From Methylobacter sp. (GTDB lineage: Bacteria; Pseudomonadota; Gammaproteobacteria; Methylococcales; Methylomonadaceae), in assembly GCA_030684815.1 (NCBI GenBank), contig JAUXXQ010000140.1, positions 57,817 to 121,816 on the forward strand: a stretch of DNA of 64,000 bases, given 5' to 3'. Numbering within the stretch: the first letter of the stretch is position 1; every line of letters starts with the position of its first letter. The notes below the pieces were generated by a model. That model was given only the letters and a program-made list of their open reading frames with translations, had not been told where the DNA came from and ran no database searches. Shown here piece after piece: positions 1 to 64,000 of the stretch. The translations under genes and the position numbers were made by a program.

Positions 1-16
1 GGCTATAGCGAAACTG

Positions 17-70
17 AAAACCCGGATTTTGGCAGGCAGAAGATGTTTGCCGGAATCCGGGTTTTTTTTT
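17..70 (+). terminator. Rho-independent terminator of a gene lying upstream of the window
   Basis: aaaacccggatt (17-28) pairs with aatccgggtttt (54-65), followed by a T run. Confidence 0.75.
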
Positions 71-116
71 GGTTGTTTTTAAAGCCGAAAAAAGAGGGGG
101 GCGGTAGAAAAATAGG

Positions 117-174
117 GCCCACGAAAATCACAAAAGGCACGAAAATTTCGTGCCTTTTCGCGTCTTTCGTGGGC
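117..174. repeat. Intergenic nested palindrome
   Basis: Outer gcccacgaaa/tttcgtgggc (117-126/165-174); inner aaaaggcacgaaa-a-tttcgtgcctttt (132-158). Confidence 0.7.
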
Positions 175-189
175 AATTATTCGGACTGC

Positions 190-642
190 CTAACAGATGG
201 ATTTTTGATAATTAACGCTAAAATCATTCAACGTGGACAGTGCCGCAGGCAGGTCTTCGCTTTTCTCAAGGCTGAAAGCATTGACGCCGACGCGTGATAA
301 ATAATACACCTGGTCTGCCATGAGCTTGCCGGTTGCCCGGATTTCGCCTTGATAGTGATAACGGCCCCTGAGCAGCCAGGCATGGGAAAAAATCCGGCCA
401 TCAGCAAAGGCTGGGAAATCCAGTTCAATTAAAGCAAGGTCTTTTAAATCGGCGGCAAGTTCGTCGACCGAATCGGCGGGGCCAATCCTCACGCCGACTT
501 TGCCGTTAGCTTTAAGCAATTGTGCGCGGTCTTTTTTCCAACGGGCCAATGATATAGTGATGTTGCCGTTTTCCAGTTCGGCTTCGTCGGCAACATAATG
601 CCAGCTGTCATCAACAATCTGTTTGTCCTTAATGATCTGCAT
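190..642 (-). CDS. DUF934 family protein associated with sulfite reductase
   Basis: ORF 190..771 with likely internal start MQIIKDKQIVDDSWHYV at 642; overlaps end of the reductase gene; ELDFPAFADGRIFSHAWLLRGRYHYQGEIRATG is typical of DUF934. Confidence 0.8.
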   Translation of the reverse strand: MQIIKDKQIVDDSWHYVADEAELENGNITISLARWKKDRAQLLKANGKVGVRIGPADSVDELAADLKDLALIELDFPAFADGRIFSHAWLLRGRYHYQGEIRATGKLMADQVYYLSRVGVNAFSLEKSEDLPAALSTLNDFSVNYQKSIC

Positions 643-2281
643 AGACTTGCTCCTTGAAAGGGGTGATGCCAACGCGCTTGACCGTGTCCAGAAAAGACTC
701 GCCTTCCAGGCGTTGGTTGAGATAAACCGCCAGTATCGTGGTGACAGCTTGGGTGACTTGATCCTTGGCAATGGAAGGGCCGAGCCGTTCGCCGATAGCC
801 GCTTCGTTTTCCGAAGAGCCGCCCAGCGTCAGTTGATACCATTCAACGCCTTTTTTATCGACGCCCAGTATGCCGATATGGCCGACGCTTTGGTGCGCGC
901 AGCCGTTCATGCATCCGGACATGTTGATTTTTACGTCGCCGATGTCATGCAGATAGTCCAGGTCATCCAGTGCGTCATTGATTTCCTTGCTGATGCCAAT
1001 GGTGCCGGCATTGGCCAGCGAGCAAAAATCGAGACCGGGGCAGCAAATGATGTCGGTTGCGGTGCCGTTATTCGGCGTCGCCAGTTTCAGTGCATCGAGT
1101 TGTTGCCACAACGGGAACAGCTCGGCCTGTTTGACATCGGCAAGAATCAGGTTCTGCCGATGCGTGCTCCTGATTTCGCCAAAGCTGTAGCGGTCGGCCA
1201 AATCGGCAACGGCGTCGAGTTGGGTATCGGTCATGTCGCCCGGCGGCGAATCCGGCGCTTTTAACGAGACAAAGACGGCACGGTAACCGGTGATTTTATG
1301 CGCGGTGGTGTTATATTTTGCCCACGTAGCAAAGGCTTTATTGTCAGCCACATGTTGCGTAAAGCTGGCATCTTGCGCGGCATTGGCCTCATAAGCCGGG
1401 GGTGCAAATTGGGCTTTGATGGCGTCAATGCGTCCGGCATCAAGTTCCAGATTATCGCGGATTAACAGCCATTCGTTTTCGACCAATTCGGCGAATTTTT
1501 CCAGGCCGGATTCTTTGACCAGAATTTTAATGCGCGCTTTGTATTTGTTGTCGCGGCGGCCAAACAGGTTGTAAATGCGCAGTATGGCTTCCAAATAAGA
1601 CAGCAGGTGTTTCTTTTCCAAATACGGTCTGATCACCTGGCCGATAATCGGCGTGCGTCCTAAACCGCCGCCGACCAGCACTTTAAAGCCGATTTCGCCG
1701 GCCTCGTTTGTCACCAGATGCAGGCCGATGTCGTGAAATTGGGTGGCGGCGCGGTCATGTTTGGCGCCGCTGACTGCAATCTTGAATTTACGCGGCAAGT
1801 AGGCGAATTCAGGGTGCAACGTCGTCCATTGGCGGATAATTTCGCAGTAAGGGCGCGGGTCTTCAATTTCGTCAACACAGACGCCGGCCAGATGGTCTGA
1901 CGAGGTGTTCCTCAGGCAATTGCCGCTGGTTTGTATCGCGTGCATTTGTACGCTGGCCAATTCTTCGAGGATGTCAGGCACTTTTTCCAGTTGCGGCCAG
2001 TTAAATTGGACATTTTGCCGGGTGGTAAAATGACAATAATTTTTGTCGTAAGTGCGCGCAATATGGGCGAGCTTTCGGAACTGTTTGGAATTGAACAGGC
2101 CGTAAGGGCCGGCTATCCGCAGCATCGGGGCGTGAGTCTGAATATAGAGACCATTCATCAGGCGCAAGGCACGGAATTGGTCGTCTGAAATGTCGCCTTT
2201 TAAATAGCTTTCGGTTTGCCGTCTAAATTGGGCTACCCGCTGTTCAATGAGGGTTTGGTCGTTGTCGTTATACTGATACAT
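629..2281 (-). CDS. Nitrite/sulfite reductase (sirohaem/4Fe-4S haemoprotein, CysI-like)
   Basis: 550 aa; CPGLDFC...CMNGC cluster ligands and THRQNLIL-type motif. Confidence 0.9.
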   Translation of the reverse strand: MYQYNDNDQTLIEQRVAQFRRQTESYLKGDISDDQFRALRLMNGLYIQTHAPMLRIAGPYGLFNSKQFRKLAHIARTYDKNYCHFTTRQNVQFNWPQLEKVPDILEELASVQMHAIQTSGNCLRNTSSDHLAGVCVDEIEDPRPYCEIIRQWTTLHPEFAYLPRKFKIAVSGAKHDRAATQFHDIGLHLVTNEAGEIGFKVLVGGGLGRTPIIGQVIRPYLEKKHLLSYLEAILRIYNLFGRRDNKYKARIKILVKESGLEKFAELVENEWLLIRDNLELDAGRIDAIKAQFAPPAYEANAAQDASFTQHVADNKAFATWAKYNTTAHKITGYRAVFVSLKAPDSPPGDMTDTQLDAVADLADRYSFGEIRSTHRQNLILADVKQAELFPLWQQLDALKLATPNNGTATDIICCPGLDFCSLANAGTIGISKEINDALDDLDYLHDIGDVKINMSGCMNGCAHQSVGHIGILGVDKKGVEWYQLTLGGSSENEAAIGERLGPSIAKDQVTQAVTTILAVYLNQRLEGESFLDTVKRVGITPFKEQVYADH

Positions 2282-2430
2282 AAATGAGCACTTAGTACCT
2301 GTTCAAGGCGGATAATTACGGCCAATAATCATATACCGTAGGCCATAAAATGACAAAGGTTATTGTATGATGCTACTATTGCCGGTTAAATTTTTTGGTA
2401 TTTTTGGTGTTATAAAACAAGGGGGTTATT

Positions 2431-3792
2431 TTGGTGCGGTCATTGTTTGTTATCTTATTGATGCTGTTGTTGCCTGAAGCGGCAATGGCGGGCGGTTTTG
2501 AAAGTTTGGGGCTGACGGGGACGGAACGGGGCATTTATACCGTTCTGATTTTCATTATCGCCTATGGCTTTGTTATGGCGGAAGAATTTACTCATTTAAG
2601 CAAGTCCAAGCCGGTTATTCTGGCTGCGGGCATTATTTGGGCGAATGCGGCTGTTTTGGCGGCGCAGGCGGGCGTTTCTGCTGAAGATATGCACGAGGCT
2701 TTCGAATACAATTTGAAAGAATATGCGGAGTTGATGTTATTCCTGCTGGTGGCCATGACGTATATCAATTCAATGGCCGAGCGCAATGTGTTTGAGGCTT
2801 TGCGTTCCTGGTTGGTGAGAAAGCAGTTCGGTTATCGCAAACTGTTTTTGATTACCGGTGTGATTACGTTTTTCTTGTCGGCAGTCGCGGATAACTTGAC
2901 GGCGGCTTTATTGGTCGGCGCGGTGGTCATGGCGGTGGGTGCGGATAACCCAAAATTTGTCAGTATCGGCTTTGTCAATTTAGTCGTCGCTGCCAATGCG
3001 GGCGGTGCATTTTGTCCTTTTGGCGATATTACAACATTAATGGTTTGGCAGGCGGGTTATGCCGAATTCTTTGATTTTTTCAAGTTGTTTATCCCATCGA
3101 TGGTGAACTATGCGGTACCGGCAGCCGTGATGTATTTTGCCGTGCCTGATGAGCAGCCTAAAGCGTCCGATGAAGCGGCTGTACAGTTAAAACCGGGGGC
3201 GGAGGTGGTTTGCGGGTTATTTTTGTTGACTATCGTCACCGCAGTCAGTTTTAAGCAGATGCTGCATTTGCCGCCGTTTATGGGCATGATGGTCGGCCTT
3301 TCTGTGTTGATGCTGTATGGCTACCGTTTAAAAACAGTTTTTAGTGTTGAAGGCGATGACCATTTCGATATTTTCGACAAAGTGCGTCATGCTGAATGGG
3401 ATACCTTGTTGTTTTTCTTCGGTGTGGTATTTGCAGTCGGCGGTTTAGGCTATATCGGTTATCTTGAGTTGTTGTCAGGCGCTATGTATGACGGTTTGGG
3501 CGCGACCACAGCGAATATTTTAGTCGGTGTGATTTCGGCGATTGTCGATAACATTCCCGTCATGTTTGCGGTGTTGAACATGAATCTGGATATGGATTTG
3601 TATCAATGGTTATTGGTGACCTTGACGGCCGGTGTCGGCGGTTCGATGCTGTCGGTCGGTTCGGCAGCGGGCGTGGCCTTGATGGGGCAGTCTGACCATA
3701 AATACACATTTTTTAGCCACTTGAAATGGACGCCTGCGATTGCCGGTGGTTATGTGGCGAGTATTGTTGTGCATTATCTGGTTAATGGTTAA
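2431..3792 (+). CDS. nhaD: Na+/H+ antiporter, NhaD family
   Basis: 453 aa polytopic membrane protein; SAVADNLTAALL and NAGGAFCPFGDITTLMVW motifs. Confidence 0.85.
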   Translation: MVRSLFVILLMLLLPEAAMAGGFESLGLTGTERGIYTVLIFIIAYGFVMAEEFTHLSKSKPVILAAGIIWANAAVLAAQAGVSAEDMHEAFEYNLKEYAELMLFLLVAMTYINSMAERNVFEALRSWLVRKQFGYRKLFLITGVITFFLSAVADNLTAALLVGAVVMAVGADNPKFVSIGFVNLVVAANAGGAFCPFGDITTLMVWQAGYAEFFDFFKLFIPSMVNYAVPAAVMYFAVPDEQPKASDEAAVQLKPGAEVVCGLFLLTIVTAVSFKQMLHLPPFMGMMVGLSVLMLYGYRLKTVFSVEGDDHFDIFDKVRHAEWDTLLFFFGVVFAVGGLGYIGYLELLSGAMYDGLGATTANILVGVISAIVDNIPVMFAVLNMNLDMDLYQWLLVTLTAGVGGSMLSVGSAAGVALMGQSDHKYTFFSHLKWTPAIAGGYVASIVVHYLVNG

Positions 3793-3838
3793 CCTGCTTG
3801 AGGTGCTGCAGGGGTAGTGCGGCGCTGTTGTTTTCGAT

Positions 3839-3870
3839 AAGGCTGGACAAAGGATGTCCGGCCTTTTTTA
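3839..3870 (+). terminator. Rho-independent terminator after nhaD
   Basis: aaggctggaca / tgtccggcctt hairpin followed by T run. Confidence 0.7.
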
Positions 3871-4008
3871 TGGGTGGTTGGCCACGGCTGAGTATGATAT
3901 TTTCTGATTTTTCTTACTATGATTTTCCGGCCATTTTTACATTTGAGTTCACATGGGGGCATAAAATTTTACAACTTAGCGGTATCGTAGCGTGTCTGGG
4001 GGTAAGCT

Positions 4009-5271
4009 GTGGCGAATAATAGCCCTATTAAGCACGTGCTATTCAATAAGCGTATGCTGATTTGTGTTTTCACTGGTTTTAGTTCAGGTTTGCCGTTGTA
4101 TATTCTGATTAGCTTGCTGCCTGCGTGGCTGCGCTCAGAAGGGGTGGATTTAAAGGCCATCGGCTTGTTCGCACTGATTCAACTGCCGTTTACCTGGAAG
4201 TTTCTTTGGGCGCCGTTATTTGACCGCTATATTCCGCCGCTGGGCCGCCGTCGAGGCTGGCTTTTTATTTCACAAATGGCTTTGTTGCTGTCTGTTCCGG
4301 CGTTTGGCTTGCTGCATCCTGAGCTGGATTTATGGGCGATTGCTTATTTGGCGGTTGCTGTGGCATTTTTTAGTGCGTCGCAAGATGTGGTGGTGGATGC
4401 CTATCGGCGCGAATTATTGCTGGACAATGAGCTGGGATTGGGCAACGCGGTGCATGTTAATGCTTACAAAATTGCCAGTTTAATACCGGGGTCTTTGTCG
4501 CTTATTTTGGCCGACTTTTTGCCATGGAACTATGTGTTTTTTGTGACGGCTTTATTCATGTTGCCGGGTATTGCCATGACGCTTTTTGTCAGTGAGCCTG
4601 CGCTTAGAACGGGCGCGCCGAAAACACTCAGGGCGGCTGTGGTTGAGCCGTTCCAGGAATTTATCGGCCGCAATGGCTTAACATCAGCGCTGTTAATCCT
4701 GGGTTTTATTTTTTTCTACAAATTGGGCGACAGTATGGCCACTGCGTTGGCCACGCCGTTTTATCTTGATATGGGCTTTAGCAAAACAGAAATTGGCTTG
4801 GTCGCCAAAAATGCCGGCTTGTGGCCGAGTGTCATCGGCGGCTTGCTCGGCGGGATTTGGATGATAAAGCTCGGCATTAACCGCGCTTTGTGGATTTTTG
4901 GTTTGGTACAGATTGTTTCTATTTTGGGTTTTGTCTGGCTTGCCATTGTCGGCCACAGCCTGCTTTGGCTGGGCATTGTCATTAGTATCGAGGCTTTGGG
5001 GATGGGCTTGGGTACTGCGGCCTTTGTCGCGTTTATTGCTTACACTACGCATCCTTTGTACACAGCAACCCAGTTTGCCTTATTTACTAGCTTGGCAGCA
5101 GTGCCGCGCACTTTTGCCAATGCGGCTACCGGTTATTTGGTGGAATGGCTCGGCTGGGAACATTTTTTTCTGTTTTGTTTTGTGATTGCGATTCCGGGCA
5201 TGTTGTTTTTATTTAAAGTGGCGCCGTGGAATGGCCAACAGACAGTTGTCTCTTCGCGTGACATTCAATAA
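4009..5271 (+). CDS. MFS transporter, AmpG-like (muropeptide permease family)
   Basis: 420 aa; FTGFSSGLPLYIL...FTWKFLWAPLFDRY, GTG start after a GGGGG-type SD. Confidence 0.8.
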   Translation: MANNSPIKHVLFNKRMLICVFTGFSSGLPLYILISLLPAWLRSEGVDLKAIGLFALIQLPFTWKFLWAPLFDRYIPPLGRRRGWLFISQMALLLSVPAFGLLHPELDLWAIAYLAVAVAFFSASQDVVVDAYRRELLLDNELGLGNAVHVNAYKIASLIPGSLSLILADFLPWNYVFFVTALFMLPGIAMTLFVSEPALRTGAPKTLRAAVVEPFQEFIGRNGLTSALLILGFIFFYKLGDSMATALATPFYLDMGFSKTEIGLVAKNAGLWPSVIGGLLGGIWMIKLGINRALWIFGLVQIVSILGFVWLAIVGHSLLWLGIVISIEALGMGLGTAAFVAFIAYTTHPLYTATQFALFTSLAAVPRTFANAATGYLVEWLGWEHFFLFCFVIAIPGMLFLFKVAPWNGQQTVVSSRDIQ

Positions 5272-5732
5272 AGCGCCTTGTCGCTTTTTTCGGCCCAGGC
5301 CGTAAATGGCTGCAGCGCATTGGGAAGGCTTAAATGTAGCATGGCGATACGGCGCTGATGCGGCAACACCGAAATTTCATCGTAAATGAAACTGTCGTCA
5401 AAGTTGGCGGCGGCGGCATCATGGCGGCTGCAGGCGAAATAAACTTTAGCCAGCCGCGCCCAATAAATGGCACCTAAACACATCGGGCAAGGCTCGCAAC
5501 TGGAATAAAGGATGCAGTCTTGCAGCTGGAAATCACTGAGTTTTTGACAAGCCAAACGTATCGCCATGATTTCCGCATGGGCTGTCGGATCCAGATTGCG
5601 GGTGACTTGGTTGCCGCTGGCGGCAACCAGCCGGTTGTCTTTGACGATGACCGCGCCATAAGGGCCGCCTTGGCCGGTGCGGACATTTTCTAAAGCCAGG
5701 TCAATGGCCTGCTGCAAATATTCCTCGTGCAT
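5265..5732 (-). CDS. Nucleoside deaminase (guanine deaminase-like)
   Basis: 155 aa; zinc motifs PTAHAEI and EPCPMCLGAIYWA. Confidence 0.85.
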   Translation of the reverse strand: MHEEYLQQAIDLALENVRTGQGGPYGAVIVKDNRLVAASGNQVTRNLDPTAHAEIMAIRLACQKLSDFQLQDCILYSSCEPCPMCLGAIYWARLAKVYFACSRHDAAAANFDDSFIYDEISVLPHQRRIAMLHLSLPNALQPFTAWAEKSDKALY

Positions 5733-6797
5733 CTACAAACCTAAGGGGTTGTTGGGGTCAATGCCGTCCATAAATGGCAGGCCGCGCTCCTGGTGGGTCA
5801 GTTGGTATATTTTGCCCAGCCAGTTGTTGAATACCGCTTTCGCGGTGTCGCCCCAAGTGTTGTCGATATGTTCCAGAACTAGGCTTTCCGGAAATTCCGC
5901 CAGCCTTTGCCCGTTTTGTCTGGCAGCCCTAACCTGTTGCTCATAGCCGGTTAAAACCTGTTTCACTCTGTCATTAAAATAGTTTTCAGGGAAGGGCGGA
6001 TAGCTGTTTATTTCGGCACGGTAGAAACGCAGGACTTCGCGCTTGTATTCTTTTAGCAGGCTGATGTCGTCATATTCGGGATGACCCTGGAAAAACACGA
6101 TGCGAAAACCATCGGGACTGACTGCCAGATGTACCCCGGCTTCTTGGCTGGCGGCCAATACTTTAACGCCGTGCAGCTCCATATCGCGTTGGAATATTTC
6201 ATTGAAACGCGAATGTGGCACATCGAAACGGGTGTTGATTTCTGCCACCAGCGGATGGCTGCGGTCAGTCAGTTTGTGCGAAAACACGCCCCAGCGTTTG
6301 GCAGGCAAACGGGTGCGCTCAATGCCGTAACAGTATTGGATCACCGCATGGGTGGCGAGGCACGAGCATAATATCGAGGTGACATTTTCCTTGGCCCAGA
6401 AAAAAACTTCGGTCAACGGTTGCCAAAAATCTTCTTCCTGCAAATGCGGGCGGGTGACATTGGCGCCGCTAATAATCAGCGCATCCAAACCATCGCGTTT
6501 TATTTGCTCGAAGGGCTCGTAATATTTGGCGATATGGGCTTTTGCCTCGGGGCTTCTTTGTAGCCCTTCAATGGTAAAGGGGTGCACATGAAATTGGACA
6601 ATCTGATTGCAGGCGCCGACCAAGCGGAAAAACTGCCGTTCAGTCGCTTCCAATGCCGCATCGGGCATCATATTCAGCAGGCCGATATGCATTTCCCGTA
6701 TATCTTGGTTACGCGCACGTTCCGGGTCTAATATCTCTTCGCCCTCTTCGCGCAGGCGTTGAAAGGTGGGCAAATCAGTATGGGCAACTAAAGGCAT
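5733..6797 (-). CDS. metA: Homoserine O-succinyltransferase (MetA family)
   Basis: 354 aa; LNMMPDAALEATERQFFRLV, SCLATHAVIQY, FFQGHPEYD. Confidence 0.88.
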   Translation of the reverse strand: MPLVAHTDLPTFQRLREEGEEILDPERARNQDIREMHIGLLNMMPDAALEATERQFFRLVGACNQIVQFHVHPFTIEGLQRSPEAKAHIAKYYEPFEQIKRDGLDALIISGANVTRPHLQEEDFWQPLTEVFFWAKENVTSILCSCLATHAVIQYCYGIERTRLPAKRWGVFSHKLTDRSHPLVAEINTRFDVPHSRFNEIFQRDMELHGVKVLAASQEAGVHLAVSPDGFRIVFFQGHPEYDDISLLKEYKREVLRFYRAEINSYPPFPENYFNDRVKQVLTGYEQQVRAARQNGQRLAEFPESLVLEHIDNTWGDTAKAVFNNWLGKIYQLTHQERGLPFMDGIDPNNPLGL

Positions 6798-6815
6798 AAT
6801 CAGACTCCATTCAAA

Positions 6816-7661
6816 TTAGTGCTGGCACGCAAGCGCATCGGCGATGAGTCTGATAAAGTCATCCTCGTTTTTAACCGTGGCGGCATCATTGGCGTCAATA
6901 GTATAGCCGTACTGGTCGGCAATAGCCTGATAACGCGGCAAGCGGGATTTGAATAATTCCGGGAAAACCCAGGACACAAAATCATCCGGTTGTATCGCTT
7001 CGGTACGGGAATAATTTTTAAGCTGCATGAATTCAGCCAGTTTTTCATCAAGGAACGCCTCCCGGTAATATAGCGGTTTGGGGTCGGACTTGGCGCGCTC
7101 AACGATGGTTTGCTCCAGCGTCGGCGGTATTTTGATATAAACAATCAGCGTGTGTTGCGCCAAGGTTTCCAGCACTTCGAGGCTGTCCAGCTCGCACACG
7201 CTGCCGCCAGCATCATTGACGAAATGTGCGTAGCCATAAATATCCTGGGCTTTATCGATAAAATCAGGTACATCGCTCATGGCGGCAATTTCGGCCTGAT
7301 GGTGCAGTTTTTGTCGGCGCTTGAATTCCTGCAGCGACAGCCCGCCTAAATCAGGGTTGCCGAGTTTGCCGAGAAAGCTGGAAACCGGCGCCAGATTATC
7401 AACGGTTATTTTATTGCTGATATGGATGGAATCGGACAGCAGCAATTCGCGCAAAAAAGGCACCAGCATGGCCTGGCGTTTAATGTTGTCCAGAATAGGC
7501 TCTTCCAGATATTTGGTGCCTATCCGGTAATCGCCGGAATAATGGAACCATTTGGCTTTGGGCAATTTGTTGGCCAAAGTGGTTTTGCCTGCGCCGGACA
7601 TGGCCAGCAGGGTAATGCGTTTGGTTTTCCAGTCCAGAAATTCCTGGGGACTCATTTTCAT
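6816..7661 (-). CDS. P-loop NTPase of unknown function
   Basis: 281 aa; Walker A AMSGAGKTTL near the N-terminus. Confidence 0.75.
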   Translation of the reverse strand: MKMSPQEFLDWKTKRITLLAMSGAGKTTLANKLPKAKWFHYSGDYRIGTKYLEEPILDNIKRQAMLVPFLRELLLSDSIHISNKITVDNLAPVSSFLGKLGNPDLGGLSLQEFKRRQKLHHQAEIAAMSDVPDFIDKAQDIYGYAHFVNDAGGSVCELDSLEVLETLAQHTLIVYIKIPPTLEQTIVERAKSDPKPLYYREAFLDEKLAEFMQLKNYSRTEAIQPDDFVSWVFPELFKSRLPRYQAIADQYGYTIDANDAATVKNEDDFIRLIADALACQH

Positions 7662-7676
7662 GGGGTGGGTTCCTAA

Positions 7677-7976
7677 TCAATCCAGATAATCTTCAATATC
7701 CATGTCTTCGGGATTTGGGCGGTGTTCGTCGGGGTCGGTATAGCCCAGGTCATCGGTTTCAATGTCGTCAAAGGGCGCGCTCCAGTCCTCAGGATCCTCG
7801 ATATAATCGAAAGTCGAGGTATACCAGCTGTCATGGTCGTATTCGCCAATGTCGCCGTTAAGGTATTGGACTTCAATGGAATCGTCGGTTTCATCAACGG
7901 CGACAATCTTAAATTTCAGGTTGTTTTCTACGTCTTTGTACCAACTGCCGATGATGGGGTCTGCTACGGTGGTCAT
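7677..7976 (-). CDS. Small acidic protein of unknown function (possibly DUF6763)
   Basis: 99 aa; highly acidic C-terminus; 15 nt upstream of the P-loop gene on the same strand. Confidence 0.65.
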   Translation of the reverse strand: MTTVADPIIGSWYKDVENNLKFKIVAVDETDDSIEVQYLNGDIGEYDHDSWYTSTFDYIEDPEDWSAPFDDIETDDLGYTDPDEHRPNPEDMDIEDYLD

Positions 7977-8065
7977 GATTATTCCTCAATGCTTAATTAG
8001 AATTCATATCTTACAAGGTAAGTGATATTACTAACAATGCGGAAGAAAATACAAAGGTATTTTGT

Positions 8066-8244
8066 AACTACTCAGCAGTTGTTAAAAATACCTAAATGGA
8101 ACACGGATGGCACTGATAAAACGGATAATCACTGATTAAAAGTACGATCTATTTTAAAAAATCCGTGTAAATCCGTCTAATCTGTGTCGCCTAAAGCGCC
8201 TACTGTTGGTGTCCGTGTTCTATTTCTTTTTTCGCTGAGTAGTT
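8066..8244. repeat. MITE-like nested inverted-repeat element
   Basis: aactactcagc (8066-8076)/gctgagtagtt (8234-8244); inner gaacacgga (8099-8107)/tccgtgttc (8212-8220). Confidence 0.65.
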
Positions 8245-8281
8245 GCGGCATTTTTATGCAAATTAGGGATGAATAGCGCAA

Positions 8282-8368
8282 CAGTAAGCTTGTCAAGCAC
8301 TAGCCGCTTGGGAGTAGGAAAGGTCGTGTCGACGGTTTTTAGATAAGCTCCAACACGATAGCTTACTG
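8282..8368. repeat. Imperfect inverted repeat upstream of argG
   Basis: cagtaagct (8282-8290)/agcttactg (8360-8368), inner tcgtgt/acacga; sits upstream of TATAAT at 8389-8394. Confidence 0.45.
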
Positions 8369-8427
8369 CTGAAATGCGTATTTTCCGGTATAATCGGCCA
8401 CATTTTTTAACTCAGGGTGTAGGCGTT

Positions 8428-9645
8428 ATGTCGGAAATCAATAAAGTTGTTTTGGCTTATTCCGGAGGTTTGGATACTTCCGTGATTCTTAAGTGGTTAC
8501 AAGATGTTTATCAGTGCGAAGTGGTGACTTTTACTGCCGATTTGGGGCAGGGCGAGGAAGTCGAGCCGGCGCGCGCCAAAGCGCAGGCGATGGGCATTAA
8601 GGATATTTATATCGAAGATTTGCGCGAGGATTTTGCCCGTGATTATGTGTTTCCGATGTTTCGTGCCAATACCATTTACGAAGGCGAATATTTGCTCGGC
8701 ACCTCGATTGCGCGCCCGTTAATTGCTAAACGGCTGATTGAAATTGCCAATGAAACCGGCGCCAATGCCATTTCCCACGGCGCGACCGGCAAAGGTAACG
8801 ACCAGGTGCGTTTTGAGTTGGGTGCTTACGCCTTGCGTCCCGATATTAAAGTTATTGCGCCTTGGCGGGAATGGGATTTGACCTCGCGCCAAACCTTGCT
8901 CGATTATGCCGAAAAACATAATATCCCGGTGGAAATGAAACAAGGCAAAACCTCGCCTTATTCGATGGATGCCAACTTGTTGCATATCTCTTATGAAGGC
9001 CGGGTTCTGGAAAACCCGTGGTCGGAACCGGAAGAAGCTATGTGGCGCTGGACGGTTTCGCCGGAAGCCGCACCCGATCAAGCCACTTATATCGAACTGA
9101 CTTATCGTCAGGGCGATATTGTCGCGATTGACGACGTGCCGTGTTCACCGGCAACTGTGATGGAACAGTTGAACAAAATAGCGGGCGCTAACGGCATCGG
9201 CCGTTTGGACATCGTGGAAAACCGTTATGTCGGCATGAAATCACGCGGCTGTTACGAAACACCGGCCGGTACGGTGATGCTGAAAGCGCATCGGGCGATT
9301 GAATCGTTGACGCTGGATCGCGAAGTGGCGCATTTGAAGGATGAGTTGATGCCGCGTTATGCGTCTTTGGTCTATAACGGCTACTGGTGGAGTCCTGAGC
9401 GGGAAATGATGCAAACCATGATTGATGCGTCCCAGGCCAATGTGAACGGCAAGGTCAGACTGAAGCTTTATAAGGGCAATGTCATCGTCGTGGGTCGTGC
9501 CTCTGAGACCGACAGTCTGTTTGATGAAAGCATTGCGACTTTTGAAGACGATGCCGGTGCTTATAACCAAAAAGATGCCGAGGGTTTTATCAAACTGAAT
9601 GCGTTAAGAATGCGTATCGCTGCGGCCAAAAAACAACGCAGTTAA
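8428..9645 (+). CDS. argG: Argininosuccinate synthase
   Basis: [24 protein letters not shown] (PP-loop); start placed at 8428 inside ORF 8374..9645. Confidence 0.96.
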
Positions 9646-9652
9646 TGTGTTT

Positions 9653-9700
9653 GGCAGACAGGGTTTTGCCCTGTCTGCCGGTCTGGTTTTGCCGGTTTTT
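9653..9700 (+). terminator. Terminator hairpin after argG
   Basis: ggcagacaggg-ttttg-ccctgtctgcc (9653-9679) followed by a second small hairpin and T6. Confidence 0.65.
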
Positions 9701-9853
9701 TGCTTAAATAAAAATGCAGGATTTGAACGGTAAACTTGTATAATCGCGAACTCAGTAGTAATAGCATCGGGATATAGCTTAATTGCTAAAAAAATAATAA
9801 GTCGGTCAGGATGGCTGGTTGCCATAGATTTCTGATTTGAGAGGATGTAATTA

Positions 9854-10465
9854 ATGAGCGATATAGATAAGATAAAATCAGTAGTAGAACCGTTGCCAGG
9901 CAATGTTTCCGCCTTTTTGCAAAGAATACCTTCGCATCATGAATTAATGCATGTTAACAGGCTGTTGCTGGCTGTGGTCTGTTGCCTGATGGTTGTCGTT
10001 TTGGGTGCCGGTTTTTTATTGTTTCCAAGCGATAACGTTATCAACCGTTATGAAGCGAGGACTACGACAGAGGTCTATGCGGCCGAGAGGAATCCTGTGT
10101 TGTCGGCAGAAATTAACGCCCTGAAAGGGCAATTAGTCGGTCTGGTCAGTGGTTCGATTGAAAGCAAATTAAATGCGCTGGAGGAAAGCATTCGGATAGG
10201 GTCTATGTCCAGCTCCATCAGTACCATAGAAGACCTGAAAAGCGACATTAAAGCGCTTCGTATTTATTCGGAGCCCGCCAAGAAAGAAAAGACAGTCATT
10301 TCCAATGAGCAGCTGATGCAGGAAATGTCCGAGTTAAAGCATTTGATCTATGTCAGCTTGGCTTCTTGCGGGTTGATGTTGGCGGCTGTGACCGGTATCT
10401 GGATTAAAAACCGCAACCGTTTGCCTTATAAAGAAATCAAGGTGAGTTATTTGGGCAAAGACTAA
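9854..10465 (+). CDS. Hypothetical membrane protein with two TM segments and a central helical region
   Basis: 203 aa; hydrophobic LLLAVVCCLMVVVLGAGFLLF near N-terminus and LIYVSLASCGLMLAAVTGIWI near C-terminus. Confidence 0.7.
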   Translation: MSDIDKIKSVVEPLPGNVSAFLQRIPSHHELMHVNRLLLAVVCCLMVVVLGAGFLLFPSDNVINRYEARTTTEVYAAERNPVLSAEINALKGQLVGLVSGSIESKLNALEESIRIGSMSSSISTIEDLKSDIKALRIYSEPAKKEKTVISNEQLMQEMSELKHLIYVSLASCGLMLAAVTGIWIKNRNRLPYKEIKVSYLGKD

Positions 10466-10483
10466 CCCCGTTTTTTCGCTATA

Positions 10484-10537
10484 AAAAAAGCCGCCGCGCC
10501 GCCCAAGTCATAACTTGGGCGGCGCGGCGGCTTTTTT
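10484..10537. terminator. Bidirectional terminator between convergent genes
   Basis: Perfect 25-bp stem aaaaaagccgccgcgccgcccaagt-cata-acttgggcggcgcggcggctttttt. Confidence 0.93.
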
Positions 10538-10554
10538 ATGTTGGCTGGTGTGGC

Positions 10555-10896
10555 TTAGTTGCCGCCCAGATATTTGTATAAAGCATCAACAGCTTGCTCT
10601 TCGCTATATCCGGCTTTAGTTACCGCTGCATTTTTCATGATCTCATCCATGGCTTTCGGCATGCCGCCTTTGCCTTCTTTCAGGACGGTAGTGAATTTTG
10701 CTTTGTCCAAAGAACCGGCTTTAATTAAAGCTGATAATTGTGGGTTTGACGCGATGTCGTGGCAAGTGCCGCAACCGCGACCAAAAGCGCGCTCATAAAT
10801 CTTTTTGCCGACATCACTGGCTTCGTCGGCAAATACTGAACCGCTTAAAGTGATTAATGCGATACCCGCTAATGTAGTTAATGTTTTTTTCATCAT
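10555..10896 (-). CDS. Secreted mono-haem cytochrome c
   Basis: 113 aa; signal peptide ending SGSVFADE and CGTCH haem motif. Confidence 0.88.
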   Translation of the reverse strand: MMKKTLTTLAGIALITLSGSVFADEASDVGKKIYERAFGRGCGTCHDIASNPQLSALIKAGSLDKAKFTTVLKEGKGGMPKAMDEIMKNAAVTKAGYSEEQAVDALYKYLGGN

Positions 10897-11187
10897 TCTC
10901 TCCTCTTGGTGGTAAAAAAAGAACCATTGCCCTTTAGTTGATGTAAAGGAACAGCAGTCCGCACAAAGTCAAACCTCGAAATCATAGGGAATTTGGCGTC
11001 AAAATTCAATTGTTTTATTGATTTATTTGCCTTGGGACGTATTATCAATTCATTATTGTGAATGATAACTGAACCATTTGCAGGTAACATTTTAGGTTTT
11101 TGGCGGCCATTACCCGCAGAATAGCTCAGGCCAGATAGGGGCATTGAAAGCCTTTTATGCACTTCCCATTTAAAGTGGGACAAGCAT

Positions 11188-11250
11188 GTCGAAGCAGACC
11201 TTCCAGGTTTTAAAAACCTGGAAGGTCTGTCCCGTGTTAAGTTGATCGCC
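11188..11250. repeat. Dispersed palindromic repeat, copy 1
   Basis: 17-bp perfect arms cagaccttccaggtttt/aaaacctggaaggtctg; 63-nt unit, 59/63 identical by hand to 55631-55693. Confidence 0.85.
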
Positions 11251-11341
11251 CTTTCATGCACCACGAAGACCGCAGGGTGGGACATGAAGAATGAAACGTC
11301 GTGCCCTCCTTTTTCCTGTCATTAATGAGAAGTGACTGTTG

Positions 11342-12622
11342 TTATAAGCGCTTGAATACAGAAGCGGCAATCATTAACGTTTTGTCCAAATCTTCATCAG
11401 TGTGTGCTGACGAAACAAAACCGGCTTCGAATGCTGAGGGTGCCAAATAAATGCCCTGTTCCAGCATGGCATGAAAAAAGCGTTTAAACAGGTTTTGATC
11501 GCAGCGCATAACTTGGGCAAAGCGGGTTATGTGTGGTTCGGCGCTGAAAAATAACCCGAACATGCCGCCGACGCTGTTAGTGGTCAGCGGAATACCCGCA
11601 TGACCTGCGCGTTCTTTTAGGCCTGAAGTCAGCTTTTCGGTTTTGGCGGTTAAGATATCGTAAAAGCTGGGCTGGGCTATCAGTTCCAAGGTTTTTAAAC
11701 CGGCGGCCATCGCGACCGGATTGCCCGACAGCGTACCGGCCTGGTACACAGGGCCTAGCGGCGCCAAATGTTCCATAATTTTGCGCGAACCGCCAAATGC
11801 GCCGACCGGCATACCGCCGCCGATGATTTTGCCCAGCGTGGTCAAGTCCGGCTTAACACCATAATGCCCCTGTGCGCCATTTAGGCCTACCCTGAAGCCG
11901 GTCATCACTTCGTCGAAAATCAGCACGCTATGATAGCGGTCGCAAACTTGGCGCAAACACTCCAGAAAACCCGGTTCGGGCGGGATGCAGTTCATGTTGC
12001 CTGCGACCGGCTCGACAATGATGCAGGCGATTTGCTCGCCCATCTCGGCAAATAGCGCGTTAACCGAATCGCTGTCGTTGTAGGTCAGGGTGATAGTGTT
12101 TTCAGCAACAGAGGCCGGTACGCCGGGCGAACTGGGTACGCCAAAAGTCAGCGCGCCGGAACCGGCCTTGACCAATAAGGCGTCGGAATGGCCGTGGTAA
12201 CAGCCTTCGAATTTAACGATTTTGTCGCGGCCGGTGTAGCCTCGGGCTAAACGTATCGCGCTCATGGTCGCTTCGGTGCCGGAGCTGACCATTCTGACCA
12301 TGTCAATCGACGGCATCAGCTCGCAAACCCGTTCGGCCATCAGTGTTTCAATTTCGGTCGGTGCGCCAAAACTCAAGCCTTTGTCCGCCGCCTGCTTGAC
12401 CTCTGTGATGACGTCGGGATGGGCGTGGCCTAAAATCATCGGCCCCCAGGAGCCGACATAATCGATATAACGGTTGCCGGAACTGTCGTAAATATAAGCG
12501 CCTAGCGCATGGTCGATAAAAACCGGGATGCCGCCGACGCTGCTAAAGGAGCGTACCGGCGAGTTGACGCCGCCTGGAATGACGCGTTTGGCATCGGTAA
12601 ATAAGGTGGTTGCTTCAGTCAT
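11342..12622 (-). CDS. hemL: Glutamate-1-semialdehyde 2,1-aminomutase
   Basis: 426 aa; [40 protein letters not shown]. Confidence 0.95.
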
Positions 12623-12828
12623 GGTTGTTTTTTTATCGCCAAAGGGTGGGGGGATGCCGTAAACCTGCCGGGAGCAGGCGCGGCGTGGGCGTAAAGGATA
12701 GGATAACTTGGCCGCGATTGGAAGTTTATCGTGTGTTTTTGGTGCTGGTTTGGCGAGATAAGGGTGTGCTGCTGCCGCCTGAAAAGAATGGCGATAGCTT
12801 GATAATCAGGCTATTATTCCCAGTTCTT

Positions 12829-12971
12829 GTAACTTCCCATTAATAACAATCAGCATGAAAGCCACAAATGAAACTTTGTGGCCTTCGTGGTGAATAAGAT
12901 ACTTTCAATGACCATTCGGTCTTTAGTTGGTTTGAGATGTTGAATGTTGCCTGCGGGTAATGGGAAGTTAC
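12829..12971. repeat. MITE-like element with perfect terminal inverted repeats
   Basis: gtaacttcccatta (12829-12842) / taatgggaagttac (12958-12971), 14/14. Confidence 0.75.
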
Positions 12972-13019
12972 CCGCCCTTCAATTTAAGTGATAAGCCGAT
13001 AAAGTCAAATAACAGATTT

Positions 13020-16000
13020 ATGTCAACACCATTATCGCCGCCACCCTACCTGAAAGGTAATGTACTGTCCTCTCTAGGTATGATCGTTGCGGTTGTCAGC
13101 CTTTCCGAAGCATTAACCCAGCTGTTGCTGATTGCGGCGGTTCAGTGGGGGTTCGTTTTATCGCCGGTAGCAGGCGCTATTGCCAACATTGCTTTGCTTG
13201 CGGCATTGGCCACACCGCTATTGTGGTTGCTGGCATTGCGGCCATTGGCTTTGCCGCTTGCCCAAGAGCAGACCGCATCTAACAGGGAGCTGCTCGATGC
13301 ATTGGAAAATCATGTTCTGGTCAGCATTGCCGATGTTCAGGGGCGTATCGTTTACGCTAACGAGATGTTTTGCAAGGTGTCCGGTTTTGCGCTGAATGAG
13401 CTTGTCGGACAGGATCACCGTATCGTCAATTCCGGTCATCACGACCGGGATTACATCCGCTCGGTATGGCGTACCATTGCCGGCGGGCAGGTCTGGCGCG
13501 GGGAGTTCTGCAACCGCCGCAAGAATGGTGAGCTGTATTGGGTGGACAGCACCATTGCGCCGGTATTGGATAATGCGGGCAGGCCCAAACACTATATTTC
13601 GATACGCCGCGACACCACGATGCGCAAAGCCAATGAGCTGAAGTTGACTGCGCTTAAACGGGCATTGGATGCCAGCAGTGAGATGATATTGATTACCGAT
13701 GCTGATGGCTTCATTCAATATGCCAACCCGGCACTATGCCAGTTCACCGGCTGGGCTGAACAGGACTTGCTGGGGCAAAAACCTTATTTGCTGGACTGTC
13801 CCAATACCGACCCGCATATTATGGATGACATGCAAGCCCGGCTCCGTCGTGGCGAAGCTTGGTCTGGACGGCTACGCGGTTGTCGGCGTAGTGCCGCTGC
13901 GGCGATGCCTGAAAGCGGCTGTGCGGGACAGGCGGGGTTGGTGGAATACTGGGCCAAAACCAATATCACGCCGATTTTGGCCGCAGATGGCGCGCTGTCG
14001 GGTTATGTGCAAATTCAGCATGATGTCAGCAAGCAAGTCGAGGAAGAGACGGCGTTACAAATTGAGGCTGATGATGCCGCCGCACGCCTGGCAATCTCCG
14101 AAGCGCTGCATCAGCCGTTGTCCTTGCAGCAGCGTTTTGTGCAGGTGCTGGATATTATTTTCGGTCTTAAAAGCTGCGGCCAGCAGCGCAATGGCAGTGT
14201 CTTGTTGCGGACGCAAGACGATGATGGTTTTGAGTTGGTTGCGGCTTCTTGCGGCAGCGATTTCAATTGCCAAGATTGGCTCCTGTTGCCGTTGTATAAA
14301 GGCTTATGCCAACGCGTTGCGGCGTCGAAAGAACTTGTCGTTGTCCCCTCCGATGAACGGGGGGGGCAGGGTTATTACGCCATTCCCATTGCTTCCGGCG
14401 AGGATGTTCTCGGCATGGTGTTGGTTGTCACCGAGCCCCATCCGGTGCAAAGCGAATCCCGTATCGCCATGCTCAAACAGGTGGGGGAAATGATTGCGCT
14501 GGCGTTGTTGCAGCGGCAGGCCAACATTTCGCTGGAGGCGGCGCGTGATGCCGCCTTGCAGGTTGCGCAAAGTAAGACTGAATTTTTGGCCAATATGAGC
14601 CATGAGATCCGTACCCCAATGAACGGCGTTTTGGGTATGCTCGATCTTTTACAGGATACGCAGTTGTCGCGTGAACAATGGGACTTGGTAAATATCGCGG
14701 CAAATTCGGCAGAATCATTGCTCACCATCATCAATGATATTTTGGATTTTTCCAAACTGGAGGCGGGGAAAATAGAGGTCGAACAGATCGCCTTTAACCT
14801 GCCGGATTTGGTGGAAGAAGTGTGCACGTTGTTGTCCAGCCGCGCCCATAATAAAGGCTTGGAATTAAACTGTTTTTTACCGGCAAATCTGCCGCTACGC
14901 TGGCAAGGTGACCCCACGCGCATTAGGCAAGTGCTCACCAACCTGATCGGTAATGCGGTTAAATTTACCGAACGGGGCGAAGTTTCGGTCAAAGTTAGCG
15001 TGCCGGAAACCGGCGGCATCGGTTTGCGTTTTGATGTCACCGACACCGGCATCGGTATTGCCGCCGAAGCGCAGGCGCGATTATTCCAGGCATTTTCCCA
15101 GGCCGACAGTTCCACTTCGCGGCGCTATGGCGGCACCGGGCTTGGTCTGTCCATCAGCAAGGATTTGGTGATGCTGATGAACGGCAGTATCGGTGTTGAC
15201 AGTGCGTTAGGGCAGGGGGCAAAATTTTGGTTTGTCCTGCCGCTGTTGCCGATGGATAGCGAGAGTCCGCCTCCGCAGTTGAATTTTGCCGGTAAGCGTG
15301 CGCTGATTGTCGATGATAACGCCACCAACCGGATGATTTTGGCGCATTATTTGGGCAGCTGGGGCTTTGTTTTGAATCAAGTTGACAACGGCCCTGCGGC
15401 GTTGGCTGAACTTGACGCCGCCGCACTGCGTAATGAACCTTATGACCTGTTGCTGTCGGATATGCAAATGCCGGATATGGACGGTTTCGCCTTGGCACGG
15501 GCCATCCTCGAAAAACCTGCCATTGCCGGCATACCGCGCATTCTTTTATCCTCAGGCAATATCGGCTTGCAACGTGAAAGAAGCGCTTTGGGTTTTAGCC
15601 AGAGCTTATTAAAACCGGTGCGGCAATCGCAGCTTTTCGATGCGGTCATCGATGCCTTGCAGCTCCCAGACCAGAAAATAACCCCTTTGCTCAAAGGCAA
15701 AGAGGGCCTCCCCAATTACGGCGACAAGCGAGTGCTGGTGGTGGAGGATAATAAAGTCAATCAAAAAGTGATATTGTCCCAGTTAGCCAAGTTCCAGCTC
15801 AAACCCGACCTGGCCAATAACGGGCAAGAGGCGTTGGAATGGTTGGCGCGCCAGGCTTACCATTTGGTTTTGATGGATTGCCAAATGCCTGTCATGGACG
15901 GCTACGAAGCCACCCATATTTTGCGCGAACAGGAGATTGCCGAAGCCAAGCCGCGCACGGTGATTGTCGCGCTTACCGCCCATGCCTCCGCAGGTGAGCG

Positions 16001-16520
16001 CGAAAAATGCCTGGCCTTGGGTATGGATGATTATCTGAGCAAACCGATCAATCGCGCCGATTTGGCGGTGGTGTTGATGCAGTGGCTGGGTGTGCCGTCT
16101 ATGCCTGGCAGTGGCCAAGATTATGTCCCCGACATTCCCCATAATCCCGCTTTAGTCAAGGGGGAAGCCAAAGCAAGCGCCTGTTGGGATGAAGAGGCAA
16201 CACTCAAGCGGCTGGACGGCGACGCTGATTTGCTCGATGAAATGGTCGATTTGCTATTGGAAACGGCACCGGTGCAATTGGCGGAATTGGCTGATGCGCT
16301 GTCCCGCTGCGATGTCCTTGCGCTGGCCGATTCGGCGCATGCCATCAAAGGCATGGCCGGTCATTTTTGCGCCGAGAAAACAATTAATTGCGCGGTAAAT
16401 CTGGAGCAAGCTGCGCGTAGCGGCGCTGTTGCTGACTTTCAGCGGATGGGCGAAGAGTTGGCCCAAGCAACTTTGGGGTTGGTCGAGAGTTTACAGCAAA
16501 GGACACAACAAGTCCCATGA
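13020..16520 (+). CDS. Hybrid sensor histidine kinase: 2 TM, PAS-PAS, GAF-like region, HisKA-HATPase, REC-REC, Hpt
   Basis: H-box [42 protein letters not shown] and [24 protein letters not shown]; Hpt [11 protein letters not shown]. Start 13020 preferred because the 12960 start lies inside the IR element. Confidence 0.9.
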
Positions 16521-18397
16521 CGAGTGAATTCAACCTTAACGAACTAAAAGCGGCCGACCGTCTGCCATCGCCTTCAGGCGTAGCGCTGGCGATCATGCGG
16601 CTGGTGCAAGAAAGTGACGCTACTTTGCAACAGTTAGTCCAGCTGGTTAAGGCAGACCCTGCTTTGAGCGGGCGTATCCTGCGTTTCGCCAATTCGGCCG
16701 CTTTCGGCGCCAGGCGCCCGATTGCCGACGTGCAAACGGCGGTCATGATGATGGGCATGCAGGCCGTGCGCAATTTCGCCTTGAGCCTTTCCCTGATGAA
16801 CAACAGCAATCAGGTGCTTTGTCCAGGTTTTGATTACCCCGCCTACTGGTCGCGTTCTTTGGCGGTGTCGGTGTCAATTGCGGCGATTACTGCGCGGGAA
16901 CTGACTGTGGTGCCGGAAGAGTCGTTTACATTAGGGCTGCTTAGCGACATCGGCAGCCTTGCTTTAGCGACGGCCTGGTCGGACATTTACGGCGAATGTT
17001 TGGGTTCGGCGACGGGGGCATCGCTGCTGGCGTTGGAGCGCGAGCATTTTTCCATCGACCATAATGCCTTGACGCTGCTGTTGTTGGCTGACTGGGGCTT
17101 CCCAGCGGTCTTTCTGGAGGCGCTGAAACAAAGCTTTGGGCTGAAGGTTGAAGGGCTTGACCGGACGGCGCGGTTTGCCAAACAGTTGGCATTTGCCCGG
17201 CTACTTGGCGGCTATTGTCTGGCTGATGACGCCCAGCGGGAGATGCTATTGCCGGGCTTGATAAAAGAGGCCGCTGGCCATGCGCTGGATGAGGCCTCTT
17301 TGCCCGGTTTCATCAATGAGGTTATTGGGCTCTGGCATGATTGGGGGAAGGTGTGCGACATCAAGACGGATGTCCGTCAGCCCTTGCCAGAGGCCGAGGC
17401 ACCGGTGCAACCGCCGGTTTTGTCCGGTTTAGGTTTATTGTTGGTTGACGACGACATCATGCTGCTGGCGCGTTTGTCCAAGCAGCTTACCGCTGCGGGT
17501 TATCAGGTGGCGGCTTGCCGTGACGGCGAGTCTGCGTTAAAGCATATTGTTGAGCACAGGCCGCAATTGGTGATTACCGATTGGCGCATGAAACCGCTGG
17601 ATGGCTTGGCGCTATGCAAAACCTTGCGCGCATCGGTTTTTGGCAAAAATATGTATTTGATCATGCTCACCTCGACAGAGGAGGAGGATGCCCTGGTTGA
17701 GGCCTTTGAGGCCGGTATCGACGATTACGTGACCAAACCGATCAGCCTGCGGGTGCTGCTGGCCAGGATTCGGGCGGGGCAGCGTATCATTATGTTGCAG
17801 CAGGAATTGGAAAAAGAGAGCCGGGATATTCAGCGTTATACCGCTGAATTGGCGGCCGCCAACCGCCGCCTTAAGTCGATGGCGAATACCGATGTGTTGA
17901 CCGGATTGCCAAACCGGCGCTATGCGTTGAATCGTTTGGAGCAGGAATCGGCAACTGCGTTGCGGAATAACCAGGCTTTGAGCGTGTTAATGCTGGATTT
18001 GGATTATTTTAAATCGGTTAATGACACGCTAGGCCATGATGCTGGCGACAAGGTGTTGGTCCATGCCGCTAAAATGATGCGGAATACGGCGCGCAGCAAT
18101 GATATTGTCTGCCGGTTGGGCGGTGAAGAATTTTTGATTATCGCCCCTAACACCGACGGCACCACTGCGCTGTCGCTGGCCGAACGCATTCGCCGCTGCA
18201 TTGAAGAAAACCAGCCGCAAGGTGTGGCCTTGACGCGCCCGATGACGGTCAGTATTGGCGTGGCAGGCTCAGTGGGCGGAAAAGCGGGCTGGGAAGAATT
18301 GGTGAAATGGGCGGACGATGCGCTCTATCGGGTCAAACAAGGCAAGCGCAATGGCGTGGAGCTGGCCGGTGACGTAGAGGTTTGCCACAAGAGATAA
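16517..18397 (+). CDS. HDOD-REC-GGDEF protein, predicted diguanylate cyclase
   Basis: HDOD-like N-terminus LVKADPALSGRILRFANSAAFG; REC LLLVDDD..ITDWRMKPLDG; RLGGEEF with upstream RSND (RxxD I-site spacing); ATGA overlap with kinase gene. Confidence 0.9.
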   Translation: MTSEFNLNELKAADRLPSPSGVALAIMRLVQESDATLQQLVQLVKADPALSGRILRFANSAAFGARRPIADVQTAVMMMGMQAVRNFALSLSLMNNSNQVLCPGFDYPAYWSRSLAVSVSIAAITARELTVVPEESFTLGLLSDIGSLALATAWSDIYGECLGSATGASLLALEREHFSIDHNALTLLLLADWGFPAVFLEALKQSFGLKVEGLDRTARFAKQLAFARLLGGYCLADDAQREMLLPGLIKEAAGHALDEASLPGFINEVIGLWHDWGKVCDIKTDVRQPLPEAEAPVQPPVLSGLGLLLVDDDIMLLARLSKQLTAAGYQVAACRDGESALKHIVEHRPQLVITDWRMKPLDGLALCKTLRASVFGKNMYLIMLTSTEEEDALVEAFEAGIDDYVTKPISLRVLLARIRAGQRIIMLQQELEKESRDIQRYTAELAAANRRLKSMANTDVLTGLPNRRYALNRLEQESATALRNNQALSVLMLDLDYFKSVNDTLGHDAGDKVLVHAAKMMRNTARSNDIVCRLGGEEFLIIAPNTDGTTALSLAERIRRCIEENQPQGVALTRPMTVSIGVAGSVGGKAGWEELVKWADDALYRVKQGKRNGVELAGDVEVCHKR

Positions 18398-18542
18398 GCA
18401 GGTATTGGCCTGATGGCTGCATGTGACAGCGGGACTGGCTAAAGTTAAGCCGTTGCGGATAATCGCACACCTTTTTTGGCTATATTTCTGGCCGGAAATC
18501 ACCTAAGATAAGCCTCATCCTTATTTTAAATAGAGTCACTTT

Positions 18543-18878
18543 ATGCGCCGTTTTATTCTGTTAAGTTTACTGGCATTTCCTGTCTATGCGGTCGATGATC
18601 GGCCGCCTGCGCTTGAAGGTTTGCCGGAGGTGCCCGAGCCGCCTTTACCGGTACAAAACGGCGAAACCATGGAGCCGGACATTACTATTATCCGTAAAGG
18701 CAAGGATACCATTCAGGAGTTCCGCCGTGGCGGCAGGCTTTATATGATAAAAGTTATCCCGTCTATTGGCCCGCCCTATTATTTCATCGACACCGATGGC
18801 GACGGCAAAATGGATGTGCGCCGCAATGACCTCGATAGGGGTTCTAATGTGCAAATGTGGCGCTTGCTGGAATGGTAG
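18543..18878 (+). CDS. DUF2782 family secreted/periplasmic protein
   Basis: 111 aa; signal peptide; DITIIRKGKDTIQEFRRGGRLYMIKVIPSIGPPYYFIDTDGDG. Confidence 0.8.
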   Translation: MRRFILLSLLAFPVYAVDDRPPALEGLPEVPEPPLPVQNGETMEPDITIIRKGKDTIQEFRRGGRLYMIKVIPSIGPPYYFIDTDGDGKMDVRRNDLDRGSNVQMWRLLEW

Positions 18879-18890
18879 CCGTTTAAATTC

Positions 18891-19829
18891 GTGTCGGTTT
18901 TTACCTGCATAAGCCGCCCGCAACTCGACCAGTTCTTTAGTGCTTATAATTTGGGCGCTGTCGTCAGTTTTGAGGGGATAAGCGACGGCATAGACAATAC
19001 CAATTATTGGGTGAGCACGACGCAAGGCCGTTTTGTCTTGACGCTGTTTGAGTCGCTCAGCGCCGATGAATTGCCTGATTTTTTAAACCTGCTGTCGCAC
19101 CTGCACAAAAATAATCTGCCGTGTCCCCGTCCTGAAGCCGACCGACAGGGCTATGCGTTGCGTCATTTGAACGGCAAACCGGCGGCGTTGTTCAATGCAC
19201 TGTCCGGCGCTGCAATCGCCTCGCCAACAACGGCGCAGTGCCGGGAAATCGGTTTGCAACTGGCGCGTTTGCATCGCTGTACCCAGGGCTACGTTTTTCC
19301 GGTTAACAGCAGCAATGGTTTGGTCGGGTACAAAACGCTGCGGAATAAAATCGACGCGCATCTGTCGGCCGAAGACCGCCGGTTGCTTGATGACGAACTG
19401 GCTTTTCAAGCAAACAACAGTCTGGAAAATTTGCCGCAAGGCGTGATTCATGCTGATTTATTCAGGGACAATGTGTTGTTTGACGGGGACAGGCTGAGTG
19501 GTTTGCTGGATTTTTACAGTGCCTGCACCGATGCCTTGCTGTTTGATGTGGCGGTCGCGGTCAACGACTGGTGCTGTGATGAGGGCGTGGTTAATGCCGA
19601 AAAAGTCACCGCATTGTTATCGGCTTATGACAACCTGAGGCCGCTCACACTGCTGGAAAAGCAACAGGCACCGACGCTACTGCGGGCGGCAGCGTTGCGC
19701 TTTTGGTTATCGCGTCTGGAACATCGCCATTTCCCCCGGGCGGGCGAACTGACCCAGCAAAAGGATCCATTGGCTTTTCGGCGTATCCTGCTGCAACACC
19801 GGCAATCGCCAGCTTTGATTTTTTTTTAA
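18891..19829 (+). CDS. thrB: Homoserine kinase (aminoglycoside phosphotransferase-fold type)
   Basis: 312 aa; GISDGIDNTNYWV, GVIHADLFRDNVLF; GTG start. Confidence 0.88.
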   Translation: MSVFTCISRPQLDQFFSAYNLGAVVSFEGISDGIDNTNYWVSTTQGRFVLTLFESLSADELPDFLNLLSHLHKNNLPCPRPEADRQGYALRHLNGKPAALFNALSGAAIASPTTAQCREIGLQLARLHRCTQGYVFPVNSSNGLVGYKTLRNKIDAHLSAEDRRLLDDELAFQANNSLENLPQGVIHADLFRDNVLFDGDRLSGLLDFYSACTDALLFDVAVAVNDWCCDEGVVNAEKVTALLSAYDNLRPLTLLEKQQAPTLLRAAALRFWLSRLEHRHFPRAGELTQQKDPLAFRRILLQHRQSPALIFF

Positions 19830-19844
19830 CCTCAGGAGTACACC

Positions 19845-20207
19845 ATGATTAAAATGCTTCATCTGATTTTCATTTTATTGTCCATTTCCAGTTTTGTTGG
19901 CCGGGTGTATCTGGCAGAAAAAAAGCCTGATATGCTCGAGCAAAAATGGATAAAAATTGGCCCGCATATCATCAACAGTCTGTTATTGATTACCGGTTTT
20001 ACCTTGGTTTTTCAGGGTTCGTGGCTGTCAGGCGAATTCGGCTGGATTGTCGCCAAAATAATCGCGCTGTTAGGTTATATCGGCCTCGGTTTGGTTGCGA
20101 TCAAAAGCCAGGGCGATTTGCGTTGGAAAGCCTTTGCCGGTGCGTTGGCCTGCTTTATTTATATTGCGGTCGTCGCGGTCAGCAAGAATGCTTTTTTGTT
20201 TTTTTAA
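19845..20207 (+). CDS. SirB-like small integral membrane protein
   Basis: 120 aa, four hydrophobic segments, SSFVGRVYL...IGPHIINSLLLITG. Confidence 0.75.
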   Translation: MIKMLHLIFILLSISSFVGRVYLAEKKPDMLEQKWIKIGPHIINSLLLITGFTLVFQGSWLSGEFGWIVAKIIALLGYIGLGLVAIKSQGDLRWKAFAGALACFIYIAVVAVSKNAFLFF

Positions 20208-20222
20208 TGGCTTGAAAAAACG

Positions 20223-21047
20223 CTACAAACAAAATTCAAGCTGGCTGATGTGTTGATCGAGCCAGACTAAAACATCTTTGCCCTTATGGAATTGCAGCTG
20301 ATTCCATGCAAGCTCAGGGCTGTCACTTAACAATTCCCAGCGGGACAGCTGGTTTTTTAGCTGTCCCTGTTCACTGGCCGTAAAATGATAGCGCCGTGTC
20401 AGCGCGTCAAACTGTGCCGGTTCCGGTGTACTAATCAATTTCGCTAGCGCGCTTAATTCACCCAGCAGGGCTTCAATCGTCGCAAGCTGTGCGGCGATTA
20501 AGGCTTCAACCTGTTTGGGTTGGATATTTTCTGCCGGCGACAAGGCATTATCCGAAATAACTTTCAGGCACTGGACTAATTCGCCTGAGGTAAAGCGCAC
20601 AGCGGTTTCATAAAAGGCCGACGCTTCCATATCGCACAGCGCTTCACTGTGATAACTAAGCTGCGGTCTTGATGCGGTTTCGATAGCGGCAGTGGGGCAG
20701 GGCGGGGTAAAAACCAGCGGCGGATAATGGTTTTTTTGGCTGTCAAGGTCGGTGATTTTGTCGGTTAAAAACAGTGCGCCCAGCGCATGGTGCTGATGTC
20801 CGGCAATGCCGATATTAAGCAGCACCGGTGACTCACTCCCGGCAAACAAGGCTTGGGTGTAAGCGACGCCCGCCGCCATTGCGCTTTTGCCCAGCCCGGT
20901 TACGGTCAGGCAAAGATCGCTATTAAGATAAACCGCAAACGGCTGTACCGTAGTGTCTTTTTTTAACTTGAAATGCGTAACTAGCGGCTTGGCTTCGCAG
21001 GGCAAGGCGGCGTAAATAAAAAGGCGGGGCGGATTTTGCCGGTTCAT
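20223..21047 (-). CDS. Nucleoside phosphorylase-like (PNP_UDP superfamily) protein with C-terminal extension
   Basis: TGLGKSAMAAGVAYT, LLNIGIAGH, CDMEASAFYETA. Confidence 0.65.
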   Translation of the reverse strand: MNRQNPPRLFIYAALPCEAKPLVTHFKLKKDTTVQPFAVYLNSDLCLTVTGLGKSAMAAGVAYTQALFAGSESPVLLNIGIAGHQHHALGALFLTDKITDLDSQKNHYPPLVFTPPCPTAAIETASRPQLSYHSEALCDMEASAFYETAVRFTSGELVQCLKVISDNALSPAENIQPKQVEALIAAQLATIEALLGELSALAKLISTPEPAQFDALTRRYHFTASEQGQLKNQLSRWELLSDSPELAWNQLQFHKGKDVLVWLDQHISQLEFCL

Positions 21048-21064
21048 TGAGGTATAAAGACTGT

Positions 21065-22048
21065 TTATTTACCCTGTATCACATGAAAAGCATCGGCATA
21101 AATGTCGCTCATGGACGCGCCTTTCATAAACGCCATGCGTTTGGTCTGATTGACCATGTCCGGATGCCCGCACAGAAAAACCCGCCATCCGCTTAAGGAT
21201 TCGGTAGACGATAGCGCGATGTCATGGGCGCGGCCACGGGCATGAGTTGAATCGCCGTCTGCGCCTGAAACACAGGGCGTGTAGTGAACGTTAGCGAATT
21301 TTTCCGCCAGTTCGCGCATTTCATCGATGAAATACAGGCCGTTAAGATCGCGGCTGCCATGAAATAAATGAATGGGGCCTGTATGCCCTTGCGCCAAGGC
21401 GTCGGCCAGAATGCCGTAAAGCGGCGCCAAGCCGCTGCCGGTTCCGACCAGCATTAACGGTTGTTCCGCACGTCCGGGCAGATAATGGCAAGTGCCTTGC
21501 GCTTCCGATAACATTAAGCGTTCGCCTACGACTAATTCGTCATGTACCCAGTTGCTAAATTGGCCGTCCGGCAGGCGGCGGATATGAAATTCCAAGATGT
21601 TTTGGTGCTGCGGGATGTTTGCAATCGAATAACTGCGGGTTAAGCCATCAAGCCGTTTTAGATTGACAAACTGACCGGCAAAAAAATTAAACGGGGTTTG
21701 GTATTCGACCACCAGCCTTATGATGTCAGGCGTCAGGCGCTGTTTTTGGGTCACCACGGCTTCAATGCTGGCGCCTTGTTGGTTAGGCAGTGCAACCGTC
21801 ATATCCTGTTCGGGATGGCAAATGCACGCCAAAAAATAGTTCTGCTTTTGCAGGGTATCTTTCAGCCCGGTTTGGGCTGGAGCAGGTGGAGGGTTATCAA
21901 GGCTGCGCATCATGCAGGCTTGGCAAAGACCTTGGCGGCAACCGTTCGGTATGCGCACGTTTTCCCTTAGCAGGGTTTCCAGTACGGTTTCATCCGGTTG
22001 GCAGGAAAATGTTGATTCGCCAATGGTTATGTTTTGCATGGTCTCCAC
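21065..22048 (-). CDS. 2Fe-2S ferredoxin/FAD/NAD(P)H oxidoreductase
   Basis: CRQGLCQAC...C plant-type ferredoxin, RSYSIAN, LMLVGTGSGLAPLYGI; real start may be 22039. Confidence 0.88.
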   Translation of the reverse strand: METMQNITIGESTFSCQPDETVLETLLRENVRIPNGCRQGLCQACMMRSLDNPPPAPAQTGLKDTLQKQNYFLACICHPEQDMTVALPNQQGASIEAVVTQKQRLTPDIIRLVVEYQTPFNFFAGQFVNLKRLDGLTRSYSIANIPQHQNILEFHIRRLPDGQFSNWVHDELVVGERLMLSEAQGTCHYLPGRAEQPLMLVGTGSGLAPLYGILADALAQGHTGPIHLFHGSRDLNGLYFIDEMRELAEKFANVHYTPCVSGADGDSTHARGRAHDIALSSTESLSGWRVFLCGHPDMVNQTKRMAFMKGASMSDIYADAFHVIQGK

Positions 22049-22060
22049 CTGGTATTTCAG

Positions 22061-22447
22061 TTATTTGCCTAAGATGTCTTTGCGTGTGCTTTCGGCAATG
22101 GCGGCTGCTTGGGCAATCAAGTCTGCCGGTACATTCAGCTCGGTTAAGGTAGCGCCTAGGTGTTCCATAACGGCATCGAAATGGCTATCATTTAAGCCCA
22201 TTTTGACCAGGTGCGCGTGAGCGGTGCGCATATCTGTGCCGCTGTAATTATTAGGGCCGCCAAACGCCATAGTTAAAAAAGCCTTTTGTTTGGCCGCTTG
22301 TTTTTCCATGTCGGAATTGTCGAAAAAACGGTTAATGCGGTAATCCGACAATACTTTGCGGTAAAAAATATCGACGGCGGCATTAACGGCGGCTTCCCCA
22401 CCGAGTTTTTCATACAATGATTGGCTTGATTCTTGTGATTCGCTCAT
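22061..22447 (-). CDS. Truncated haemoglobin (group 1-like)
   Basis: LYEKLGGEAAVNAAVDIFYRKVL, FLTMAFGGP; start MSESQE at 22447. Confidence 0.88.
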   Translation of the reverse strand: MSESQESSQSLYEKLGGEAAVNAAVDIFYRKVLSDYRINRFFDNSDMEKQAAKQKAFLTMAFGGPNNYSGTDMRTAHAHLVKMGLNDSHFDAVMEHLGATLTELNVPADLIAQAAAIAESTRKDILGK

Positions 22448-22536
22448 TATTGTCTCCAGTAAGTGTTGGGTCATTATTGTTATTTAAGCAAATGTGCTCG
22501 GACGAAAGTTTATAACAACAGAGCAATTTATGCTAT

Positions 22537-22558
22537 ATAAAACTTTTAAAAGTTATAT
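22537..22558. promoter_or_regulatory. Candidate operator palindrome between trHb operon and regulator
   Basis: aacttttaaaagtt perfect 14-mer core, extended with one mismatch. Confidence 0.4.
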
Positions 22559-22600
22559 GTGTCATAATTAGCTATTGCTCAACTAAGCGCCATAACGAAA

Positions 22601-23236
22601 ATGATGAATCCAGAAATACCTCAAAAAATAAGTGCCCGTCAGCATCAAATACTTGAACACTTGCTGGAAAACAGAAAAGGCTTGAGTGTCGATGAGCTGG
22701 CGAAAGCGCTGGATATTTCAAGAACCGGTGTGCAGCAGCATTTTGTTGTGCTTGAACGCGATGGCTACATTAAAAAAAGTATGCTCAACAAAACCGGCGG
22801 GCGGCCAGTGACAATTTATGTCATCACCGATAAGGGCAACAACTATTTTCCTAAGCAATATGCCTGGTTTTCGGCGTTAGTTCTTGGTGATTTACAGCAG
22901 GAAATGGGCGCAGAACGTTTTAAAGCCTATATGCAAAAACTGGGGCGCAATTTGGCCGATAAGTTGCGTGAGCGGTTTGACGGGAAAGGCTTGGACGAAC
23001 GTGTCGACGAGCTAGTTGCGATCATGGCAGGCCTTGGCTTTCAAGTGCAAGTGGAGTTGGATGCCGAAAACTTGCATATTAAGGCGTCTAATTGCGTTTA
23101 TCACGATTTGGCACAGCAGCATCATGAGATTTGCGCGTTTGATCTGGCGTTAATGTCATCGTTACTGGATAAGGATGTTGAGCCGTTAAAGTGTATGGCT
23201 GAGGGCGATTGCCATTGTCGTTTTAAAATAAAGTAG
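22601..23236 (+). CDS. Winged-helix regulator with C-terminal Cys cluster (SufR-like, putative Fe-S sensor)
   Basis: HTH LSVDELAKALDISRTGVQQHFVVLERDGYI; Cys at ASNCVYHDL..HEICAFD..KCMAEGDCHCRF. Confidence 0.8.
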   Translation: MMNPEIPQKISARQHQILEHLLENRKGLSVDELAKALDISRTGVQQHFVVLERDGYIKKSMLNKTGGRPVTIYVITDKGNNYFPKQYAWFSALVLGDLQQEMGAERFKAYMQKLGRNLADKLRERFDGKGLDERVDELVAIMAGLGFQVQVELDAENLHIKASNCVYHDLAQQHHEICAFDLALMSSLLDKDVEPLKCMAEGDCHCRFKIK

Positions 23237-23264
23237 GTGGAGGTAATTTATTGAGTTTTGAACC

Positions 23265-24077
23265 TCACTCATAGCGTTCAATCAGTCGCTGGTAGTAGTC
23301 AGCCTCATCGGTTTTGCCTCGTTTGCTCACGCCGTTTAAATAAATCGCCGCTTTTTTTAGCAACATCGCTACCGCCGCCTGCTGATTCTGTTCGGACAAT
23401 TGCCCGCCATCGATAATTTTTTGCAAGGCGCTGATGCGAAATCGATCCATGCCCCAGAAGGCCATTGATAACTGGTCTTCATGGCCGCCATGCTTGTTTA
23501 TTTGCGGCTGTGCAACCAATAAAACCGGGTAATTTGCCGCGATTCTGAGCCACAGGTCGTAGTCCTCGCAGGCTGGAAGGGTGGTGTCGAACACGCCAAT
23601 ATCATGCAATACCGAACGCTTTATTAATAAAGTCGACGGCGATACTGCACACAGCGGCAGGCACTGGTTAAATATCCAGCCGCCGCTTTTGGCATATTTT
23701 TTGGGGACGCGAACCTGAACGCCATGACGTATCCAGTTTTCTTCGGTGTGGCAAATTTTGTAGTCAGGATGAGCGGATAATGCCGCCTTTTGCGTGGCCA
23801 GTTTTTCCGGTAGCCATTCATCATCAGAATCCAGAAAAGCCAGCCAGTTGCCGCTGCTCTGTTCTATGCCGCGATTGCGCGCCGCACTGACGCCGTTATT
23901 TTCCTGATAGCAATAAGCCACTTGAGGAAATTCGCGGTGCAGCATCTGTTCAGTGCCATCGGTCGAACCGTCGTCAATGACGGTGATTTCGGTTGGTAAT
24001 AAGGTTTGCGCATACACCGACAATAGCGCCCGCCGCAACAAATCGCGGCGGTTGTAGCTGGGGATAATGACGGAAAT
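23265..24077 (-). CDS. Family 2 glycosyltransferase; N-terminal strand in frame but without canonical start codon
   Basis: Upstream of tracked start (24041) the frame reads NISVIIPSYNRRDLL; VIDDGSTDGT, FLDSDDEW. The 24077 boundary is provisional (ATT). Confidence 0.75.
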   Translation of the reverse strand: MSVIIPSYNRRDLLRRALLSVYAQTLLPTEITVIDDGSTDGTEQMLHREFPQVAYCYQENNGVSAARNRGIEQSSGNWLAFLDSDDEWLPEKLATQKAALSAHPDYKICHTEENWIRHGVQVRVPKKYAKSGGWIFNQCLPLCAVSPSTLLIKRSVLHDIGVFDTTLPACEDYDLWLRIAANYPVLLVAQPQINKHGGHEDQLSMAFWGMDRFRISALQKIIDGGQLSEQNQQAAVAMLLKKAAIYLNGVSKRGKTDEADYYQRLIERYE

Positions 24078-24158
24078 GTTGATGCTGTTGCCTTGCTGCG
24101 TAGATGCCGCCCCTGTTATAAAAACAAGGGCGACGAGGTGGGGGGTAATTCATTTACC

Positions 24159-26156
24159 TTAACATTTTTTGCCTTTGCAGGTGCTCGCTGAGGAGGTGAC
24201 GGTCACTTCTTGCCAGGCACTCCAGGTGGAATTGCCGGCATCATTCGATGCCCGTATTTGGTAGCGGAAGGTACCGGTGCCGGAATTGTCCGTATAAGAT
24301 GTGCCGCTTCCTGCGTAAACCAAGTTCAGGCTCGACCAAGCATTCCGTTTGCTGTTGAAGCTTTCCCGCTGTATTTGATATTGAGTCGCGTTATCTGCTG
24401 CAGACCAGTTGAGCTGTGCCTGGCTGTTTTGCAGATCGGTAGCCGTCAAGCCGACAGGTGTTGTTGGTATCGCCAACTGCTCTAATGTGCCTGCTTCAAT
24501 AGCATTTGAAAACTCCGAATCGCCGCTGTTATTAACCGCTTTTACCCGGTAAAAGTAAGTGCTGCCGGGCGTTAGGTTGCCATCTAAATGGGTCGTGGTA
24601 TTCGCAGTGACAACTGCTAACGGCTGCCAAACATTAGCATCGGGGCTGCGTTCAATAGCGAATTGGCTTTCATTGTCGGAATTATCTTGCCAATCGAGCT
24701 TAATTTGGCTGGAAGATTGTGCTGTCCCGGTCAAGTTAGACGGCGCTAATGGCGCTATTTCAGTTACTGGTTGTGCCAAGCTTAAAAGAGTTGCTTCCGC
24801 ATCGGCTATGCCTGAGCCGCAAAGCGTACAAGTAGAGGGGAACGGGCGGGCATTGGCTTTAATGCTCGCTTCTACGGCGGCCGGTGTTAATGTCGGATCT
24901 TGGCTTAGCATCAGTCCGGCCAATCCCGCGATATGGGGCGTAGCCATGGAGGTTCCTGACATGTAATAGTAACCGTGTGTTGTTGGCGTTGTCGTGCCAT
25001 CGTTTCTGGTTGATACAATACTCACACCAGGCGCGGCAACGTCAACAACATTGCCGTAATTGGAAAAAGATGCTTTTGCGCCATTTTTATCGGTTGCGGC
25101 AACAGCAATAACCCCATTACAGTTTGACGGTGTGTGATTGACGGCATCAACATTGCTGTTCCCGGCGGCTGCAACGACAGTAGCGCCGCGTTGATTCGCG
25201 CCGTTGATTGCATTTTGAAAAGTGGCGCCGCATTGCCCGGATCCGCCCAAACTCATATTAATGACCCGTGCCGGATAAGTATTGGCTGGGACCCCAGGTA
25301 CAGTGCCGCCGGCCGCCCAAACAATCGCGTCAGATATATCGGATAAATACCCCCCGCATTTTCCTAGCACCCTGAGCGGCAACACTTTTGCGCCAAAAGC
25401 CACGCCGACCACGCCGGTCGTATTGGCCACTGCGGCGATAGTGCCTGCAACATGAGTGCCGTGCCAGCTGGACGAGGTTGCAGGCGAACCGCTGGCACAT
25501 TCATCTTTGGCTGTCCAGTCGCCAGGGTCGCGGGCATCGCTGTCGCGGCCATTGCCATCGTTGGCAATAAAAGTATCGCTGATGAAGTCATAGCCGCCGA
25601 CAATATTGCCCAGTAAATCAGGATGGTCGGTGTAACCGGTATCTAGGACGGCAATAACTGCACCGTTACCGTGACTGATGTCCCAAGCGACCGGTAAGTT
25701 TAGGCCGCCTGTCGGCTCAAAATAATGCCATTGGTAATCATATAACGCATCCTTTGGCGTGAAGTTGGCGGTCAGCAGGACATCCGGTTCGATATAGCTG
25801 ACTGTTGGGCGGCGGGCGAATGCGCGCATCAGTTTTTCCGCATCGGCTTTGGCTAAAGCCTGGTCGCTGTGAATGACAAAAGCCCCGGCAACGCCGAGTT
25901 GCCGTTGCAACTGGATGCCAACGCCCACGTCTGCGGCAACAACGTCCAATTCGGCCAATAATTGCGCAACATCACGCCGCTGAGGGCTGTCCGCTGCAAA
26001 ATGCACGATGAAGTTTTGATAGTCCGGTTGATTGTTCAGCGAGGATAAATTAATCTTGTTGGCAATAGTGTTGTTCGCATTTGGTGGTGTCGCGGCTTGC
26101 GCGTAAAGCGGTGGCAGCGCAAAAATGCCAGCCAATCCTAAAATAAGTGCTTTCAT
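24159..26156 (-). CDS. Secreted subtilisin-like S8 serine peptidase with two FN3-like C-terminal domains
   Basis: Catalytic LDTGYTDH, HGTHVAGT, SGTSMATPH; signal peptide; FN3-like repeats. Confidence 0.93.
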   Translation of the reverse strand: MKALILGLAGIFALPPLYAQAATPPNANNTIANKINLSSLNNQPDYQNFIVHFAADSPQRRDVAQLLAELDVVAADVGVGIQLQRQLGVAGAFVIHSDQALAKADAEKLMRAFARRPTVSYIEPDVLLTANFTPKDALYDYQWHYFEPTGGLNLPVAWDISHGNGAVIAVLDTGYTDHPDLLGNIVGGYDFISDTFIANDGNGRDSDARDPGDWTAKDECASGSPATSSSWHGTHVAGTIAAVANTTGVVGVAFGAKVLPLRVLGKCGGYLSDISDAIVWAAGGTVPGVPANTYPARVINMSLGGSGQCGATFQNAINGANQRGATVVAAAGNSNVDAVNHTPSNCNGVIAVAATDKNGAKASFSNYGNVVDVAAPGVSIVSTRNDGTTTPTTHGYYYMSGTSMATPHIAGLAGLMLSQDPTLTPAAVEASIKANARPFPSTCTLCGSGIADAEATLLSLAQPVTEIAPLAPSNLTGTAQSSSQIKLDWQDNSDNESQFAIERSPDANVWQPLAVVTANTTTHLDGNLTPGSTYFYRVKAVNNSGDSEFSNAIEAGTLEQLAIPTTPVGLTATDLQNSQAQLNWSAADNATQYQIQRESFNSKRNAWSSLNLVYAGSGTSYTDNSGTGTFRYQIRASNDAGNSTWSAWQEVTVTSSASTCKGKKC

Positions 26157-26336
26157 TTTTTTTGATCTCCTAAAATTAATCAGTTTGCTGATTATTATGA
26201 TGGTTTTATTGTACCAAGCCTAGACCCGATACCTTTATTCGGCAATGATAACCGGCTAACGAATTTTTTTGTTAATGCATATCCTAAGGCAACTCGCAAA
26301 AAATAAACCACCACAGATTCACAGATTGAACATAAA

Positions 26337-26458
26337 GTAACGCGCAAAAAATATTCCACACTATTCTCACGATAGTTGGAGTCCAAAGCTGGCTTTAGCT
26401 GTTGAAATCTAGCTTTAAACTCCGACAAGGGCGGCGGGTGTTGTTTTTTGCGCGTTAC
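26337..26458. repeat. MITE-like element with perfect 15-bp inverted repeats
   Basis: gtaacgcgcaaaaaa (26337-26351) / ttttttgcgcgttac (26444-26458); imperfect internal inverted repeat ttggagtccaaagct / agctttaaactccga. Confidence 0.75.
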
Positions 26459-26486
26459 CTAACCTAACCTATTCAGGAGAAGCCCC

Positions 26487-27605
26487 ATGCTCATCGGACT
26501 ACCCAAAGAAATTAAAGACAACGAATACCGTGTCGGCCTGACGCCAAGTTCGGTCAAAGCCTTGACTCGCCATGGCCATCAGGTGCGGGTGCAAAGCGGT
26601 GCAGGCGAGGGCAGCGCTATTTCGGATGAAGAATACCGCGCTGTCGGTGCCGACATCGTGCCCAACGCCGAAGATGCTTGGGCAGCAGAATTAGTGGTTA
26701 AGGTTAAGGAACCGGTCGCCTCGGAATATCACTTCTTGCGCCAAAGTTTGTTGCTGTTTACTTACTTGCATTTGGCGTCGGATAAGGCGCTGACTGACGC
26801 GCTGCTGGCCAGTGGAACCACCGGTATCGCCTACGAAACAGTGCAAACCGAAGACGGCAGTTTGCCGTTATTAATGCCGATGAGCGAGGTCGCCGGGCGC
26901 ATGGCGACCCAAGCTGGCGCTACCCATTTACAAAAATCGCATGGCGGCCGTGGCGTCTTAATGGGCGGGGTGCCGGGCGTTGTCCCCGCTAATGTCGTCA
27001 TTCTCGGCGCCGGTATCGTCGGCACTAATGCTGCGCGTGTCGCCGTCGGTTTGGGCGCGCAGGTCACTGTGCTGGACATCAGCCATGCCCGCTTAAAATA
27101 TTTGGATGATCTTTATCGGGGGCAACTGCAAACCCGTATCAGCAATGAATTGGTCATAGAAGAACTTATCGCCGCTGCCGATTTGGTCATTGGCGCTATT
27201 TTAATTCCCGGCGGACGGGCGCCCTGGCTGATTACCCGCAACATGCTGCCAGCGATGCGCAAAGGCGCGGTCATCGTTGATGTGGCCGTCGATCAGGGCG
27301 GTTGCGTGGAGACGACGCGCCCGACCACGCACAGCCATCCGACGTATGAAATCGACGGCGTGCTGCATTATTGCGTCGCCAACATGCCCGGCGCAGTGCC
27401 GCGCACCAGCACGTTTGCGTTGAACAACCAAACCGCAGGCTATGTGTTGCGGCTGGCCAATGAAGGCCTGGATGCGCTGCGTAACGATGCAGTCTTGCAA
27501 CGGGGGCTGAATACCTATCGGGGCGCACTGACTTATCCTGCTGTCGCGGCGGCATTCGGCCTGAAACACACCGATCCGGCACAGGCGCTAACAATCTTTC
27601 AGTAA
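26487..27605 (+). CDS. ald: Alanine dehydrogenase
   Basis: [43 protein letters not shown]. Confidence 0.95.
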
Positions 27606-28895
27606 ACGGTCTTGCCCTGAACTTTCCAGCCATTTTTCGGCGTTGTTAATCAGATCAGTGAACACGGTGTCCTGTTTGAGATCGGGCAACTTATTTTCGC
27701 CGCAGCGCTCCAGCGCATTGAGCACAAAAGCAACGCCTAAGCGATTAATGTCGACAGCGGGCAGATAGACATGCTCATCCTCGTCAGTTGTTAAGCCGAG
27801 CAGGACATGGCTCGCCACCAAAAAATCCAGCAGTGGCTGGATGATAGTTTTTGAAGCCTGCAAATTTACACCAATATTTTCGGCGGTCAGCGGCCTGCCT
27901 GCACTCACCGTATTCAGCACAATCAGGCGGGTGATTTGCAGGGCAATGATTTTTTTTAAGGCAAAACTTAAGGCCGGAAATTGATTGTTATGCCGGCAAC
28001 TATCGTAATTTTGCAAATAAAAAGCCATTTCGCAGCCGAATAAAACAATCATCCAGCCGATTTGCACCCAAATTACAAATAACGGCAACGCGGCAAGGCT
28101 GCCGTAAATCGCGCTATGGCTGGACACGCCAATCTGTAGGCTCAGATAGAGCCATTGGATAAAATGGTACAAAATCCCGGTGACCACACCGGCAACAATG
28201 CCTGCCTTATAGTTGACCTTATGGTTGGGGATAAAAATAAAAGTGATTGAAAACAAGCCTATCATTAGCAATAACGGCGAATAACTCAACGCACCCAGTA
28301 ATACCCTTTCGCCAAATTTCGGCAACGCAATGACAGTGCCCAGCGACATGAGTTGAGTCTTGACGAAAACGGTGATACTGCCCGCCAAGATCAATAAAAC
28401 CGGGGCCAGCAACATGAAAGACAGGTAATCGCTTAATTTCCGGCTCAGCGTCCTGCCTTTGCTGACTTTCCAAATATAATTGAACGATTCCTCGATATTG
28501 CTGATCATGTTGATCACTGTCCACAGTAACACCACCACGCCAATCCCAGCAACCACGCCGCCTTCGGTGTTTGCCAGCAGTTTTTGCGCAAAGCCGATCA
28601 AGGTGATCACGGTGGCATCCTGATGGGGTATTTGTTCCAGCAGCTGTTGTTCGAGCATTTTTTCCAGGCCGAAGCCTTTGGCGATGCCAAACAGCATGGC
28701 AATGATCGGCACCACAGCCAACAAGGTATAAAGTGTTAACGCGGAAGCACGCAATTGGCACAGGTCGCGGGTAAACCCTTGGATAGCCAATAACACTGTT
28801 TTTAACGTCTTCAGCAATGCGGCTTTAGGCGCGGGGAGTTCGTTTTCCGGCAGTTGCCAAATAGTGTCCTTAAAAAAATTTAGTATATTGACCAT
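27588..28895 (-). CDS. YihY/BrkB family inner-membrane protein
   Basis: 435 aa; [29 protein letters not shown]; convergent overlap with ald. Confidence 0.88.
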
Positions 28896-29057
28896 TAATT
28901 CCCGCTACGGTTGCCATTACCCTTGTTGGGCAATAGTTAAAAAAACTTTAGTCGGGATGTTAATGGCCGCTAACAGCCTGTGTAAATGTTTATTTTCTTT
29001 TGGCAAAAGAATCTGAATACTTATGGTTTTTGCAGTCATTTTAATTAGGAGTATGTT

Positions 29058-29735
29058 ATGGAAATTAAAACAGGCCAATCGCCGGTTTATAGCGCCAAAC
29101 CGGTTAAGCAGGGTAACGCAAATTTTGGTGCGCAGGTATCGGCACGGGCGCATGAGAAAAAAACCGAAGACGTGCAGGAACGCACGCCTTTCGGCGCGGA
29201 AGTGTCGGCGCAGGCAAAAAAAACCGATCAAGCGCCGGAATCGGCCGCAGTTACGGCCAAGCGGCAATTAAACCAAAGTATTTTGCAAGCCTCGCTGGAT
29301 GTCAGTCTGAGCGCAGGTAATGAGCCGATGTCGCTGTTGCTGAAGACGGCGATAGAAGGCGTCAATAAGGAACTTGAAGGCGAGCTAGGCGCTAATGCCA
29401 TTCAAAACGCTTATGATTCCGGTATTGATGTGTCGCCGCAGGCCACGGCCGACCGTATCGTGCAAATGAGCACGGCTTTTTTTGACAAATACCATGCCAA
29501 TCATAAAGACCTTAGTGTTGACGATGCCTTGAAGTCGTTTACCGAGTTGATAGGTAAGGGTATTGATAAGGGTTTTAAGGAAGCCCGGGATATTTTGGGT
29601 GGCCTTGGCGTACTGGATCATGGCGATATAGGTAAAAATATTGATGCCACTTATGAGCTGGTGCAAAAAGGCCTGCAGGCCTTTGTTGAAAATTATAAAA
29701 AGCCCGGGGTGGCAACGGCTGATACTTCAACATAA
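29058..29735 (+). CDS. DUF5610-like protein
   Basis: 225 aa; SILQASLDVSLSAGNEPMSLLLKTAIEGVN... DISPQATADRIVQMSTAFF-type region. Confidence 0.7.
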   Translation: MEIKTGQSPVYSAKPVKQGNANFGAQVSARAHEKKTEDVQERTPFGAEVSAQAKKTDQAPESAAVTAKRQLNQSILQASLDVSLSAGNEPMSLLLKTAIEGVNKELEGELGANAIQNAYDSGIDVSPQATADRIVQMSTAFFDKYHANHKDLSVDDALKSFTELIGKGIDKGFKEARDILGGLGVLDHGDIGKNIDATYELVQKGLQAFVENYKKPGVATADTST

Positions 29736-29832
29736 GTGGCGAGACAATGTTACGCTGTGTTTGACAATGCTCTAACTGACTTGTGCGTAAACTGGACAGG
29801 TGACTATTAACGTTTTACCGGGATTAAGAATT

Positions 29833-30366
29833 ATGCAGTTATTCACTTTGAAAACGGGCTTCACCTTGGCGCTTGCCATCAGCGCAATGTTGGCCATGAA
29901 TCCGGCCTTTGCCGACAAGCCAGGGAAGGGCGGTCATGATAAAGCACAGAAACAGCAAAAACATAGCGGAAAAGGAAAGCACAAGAAAGCCCATAGTAAA
30001 AAGCATGATGCCCGGTCGGCCCAGAGACAAGCGGCGGGCTTTAAACCGCAACGCTATTTTGACGACAGGCAACGGACTGTAATTCAAAATTATTATGTCG
30101 AGCAGTTTCGTAGCGGCTCTTGCCCGCCGGGATTGGTCAAGAAGCAAAATGGCTGTCTGCCGCCGGGACAGGCAAAGCAATGGACTGTAGGTCGTCCTTT
30201 GCCGCGTGAGGTGATTTATTATGAGCTGCCGCCGACGGTTATTACCCAGCTAGGGCCACCACCTCAACCCGACTACCGTTATGTACGGGTAGGCGATGAT
30301 GTTTTGTTAATAACCCGTGCAACGGGCTTGATCATAGATGCTATTCAGGGCTTGAATTGGCGTTAG
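29833..30366 (+). CDS. CigR/RcnB-like secreted basic protein
   Basis: Signal peptide ending AFADKPGKGG; SCPPGLVKKQNGCLPPGQAKQW; start MQLFTLK at 29833. Confidence 0.75.
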   Translation: MQLFTLKTGFTLALAISAMLAMNPAFADKPGKGGHDKAQKQQKHSGKGKHKKAHSKKHDARSAQRQAAGFKPQRYFDDRQRTVIQNYYVEQFRSGSCPPGLVKKQNGCLPPGQAKQWTVGRPLPREVIYYELPPTVITQLGPPPQPDYRYVRVGDDVLLITRATGLIIDAIQGLNWR

Positions 30367-30399
30367 GGGATTTTTTACATCGTTTCCACTTCAGACATA

Positions 30400-30469
30400 A
30401 GTTGTGGGAGCGGCCACCCGGCCGCGAACAATCGTACGCTATTCGTGGCCGGTGACCGCTCCCACAACT
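30400..30469. repeat. REP/BIME-like paired inverted element
   Basis: gttgtgggagcgg (30401-30413) / ccgctcccacaac (30456-30468); each arm continues into a ccggcc(g/a)cgaa block. Confidence 0.8.
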
Positions 30470-30500
30470 TTTAACCTAAAGTCATTAATCCCCCGTCTAA

Positions 30501-33500
30501 TCACGGATGCGTCATCTCCCAAAACGGCTGCAACAGGTTTTGGCAGTGCAGCTCAAACGCCTCGCCCAACACCTCGCTCAAATCTGTTATGTTACCGTAT
30601 AAGCGCCGCAATTCCGGCTCGTAGGATTTTTCTACCGCCCGGCTTAATTGCTCTATGGCGCACTCCAGCGCCGATTTTGACGCCCGGCTGCTATTTTGCA
30701 ATTTATACGCCTGTTTGACATAGATCAACGCCGCTTCGACAAAAAAGGCATCGGGTTGTGTGCGGCCTTGTTGGTATAAATCCAGCAATGCACTCAGCGG
30801 TTCTAGTGAGTCATGTTCCGGCAACAAGGTTAAATCTTCATCGGTGCTGAGCAAAAACGTCGATTGCGGCTGAATCCGGTTAAGCAGCAGATGGTGCAGC
30901 AGGGCGCAGACAAAATCTTTGCCTTTTAAATCGGCGTAGCGATACAACAGGCTGCCGCGTTCATACAGGTTGCCTAGTCTGCCGACCACGCGGTAATTGG
31001 CTATGCGGAGATCGATAGGCCTGTCGTCCAACGGCGCGCCCAGATTTTTGGCTTGTATGCGTTCGACAAAGCCATTGACCGCCAGCTGTGTCCGGTCAAA
31101 CTCCAATTCGCCCGGTACGCCCGACAACCAGCGCCCTTGCGCCTGCAACTTTTTCACCTGCATCGGCCTGCCGTTTAATGCCCCGTCTATCCATTCGTGA
31201 TAAATGCTGTAAGCCTCCAGTTTGTCGATGACAAACGGCTCGCGCTCTTCGGCGTCGGCATCAATGCCGCTAAAGCGCAGATCCAGCTGTTGGCGCATAA
31301 AATAACGTTGCGGATGCCGGAAAAAGCTGAACAACTCACTTAATTCAATGACTTCAATCTCGGTATCGGCTTCAGCAATTATCCCTTGCCACCACCGATT
31401 ATCGGGCATGTCTGACGGCTCGCCCCGGCGCGATAAGGCTTTGGCGGTGGCGCAATCGGCCTCGGCAAAACTGAACAAAGCGCTGCTGCCGTCAAAATAG
31501 CGCCGACTGAAAGATTGCAAGGGATGCAGGGTAATCAGCTTGTTGCCGCCGGGTAAAACCTCCAGCAATTCGCTGATCACCACCGAGGGCGGAATGGGCT
31601 CGTTATGGCTGATCGACTGGCCGATATAAGTCATAATCAGCTGCTGTCTGGCCGACAGCAGGATTTCCAAAAACTGATAGCGGTCGTCGCTGCGGTGCGA
31701 ACGGTCGCCTTTGTGGAAGTCTTGCGCCAGCAAATCAAAGGTTGGGTTGCGGTCTATTTTGGGGAATTCGCCGTCATTCATGCCCAGCAAGGCAATCACT
31801 TTGAACGGGATAGAGCGCATCGGCAGCATTGAGCAAAAGGTCAGTTGGCCGCGCAAAAAACCGTTCGACGATTTGCGCTCGGCCACCATGCCTTCCAGCC
31901 AGCTGATAATCACTTGCAGTTCGACTTCATCATGATGCACAGCGGCGAATTCTGAGGACAATTCGTCCAGCAGTTCATTCAGCTGCTGGCGCTCGACCGG
32001 CTCTGCCGCCTCCACTAATTGGTCGGCGTAATAATACAGCTGCGTACTCCAGCTTTTCAGCGTTTTCGCCTGTTTCAGCTCCTTGCCGGCCTTAAACAAC
32101 AGCTGCATAAAATCGCACAAACCGCCCAAAGCCTGCGCCGAGGAGCCTTCAATGTCGCGATAAGGCAGCACTTCTGCGACAAAATCCTGATCGCTACCGA
32201 CCGCATAACCCATCAGCAATCTGTCCAGTGTGGCTTGCCAGGTGTTTTCGCTCAGTTCAGGCAGGCCGAGTTCCTGTTTGTGCTGCGCCGACTTGCCCCA
32301 GCGCACATGGGTTTGCTGCACCCAGTGTTTGATCAATTCCAGGTCAACTTCAGACAAGCCGAAACTGGGATAAACCACCGGTTGTTCCAGTAAATCCAGC
32401 ACCGTCTGCCAACCGAAGCGGCTTTGGCTCAAGTCCAAAAAACGGATGAAAGCGTCCAGCGCATTATTGCTCAGGCGCAAACTGCGGTCGGCAATGGCGT
32501 GTTGAATTTTGTCGAACACGGCGGAAATAAACGGCTCATAAACTTGAATATCCGGCGCCATCACCACAATATCGCGCAGTTCCAGTGTCTTGTCGTTTTC
32601 CAGCGTTTGCAGCAACTGGTTTTTTAGCACTTCCACTTCGCGCATCCGCGAATGGCAGGCATGAATGCTGATCGAATCGTCTTGCGGTGGCATCTCCTCG
32701 GCATCCAATTGGTTGGTTAAAATGCTGTTTTGCAGCCATTGCAGGGTATTTTTTGCCTCAACCGGCTCGAAACTTTCCGGTTCAAAATCGAATTGCGCCT
32801 GCTCCAGCAACATCTCCTGAAATTCGCGCCCCTGCTGGCCTAAACTTGACAGCAAGGGATGGCCGCTAAAGTCTTCGTCGTTGCTACGTTGCCGTTTGCT
32901 GGCCAGATCGGCCCAAAATTCTTGCGCCGGATTGAGCAGAAATAAATGCAGTTGGCAATGCTTGGACAGGGCCTGCAAATAGCTTAAAAATAACGGCGGC
33001 AGGGTGTTCAGCCCGAACACCGAAATCCGGTCCGGCAGTTGCTTGCTGAATGCGCCTTCTTCGGCCGCGTTTAATTTGGCAATCATGTCCAGCCATAACA
33101 CGCCGCGATGCCGCTTGCCGGTTTGTTCGGTTATTTGCAGCCACAGCGCCTGTTGCCAATGTTCCGTTGTGGTTTGGTAGAGCAACTGGCGTTTTTGCCA
33201 GGCGTCCAGCAATTCCGGCCGCATCATTTGATATTGGTCGAAGATTTGCGCCAACTGCTGAGCCAGCTGGTAGCGTTTTAACGCGATATTTTCGCCGGAC
33301 AGATAGTGGGTTAATGGCAGAAATACCTCGCCGTCGAGTTTCCTGAGCAAAGCCTCAATCCGCCAGTGCATCAAATGCCGGTCAAAAGCGGCGTCATTGA
33401 GGCAGCTGTCGATTTTTTGCGCCAGAGAGCTGAAAAATTTGCCGGGAAACAAGAAATCGTAATTGCCCCAAACCTTAAATTCACTAGCCAATTGCTGTGA

Positions 33501-33638
33501 TAACCAGCGTTCCATGCCCTGGCTTTGGATCAGAAAAACTTCCTTGGCAAACGGCGAAGCCAACGGCGCGTTTTCAATGACAGCGCTCAGATGAGCGACT
33601 AGATTTTCGGTTTTATTGGAACTGTGCAGGATGAACAT
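30501..33638 (-). CDS. recC: Exodeoxyribonuclease V subunit gamma
   Basis: 1045 aa; FLIQSQGMERWLSQQLA, GLNTLPPLFLSYLQAL, FCSMLPMRSIPFKVIALLGMNDGEFP. Confidence 0.94.
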   Translation of the reverse strand: MFILHSSNKTENLVAHLSAVIENAPLASPFAKEVFLIQSQGMERWLSQQLASEFKVWGNYDFLFPGKFFSSLAQKIDSCLNDAAFDRHLMHWRIEALLRKLDGEVFLPLTHYLSGENIALKRYQLAQQLAQIFDQYQMMRPELLDAWQKRQLLYQTTTEHWQQALWLQITEQTGKRHRGVLWLDMIAKLNAAEEGAFSKQLPDRISVFGLNTLPPLFLSYLQALSKHCQLHLFLLNPAQEFWADLASKRQRSNDEDFSGHPLLSSLGQQGREFQEMLLEQAQFDFEPESFEPVEAKNTLQWLQNSILTNQLDAEEMPPQDDSISIHACHSRMREVEVLKNQLLQTLENDKTLELRDIVVMAPDIQVYEPFISAVFDKIQHAIADRSLRLSNNALDAFIRFLDLSQSRFGWQTVLDLLEQPVVYPSFGLSEVDLELIKHWVQQTHVRWGKSAQHKQELGLPELSENTWQATLDRLLMGYAVGSDQDFVAEVLPYRDIEGSSAQALGGLCDFMQLLFKAGKELKQAKTLKSWSTQLYYYADQLVEAAEPVERQQLNELLDELSSEFAAVHHDEVELQVIISWLEGMVAERKSSNGFLRGQLTFCSMLPMRSIPFKVIALLGMNDGEFPKIDRNPTFDLLAQDFHKGDRSHRSDDRYQFLEILLSARQQLIMTYIGQSISHNEPIPPSVVISELLEVLPGGNKLITLHPLQSFSRRYFDGSSALFSFAEADCATAKALSRRGEPSDMPDNRWWQGIIAEADTEIEVIELSELFSFFRHPQRYFMRQQLDLRFSGIDADAEEREPFVIDKLEAYSIYHEWIDGALNGRPMQVKKLQAQGRWLSGVPGELEFDRTQLAVNGFVERIQAKNLGAPLDDRPIDLRIANYRVVGRLGNLYERGSLLYRYADLKGKDFVCALLHHLLLNRIQPQSTFLLSTDEDLTLLPEHDSLEPLSALLDLYQQGRTQPDAFFVEAALIYVKQAYKLQNSSRASKSALECAIEQLSRAVEKSYEPELRRLYGNITDLSEVLGEAFELHCQNLLQPFWEMTHP

Positions 33639-33747
33639 GGGCGCTTGAATTTATTGGGGGCAATGTTAAAAATCAGCTGAGTAATGTTTGGTTCTGCGGT
33701 ATTATCACACACCTTTTCTCCACCTATAATTAAAACCAGGAAGCGTT

Positions 33748-34401
33748 ATGACTCAAGACGAATTAAAACAAAAAGTGGCTCAAGCGGCGATGCACTACAT
33801 CAAAGATGTGTCCATAGTCGGTGTCGGCACCGGTTCTACGGTGAAACATTTCATCGATTATTTGGCCGATGTGAAGGGTGATATTGAAGGCGCGGTATCC
33901 AGTTCTGAAATGAGCACAGCCCAGTTAAAAAAAGTCGGCATTCCGGTGTTCGATCTGAACGCAGTCGGCACTTTGGATATTTATGTCGATGGCGCTGATG
34001 AAGTCAGCCCGCATAAACATTTGGTTAAAGGCGGCGGCGGCGCGTTGACCCGGGAAAAAATCATTGCCGCAGCCAGCAAAAAATTCATCTGTATCGTCGA
34101 TGAAAGCAAATGCGTCGATGTGCTGGGCAAGTTCCCGTTGCCGGTCGAAGTGATTCCGATGGCCAGAAGCTATGTGGCGCGGGAGCTGGTCAAATTGGGC
34201 GGCCAGCCGGAATGGCGGGAAAACTTTATCACCGACAACCACAACGTGATTCTCGACGTGCATAATCTGGACATTATCGACCCGATCAAACTCGAACAAA
34301 TCATCAACAACATTACTGGTGTAGTCAGTGTCGGCATTTTTGCGATGCGCCCCGCCGATGTCGTGTTAATCGGCAAAGGTACTGAAGTCGTTACCCAGTA
34401 A
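33748..34401 (+). CDS. rpiA: Ribose-5-phosphate isomerase A
   Basis: [32 protein letters not shown]. Confidence 0.96.
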
Positions 34402-34549
34402 ATCATCTATCTATTGCCAGGGACGGCAGCCTTAAATAATCCCCGCATCAAAAATAGCTTGGCATTTAATTTGCTTATTGGATGGTATCGAGTGAGCAAC
34501 ATCTTTCAGGTGTGTCCTTGATATTTTCCAAAATGATAGCGAGGTATTT

Positions 34550-34825
34550 ATGTTTGAAGTGACTCTGTTGTGCCTAATTGTAGTGTTAATCGTGGCGTAC
34601 GCTTTTTTATCTGAATTTACCCAGCAACCCGAGGTTGCTTGTCTTGATTCAGGCTTGGCGCACTCTGAAAGTTCGCAGCCAAAGTTGCATTTTCTCTCAC
34701 ATCTGCAAAGTGAAATCGAATCCGCCCTGTTTCCGCGTCCTACTGACTCTGTGCTGCAGCGCCATTACGATGCGTTGATCCGCGCTGAGCTGGAAAATCG
34801 TTTGGCGGCAATGCCGGATTCATAA
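34550..34825 (+). CDS. Small hypothetical protein with N-terminal TM
   Basis: 91 aa ORF followed by a terminator-like hairpin. Confidence 0.55.
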   Translation: MFEVTLLCLIVVLIVAYAFLSEFTQQPEVACLDSGLAHSESSQPKLHFLSHLQSEIESALFPRPTDSVLQRHYDALIRAELENRLAAMPDS

Positions 34826-34846
34826 CATCGGTCATGTAAGTTTTAT

Positions 34847-34866
34847 GCGGGTGTCCCGCTCTTTTT
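34847..34866 (+). terminator. Small Rho-independent terminator candidate
   Basis: gcggg-tgt-cccgc followed by tcttttt. Confidence 0.5.
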
Positions 34867-34955
34867 GTTAGATTTGTTGCATAACAAACATGAGCGGGCT
34901 TCCTCGGGTTTGGTATCCCCTGTTATTTCCCGTAACTATATAAAGTTATTTTGGC

Positions 34956-34972
34956 TTGGCATAAGTTTTGCT
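34956..34972 (+). promoter_or_regulatory. Candidate sigma-54 promoter
   Basis: TTGGCATAAGTTTTGCT: GG-N10-GC spacing with TGGCAt-N5-TTGCT. Confidence 0.35.
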
Positions 34973-35133
34973 TTTGTTGTGACGGTGAGGGTTTGTTGGG
35001 TCGTTTTTGCTGTGAAATGGCTTAGCCTGTGACGGTGTTGCCTTAAGTGGCTAATCATCAGGTCAGGCGATTAGCATAAAGTTAGGCATAACGGGCAATC
35101 AGCAATATAAAGCATAGCGCGAATCAATCTTCC

Positions 35134-35162
35134 TTGATTTAATGAGGGTCGCTAGCTATAAT
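35134..35162 (+). promoter_or_regulatory. Sigma-70 promoter of the atp operon
   Basis: TTGATT (35134-35139) - 17 nt - TATAAT (35157-35162). Confidence 0.7.
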
Positions 35163-35190
35163 CCTCGAGCTGTTATGTATGGAGTTGGGT

Positions 35191-35550
35191 GTGATACAGA
35201 GAAAACGCTCTACTGTCAGTAAGGTTATCAATTATCAGATATTGATAATACTCGTCATGACGGCAGGATTTTCGCTGGTATACGGGCAGTCTTATGCACT
35301 GTCGGCGGCGTTAGGGGGGGCGGCAGCCTTTATCCCCAATCTGTATTTTGCGTTGCGGGTACGTCGATCCGCAGGGCAGGAAGCAAGAAAAATTGTCAGG
35401 TCTTTTTATGCCGGGGAATCGGGCAAGTTAATATTAACCGCCGCGCTGTTCTTTATAATTTTTCAATTTCCAAACATACACATATTACCGCTGCTATCGG
35501 TTTACATAGCGGCATTATCGGTTTTTTGGTTTGCGCTGTTGATGCGCTGA
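35191..35550 (+). CDS. atpI: ATP synthase subunit I
   Basis: Position plus four TM segments; GTG at 35191 preceded by GGAG preferred over ATG 35179. Confidence 0.85.
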   Translation: MIQRKRSTVSKVINYQILIILVMTAGFSLVYGQSYALSAALGGAAAFIPNLYFALRVRRSAGQEARKIVRSFYAGESGKLILTAALFFIIFQFPNIHILPLLSVYIAALSVFWFALLMR

Positions 35551-35566
35551 CATTATTTATATTTAG

Positions 35567-36349
<783 letters not shown>

Positions 36350-36380
36350 TCATTCTTTAACTTTTTTATAATTTAACTAA

Positions 36381-36683
<303 letters not shown>

Positions 36684-36722
36684 TAGGCTGTTTAACTTTA
36701 CTAGCAACAAGAGGAACGCATC

Positions 36723-37199
36723 GTGAGTATCAATGCTACTCTGATTGGGCAAATGATTACCTTTGCACTTCTGGTATGGTTTACCATGAAGTACATTTGG
36801 CCGCCTTTATTTGACTCTTTAGAAGAACGTAAAAAGAAAATTGCTGATGGTTTGGCGGCGGCTGAAAAAGGTCAGGAACAAATGCACTTGGCCGAGAAAA
36901 AAGCTAAAGGCGTTTTGAAAGAAGCCAAAGAACAATCGTCAGACATTATTAATCTGGCTCAAAAACGTGCTAATGAACTGGTTGAAGCGTCAAAAGACAC
37001 TGCTAAAAAAGAGGGTGACCGTTTGATTCTGGTGGCAAAAGCGCAGATTGAGCAGGAAAAGCAACAAGCTAAAGAAAGTTTGCGTAAAGAAGTGGCGTCG
37101 TTGGCTTTATATGCAGCCGAGCAGATTTTGACTGCGGAAATTGACAAAGCCAAGCATCAGGACATTCTGAGCAAAATCTCAAATCAATTAGTAGGATAG
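36723..37199 (+). CDS. atpF: F0F1 ATP synthase subunit b
   Basis: [32 protein letters not shown] start. Confidence 0.96.
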
Positions 37200-37207
37200 G
37201 CGGCATA

Positions 37208-37738
37208 ATGAGCGAACTGGCAACATTGGCAAGGCCTTATGCAGCAGCAGTGTTTAAGCGGGCGCAAGAAACTGGCACGACTGAGAAATGGTCGGGCAGT
37301 TTGGCGTTCATTTCGGCTGTCCTGAATGATGAAGAAATTTCTGTTGTCGTGGATAACCCGAAGGTCAATAAAGAACGGTTATCGGCGCTGATGCTTGATA
37401 TTTCTCAGGGGCAGGTTGATGAGGAAGGCGCAAACTTTCTGAAATTATTGGTTCAAAACAACCGGCTAACCTTAGCGCCGACTATTGCCGAACTGTTTGA
37501 AGCCTTAAAAGCGGAAAGCGAAGGTTATGTCGATGTTGAAGTGACTACGGCTTATGCCTTCTCTACAGAAGAACAGCAAAGTTTCACTTCAACACTGGAA
37601 AAATCGCTAAGTAAAAAAGTCCATATGAATGTGACCGTGGATAAATCATTAATTGGTGGCGTTCTGGTACGTGCAGGCGACAGAGTGATTGATGGTTCCA
37701 TTAAAGGCCAGCTTCAACAATTAGCAAAACGACTCTAA
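37208..37738 (+). CDS. atpH: F0F1 ATP synthase subunit delta
   Basis: [44 protein letters not shown]. Confidence 0.96.
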
Positions 37739-37758
37739 ACCAGAGCGAGAAAAAGAAC

Positions 37759-39300
37759 ATGCAATTAAACCCATCTGAAATAAGTGATCTGATTAAAAAG
37801 AAGATCGAAAACTTCGACCTGAGTGCCGAAGCCCACACAGAAGGTACTGTGGTCAGTGTGACTGACGGTATTGTGCGGGTACATGGCCTTTCCGAAGCAA
37901 TGCAGGGCGAGATGCTGGAATTTCCCGGCAACACCTTTGGCATGGCGCTTAACCTTGAAAGGGATTCTGTCGGTGTGGTGGTTTTAGGCCCCTACCAACA
38001 CATCTCTGAAGGCGATACCGTAAAATGTACCGGAAAGATTCTGGAAGTGCCTGTTGGCGAAGCATTGCTGGGTCGCGTTGTTGACGCGCTAGGTAATCCT
38101 ATCGATGGCAAAGGTGCTATTGAAACGACCGAAACTTCACCGATTGAAAAAATCGCGCCGGGTGTTATTGCCCGTCAATCTGTTGATGAGCCTGTGCAGC
38201 TGGGTTTGAAATCGATTGACGCGATGATTCCGGTAGGTCGTGGTCAGCGTGAGTTGATTATCGGCGATCGGCAAACCGGTAAAACCGCTATTGCGATTGA
38301 TGCGATCATCAATCAAAAAGGTACCGGCATTAAATGTATCTATGTCGCTATCGGCCAAAAACGGGCTTCGATTGCCAACGTGGTTCGCAAGCTCGAAGAA
38401 CATGGCGCGATGGCGCACACCATTATCGTTGCGGCATCGGCATCAGAGTCAGCGGCACTGCAATTTATCGCGCCTTATACCGGCTGCTCTATGGGTGAAT
38501 TCTTTAGGGATCGCGGCGAAGATGCGTTAATCATTTATGATGATTTAACCAAACAAGCCTGGGCTTATCGTCAAATTTCCTTGTTGCTGCGCCGTCCGCC
38601 AGGCCGTGAAGCCTATCCAGGCGACGTGTTCTATTTGCATTCCCGTTTATTGGAAAGGGCATCACGCATCAATGCGGCTGAAGTTGAGAAATTGACAGGC
38701 GGCAAAGTCAAAGGCAAAACCGGCTCATTAACCGCATTGCCGATTATTGAAACCCAAGGCGGCGACGTGTCGGCTTTCGTACCGACCAACGTAATTTCGA
38801 TTACTGACGGCCAGATTTTCTTGGAAAGTGATTTGTTCAACTCAGGCATCCGTCCTGCAGTCAATGCCGGTTTATCGGTATCGCGTGTAGGCGGTGCAGC
38901 TCAAACCAAAATCATCAAGAAATTGGGCGGCGGTACGCGTCTGGATTTGGCGCAATACCGTGAATTGGCGGCTTTTGCCCAGTTCGCATCGGATTTGGAT
39001 GAAAACACCCGCAAGCAGATTGAGCGCGGCCAGCGTGTGACTGAACTGATGAAGCAGAATCAATATTCGCCGATGTCGGTTGCGCAAATGGCGGTTTCCT
39101 TGTTTGCGGCCAATGAAGGATTCCTTGATAACCTAGAGGTTAACAAGGTGCTGGATTTTGAAGCGGCCTTACAGTTGTACATGAGCTCAGAGCATTCTGA
39201 ATTGATGAATAACATTAACGCAACCGGCGATTTTAGTGATGACATTAGAACGGGTATGCTGACTGCAATCCAGACTTTCGTCAAAACGCATAGCTGGTAA
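37759..39300 (+). CDS. atpA: F0F1 ATP synthase subunit alpha
   Basis: [18 protein letters not shown]; 513 aa. Confidence 0.98.
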
Positions 39301-39335
39301 CCAAAAGTAGGCGCCCCTAGGCGAAGGTTTTTAAG

Positions 39336-41605
<2,270 letters not shown>

Positions 41606-41622
41606 ACAAACAGGCATCAATC

Positions 41623-42045
41623 ATGACCATGACCGTACATGTAGATATCGTCAGTGCAGAAAAGGAAATATTTTCCGGATTGGCGGAAATGGTATTCGCG
41701 CCTGCTGAACTTGGCGAAGTGGGTATTTCACCGCGTCATGCTCCGTTAATATCGAAACTAAGGCCTGGCGAAGTCAGAGTTAAAGTGAGCGATAAAGAAA
41801 GCTATCCGTTCTATGTATCGGGAGGCATGTTAGAAGTTCAGCCTCATTTGATTACTATTTTGGCCGACACGGCGATTAGGGCGAAAGATATTGATGAAGC
41901 GGCGGCGCTGGAAGCAAAATCCAGGGCTGAAGAAGCTTTGAGCGATAAGAGCAGTAAAATCGATTATGCAACAGCCCAAGCGCAATTGCTTGATGCAATG
42001 ATGCAATTGAGAACCTTGGACAGGCTTAGAAAACGCGGTGGATAA
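41623..42045 (+). CDS. atpC: F0F1 ATP synthase subunit epsilon
   Basis: [29 protein letters not shown]. Confidence 0.96.
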
Positions 42046-42080
42046 TTAGTCTATTTCACGATATATTTCTACCCTTTGTT

Positions 42081-42119
42081 AAAGCCCGATAGCGCGTTTA
42101 TACGTTATCGGGCTTTTTT
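42081..42119 (+). terminator. Terminator after atpC
   Basis: aaagcccgatagcg / cgttatcgggcttt followed by T6. Confidence 0.85.
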
Positions 42120-42138
42120 GGTTTTAACGGAGTATCAG

Positions 42139-43509
42139 ATGCAGATAACGACAATTATTTTAGCGGCGGGCAAAGGTACGCGTATGCGTTCGGAATTGCC
42201 TAAAATCCTACATAAAATTGCCAGCCGCTCCTTATTGCAGCATGTTTACGATATGGCGGCGCAATTGGACAACAATACCGTCAAGATTGTGGTCGGCCAC
42301 GGCGCGGAGCAGGTTACCGCCGCCTTAAAACATTTTGATGCGGATTGGATAGAGCAAACGCAACAATTAGGCACAGGCCATGCGGTGCAACAAGTTAGCG
42401 ACCAGCTTGCCGATGCCGATACGGTGTTGATATTGTATGGCGATGTGCCGTTGTTAAAATTAACCACGGTCAAGACGCTAATAGCCCATGTCACTGACAA
42501 GTCGCTGGCTTTGCTGACGGTCAATCTTGATACGCCCACCGGTTACGGCAGGATAGTCCGCGACGCCGCAGGCCGGGTCAGTAAAATTGTCGAAGAAAAG
42601 GATGCTGACGCCAATGAAAAACAAATCAACGAAGTCAATACCGGTATTATGGCAGTGCAGGGCAGGCAGTTAAAAAAATGGTTAAGCCAGCTCAATAACA
42701 GCAATGCGCAGGGCGAATATTATTTGACCGATGTGATTGAAATGGCCGTTGCCGACCAAGTCACTATTATCACCAGTCAGCCGGAGACTGAGGATGAGGT
42801 GCTGGGTATCAATAACCGCATACAACTCAGTTATTTGGAGCGCGTTTATCAGCAGGAGCAAGCTAATAGCCTGATGGAGCGGGGCGTGACCTTAAAAGAC
42901 CCGATGCGTTTTGATCAACGAGGCTCGATTGAAAATCTGGGGCAAGATATAGAAATCGATATTAATGTCATTTTGGAAGGGAAAAACAGCATCGGCAGCC
43001 ATGTCAAAATAGGTGCTAATACGCATATCAAAGATTCGATTATTGGCGATAATGTAGACATACTTGCAAACTGCGTTATTGAGGATGCGGTGGTAGGTCA
43101 AGGCAGCCGGATTGGTCCTTTTGCAAGGCTCAGGCCGGAAAGCGTGTTGGCCGAAGATGTGCATATCGGTAATTTTGTTGAAATCAAAAAATCGTCAGTC
43201 GCGGCAGGCAGTAAAATCAATCACTTGAGTTATATCGGAGATACCACGGTAGGCGAAAAAGTGAATATCGGCGCCGGCACCATTACCTGCAATTACGACG
43301 GTGCCAATAAATTTAGAACGATTATCGAAGACGGCGCTTTTATTGGTTCCGATACTCAGCTCGTCGCCCCGGTTACGATAGGCAAAAATGCCACCATAGG
43401 CGCCGGCTCAACCATCACTAAAGACAGCCCTGAGAACCAGTTGACCTTAAGTCGCGCCAAGCAGGTATCCCTCGCAGGATGGCAGCGACCTGTTAAAAAG
43501 GAGACATGA
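42139..43509 (+). CDS. glmU: Bifunctional UDP-GlcNAc pyrophosphorylase / GlcN-1-P acetyltransferase
   Basis: [25 protein letters not shown]; left-handed beta-helix repeats; start 42139. Confidence 0.97.
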
Positions 43510-43510
43510 T

Positions 43511-45364
43511 ATGTGTGGCATTGTTGGCGGTATCGCGCAACGAAATGTAGTGCCTATTCTATTGGAAGGCCTAAGGCGCCTCGAATATAGGGGCTATGAT
43601 TCGGCTGGTTTAGCTGTGATCGACCATCAGCAAATCCATCGAAAACGTGAGCTGGGCAAAGTCAAAGGCCTTGAAGCGCTACTTGAGGCAGAGCCGATTT
43701 CAGGCCGCATTGGCATCGCGCATACCCGTTGGGCAACTCACGGCAAACCCAGCACAGCCAACGCGCATCCGCATATGTGCCGACATAAAATAGCGGTGGT
43801 TCATAACGGCATCATTGAAAACCACGAGCATTTAAGAGCCGTCCAGCAACAAAATGGTTATGAATTCAGTTCGGAAACCGACACCGAAGTGATTGCGCAC
43901 GAAATCCATCATGCGATGGAAACCCATCGACTAGGCTCAGGTCAGGCTACCGGCGACTTGCTCGACGCCGTTAAGTTGGCGGTCAAAAAACTGAATGGCG
44001 CTTATGCCTTGGGCATCATCAGTGTTGATGATCCCGATACGCTGGTCGCTTGCAGAAAAGGCAGTCCGCTGGTTATCGGTGTCGGTATCGGCGAATATTT
44101 TATCGCGTCCGATGTGGCCGCTTTGTTGCCGGTAACGCAGCGCTTTATTTTTCTCGAAGATGGCGACATTGCGGCGATTAATATCAATGGGCTGGTTATT
44201 TATGATCAACAGGATCAGGCGGTTACGCGGCCGGTCGTAGACAGCCAGTTGACGGCTGATGCGGTCGATAAAGGCGAGTATCGCCATTACATGCTGAAAG
44301 AGATTTATGAGCAGCCGTTTGCCATCGCGCAAACGCTGGAAGGCCGGTTCATCAATAACCGCCTGCAAGAAAACGCCTTTGGGCATAACGCCGCTGAAGT
44401 GTTCGACAACATAAAAGCCATTCAAATTTTAGCCTGCGGCACCAGCTATCATGCCGGCATGGTGGCGCGTTACTGGTTTGAAAAATTGGCTCGCGTGCCT
44501 TGCAATATCGAAGTGGCCAGCGAATTCCGTTACCGAAATCCGGTGTTAGCGCCGGATACACTGATTGTTACTATCTCGCAATCGGGCGAAACTGCCGACA
44601 CGCTAGCGGCATTGTTAGAAGCGAAAAAACTGGGCGCGAAATATTCCCTAGCCATCTGCAACGTGCCGGAAAGTTCCTTAGTTAGAGAGTCCGATCTGGT
44701 AATGATGACCCGCGCCGGGCCTGAAATAGGCGTTGCTTCAACCAAGGCCTTTACCACCCAACTGGCCACATTAATGATGTTGGTCATTGCCATCGGGAGA
44801 CGCTTCCAATTGAGTGAAGTGGAAGAGCAGAAGATGACCTCGGAATTATTCAGCTTGCCGGGCACAATCGAAAAAGTGTTAAAACTGGACGAGCAAATTA
44901 AAACGCTGTCCGAACAATTTGCCGAAAAAGAACATGCCTTGTTTCTAGGGCGGGGTACACATTATCCGATTGCCATGGAAGGCGCACTGAAATTAAAGGA
45001 AATTTCCTACATTCATGCCGAAGCCTATCCGGCAGGCGAGTTAAAACACGGCCCCCTGGCCTTAATTGATGCTGACATGCCGGTGGTGACCGTCGCGCCG
45101 AATAACAGCTTGTTGGAGAAATTGAAGTCGAACATGCAGGAGGTCAGCGCCAGGGGAGGGCAGTTGATCGTGTTCATGGATGAAACCTTAGCCGCCGCCG
45201 AAGATGAAAATGTACAGATTGTAAAAATCCCCCAAGTCGGCAATGAAATTTCGCCGATTGTGTACACCATTCCGTTACAATTGCTGGCTTATCATGTCGC
45301 GGTGTTAAAAGGCACCGATGTCGACCAACCCAGAAACCTCGCAAAATCAGTTACCGTGGAATAA
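43511..45364 (+). CDS. glmS: Glutamine-fructose-6-phosphate aminotransferase
   Basis: [31 protein letters not shown]; 617 aa. Confidence 0.98.
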
Positions 45365-45366
45365 AC

Positions 45367-45912
45367 ATGGCGAAATTATCCTTACAAGAACAGCTGTTAA
45401 AATCCGGTTTGGTTAGCGCCGCCAAAGCCAAAAGTGTAAACGCGGATAAGCGCAAACAAACCCAGCAGCAGCGCAAAAATAAAGTCGAAGTGGTTGATGA
45501 GGCCAAAGAACTGGCACAAAAAGCACAGGCTGAAAAAATTGAACGGGATCGCGAGCTGAATCAGCTGCGCCAGCAACAGGAAGAACAAAAGCAGTTAGCC
45601 GCACAAATCAAACAGATCATCGAATTAAACCGTTTGCCCCGGGATGCTGAGGGCTTGGCCTATAATTTTACCGATGATAACAAGGTAAAGCGGCTGTATG
45701 TCACCGCTGCCATGCGCGATCAGATTGCCGAAGGACGGCTGGCTATTGTCAAATTCGGTTCGCAATACGAAGTTGTATCTGCTGAAGTGGCAAAAAAAGT
45801 GCAGTCACGCGATGCTGCCAGTGTCATTGTTTTTAATGGACAGCATAAAACAGAAGAAAGCGTCGATGATATTTATGCGGCGTACCAAGTGCCCGATGAT
45901 TTGATTTGGTAG
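45367..45912 (+). CDS. DUF2058 (YaiL-like) protein
   Basis: MAKLSLQEQLLKSGLVSAAKAKSVNADKRKQ; YVTAAMRDQIAEGRLAIV. Confidence 0.85.
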   Translation: MAKLSLQEQLLKSGLVSAAKAKSVNADKRKQTQQQRKNKVEVVDEAKELAQKAQAEKIERDRELNQLRQQQEEQKQLAAQIKQIIELNRLPRDAEGLAYNFTDDNKVKRLYVTAAMRDQIAEGRLAIVKFGSQYEVVSAEVAKKVQSRDAASVIVFNGQHKTEESVDDIYAAYQVPDDLIW

Positions 45913-46001
45913 ATACGGAACGGGGTTATGGGCAGCGCCAGCCGAACTATGGGATTAGCTTAAAGCCTGACAGGTTCTTGGTTTGCAACTTGTGGATAAG
46001 A

Positions 46002-46457
46002 TTACGGGTTGCTACGATTGATATTATGCTGATGCTCAATGCCTTTGGTTAAATTATAGCCAGCGTCATTGAACAGGTCGCCGGTAAAAAACAAGTGCAT
46101 GTCTATGATCCAAGCAATTTTCTTTATCTTATTGTTTTCTATTATAATAGTTGCAAGTTTCGGATCGTTATTAATAATCTGATTCACAACTGTTTTTGGA
46201 TTGCCGGGGTCTTCTTTTAGCGCGCCAGACACAATTCGTTGGGCGGATTTCATGGTCAGCGTTGGGTGCGCGCCAGGTAGTTCGGCGTTTTTTTCACTTT
46301 TAAGTGACTGCGCATTAAAAAAACCAATGTCATAGACCAACTTAAACATCAGGCCGAGGATAACTATGCCGCCATAAACAGAGAGGCCAATTTTTAATCG
46401 TCTTCTAACGCGAGGGTTTGATAGTTTTTTTAGAATAGCGCGAATTTTCACATTCAT
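46002..46457 (-). CDS. Hypothetical single-TM protein
   Basis: 151 aa; TM segment IGLSVYGGIVILGLMFKLVYDIG. Confidence 0.6.
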   Translation of the reverse strand: MNVKIRAILKKLSNPRVRRRLKIGLSVYGGIVILGLMFKLVYDIGFFNAQSLKSEKNAELPGAHPTLTMKSAQRIVSGALKEDPGNPKTVVNQIINNDPKLATIIIENNKIKKIAWIIDMHLFFTGDLFNDAGYNLTKGIEHQHNINRSNP

Positions 46458-46677
46458 TGTTAGAGGGATCTGTTTTGGCTAATGCTGGCCATTTATACTG
46501 CACAGGGTATATTTTGCTTATGGATGTTGGGGAAAGGGTTGTCAGTGATGGATATGGCAATTATGTCGGGTTAAAAGCGCTATATATTTGTTAAAAAAAC
46601 CATATAAGATAAAGAGAAAATTTATCCGTACCTATATAAAAATAGGTGGGAGGCAACAATAATGCTGTTCTGAAGTA

Positions 46678-46764
46678 TGGTGCCGAGGAGAGGATTTGAA
46701 CCTCCACGGGGTTGCCCCCACCAGCACCTGAAGCTGGCGTGTCTACCAATTTCACCACCTCGGC
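46678..46764 (-). tRNA. tRNA-Leu(CAG), CCA encoded
   Basis: gccgagg...cctcggcacca acceptor stem; anticodon arm ccagc-ttCAGgt-gctgg; ggttcaaatcc T-loop; long variable arm. Confidence 0.95.
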
Positions 46765-46797
46765 AGAGGCTAGCTGTAAAAGCTAAAGTGAGCGCGC

Positions 46798-46826
46798 ACT
46801 ATACTAACCCTTCCTCGCTTTGTCAA
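46798..46826 (-). promoter_or_regulatory. Sigma-70 promoter of tRNA-Leu
   Basis: Reverse strand TTGACA-17 nt-TATAGT. Confidence 0.85.
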
Positions 46827-47017
46827 TTCGACTGTGAGTTTTTTGTTTAAACCTTATCTAGGACATAATGGTCGGCGCTTTGCCCATTGCGGAATATTTC
46901 GTTTGCATAACGCCCAAAACCTTTTCTCTTTCAATCCTAATCGATATACTAAGTCACTATTTAAGAACTATTCAGCTCCGGCCTATCTCTCCCCTTTCTT
47001 AATTTTTTATTAGAAAA

Positions 47018-49258
47018 ATGACACTAAAGTCTAAAAAAGACGTTGATTTTAATTCAACCAAAGACCCATACGCTCAGCGCGAAGCTGAGAAATATGAAAA
47101 CCCTATCCCTAGCCGCGAATTAATTTTGCAATTAATCGAACATGCAGGGAAGCCTTTGCACCGCGAAGAAATCGCCGAGGCGTTTACGCTTGATAGCGAA
47201 GATCAGCTAGAAGCGCTACGCCGACGATTGCGCGCTATGGAAAGGGATGGGCAGTTATTATTTAACCGGGGTAAAAAATATTGTTTGGTCAACAATGAAG
47301 ATTTAATTGCCGGGCGCATTATCGGACATGCTGACGGTTTCGGTTTTATTAAGCCGGATGACGGCTCTGACGACCTGTTCTTATCGCCACGGGAAATGAA
47401 TCCGTTGTTGCACAATGACAGGGCGCTGGTGCGTGTTGCTGGGGTCGATAAAAAAGGCCGCCGGGAAGGTGCGGTGGTTGAGATTCTGCAGCGGAATACG
47501 CATCAGGTCGTCGGTCGGCTGTATAAGGAAGACGGCTTTACTTATGTGGTGCCGGAAAATAAAAATATAGCACAAACCATTTTGCTGCAAAAAGGCGGTG
47601 CCGGCAAAGCCAAACAAGGGCAAATTGTTGTTGCCGAGATTGTCGAACAGCCGACTAAATTGCGCCAACCTATCGGCCGGATTATTGAGGTCATGGGCGA
47701 ACACATGGCGCCGGGCATGGAAATCGAGATGGCGATTCGCTCCCATGGCTTGCCCAATCAATGGCCTGATGAGTTGCTGGAAGAAATAAAACCGCTGAAA
47801 AAAGAAGTGCCGGAAGCGGCCAAAGAAGGGCGCGTTGATTTGCGCAAAATCCCACTGGTCACGATTGACGGCGAAGATGCCCGCGATTTTGACGATGCTG
47901 TTTATTGCCAAAAAACGCCCAAAGGCTGGAAGCTGTTGGTTGCCATTGCCGACGTTTCACATTATGTGCAGATTAATTCGGAATTGGACAAGGAAGCGCA
48001 AAAACGCAGCACCTCGGTGTATTTTCCTGAACAGGTTATTCCAATGTTGCCGGAGATTTTATCGAATGGCTTGTGTTCGCTGAATCCGCAGGTAGACCGT
48101 TTATGTATGGTTTGCGAGTTGCTGATTAATGCGGAAGGCCAGGTAACGCGGTCGCGTTTTTACGACGCAGTGATGAGCTCCCATGCCCGCCTGACCTATG
48201 ATGAAGTCGCAAAAATGCTGGTTGATGGCGATACTATTTTGGCCGACAAGTATAAAGCCGTGCTGCCGCATTTGCAGGAGCTGTATGCGCTGTACAAAGT
48301 GATGCGGGTGAGTCGCGAGCAGCGAGGCGCGATGGATTTCGACACCCAGGAAACCCGGATTGTCTTCGGTAGCGAGCGCAAAATTGAAAAAATTGTGCCG
48401 GTGGTACGTAACGATGCGCACAAATTGATCGAAGAATTCATGATTACCGCGAACATGGCGGCGGCGAAGTTTTTAAATGGCAAAAAAATGCCCAAGCTGC
48501 TGCGCGTACATGAAGGGCCGGGTACTGAAAAGCTGATGAATTTAAAAGTATTTTTGGGTGAGCTAGGCTTGAGTTTGGCAGGCGGCGACAAACCGACGCC
48601 GTTGGATTATATGCATTTGATGGAATCGATTAAAGGCAGGCCCGATGCGCATTTGATACAAACGGTGTTGCTGCGCTCAATGTCGCAAGCCGTTTACAGC
48701 CCCGAATTAAAAGGCCATTTCGGTCTGGCGTTGGAAGCCTACGCGCATTTTACCTCGCCGATTCGCCGCTATCCAGACTTGCTGGTGCATCGTGCCATCC
48801 GGCATTGTTTGCAAGGCAAACCGGTGGAAAGCTTTTACTACGGCGTTCCCGATATGGTTGTTTTGGGCGAACAGTGTTCCGCCAATGAGCGTCGCGCCGA
48901 TGATGCGACGCGTGATGTGGTGAGCTGGCTCAAGTGCGAATATATGATGGATAAGGTCGGCGAGGAGTTCCCTGGCATTATTTCAGCCGTGACCTCATTC
49001 GGTTTCTTTGTCGAACTGGCGGACATTTATGTCGAAGGCCTGATTCATATCAGCAATCTGGCGCAGGATTATTTTCATTTCGATGCGACCAGCCATCAAC
49101 TCAGAGGTGAGCGCACCGGTATTAATTACCGCTTGGGCGACAGCGTTCAGGTCAGGGTCGTCCGTGTTGACCTGGACGAAAAGAAAATCGATTTTGAGTT
49201 GGCGCAAAAAAGTGCCGCAATGGATAGCAAGCCTAAAAAAAGACGCCGTAAGAAATGA
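47018..49258 (+). CDS. rnr: Ribonuclease R
   Basis: IDGEDARDFDDAVYC, HFTSPIRRYPDLLVHRAI, C-terminal S1 domain and basic tail. Confidence 0.97.
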   Translation: MTLKSKKDVDFNSTKDPYAQREAEKYENPIPSRELILQLIEHAGKPLHREEIAEAFTLDSEDQLEALRRRLRAMERDGQLLFNRGKKYCLVNNEDLIAGRIIGHADGFGFIKPDDGSDDLFLSPREMNPLLHNDRALVRVAGVDKKGRREGAVVEILQRNTHQVVGRLYKEDGFTYVVPENKNIAQTILLQKGGAGKAKQGQIVVAEIVEQPTKLRQPIGRIIEVMGEHMAPGMEIEMAIRSHGLPNQWPDELLEEIKPLKKEVPEAAKEGRVDLRKIPLVTIDGEDARDFDDAVYCQKTPKGWKLLVAIADVSHYVQINSELDKEAQKRSTSVYFPEQVIPMLPEILSNGLCSLNPQVDRLCMVCELLINAEGQVTRSRFYDAVMSSHARLTYDEVAKMLVDGDTILADKYKAVLPHLQELYALYKVMRVSREQRGAMDFDTQETRIVFGSERKIEKIVPVVRNDAHKLIEEFMITANMAAAKFLNGKKMPKLLRVHEGPGTEKLMNLKVFLGELGLSLAGGDKPTPLDYMHLMESIKGRPDAHLIQTVLLRSMSQAVYSPELKGHFGLALEAYAHFTSPIRRYPDLLVHRAIRHCLQGKPVESFYYGVPDMVVLGEQCSANERRADDATRDVVSWLKCEYMMDKVGEEFPGIISAVTSFGFFVELADIYVEGLIHISNLAQDYFHFDATSHQLRGERTGINYRLGDSVQVRVVRVDLDEKKIDFELAQKSAAMDSKPKKRRRKK

Positions 49259-51012
49259 TGAACAAAGAACTTTTTTTTAGCGGCTATATTGATCGAATTG
49301 CCGATAAATTTAGTTTGCAAAAACCGTTTGCGTTTGAGATTTTAGCGATAGCGGCCATTTTGGATTTGAGTTTTGATGAAGTATATGATCATGCGTCCAC
49401 ATTAACAAAAGATAATAGCGGTAATATTAACGGGAGAAATGATGGTGGATTTGATGGGATTTATCTCGAAGAAGATGAGGATGAAAATATATTGCATGTT
49501 TTTCAGATAAAATCATCCGATTCTGTTGGGGATAATGAACTAGCCAAATTCGTTAATGATTTTCGTACTGTCTTTGTTTACGGTAATACGTTAAATTTGC
49601 CTTTGAATGAAAAAGTCAGTTCAGCTTTGCAAATCTATCAAACGTTAGTCAGTTCAGGTAGGGTCGTCGAAACGCGTTTGTATTTTGTGTTTAAGGGTGA
49701 AAAAGCTGGCGCTACAAAACCCCGAATTGATCGTCATGTTGAAAATACCGATAATCTGCAAGTTTTTGATAGCCAGGATTTATATGAACAAATTGATAAT
49801 CTGGTTTCAGAAAGAAAAAAACGCAAGCCTGTTACTTTCAGCTTTATGGCGGAAAAATCAAATATTTCGCTGCGTAGCGATCCCCAAGCGTTAATTTCAT
49901 TTTCTATACAAAATGTCAAAGCGGTAAATTTTCGTTTACCCGCCCTGGAGCTTTGCAAATTGCTAGACTTGGAGCAGCATACAAACAAGCGTATTGATAC
50001 GGTATTTAGTGATAATATTCGTGGTTTTTTACGTTATAACAAAACTAACAAAAATATTCGGGCCACGCTATTAGGCGACGATGCTGAATATTTTCCTTTT
50101 TTAAATAACGGCATTACTATAATTGCTGAGCGTGTAAAAATCCCTAAAGAAATGCAAGTCGGGTTTTATCCGCTTGAGGTAGTTAATCCGGTTATTGTTA
50201 ATGGCTTGCAAACCACGCATGTTATCTATGAGATTTATCAACAAGACTGCAACAAACTAGAAGATATTTATGTGGTGGTTAGGCTGTATGAAACGACCGA
50301 GCCCGAACTTATAGATAAAATTACCGAAGCGACTAATACCCAGTCGCCAATCAATTACCGCGATAAAATAAGTACTCGTCTTTTTAATGAATATACCAAA
50401 GAAATATTTGCTAATGCCGGTATTGGTTATTTAAGTAAACGTGGTGAAACATTTGAAAATAAGCTGAGTATTTCTTTACAAAAATCAGTCCATAGCGAAA
50501 CTGTGCTCAAGTTTTGGTATGCCACATTTTATGAGCAACCAGGGCGGGCAAAAAGTGCCAAGTCTAAGGTGCTTGAGGAACTTTTTGATGCGACAACCAA
50601 CAAGAATAATAAGTTATATCCTTTATTTAATGGCAGCAAAGACTCGCCTATCTATCGACAACTTCTTGAAACATTTTGGATTTATGAGTTTGTTGTGGCG
50701 CAACGCCAAACTCAAAAACATGAGTCAGACTTTGTTTTGTTTGCCGATGAGTTGATTGCCTATGGCATTTATAAGTTAATGAAAAAATCAGGTGGTTTTG
50801 TTAAAGAACGGATGGGCGATTGTTATTCGGCTGTTTATCATGCCATTCCTAAGGGTATAGAGATTGAAAAAGAGGAAAAGGCACAAAGCAAATCGACTTA
50901 TTCACACAATAGCTATTTTAAGTCTTTTAGATCACATTGGCTGCTAAATAAAGAGTTAGCGCTTACTCATTCGCCCAGCGATGACTCAATACCTGATCCA
51001 TTACTTCTGTAA
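49255..51012 (+). CDS. AIPR-family (abortive infection phage resistance-like) protein with PD-(D/E)XK-like N-terminal region
   Basis: FDGIYLEEDEDENILHVFQIKSS nuclease-like signature; AIPR core DNIRGFLRYNKTNKNIRATLL...FPFLNNGITIIAERV...NPVIVNGLQTTHVIYEI. Confidence 0.85.
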   Translation: MMNKELFFSGYIDRIADKFSLQKPFAFEILAIAAILDLSFDEVYDHASTLTKDNSGNINGRNDGGFDGIYLEEDEDENILHVFQIKSSDSVGDNELAKFVNDFRTVFVYGNTLNLPLNEKVSSALQIYQTLVSSGRVVETRLYFVFKGEKAGATKPRIDRHVENTDNLQVFDSQDLYEQIDNLVSERKKRKPVTFSFMAEKSNISLRSDPQALISFSIQNVKAVNFRLPALELCKLLDLEQHTNKRIDTVFSDNIRGFLRYNKTNKNIRATLLGDDAEYFPFLNNGITIIAERVKIPKEMQVGFYPLEVVNPVIVNGLQTTHVIYEIYQQDCNKLEDIYVVVRLYETTEPELIDKITEATNTQSPINYRDKISTRLFNEYTKEIFANAGIGYLSKRGETFENKLSISLQKSVHSETVLKFWYATFYEQPGRAKSAKSKVLEELFDATTNKNNKLYPLFNGSKDSPIYRQLLETFWIYEFVVAQRQTQKHESDFVLFADELIAYGIYKLMKKSGGFVKERMGDCYSAVYHAIPKGIEIEKEEKAQSKSTYSHNSYFKSFRSHWLLNKELALTHSPSDDSIPDPLLL

Positions 51013-51017
51013 TAATA

Positions 51018-51764
51018 ATGAAACCAAGCAAAATATACGGACTACATTCGGTGCAGTCGGCTTTAGATTATTCCCCGAAAAAAATCAATAAAGCCTGGGT
51101 TGACAGCCAGCGGCAAGATAAACGCTTAACGCAGTTAATCGACGATTTATTGGATTTAGGCATAGAGCCGGAAAAAGTCGAACGGAAAAAACTCGATAAA
51201 TTGGCCGACAGCCATAACCATCAAGGCATCGTGATTGAAGTCGATATGCCCGCTGAGTTATCGGAAAGCGATTTAAAAAACGCAGTATTGACGTTAACTG
51301 GAACACCGTTATTTTTGGTGCTGGATAATGTGCAAGACCCGCACAATTTTGGCGCCTGCCTTAGAACCGCCGACGCGACTGGCGTACACGGCGTGATTGT
51401 CACGAAAGACAATGCGGCCGGGATTACCCCGACAGTTTGTAAAGTCGCCAGCGGCGCGGCGGAAACCGTGCCGGTTTATCAAGTGACCAATTTAGCCAGA
51501 ACCTTACGCTGGCTGAAAGAGCAGGGCATTTGGGTGATGGGCGCGGCAGGCGAAACCACGCAGACCGCGTACCAAACCGATTTCACCGTGCCGCTGGCGC
51601 TGGTTGTCGGCGCCGAGGGCAAAGGTTTAAGGCGCCTGACTAAAGAACAATGCGATGTGCTGGTCAAACTGCCGATGCTGGGCAAGGTCGAAAGCCTTAA
51701 TCTGTCGGTTGCGACCGGCGTGTTGCTGTATGAAACTTTGCGCCAGCGCTCGGCTATTGTCTAA
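51018..51764 (+). CDS. rlmB: 23S rRNA (guanosine(2251)-2'-O)-methyltransferase
   Basis: YGLHSVQSAL; LDNVQDPHNFGACLRTADATGVHGVI; VVGAEGKGLRRL. Confidence 0.96.
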   Translation: MKPSKIYGLHSVQSALDYSPKKINKAWVDSQRQDKRLTQLIDDLLDLGIEPEKVERKKLDKLADSHNHQGIVIEVDMPAELSESDLKNAVLTLTGTPLFLVLDNVQDPHNFGACLRTADATGVHGVIVTKDNAAGITPTVCKVASGAAETVPVYQVTNLARTLRWLKEQGIWVMGAAGETTQTAYQTDFTVPLALVVGAEGKGLRRLTKEQCDVLVKLPMLGKVESLNLSVATGVLLYETLRQRSAIV

Positions 51765-51767
51765 TCC

Positions 51768-52388
51768 ATGCGCCCATCCATACATTCTCTTGCAGGCACC
51801 GATTTAAGCTGCATCCGCGATGATCGGGTGCTGTTCGAGCAACTGGCTTTTGAGTTGGTTGCGGGCCAAGTACTCTTGCTGGAAGGCAAAAACGGCAGCG
51901 GCAAGACCTCGTTGCTGCGCATTTTATGCGGCTTTCGCGAACCTGATGCCGGCGCACTTCATTGGTGCGGCGACGCAGTAAAAGACAGCCAGTTTTATGC
52001 ACAAATGGCTTATGTCGGCCATTTGGATGGCATTAAAAAAGAACTGACCGTGCTGGAAAATTTGAAAATGTCGTTGGCGCTCAGCAGTGTGGGCCACTAT
52101 TCAATCGACCAAGCGTTAAACAAAGTGCATTTGACCGGCTACGATGACATTCTGGTGCAGGCGTTGTCGGCGGGGCAAAAACGGCGCTTGTCTTTAGCCC
52201 GCTTGCTGATTACCGAAAACGTGTTGTGGATACTCGACGAGCCGTTCACATCACTGGACAAACAAGGCATTGCCCTGATTGAAACCTTAATGGCCGAACA
52301 TTGCGCCAATGGCGGCATGATTGTCCTCACCTCGCATCACGACATCGACCTGCCTGGGGTCGACGTCCAACGTATCAATTTATCCTGA
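51768..52388 (+). CDS. ccmA: Haem exporter ATP-binding protein CcmA
   Basis: EGKNGSGKTSLLRILCG; LSAGQKRRLSLARLL. Confidence 0.94.
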   Translation: MRPSIHSLAGTDLSCIRDDRVLFEQLAFELVAGQVLLLEGKNGSGKTSLLRILCGFREPDAGALHWCGDAVKDSQFYAQMAYVGHLDGIKKELTVLENLKMSLALSSVGHYSIDQALNKVHLTGYDDILVQALSAGQKRRLSLARLLITENVLWILDEPFTSLDKQGIALIETLMAEHCANGGMIVLTSHHDIDLPGVDVQRINLS

Positions 52389-53062
52389 TGTCCTTATCCC
52401 GTGCATTTTTTGCCGTTATCCGGCGCGACCTGGTTTTGGCGCTGCGGCGCCGTTCCGAAATAGCCAACCCGCTGCTGTTTTTTATCCTGGTCATCACCCT
52501 GTTCCCGCTGGGCATCGGCGCGCAGCCGCATTTATTGCAAGCCATTGCGCCGGGCATTATCTGGGTTTCCGCCTTGCTGGCAGCGATGTTGTCGCTGGAT
52601 AGCCTATTCCGTTCCGATTTTGACGACGGCTCGCTGGAGCAATTGCTATTAAGTCCACATCCGACCTCGGTGTTGGTGTTGGCTAAAATTATCGCCCATT
52701 GGTTAGTGACCGGTTTGCCGCTGTTAATAGTCGCGCCGCTGCTGGCGGTTTTTTTAGGCATGCCCAATCACGCGTTGGGTATTTTGTTGCTGACCTTATT
52801 GCTGGGGACACCGGTATTGAGTTTAATCGGCGCGATTGGCGTGGCGTTGACCGTAGGATTGCGTCGTGGCGGCATGATTTTGTCGCTGTTGGTGTTGCCG
52901 CTGTATGTCCCTGTGTTGATATTTGCCGGCAATGCCGTACAAATGGCGGGCACCGGTTTGCCGGTCGATGCACAGATTAATATATTAATTGCGATTTTAT
53001 TGATGGCCTTGGTATTAGCGCCTTTGCCGGTCGCGGCGGCATTAAAAATGAGTGTTAATTGA
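52388..53062 (+). CDS. ccmB: Haem exporter permease CcmB
   Basis: MSLSRAFFAVIRRDLVLALRRRSEIANPLLFF; ATG overlaps ccmA stop. Confidence 0.94.
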   Translation: MSLSRAFFAVIRRDLVLALRRRSEIANPLLFFILVITLFPLGIGAQPHLLQAIAPGIIWVSALLAAMLSLDSLFRSDFDDGSLEQLLLSPHPTSVLVLAKIIAHWLVTGLPLLIVAPLLAVFLGMPNHALGILLLTLLLGTPVLSLIGAIGVALTVGLRRGGMILSLLVLPLYVPVLIFAGNAVQMAGTGLPVDAQINILIAILLMALVLAPLPVAAALKMSVN

Positions 53063-53105
53063 TAATACCTCGTAAAATAATCAATTAAATTTACATCTGG
53101 AATAA

Positions 53106-54005
53106 ATGATAATGACATCAGCCAAGTATCTGTCTGTTTTTGCACCCGCGACCCCGCAACAAAGAAAAGAAAATTTCGACACTTACTGGGAGTTCACCCA
53201 GCAGCATGGCGGGGAGTTGCTCGAAGACGAGAAAAACTTAGTCAAGAAACGCGACCGGCTCAAGCATTTTCAGGATAATCCGGTTAGGCTGCGTAAGCCG
53301 TTGGCCGACCCTGCCGCTTTTTACCGTAATTATGTTGAGATGCAAGATGACCCTAAGTTGCTTGATCGCATGACCTTGATGCTGACCGGCATTTATAAAT
53401 TTGCCCGGCATGAGTGGGTTGGCATTAAGGGGGCTTGGGATGTGGTACCCGATATGGTGCATTCGTATACGGTGGAAGATAAAATCAGCCGGGTGCATTT
53501 AGCCGAGGAATTTTGCCATGTGCGCTTGTTTGATGAAATGCTCCTTACTTGCGGCTTGGATCAAGTCGAGTGGGTGCCGTTAGGCCCGATTAAAGAAAAA
53601 ATCTATGAGCAGTTTCCCAAATTACCGGGCTTTTTAATGGACACACCTGCTTTTGTCACTGAGCTGATGGGCGTGACTTTTTACTGTCATTTATACCGCC
53701 TGTTTGATGAAGTATTGGCTGATGAGCCGGAAGTGTGCGCCCGCTTAAAAGAATTGCTTGATGAAATTACTATTGATGAAGTCGCGCATGTCGGGCAACG
53801 CAGAAACTTTATCGGCCCTATCGGCATGAAGGTTTCAAAAGCGCTGGTGAAGCCTTTTTACACGTTATTTTTTAATGATATTCCTGAAGTCGGGCAATTG
53901 TTCGATGTTGAACAAATGATTAAAGATGGCGTCGCTTTCGATTTTAACGAATTACCTGACTATATGGTTGAGCGCAGTTGGATTCCATCCTATTGCAAAG
54001 CCTAA
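53106..54005 (+). CDS. Uncharacterised ferritin-like, candidate diiron protein
   Basis: 299 aa; carboxylate/His pattern E103 (FARHEWVG), E135xxH138 (AEEFCH), E186 (FVTELMG), E225xxH228 (IDEVAH). Confidence 0.75.
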   Translation: MIMTSAKYLSVFAPATPQQRKENFDTYWEFTQQHGGELLEDEKNLVKKRDRLKHFQDNPVRLRKPLADPAAFYRNYVEMQDDPKLLDRMTLMLTGIYKFARHEWVGIKGAWDVVPDMVHSYTVEDKISRVHLAEEFCHVRLFDEMLLTCGLDQVEWVPLGPIKEKIYEQFPKLPGFLMDTPAFVTELMGVTFYCHLYRLFDEVLADEPEVCARLKELLDEITIDEVAHVGQRRNFIGPIGMKVSKALVKPFYTLFFNDIPEVGQLFDVEQMIKDGVAFDFNELPDYMVERSWIPSYCKA

Positions 54006-54041
54006 TCCCCTTGAACCTTTTACTTTGAACCTGTTTTTTTC

Positions 54042-54806
54042 ATGTTTCTAATTCCTGATCCTGTCGTCCGTTTTTTTCACCGCATGGCGTCCCCGCCGCA
54101 TTTTTACGCATTTTCCCAGCGTTTGATGCCGTGGCTGGTGGTCATTTTTTTATTGCTGACAGCGGCCGGTCTTTACGGCGGCCTGTATTTGGCGCCTAGT
54201 GATTATCAGCAGGGCGACAGCTACCGCATCATTTATATTCATGTGCCTAGCGCCTGGATGTCGCTATTTATTTATGTAGTGATGGCGTTGGCCGGTGCCA
54301 TCGGCTTGATTTGGCGTATTAAACTGGCGGAAATAGTCGCGATTAGCAGCGCGCCGGTGGGCGCCAGTTTTACCTTTATTGCGCTGGTGACCGGTTCCTT
54401 GTGGGGCAAGCCGATGTGGGGAACCTGGTGGGTTTGGGATGCGCGCTTAACCTCCGAATTGATACTGCTGTTTTTATATCTGGGTGTTATTGGGCTTTAC
54501 GGCGCGATAGACGACAAGCGTACTGCGTCGAGGGCGGTGGCGATTTTGGCGCTGGTCGGCGTGGTCAATATCCCGGTTATTCATTATTCGGTGGAATGGT
54601 GGAATACGCTGCATCAAGGCCCGACGGTGACCAAAATGGATAAACCGTCCATCCATGTCAGCATGTTGGTGCCGCTGTTGCTGATGGCGGTGGCGTTCAA
54701 ATTTTATTATTTGATTGCCATGCTGCAACGGGCGCGGATTGAATTGCTGTTGCGCGAACGTAATGCACAGTGGGTTAAGAATAAGGTTGCAGAGTTGAAA
54801 TTATGA
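54042..54806 (+). CDS. ccmC: Haem exporter CcmC
   Basis: YIHVPSAWMSLFIYV; WGTWWVWDARLTSELILLFLYLGVI. Confidence 0.96.
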   Translation: MFLIPDPVVRFFHRMASPPHFYAFSQRLMPWLVVIFLLLTAAGLYGGLYLAPSDYQQGDSYRIIYIHVPSAWMSLFIYVVMALAGAIGLIWRIKLAEIVAISSAPVGASFTFIALVTGSLWGKPMWGTWWVWDARLTSELILLFLYLGVIGLYGAIDDKRTASRAVAILALVGVVNIPVIHYSVEWWNTLHQGPTVTKMDKPSIHVSMLVPLLLMAVAFKFYYLIAMLQRARIELLLRERNAQWVKNKVAELKL

Positions 54807-54964
54807 ACAGTTTACAAGAATTTTTCGCCATGGGCGGTTACGCCTTTTATGTCTGGACGTCTTACGGCCTGACTTTTGTGGTGCTGTTGGCCAATATTAT
54901 TATTCCGGTTATGCAGCGCAAACAGTTTTTACGCTCATTGTCACTCAAACAAAAACGGCAATAA
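54803..54964 (+). CDS. ccmD: CcmD, short haem-exporter subunit (absent from the ORF track)
   Basis: Direct translation MNSLQEFFAMGGYAFYVWTSYGLTFVVLLANIIIPVMQRKQFLRSLSLKQKRQ; overlaps ccmC stop. Confidence 0.9.
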   Translation: MNSLQEFFAMGGYAFYVWTSYGLTFVVLLANIIIPVMQRKQFLRSLSLKQKRQ

Positions 54965-54967
54965 ATT

Positions 54968-55414
54968 ATGATGAAACCCGCCAGAAAACAGCGTTTGATA
55001 TTGATTGGCCTGATGGTGATCGGTGCCGGTTTGGCGACGGCCTTTGCGCTAAAATCGTTTAATGAAAATTTGATGTATTTTTTTTCCACCACTGATGTGG
55101 TGGCAGGTAAAGCGCCTAATGACACCTTGTTCCGTCTGGGCGGCATGGTGGTTAAAGGTACGGTGGAACGCCCCGATGACGGGCTGATGGTGCGTTTTAA
55201 ACTGACCGATTACAGTAAAGAGGTCACCGTTGAATATACCGGTATCCTGCCGGATTTGTTCCGTGAAGGGCAGGGCATCGTGGCTCACGGCAAGTTAAAT
55301 GCGCAGGGTGTGTTTATCGCCGAAGAAGTATTGGCTAAACATGATGAGAATTACATGCCGCCGGAAGTGAAGGATAGTTTGAAAGGGCAGGCCGCGCCGG
55401 TTGCAGGCCAATAG
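54968..55414 (+). CDS. ccmE: Haem chaperone CcmE
   Basis: GGMVVKGTVERPDDGLMVRFKLTD; VAHGKLNAQGVFIAEEVLAKHDENYMPPEV. Confidence 0.96.
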   Translation: MMKPARKQRLILIGLMVIGAGLATAFALKSFNENLMYFFSTTDVVAGKAPNDTLFRLGGMVVKGTVERPDDGLMVRFKLTDYSKEVTVEYTGILPDLFREGQGIVAHGKLNAQGVFIAEEVLAKHDENYMPPEVKDSLKGQAAPVAGQ

Positions 55415-55470
55415 TGTTAGCTGTCAGTGAAGCAAACTATTCGGTTTTTTTTCTTGCAAGAAGTCATCCT

Positions 55471-55683
55471 ATGAAACTGAAAGTCATCGTACATGAAGCA
55501 GAAGAGGGCGGTTATTGGGCTGAAGTTCCGGCTATTTTAGGTTGCGCTACCCAAGGTGACAGCTTTGATGAGTTGATGGCGAATTTGCATGAAGCCGTAG
55601 AGGCCTGCCAGGATACGATTGGAATTAAGTGTCGAAGTAGACCTTCCAGGTTTTTAAAACCTGGAAGGTCTGTCCCGCGTTAA
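55471..55683 (+). CDS. Orphan HicB-like protein with repeat-encoded C-terminus
   Basis: MKLKVIVHEAEEGGYWAEVPAILGCATQGDSFDELMANLHEAVEACQDTIG; C-terminal RPSRFLKPGRSVPR comes from the palindromic repeat. Confidence 0.7.
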   Translation: MKLKVIVHEAEEGGYWAEVPAILGCATQGDSFDELMANLHEAVEACQDTIGIKCRSRPSRFLKPGRSVPR

Positions 55684-55693
55684 GTTGATAGCC
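55631..55693. repeat. Dispersed palindromic repeat, copy 2
   Basis: agaccttccaggtttt-t-aaaacctggaaggtct with flanks matching copy 1 at 11188-11250. Confidence 0.85.
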
Positions 55694-55792
55694 GGAATTA
55701 ATACAAAAAACTACCGTTTTGACCGTGAAAAAGCTAATGAACGATAACTTTTTCATCGTTAATCCATTTAAAACCATAAAACATCAAAAATA

Positions 55793-57745
55793 ATGATCGC
55801 AGAACTCGGACATTTTTCACTCATACTCGCCTTGTGCATGGCCATTATTTTAGGCCTGTTGCCCATTATCGGTGCTTCCCGCTCCATTTCCGGCTGGATT
55901 AACGTGGCAAGACCTGCGGCATTCGGGCAGTTGTTATTTATGCTCATTTCCTACGGCTGTCTGACTTACGGCTTTTTGACCCATGATTTTTCAGTCAAAT
56001 ACATTGCCTCCAATTCCAATACCGCCTTGCCGGTGTTGTATCTGGTGTCCGGGGTTTGGGGCGCGCATGAAGGCTCATTACTGCTTTGGGCGTTGGTATT
56101 ATCCTGCTGGACAGGCTTGGTGGCGCAATTTAGCCGTAATATACCCGATGCCACCGTCTCGCGTGTTTTAGGTGTAATGGGTTTGGTTTCTATTGGCTTT
56201 TTGCTGTTTTTATTGCTGACCTCCAACCCCTTTGAACGCCTGTTTCCTGCGCCAATGGAAGGCCGCGACTTAAACCCTTTGCTGCAAGATCCCGGCTTGG
56301 CGATACATCCGCCGATGCTGTATATGGGTTATGTCGGTTTTTCGGTGGCCTTTGCTTTTGCCATTGCCGCGCTGCTTGAAGGCCGTTTGGATGCCGCCTG
56401 GGCGCGTTGGTCGCGGCCTTGGACCAACATCGCCTGGATGTTTTTAACTATCGGCATTGCCTTGGGCAGTTGGTGGGCTTATTACGAATTGGGCTGGGGT
56501 GGCTGGTGGTTTTGGGATCCGGTCGAAAATGCTTCCTTCATGCCGTGGCTGGTCGGTACCGCGCTGATTCATTCGTTGGCCGCCACCGAAAAACGCGGCG
56601 TGTTCAAAACCTGGACGGTATTGCTGGCGATTTTCGCCTTTTCGTTAAGCCTGCTCGGTACCTTTTTGGTGCGTTCCGGTGTATTGACCTCGGTACACGC
56701 GTTTGCCAGCGATCCGGCACGCGGCCTGTTCATTTTGCTCTTTTTGGCGGTCGTAGTCGGCGGCTCGCTGTTGCTGTACGCAATCCGGGCGCCTTACGTT
56801 AAAAGTAGCGCGGCCTTCGAGCTGGTGTCTAAAGAGTCGGCCATATTGTTGAACAATGTGTTATTGGTAGTGACCGCGTCCAGCATCTTGCTCGGCACCT
56901 TGTATCCGTTGGTGATTGACGCGCTGGGTTTGGGCAAGATTTCGGTCGGCCCGCCGTACTTTAACGCGGTGTTCATTCCGCTGATGGCGCCATTGGCGAT
57001 TGCCGTAGGATTGGGCATGTTGCTGCGCTGGAAACGGGACAATATCAACGTGATTGCCTTGCGTTTGCGCTGGATTATTTTAGCCTGCGTCGCCGGTGGT
57101 TTGCTGCTGCCTTTGTTGATGCCGTTTTATTCATGGGCTGCGGCTTTGGGTTTAACCTTGGCATTGTGGACGGTGGCTATCACCGCGCTGTCTTTTGTCG
57201 ACCGCATGGGCGTGCAGGGCTTTTCCTGGCAACGCCTGCAAACGGTTCCGGCCGGTTTTTACGGCATGACCGTGGCGCATTTGGGCATTGCAGTTTTCGT
57301 TATCGGCATCACCTTGACCTCAGTGTACAGCGTCGAAAAAGATGTGCGCATGGCGCCTAATGACACGCTCGATATGTCCGGCTATATTTTTGAATTCCAC
57401 GGTGTTAAAGAAACCCAAGGGCCTAACTATGTCGCCGAACAGGCGTTTGTGACTGTCAGTTATGAGGGCAAACAAGTCGCCCAACTGGAGCCGCAAAAGC
57501 GTGTTTACCAGGTGCAAAAAATGCCGATGACCGAGGCTGCGATTGATGCCGGATTATTCAGGGATTTGTTTGTCGCGATAGGCGAGCCGCTGGGCGATAA
57601 AGGTGCGTGGAGCCTTCGGATTTATTACAAATCATTCATCCGCTGGATTTGGCTGGGCGCATTGTTCATGGCGGCGGGCGGATTAATCGCGGCTTGCGAC
57701 CGGCGCTATAAAATAACTGCTGTGAAGGTATCGGTTGATGCTTAA
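55793..57745 (+). CDS. ccmF: Cytochrome c haem lyase subunit CcmF
   Basis: VWGAHEGSLLLWALVL; ELGWGGWWFWDPVENASFMPWL. Confidence 0.97.
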   Translation: MIAELGHFSLILALCMAIILGLLPIIGASRSISGWINVARPAAFGQLLFMLISYGCLTYGFLTHDFSVKYIASNSNTALPVLYLVSGVWGAHEGSLLLWALVLSCWTGLVAQFSRNIPDATVSRVLGVMGLVSIGFLLFLLLTSNPFERLFPAPMEGRDLNPLLQDPGLAIHPPMLYMGYVGFSVAFAFAIAALLEGRLDAAWARWSRPWTNIAWMFLTIGIALGSWWAYYELGWGGWWFWDPVENASFMPWLVGTALIHSLAATEKRGVFKTWTVLLAIFAFSLSLLGTFLVRSGVLTSVHAFASDPARGLFILLFLAVVVGGSLLLYAIRAPYVKSSAAFELVSKESAILLNNVLLVVTASSILLGTLYPLVIDALGLGKISVGPPYFNAVFIPLMAPLAIAVGLGMLLRWKRDNINVIALRLRWIILACVAGGLLLPLLMPFYSWAAALGLTLALWTVAITALSFVDRMGVQGFSWQRLQTVPAGFYGMTVAHLGIAVFVIGITLTSVYSVEKDVRMAPNDTLDMSGYIFEFHGVKETQGPNYVAEQAFVTVSYEGKQVAQLEPQKRVYQVQKMPMTEAAIDAGLFRDLFVAIGEPLGDKGAWSLRIYYKSFIRWIWLGALFMAAGGLIAACDRRYKITAVKVSVDA

Positions 57746-58268
57746 ATTTATCCTCCCCTTACTATTATTCATCGTTCTCGCGGTATTTCTGGCGTTGGGT
57801 TTAAACCTGCATCCTAGCGAGATTCCCTCGCCGCTCATCGACAAACCCGCGCCAGTATTTTCTGCGCCTAAGTTACTTGCACCTGCGGAAAAATTATCCC
57901 CCGCTGATTTAAAAGGCAAAGTCTGGCTGTTTAACGTGTGGGCGTCGTGGTGCGCTTCGTGCCGTTCCGAACACCCGATATTGAACCAATTAGCCCAACA
58001 AAAAGCAGTCATTATCATTGGTTTAAATTATAAGGATGAGCCGGAGGCGGCTAAAGGCTGGCTGGCGCAATTGGGCAATCCTTACGATGTCAGTATCATG
58101 GATCAGGATGGCCGCATCGGCATCGACTGGGGCGTTTACGGCGTGCCGGAAACTTTTGTCGTCGATAAAAACGGCATAGTCCGCTACAAGCATACCGGGC
58201 CGGTTACCGCAGAAGACGTGACACAATTATTTTTACCGTTAATTGCCAAATTGCAGGCTGAAAATTGA
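57738..58268 (+). CDS. ccmG: CcmG/DsbE thiol:disulfide interchange protein
   Basis: LFNVWASWCASCRSEHPIL; GVYGVPETFVVDKNGIVRYKHTG. Confidence 0.95.
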   Translation: MLKFILPLLLFIVLAVFLALGLNLHPSEIPSPLIDKPAPVFSAPKLLAPAEKLSPADLKGKVWLFNVWASWCASCRSEHPILNQLAQQKAVIIIGLNYKDEPEAAKGWLAQLGNPYDVSIMDQDGRIGIDWGVYGVPETFVVDKNGIVRYKHTGPVTAEDVTQLFLPLIAKLQAEN

Positions 58269-58270
58269 TC

Positions 58271-58299
58271 TTGTTGCTTTGAATTTTTGTTTATACAAT
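58271..58299 (+). promoter_or_regulatory. Candidate promoter of brnTA
   Basis: TTGTTG-17 nt-TACAAT ending 7 nt before the brnT GTG. Confidence 0.4.
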
Positions 58300-58306
58300 A
58301 TTTTTT

Positions 58307-58591
58307 GTGGAAATCGATTTCGATCCTAAAAAACACGCCGCTAATCTGAATGATTCAACCAGGCAGTTGGGCTTTGGTCGAGCGCATGATTTCGACTGGT
58401 CTTCTGCCCGCATCGTGGAAGATGTACGTTATATTTACCCGGAGCGGCGTTTTGTAGCAGTAGGTTATCTGGATGGGCGCTTGCATGTTTTGTGTTTTAC
58501 GCCTATTACTGGCGGCATTCGGGTAATCAGTTTCCGTAAGGCTAATAAAAGAGAGGCAAAAAAATATGGTAAAACCATTACCCTTGACTAA
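58307..58591 (+). CDS. brnT: BrnT-family toxin
   Basis: EIDFDPKKHAANLNDSTRQLGFGRAHDFDWSSARIVEDVR...ERRFVAVGYLDGRLHVLCFTP...IRVISFRKANKREAKKY. Confidence 0.88.
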   Translation: MEIDFDPKKHAANLNDSTRQLGFGRAHDFDWSSARIVEDVRYIYPERRFVAVGYLDGRLHVLCFTPITGGIRVISFRKANKREAKKYGKTITLD

Positions 58592-58865
58592 TGCAGATGG
58601 CGAAGTTCGCGAACTGACCGCCGAAGATTTTAAGCACTTTAGGCCAGCTGCCGAAGTGTTGCCGGAACTGTTTGGCGATGGATTGGCAACTGAGATGTTA
58701 TCCCCTAAAAAACCCGGCAGACCACGCACAGATACACCCAAAATATTTACCGGCATCCGGCTGGATGCCGAAGTGCTTGAAGCTTTTCGAGCTACAGGGC
58801 GTGGTTGGCAAACGCGCATCAATGATGCGTTAAAAGAATGGCTGAAAGAGCATTCGGCCGGATAA
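58566..58865 (+). CDS. brnA: BrnA-family antitoxin
   Basis: GIRLDAEVLEAFRATGRGWQTRINDALKEWLKEH; overlaps brnT 3' end. Confidence 0.88.
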   Translation: MVKPLPLTNADGEVRELTAEDFKHFRPAAEVLPELFGDGLATEMLSPKKPGRPRTDTPKIFTGIRLDAEVLEAFRATGRGWQTRINDALKEWLKEHSAG

Positions 58866-58892
58866 GAATGACATTTTAACTACGAGCGCTTA

Positions 58893-59351
58893 ATGAAGTA
58901 TTTATCAATTTTTCTCCTACTCCTATTCTCCAACATAACCGCCGCTGGTGTTGAATACCGGCAGTTTGCCAATCCCGAACAACAGGCCGATTACGAAACG
59001 CTGACCTCGGAACTGCGCTGTTTGGTCTGCCAAAACCAGACCATTGCCGATTCCAATGCCGAACTGGCGGCGGATTTGCGCCGGCAAGTCTACGAGATGT
59101 TGCAACAAGGCAAATCAAAACAGGACATTGCCACATTTATGACTGACCGCTACGGCGATTTCGTCTTATACAAACCGCCGTTCAAGCTTAAAACCGGTTT
59201 GCTGTGGCTAGGGCCGGTGCTGTTTTTAGTCATCGGTTTGATCGCGCTATTTTTATTCGCCCGGCGCAAAAAAAATGCCGAGGCGGTGACCATCAGCGCT
59301 GAAAAACAGCAAAAAATTCGTCGTTTATTGGAAAAAGGTGACCCGTCTTGA
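58893..59351 (+). CDS. ccmH: Cytochrome c maturation protein CcmH
   Basis: LRCLVCQNQTIADSNAELAADLR; VLYKPPFK. Confidence 0.96.
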   Translation: MKYLSIFLLLLFSNITAAGVEYRQFANPEQQADYETLTSELRCLVCQNQTIADSNAELAADLRRQVYEMLQQGKSKQDIATFMTDRYGDFVLYKPPFKLKTGLLWLGPVLFLVIGLIALFLFARRKKNAEAVTISAEKQQKIRRLLEKGDPS

Positions 59352-60625
59352 ACATGCTATTTTTGCTGATTGCCAGCGTCTTGGTGTTAAGCGCTTTTGT
59401 GATTGTATTGCCGCCCTTGTGGCGTAAACAGCCGCTTGCCGCTGCGGATTTAGACCAGCGCAATGTGGCCATTGCCCGGCAGCGGCTGGCTGAATTGAAA
59501 GAACAACTGCAAGCCGGTGCGTTAAGCCAGGCGCTTTATGACGAGCAACTGGCTGAGCTGGAACTGGCCTTGAGCGACGATCTTGATATTGTCAGCCAAG
59601 TCACAGCGCCGTCTTCATCATCGGGGCAATGGATGGCGCCAGTGTTGATTTTTGCCATTCCTTTGCTGGCCGGGTCATTATATTGGAGCTTAGGCAACTA
59701 TCCGTCGTTGGCTTATAACAACCAAACCGCAGCGATAAATCAGCGGACACCGGAACTGGAACAAATGAAAGCGATGGTGGCAGGCCTTGCCGAGCGCTTA
59801 AAAAAGCAGCCGGACGATGCCATGGGCTGGACGATGTTAGGCCGCTCCTATAAATATTTGGAGCAACATGCGCAGGCCGCCGATGCGTTCGGGCACGCTT
59901 ACAAGCTGACAGGCGACCAGCCCGAAATCATGCTGCTTTACGCCGACGCGCTGGCTTTTGCCAATGATGAACAAATGGCCGGAAAGCCCGAACAGCTGGT
60001 GTTTAAAGCCTTGGCGCTAGAGCCTGACAACATGACCGGTTTGTGGCTGGGCGGTATGGCGAAAGCGCAAACCGGCGAGTTTGTTGCCGCGATGGCCTTA
60101 TGGAAAAAGCTTGAAGCCTTATTGCCGCCGGGTTCCGAGTCGCAGCAGGAAATACAAGTCTTGCTGGCTAAATTGGCGGCGCAAATACCCGAAGGCACGG
60201 TGATGCCGGAAGCCGAACTTGCCAGCGCGGTGAGTATTGAAATACAAGTGAGCTTGACGCCGGAATTGCAAAAACTAGCCAATCCTGATGACACGGTTTT
60301 TGTGTATGCCCAAGCCTTATCCGGCGCCAAAATGCCGCTGGCGATTGTGCGGAAACAGGTGTCTGAATTGCCGCTAACGGTCAGTTTGACTGATGCAATG
60401 GCGATGATGCCAACGACCGCCATGGAGGGTGGAAGTGCCGCAATCGGTAGGGAACCGATGCGGCCGATGAAATTATCCAATTTCGGGCAGGTTAAATTGC
60501 TGGCGCGCATTTCCAAATCCGGCGATGCGATGCAGCACCCCGGCGACTTAATCGGCGTGATCGAACAAGTTGCCTTAACGGACAAAAGCCTCCATAAAAT
60601 AGTCATCAACAGCCAAATAAAATGA
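59348..60625 (+). CDS. ccmI: Cytochrome c maturation protein CcmI
   Basis: ATGA overlap with ccmH; TPR region GWTMLGRSYKYLEQHAQAADAFGHAYKL. Confidence 0.92.
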   Translation: MNMLFLLIASVLVLSAFVIVLPPLWRKQPLAAADLDQRNVAIARQRLAELKEQLQAGALSQALYDEQLAELELALSDDLDIVSQVTAPSSSSGQWMAPVLIFAIPLLAGSLYWSLGNYPSLAYNNQTAAINQRTPELEQMKAMVAGLAERLKKQPDDAMGWTMLGRSYKYLEQHAQAADAFGHAYKLTGDQPEIMLLYADALAFANDEQMAGKPEQLVFKALALEPDNMTGLWLGGMAKAQTGEFVAAMALWKKLEALLPPGSESQQEIQVLLAKLAAQIPEGTVMPEAELASAVSIEIQVSLTPELQKLANPDDTVFVYAQALSGAKMPLAIVRKQVSELPLTVSLTDAMAMMPTTAMEGGSAAIGREPMRPMKLSNFGQVKLLARISKSGDAMQHPGDLIGVIEQVALTDKSLHKIVINSQIK

Positions 60626-62004
60626 TGGACCAATCTATAAAGTTCGATTTAGGCCTTATCAACCGTTACGACAAAGCCGGGCCGCGTTACACCTCGTACC
60701 CGACCGCGTTGGAATTGCACGAAGGCTTTGGCGACCACGAATATCGCCAGCATATCGCAAAGTCCAATGCCGCAGGCGGGCCGCTGTCGCTGTATTTCCA
60801 CATCCCGTTTTGCGACACCGTGTGTTTTTATTGCGCCTGCAACAAAATCGTCACAAAAAACCGCAAACATGCCGAACCGTATTTGGCGAATTTGTGCAAA
60901 GAAATCACCCTGCAAGGCGACTTGTTCGATGCCAACCGCGTGGTCAACCAATTGCACTGGGGCGGCGGCACGCCGACTTTTTTAAATTATCAGCAGATGA
61001 AAGCCCTGATGGACGTTACTCGTCAGCATTTTCATCTAAGGGACGACGACAAAGGCGAATATTCGATCGAAGTCGACCCACGCGAAACCAACGGCGAAAC
61101 GATGAAACAGCTGCGCGAACTGGGCTTTAACCGGGTCAGTTTAGGCTTGCAGGATTTCGACCCTGCCGTGCAAAAAGCGGTCAACCGCTTGCAAACTGAG
61201 GAGCAAACCTTCGCTGTTTTAGCCGCCGCCCGTGCCGAAGGTTTCCGTTCCACCAATATCGATTTGATTTACGGCCTGCCGCTGCAAACAGTAGAATCTT
61301 TTGCGCTTACCCTGGACAAAATATTGGCGGTAGAACCGGACAGGTTTTCGATCTTCAACTACGCGCACATGCCGAACCGTTTTAAAACCCAGCGCCAGAT
61401 CAACGATGCCGACATGCCCACGCCCGAAGTCAAACTGGCGATTTTGCAGAGGGTGGGACAGCGCCTGACCGACGCCGGTTATGTTTACATCGGCATGGAT
61501 CATTTCGCCAAACCCGATGACGAACTCGCCATCGCGCAACGGGAAGGGCATTTGTACCGCAATTTCCAGGGCTATTCCACGCACTCGGATTGCGATTTGG
61601 TGGGCTTAGGGATTACCTCAATCGGCCGGGTAGGCGATGCTTATATCCAGAATGTCAAAGAATTGGACGAATACGAGCAGTTGATCAGCCAGAATAAATT
61701 GCCGGTTTTTAAAGGCGTCGAACTGAATGACGACGACAAACTGCGCCGCGCCGTGATTACTCAGTTGATTTGCCATTTTGAGCTGAATTTTGCCGCCATC
61801 GAACAGCAATTCGGCATTGATTTTGCCGACTATTTTGCGGCTGAACTTAACAACCTGGCGCCGATGCAGACCGACGGCTTGCTGGTTTTATCAACAGAAG
61901 GCATCAGCGTATTATCCGCAGGCCGTCTGTTAATCCGTAACATTTGCATGGTGTTCGATAAATACCTGGCGCAAAAACAACAACAATTTTCAAAAGTAAT
62001 ATGA
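60622..62004 (+). CDS. hemN: Oxygen-independent coproporphyrinogen III oxidase
   Basis: YFHIPFCDTVCFYCACNKI; LHWGGGTPTFL. Confidence 0.96.
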   Translation: MMDQSIKFDLGLINRYDKAGPRYTSYPTALELHEGFGDHEYRQHIAKSNAAGGPLSLYFHIPFCDTVCFYCACNKIVTKNRKHAEPYLANLCKEITLQGDLFDANRVVNQLHWGGGTPTFLNYQQMKALMDVTRQHFHLRDDDKGEYSIEVDPRETNGETMKQLRELGFNRVSLGLQDFDPAVQKAVNRLQTEEQTFAVLAAARAEGFRSTNIDLIYGLPLQTVESFALTLDKILAVEPDRFSIFNYAHMPNRFKTQRQINDADMPTPEVKLAILQRVGQRLTDAGYVYIGMDHFAKPDDELAIAQREGHLYRNFQGYSTHSDCDLVGLGITSIGRVGDAYIQNVKELDEYEQLISQNKLPVFKGVELNDDDKLRRAVITQLICHFELNFAAIEQQFGIDFADYFAAELNNLAPMQTDGLLVLSTEGISVLSAGRLLIRNICMVFDKYLAQKQQQFSKVI

Positions 62005-62207
62005 ATGAAGAACGTATCATCGAACTGGAAATAAAAGCCGCGTATCAGGAAGATTTGCTGCAATCCTTAAATAAAATAGTCGCCGGGCAACAGCAGCAAA
62101 TAGACCGCCTGGAAGCCACTTGCCGGATGCTCAACGAGCGCATTAAAAGCTTGTCTGTCGAAGGCGTAGGCGGCGAAAGCAGCGAAGAAGTGCCCCCGCA
62201 TTATTAG
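62001..62207 (+). CDS. slyX: SlyX family protein
   Basis: IIELEIKAAYQEDLLQSLNKIVAGQQQQIDRLEATCRMLNERI; C-terminal PPHY. Confidence 0.9.
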   Translation: MNEERIIELEIKAAYQEDLLQSLNKIVAGQQQQIDRLEATCRMLNERIKSLSVEGVGGESSEEVPPHY

Positions 62208-62336
62208 CCGATAGAGCAAGTCAGGGCAGGCGGTTTTGCCTTTATGCCCTTTTTTGCATCATCGTTGCGCGCGGAGAAAAGCGTTACCTACACACTACCG
62301 GGTTTAAATTAAGAAATTAAGGGTTAGGGGGGGGGA

Positions 62337-63950
62337 ATGTACCAATATTGGGGCAAGGCTGGTTTGGTTGACGGGCAGGGCAACAGCTATCATCTGTTGC
62401 CGTATCATTGTCTGGATGTGGCGGCGGTAGGTTGTGTGCTGTTAGAGCAACATCCTTTTTTAATGGGCCGTTTTGAGCAATTGTTCGATTTACCAAAAGC
62501 AACGCTTGTTCCTTGGCTCAAGATGCTGCTTGCTTTGCATGATTGCGGAAAATTTGCCGAGAGTTTTCAGCAATTGAAGCCGGAATTGCGGCAAACATGG
62601 TGGGGAGAAATAACTAAAACCAATTACGATATCCGCCATGACAGCTTAGGTTTTATTTTATGGCATGACCAAACGGCTATCCGTCAGTTGTTGTCGGCTG
62701 ACATAATAGATAGTTCCCTGTATCGAAAAGTGCTGAAAACTTGGCTGCAAGCAGTCACAGGCCATCATGGTTTGCCGCCTAAAATCAGTAGTGTTTCGGC
62801 AAAAACTTATTTTAAGCCCTGCGATTTGGCGAATGCGGCCGAATTTTTTAACGCAATTCATGCGTTGTTTGCACCTGATATACCGGCGCTTGTTGAGCGC
62901 GCTATAGATGAAGATTGGCAGGACAAGCAATGCTCAGCCAGTTGGCTTTTAGCGGGTTTTACCGTTTTGTGCGATTGGTTAGGTTCAGATTCGGCAAAAT
63001 TTGAGCCTTGTTCGGATGAATCGTTATCACTTGATGATTATTGGCAGCAATATGCGCTCCCTTCGGCAACACGGGCGGTGCAAAATGCGGGGTTATTGCC
63101 TGCGCAATCGGCATCCAAACAAAGCTTACAGCATCTTTTTCCCTATCTTAAAAATCCTACGCCTTTGCAAGTGCAAGCTGAAAGTTTGCCGTTACCGCAA
63201 AAACCGCAACTGCTCATTTTAGAAGACGTGACCGGTGCCGGAAAAACCGAAGCGGCGATGATGTTTGCCCATCGTTTAATCAGCCAGAATCTGGCGCAAG
63301 GCGTGTTTATTGGCTTGCCGACTATGGCAACGGCTAATGCTATGTATGAACGGGTTGCCGAGTGTTATTTAAAAATTTATGCCGATAAAGAAAAGCCCTC
63401 TTTAATCCTTGCGCACGGCGCCAGGCATTTGTCCGAAAAATTCCAGCAATCCATTATGGAATACACGGCGAAAGATAAAGCCTATGGGCAAAAAGAAGCG
63501 ACCGCTTCCGTACAATGTTCACGCTGGTTAAGCGATCATCGCAAAAAAGCCTTATTGGCCGACGTAGGCATAGGCACGATAGATCAAGCCTTGTTGAGTA
63601 TTTTGCCGGCAAAACATCAATCATTGCGGCTTTTAGGACTGGCAAACAAGGTGCTGATTGTTGATGAGGTTCATGCTTACGATGCTTATATGAACCGTTT
63701 ATTGCAACGCTTGTTGGAGTTTCACGCATTTTTGGGTGGTAGTGCGATTTTATTATCTGCAACCTTGCCGTTTAAAATGCGTCAGGATTTTGTGAAGGCC
63801 TTTCAACGTGGCGCGGACTATACTGAATGCTGTTTGCAACAATCGGGTTATCCCTTATTAACCTCTGTACATGACAAAAAATCATCGAAATACAGAGAAG
63901 CCTTTCAAATCAATAAAATGAATAATACGTTGCAATGCGCACTCCAGTGA
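62337..63950 (+). pseudogene. cas3: Type I-E-like CRISPR-associated helicase/nuclease Cas3, 3'-truncated near the window edge
   Basis: HLLPYHCLDVAAVG, HD motif LLALHDCGKF, Walker A DVTGAGKTEAAM, DEVHAYDAYM, ILLSATLP; stop after 537 aa where RecA2/C-terminal domains are expected. Confidence 0.85.
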
Positions 63951-64000
63951 ATAGGTGACGTTAAGCAATACGTCGCGAATGACATCCAGCCCCACCCTGA

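Follow-up and report, generated by a model that had tools for sequence, protein, structure and literature searches.

A putative AIPR/AbiU-type defence effector nested between rnr and rlmB in Methylobacter, at a junction that appears to accept interchangeable compact cassettes

The window analyzed here, a stretch of 64,000 nt from Methylobacter sp., carries an intact gene of the AIPR family between the core genes rnr and rlmB. Most probably, it encodes a one-protein defence effector of the AIPR/AbiU type that combines a PD-(D/E)XK with an AIPR domain and is carried within the rnr-rlmB operon as a cassette lacking its own promoter, at a hotspot free of recombinases. In the proposed mechanism, cleavage of nucleic acid would fall to the N-terminal PD-(D/E)XK domain, as judged from its fold and residues, while the C-terminal AIPR domain would sense or gate the cutting, perhaps by binding nucleotide or nucleic acid. 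The putative function of the gene is antiphage. Compact cassettes of this kind would be gained, stacked, decayed and lost at the junction without a recombinase, most simply by homologous recombination through the flanks.

Table 1. Features of the rnr-AIPR-rlmB region (window coordinates).
Feature	Position	Strand	Evidence
rnr (RNase R), intact upstream core gene	47018..49258	+	Pfam RNB 5.7e-109; 746 aa
AIPR/AbiU-family gene, inserted cassette, 585 aa	49255..51012	+	Pfam AIPR 1e-44; PADLOC AbiU 2.8e-44
ATGA overlap, rnr stop/AIPR start	49255..49258	+	sequence
N-terminal PD-(D/E)XK-like nuclease domain, residues 1-188	49255..49818	+	D63, D67, Q84, K86; model; Foldseek
AIPR core domain, residues 251-504	50005..50766	+	Pfam PF10592; FLNNG, VNGLQTT, ATNTQ motifs
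rlmB (23S rRNA 2'-O-methyltransferase), downstream core gene	51018..51764	+	Pfam SpoU_methylase 3.1e-43

An earlier note on this DNA had described an AT-rich reading frame that overlaps the rnr stop codon and ends just before rlmB, and both junctions are present in the sequence (Table 1). The AIPR start codon (49255-49257) overlaps the rnr stop codon TGA (49256-49258), the second codon is also ATG, and 5 nt separate the AIPR stop codon from the ATG of rlmB. The rnr product has the same length as in the empty-site homologues of G020 and G012. The difference in composition was equally evident, with a GC content of 36.6% compared to 50-51% for the neighbours (0.366 vs. 0.496 for rnr and 0.511 for rlmB) and a GC3 of 0.32 (0.55 for rnr and 0.58 for rlmB). 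A scan at and just before the AIPR start, using a consensus that covers sigma-70-type sites only, found nothing promoter-like. The ATGA overlap and the close spacing suggest that transcription reading through from rnr, together with translational coupling, would drive expression of the gene, and it is from overlap and spacing that we infer co-transcription of rnr, AIPR and rlmB. A single tRNA gene is present in the window: tRNA-Leu (CAG), on the opposite (minus) strand at 46678-46764, ~250 nt ahead of rnr.

The AIPR gene, the only one found in the whole 4.29-Mb genome, is under strong purifying selection. Compared to the copy in G005 its dN/dS is 0.026, equal to that of rnr, and values of 0.05-0.10 were obtained against more distant copies. 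The intact reading frame together with this selection indicates a functional gene rather than a chance ORF. However, a fast-evolving defence gene would not usually show a housekeeping-like dN/dS of 0.026, and this counts against the defence reading.

Membership in the AIPR family, proposed in the earlier note from motifs, was borne out by HMM search. The Pfam AIPR profile (PF10592) matched residues 251-504 with 153.9 bits, far above the gathering cut-off of 25 (E=1e-44), and also matched 27 of 27 relatives. The PADLOC AbiU profile (PDLC02357), for which PADLOC gives no curated cut-off here, matched with an E-value of 2.8e-44, aligning profile positions 6-467 of 537 with residues 8-496 of 585. 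When the full-length model was compared with the Foldseek viral library, AIPR, DUF262/GmrSD-N, ParB and DNA-sulfur-modification folds were matched, hinting that a sensing domain of the ParB/DndB type may form the AIPR core. A single-sequence search of solved structures gave no match to the AIPR protein. The only matches in the profile search of solved structures were to ZCCHC8; these were weak and were judged to be due to chance.

The N-terminus resembles a PD-(D/E)XK nuclease, a reading with moderate support. Across 26 divergent relatives the invariant N-terminal residues are F27, D63, D67, Q84 and K86, and no others. Of the arrangement named earlier (E28, D67 and Q84xK86), D67, Q84 and K86 thus stand, whereas E28 is present but kept only in the near subfamily. 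The acidic pair D63 and D67 and the Q84xK86 element lie in an alpha-beta core, with helix-strand-strand-helix-helix-strand as the order of secondary structure in the model of this domain. The full-length AlphaFold model matched nothing in the PDB at E<=0.001. A separate model was therefore made of the N-terminal domain (m359fc6e56555; pLDDT 90.4, pTM 0.86), and its fold appeared nuclease-like, as anticipated. The best Foldseek matches in the PDB were Nt.BspD6I, FokI, HamA, Card1 and Bse634I. Scores were moderate: the 12 best matches, all restriction-type or defence nucleases of the PD-(D/E)XK fold, had probabilities of 0.63-0.96, E-values of 0.01-0.12 and TMq of 0.26-0.48, with the top matches among them at E 0.01-0.07 and TM 0.41-0.48. 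The Mrr_cat profile (PF04471) remained below its cut-off of 21 bits for the window protein (13.8 bits) and exceeded it in a relative, the G067 homologue L046 (23.7 bits). Fold and residues together point to a putative nuclease activity.

The close AIPR subfamily, defined by E<=1e-40, occurs in 14 of 311 genomes of the order Methylococcales, and in a class sample of 369 genomes only in the window's own genome. It is flanked by rnr and rlmB in the window, G005, G290, G234, G236, G293 and G297; in G295 it adjoins rlmB at a contig start, giving eight genomes with AIPR at the junction, the window included. Genus g32 (G067 and G130) has a 45%-identical copy 40 nt behind rnr, with rlmB elsewhere. In G134 there are two AIPR genes: one follows glyA at a distance of 106 nt, the other an sdhB-like gene at 2 nt. 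Further close relatives stand behind sugar-nucleotide genes. The sdhB-linked copy (L055, G134:C258, 87-2614) lies upstream of hydrogenase-maturation-like genes. More distant members (58-61%) stand alone in Campylobacterota and Candidatus Marithrix. A search of viral contigs returned no AIPR relatives, and plasmid and phage homologues are remote (<60% identity; 24-33% for those encoded by phages); the lack of close viral relatives also counts against the defence reading.

The rnr-rlmB junction in Methylococcales is usually empty. By hand count, rnr and rlmB lie close together on one contig in 107 of 151 genomes of the family, with a gap of less than ~300 nt in 99 of these loci and of more than 500 nt in 8. 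Where it is occupied, the junction holds several kinds of cargo. In G007 the junction carries a HipA-like and HIRAN pair (PADLOC PDC-M03A/B, 3e-43 and 9e-31), and in G019, G031, G245, G239 and G289 an AAA ATPase with a ~190-aa partner. In the two cassettes scanned, the ATPase matched the PADLOC candidate HEC-02A at ~1e-30 and resembled numerous other defence ATPases too; its partner fell in no Pfam family and had only a weak HEC-02B match. In G297 the AAA pair and AIPR are stacked in the order rnr-AAA-partner-AIPR-rlmB; in G171, a close sister of G297, the site shows no more than a degraded remnant of the AAA-partner pair, with rnr kept. The AAA cassette also follows rnr in G001, G155 and G103, where rlmB is on another contig. 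The AAA ATPase and its ~190-aa partner form a candidate defence pair in L071 (G297:C22), L126, L127, L128, L040 and L042. No defence genes were recognised in the 7.5-kb insert of G006, and the gaps of G163 and G023, checked for remnants of known cassettes, showed none that were recognisable. Despite their differing cargo, the loci of G007 (L039) and G006 (L041) have a common short sequence just before rlmB, CACAATCA, hinting at a swap of cargo within an older insert.

Based on these comparisons, the junction appears to be a small hotspot of interchangeable compact defence-type cassettes. It holds AIPR, the HEC-02-like AAA pair and the PDC-M03-like HipA/HIRAN pair, plus one stack of two, although two of these three cassette types are candidate defence systems only. 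The inserts are co-directional with rnr and rlmB and lack a recombinase. At the next junction, rlmB-ccmA, used as a control, 0 of 43 loci had a gap of more than 400 nt, as against 18 of 50 for rnr-rlmB; this is a contrast rather than a frequency, since the locus set is enriched for occupied sites and contains repeats. Most of the genomes compared are drafts.

The earlier note had viewed the gene as cargo inserted into the operon. Comparison with relatives agrees with this view: the gene is far from invariable at the locus, being present in a minority of genomes that are scattered on the host tree built from rnr and rlmB, where 6-7 changes are needed. Alternatively, AIPR might be ancestral at rnr-rlmB in the family and have been lost many times, with no hotspot involved. 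The rnr-rlmB copies do form one clade in the AIPR tree (91/96), and AIPR has diverged to a similar extent as rnr and rlmB. However, most genomes of the window's genus show an empty site in which rnr and rlmB overlap exactly by ATGA (six same-genus genomes, G020, G012, G011, G008, G004 and G021), and several other genera have zero-length gaps, so that repeated losses would have had to restore the exact junction each time. Both observations argue for an ancestral empty junction and a derived insertion. The window copy, moreover, pairs with that of G290, from another genus (85/85), contrary to the host tree, and other cassettes occupy the same spot. The g32 copies behind rnr fall in a separate clade, indicating at least two arrivals behind rnr. 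We therefore consider ancestral presence with repeated loss unlikely. As to how a derived insertion arose, the insert measures 1,759 nt and consists of the AIPR gene only. No att-like repeat pair joins its two ends, and an integrase-borne island was rejected because the insert has neither a recombinase gene nor flanking repeats. This leaves exchange by homologous recombination through the flanking core genes as, most simply, the inferred route; a breakpoint sought as a drop in identity near the insert ends gave no clear signal.

The nesting extends to other core operons. The AAA cassette is found in lpxI-lpxB in L132 (G130, Pfam-checked) and L131 (G113, by similarity), adjoins an lpxB-like gene in G143, lies in mnmA-purB in L134 (G118), and follows lspA in L133 (G167), where only the ATPase was seen. 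A specific functional link of AIPR to RNase R is not favoured, given these sites and the AIPR copies behind glyA and sdhB. The suggestion in the earlier note that AIPR expression might follow RNase R status fares poorly for the same reason: the subfamily also sits behind glyA and sdhB, and another cassette type shares both rnr-rlmB and other operons. A broader version, in which AIPR was recruited to host RNA processing with RNase R and RlmB and its operon placement reflects function, could draw on the two separate AIPR clades directly behind rnr and on a dN/dS as low as that of rnr. Yet most relatives with both rnr and rlmB lack AIPR, unrelated cassettes occupy the same junction, and close AIPR relatives occur behind glyA, sdhB and sugar-nucleotide genes or alone in Campylobacterota, making such a role quite improbable. 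We regard as very improbable a selfish, toxin-like or addictive cassette that hitch-hikes on core operons with little antiphage benefit. While repeated nesting behind core genes would hinder clean loss, as expected of such an element, the AIPR gene has no antitoxin partner, empty sites are clean, and in G171 the other cassette is decaying in place with rnr retained. For the favoured reading, a defence effector carried as an operon cassette, the spread over several core operons suggests that operon nesting is a habit. It is possible, as a tentative extension, that Methylococcales habitually nest promoterless compact defence cassettes, without recombinases, immediately after core-gene stop codons, namely those of rnr, glyA, sdhB, lspA, lpxI and mnmA; this would provide constitutive expression and travel by homologous recombination of the flanks.

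AIPR/AbiU genes have been reviewed as abortive-infection genes often located near R-M systems (PMC3506569, PMC2292703). The window gene resembles this family in profile coverage (residues 8-496 of 585), core motifs and size class, but stands alone in a housekeeping operon rather than beside R-M genes. Its N-terminus is PD-(D/E)XK-like, in contrast to the N-terminal HEPN domain ascribed to AIPR proteins (PMC3506569); HEPN has also been described for AbiU2 (PMC3710099). A HEPN N-terminus for the window subfamily found no support in this analysis. MzaE, the AIPR protein of the MZA defence system, was likewise rejected: the similarity covers part of the AIPR core (NF041935, residues 250-377, E 1.6e-07), with 30.3 bits against a curated cut-off of 1050, and no other MZA genes lie beside the window gene. 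DndB has been linked to AIPR (PMC3506569), and the AIPR core is weakly similar in structure to GmrSD (DUF262), DndB and proteins of the ParB/sulfiredoxin-like fold. Unlike GmrSD and DndB, the window protein has no HNH/DUF1524 effector or adjacent Dnd genes, and its nuclease part is PD-(D/E)XK-like.

In the core defence hotspots of Pseudomonas aeruginosa (PMC10250203), too, the defence genes vary while the core genes on either side are fixed, and the pattern cannot obviously be put down to any one family of mobile elements. The rnr-rlmB site is much smaller (1.7-4 kb, compared to a median of 26 kb for cDHS1), and its defence-type inserts differ in running in the same direction as the flanking genes within a single operon, their reading frames overlapping or nearly so. 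As a further difference, both P. aeruginosa cDHS sites adjoin a non-coding RNA gene (PMC10250203).

Most defence genes have come to light through defence islands and mobile elements. Surveys based on islands would miss compact systems if these also lie singly and co-directionally within housekeeping operons, and looking for core-operon junctions of variable content would then be a simple way to screen for new ones; rnr-rlmB yielded a putative AIPR nuclease, a HEC-02-like AAA pair and a HipA/HIRAN pair. How genes enter operons without recombinases thereby becomes a testable question. Outside Methylococcales, in a class sample of 115 gammaproteobacterial genomes, no defence gene was recognised by eye in the larger rnr-rlmB gaps examined, which contained lipoprotein-, YaaA-, phospholipase D- or thioredoxin-like genes or long rnr tails. 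At loci of other gammaproteobacteria (L142, L144 and L149), a glycine-zipper lipoprotein-like gene, identified by eye, occupies the rnr-rlmB junction.
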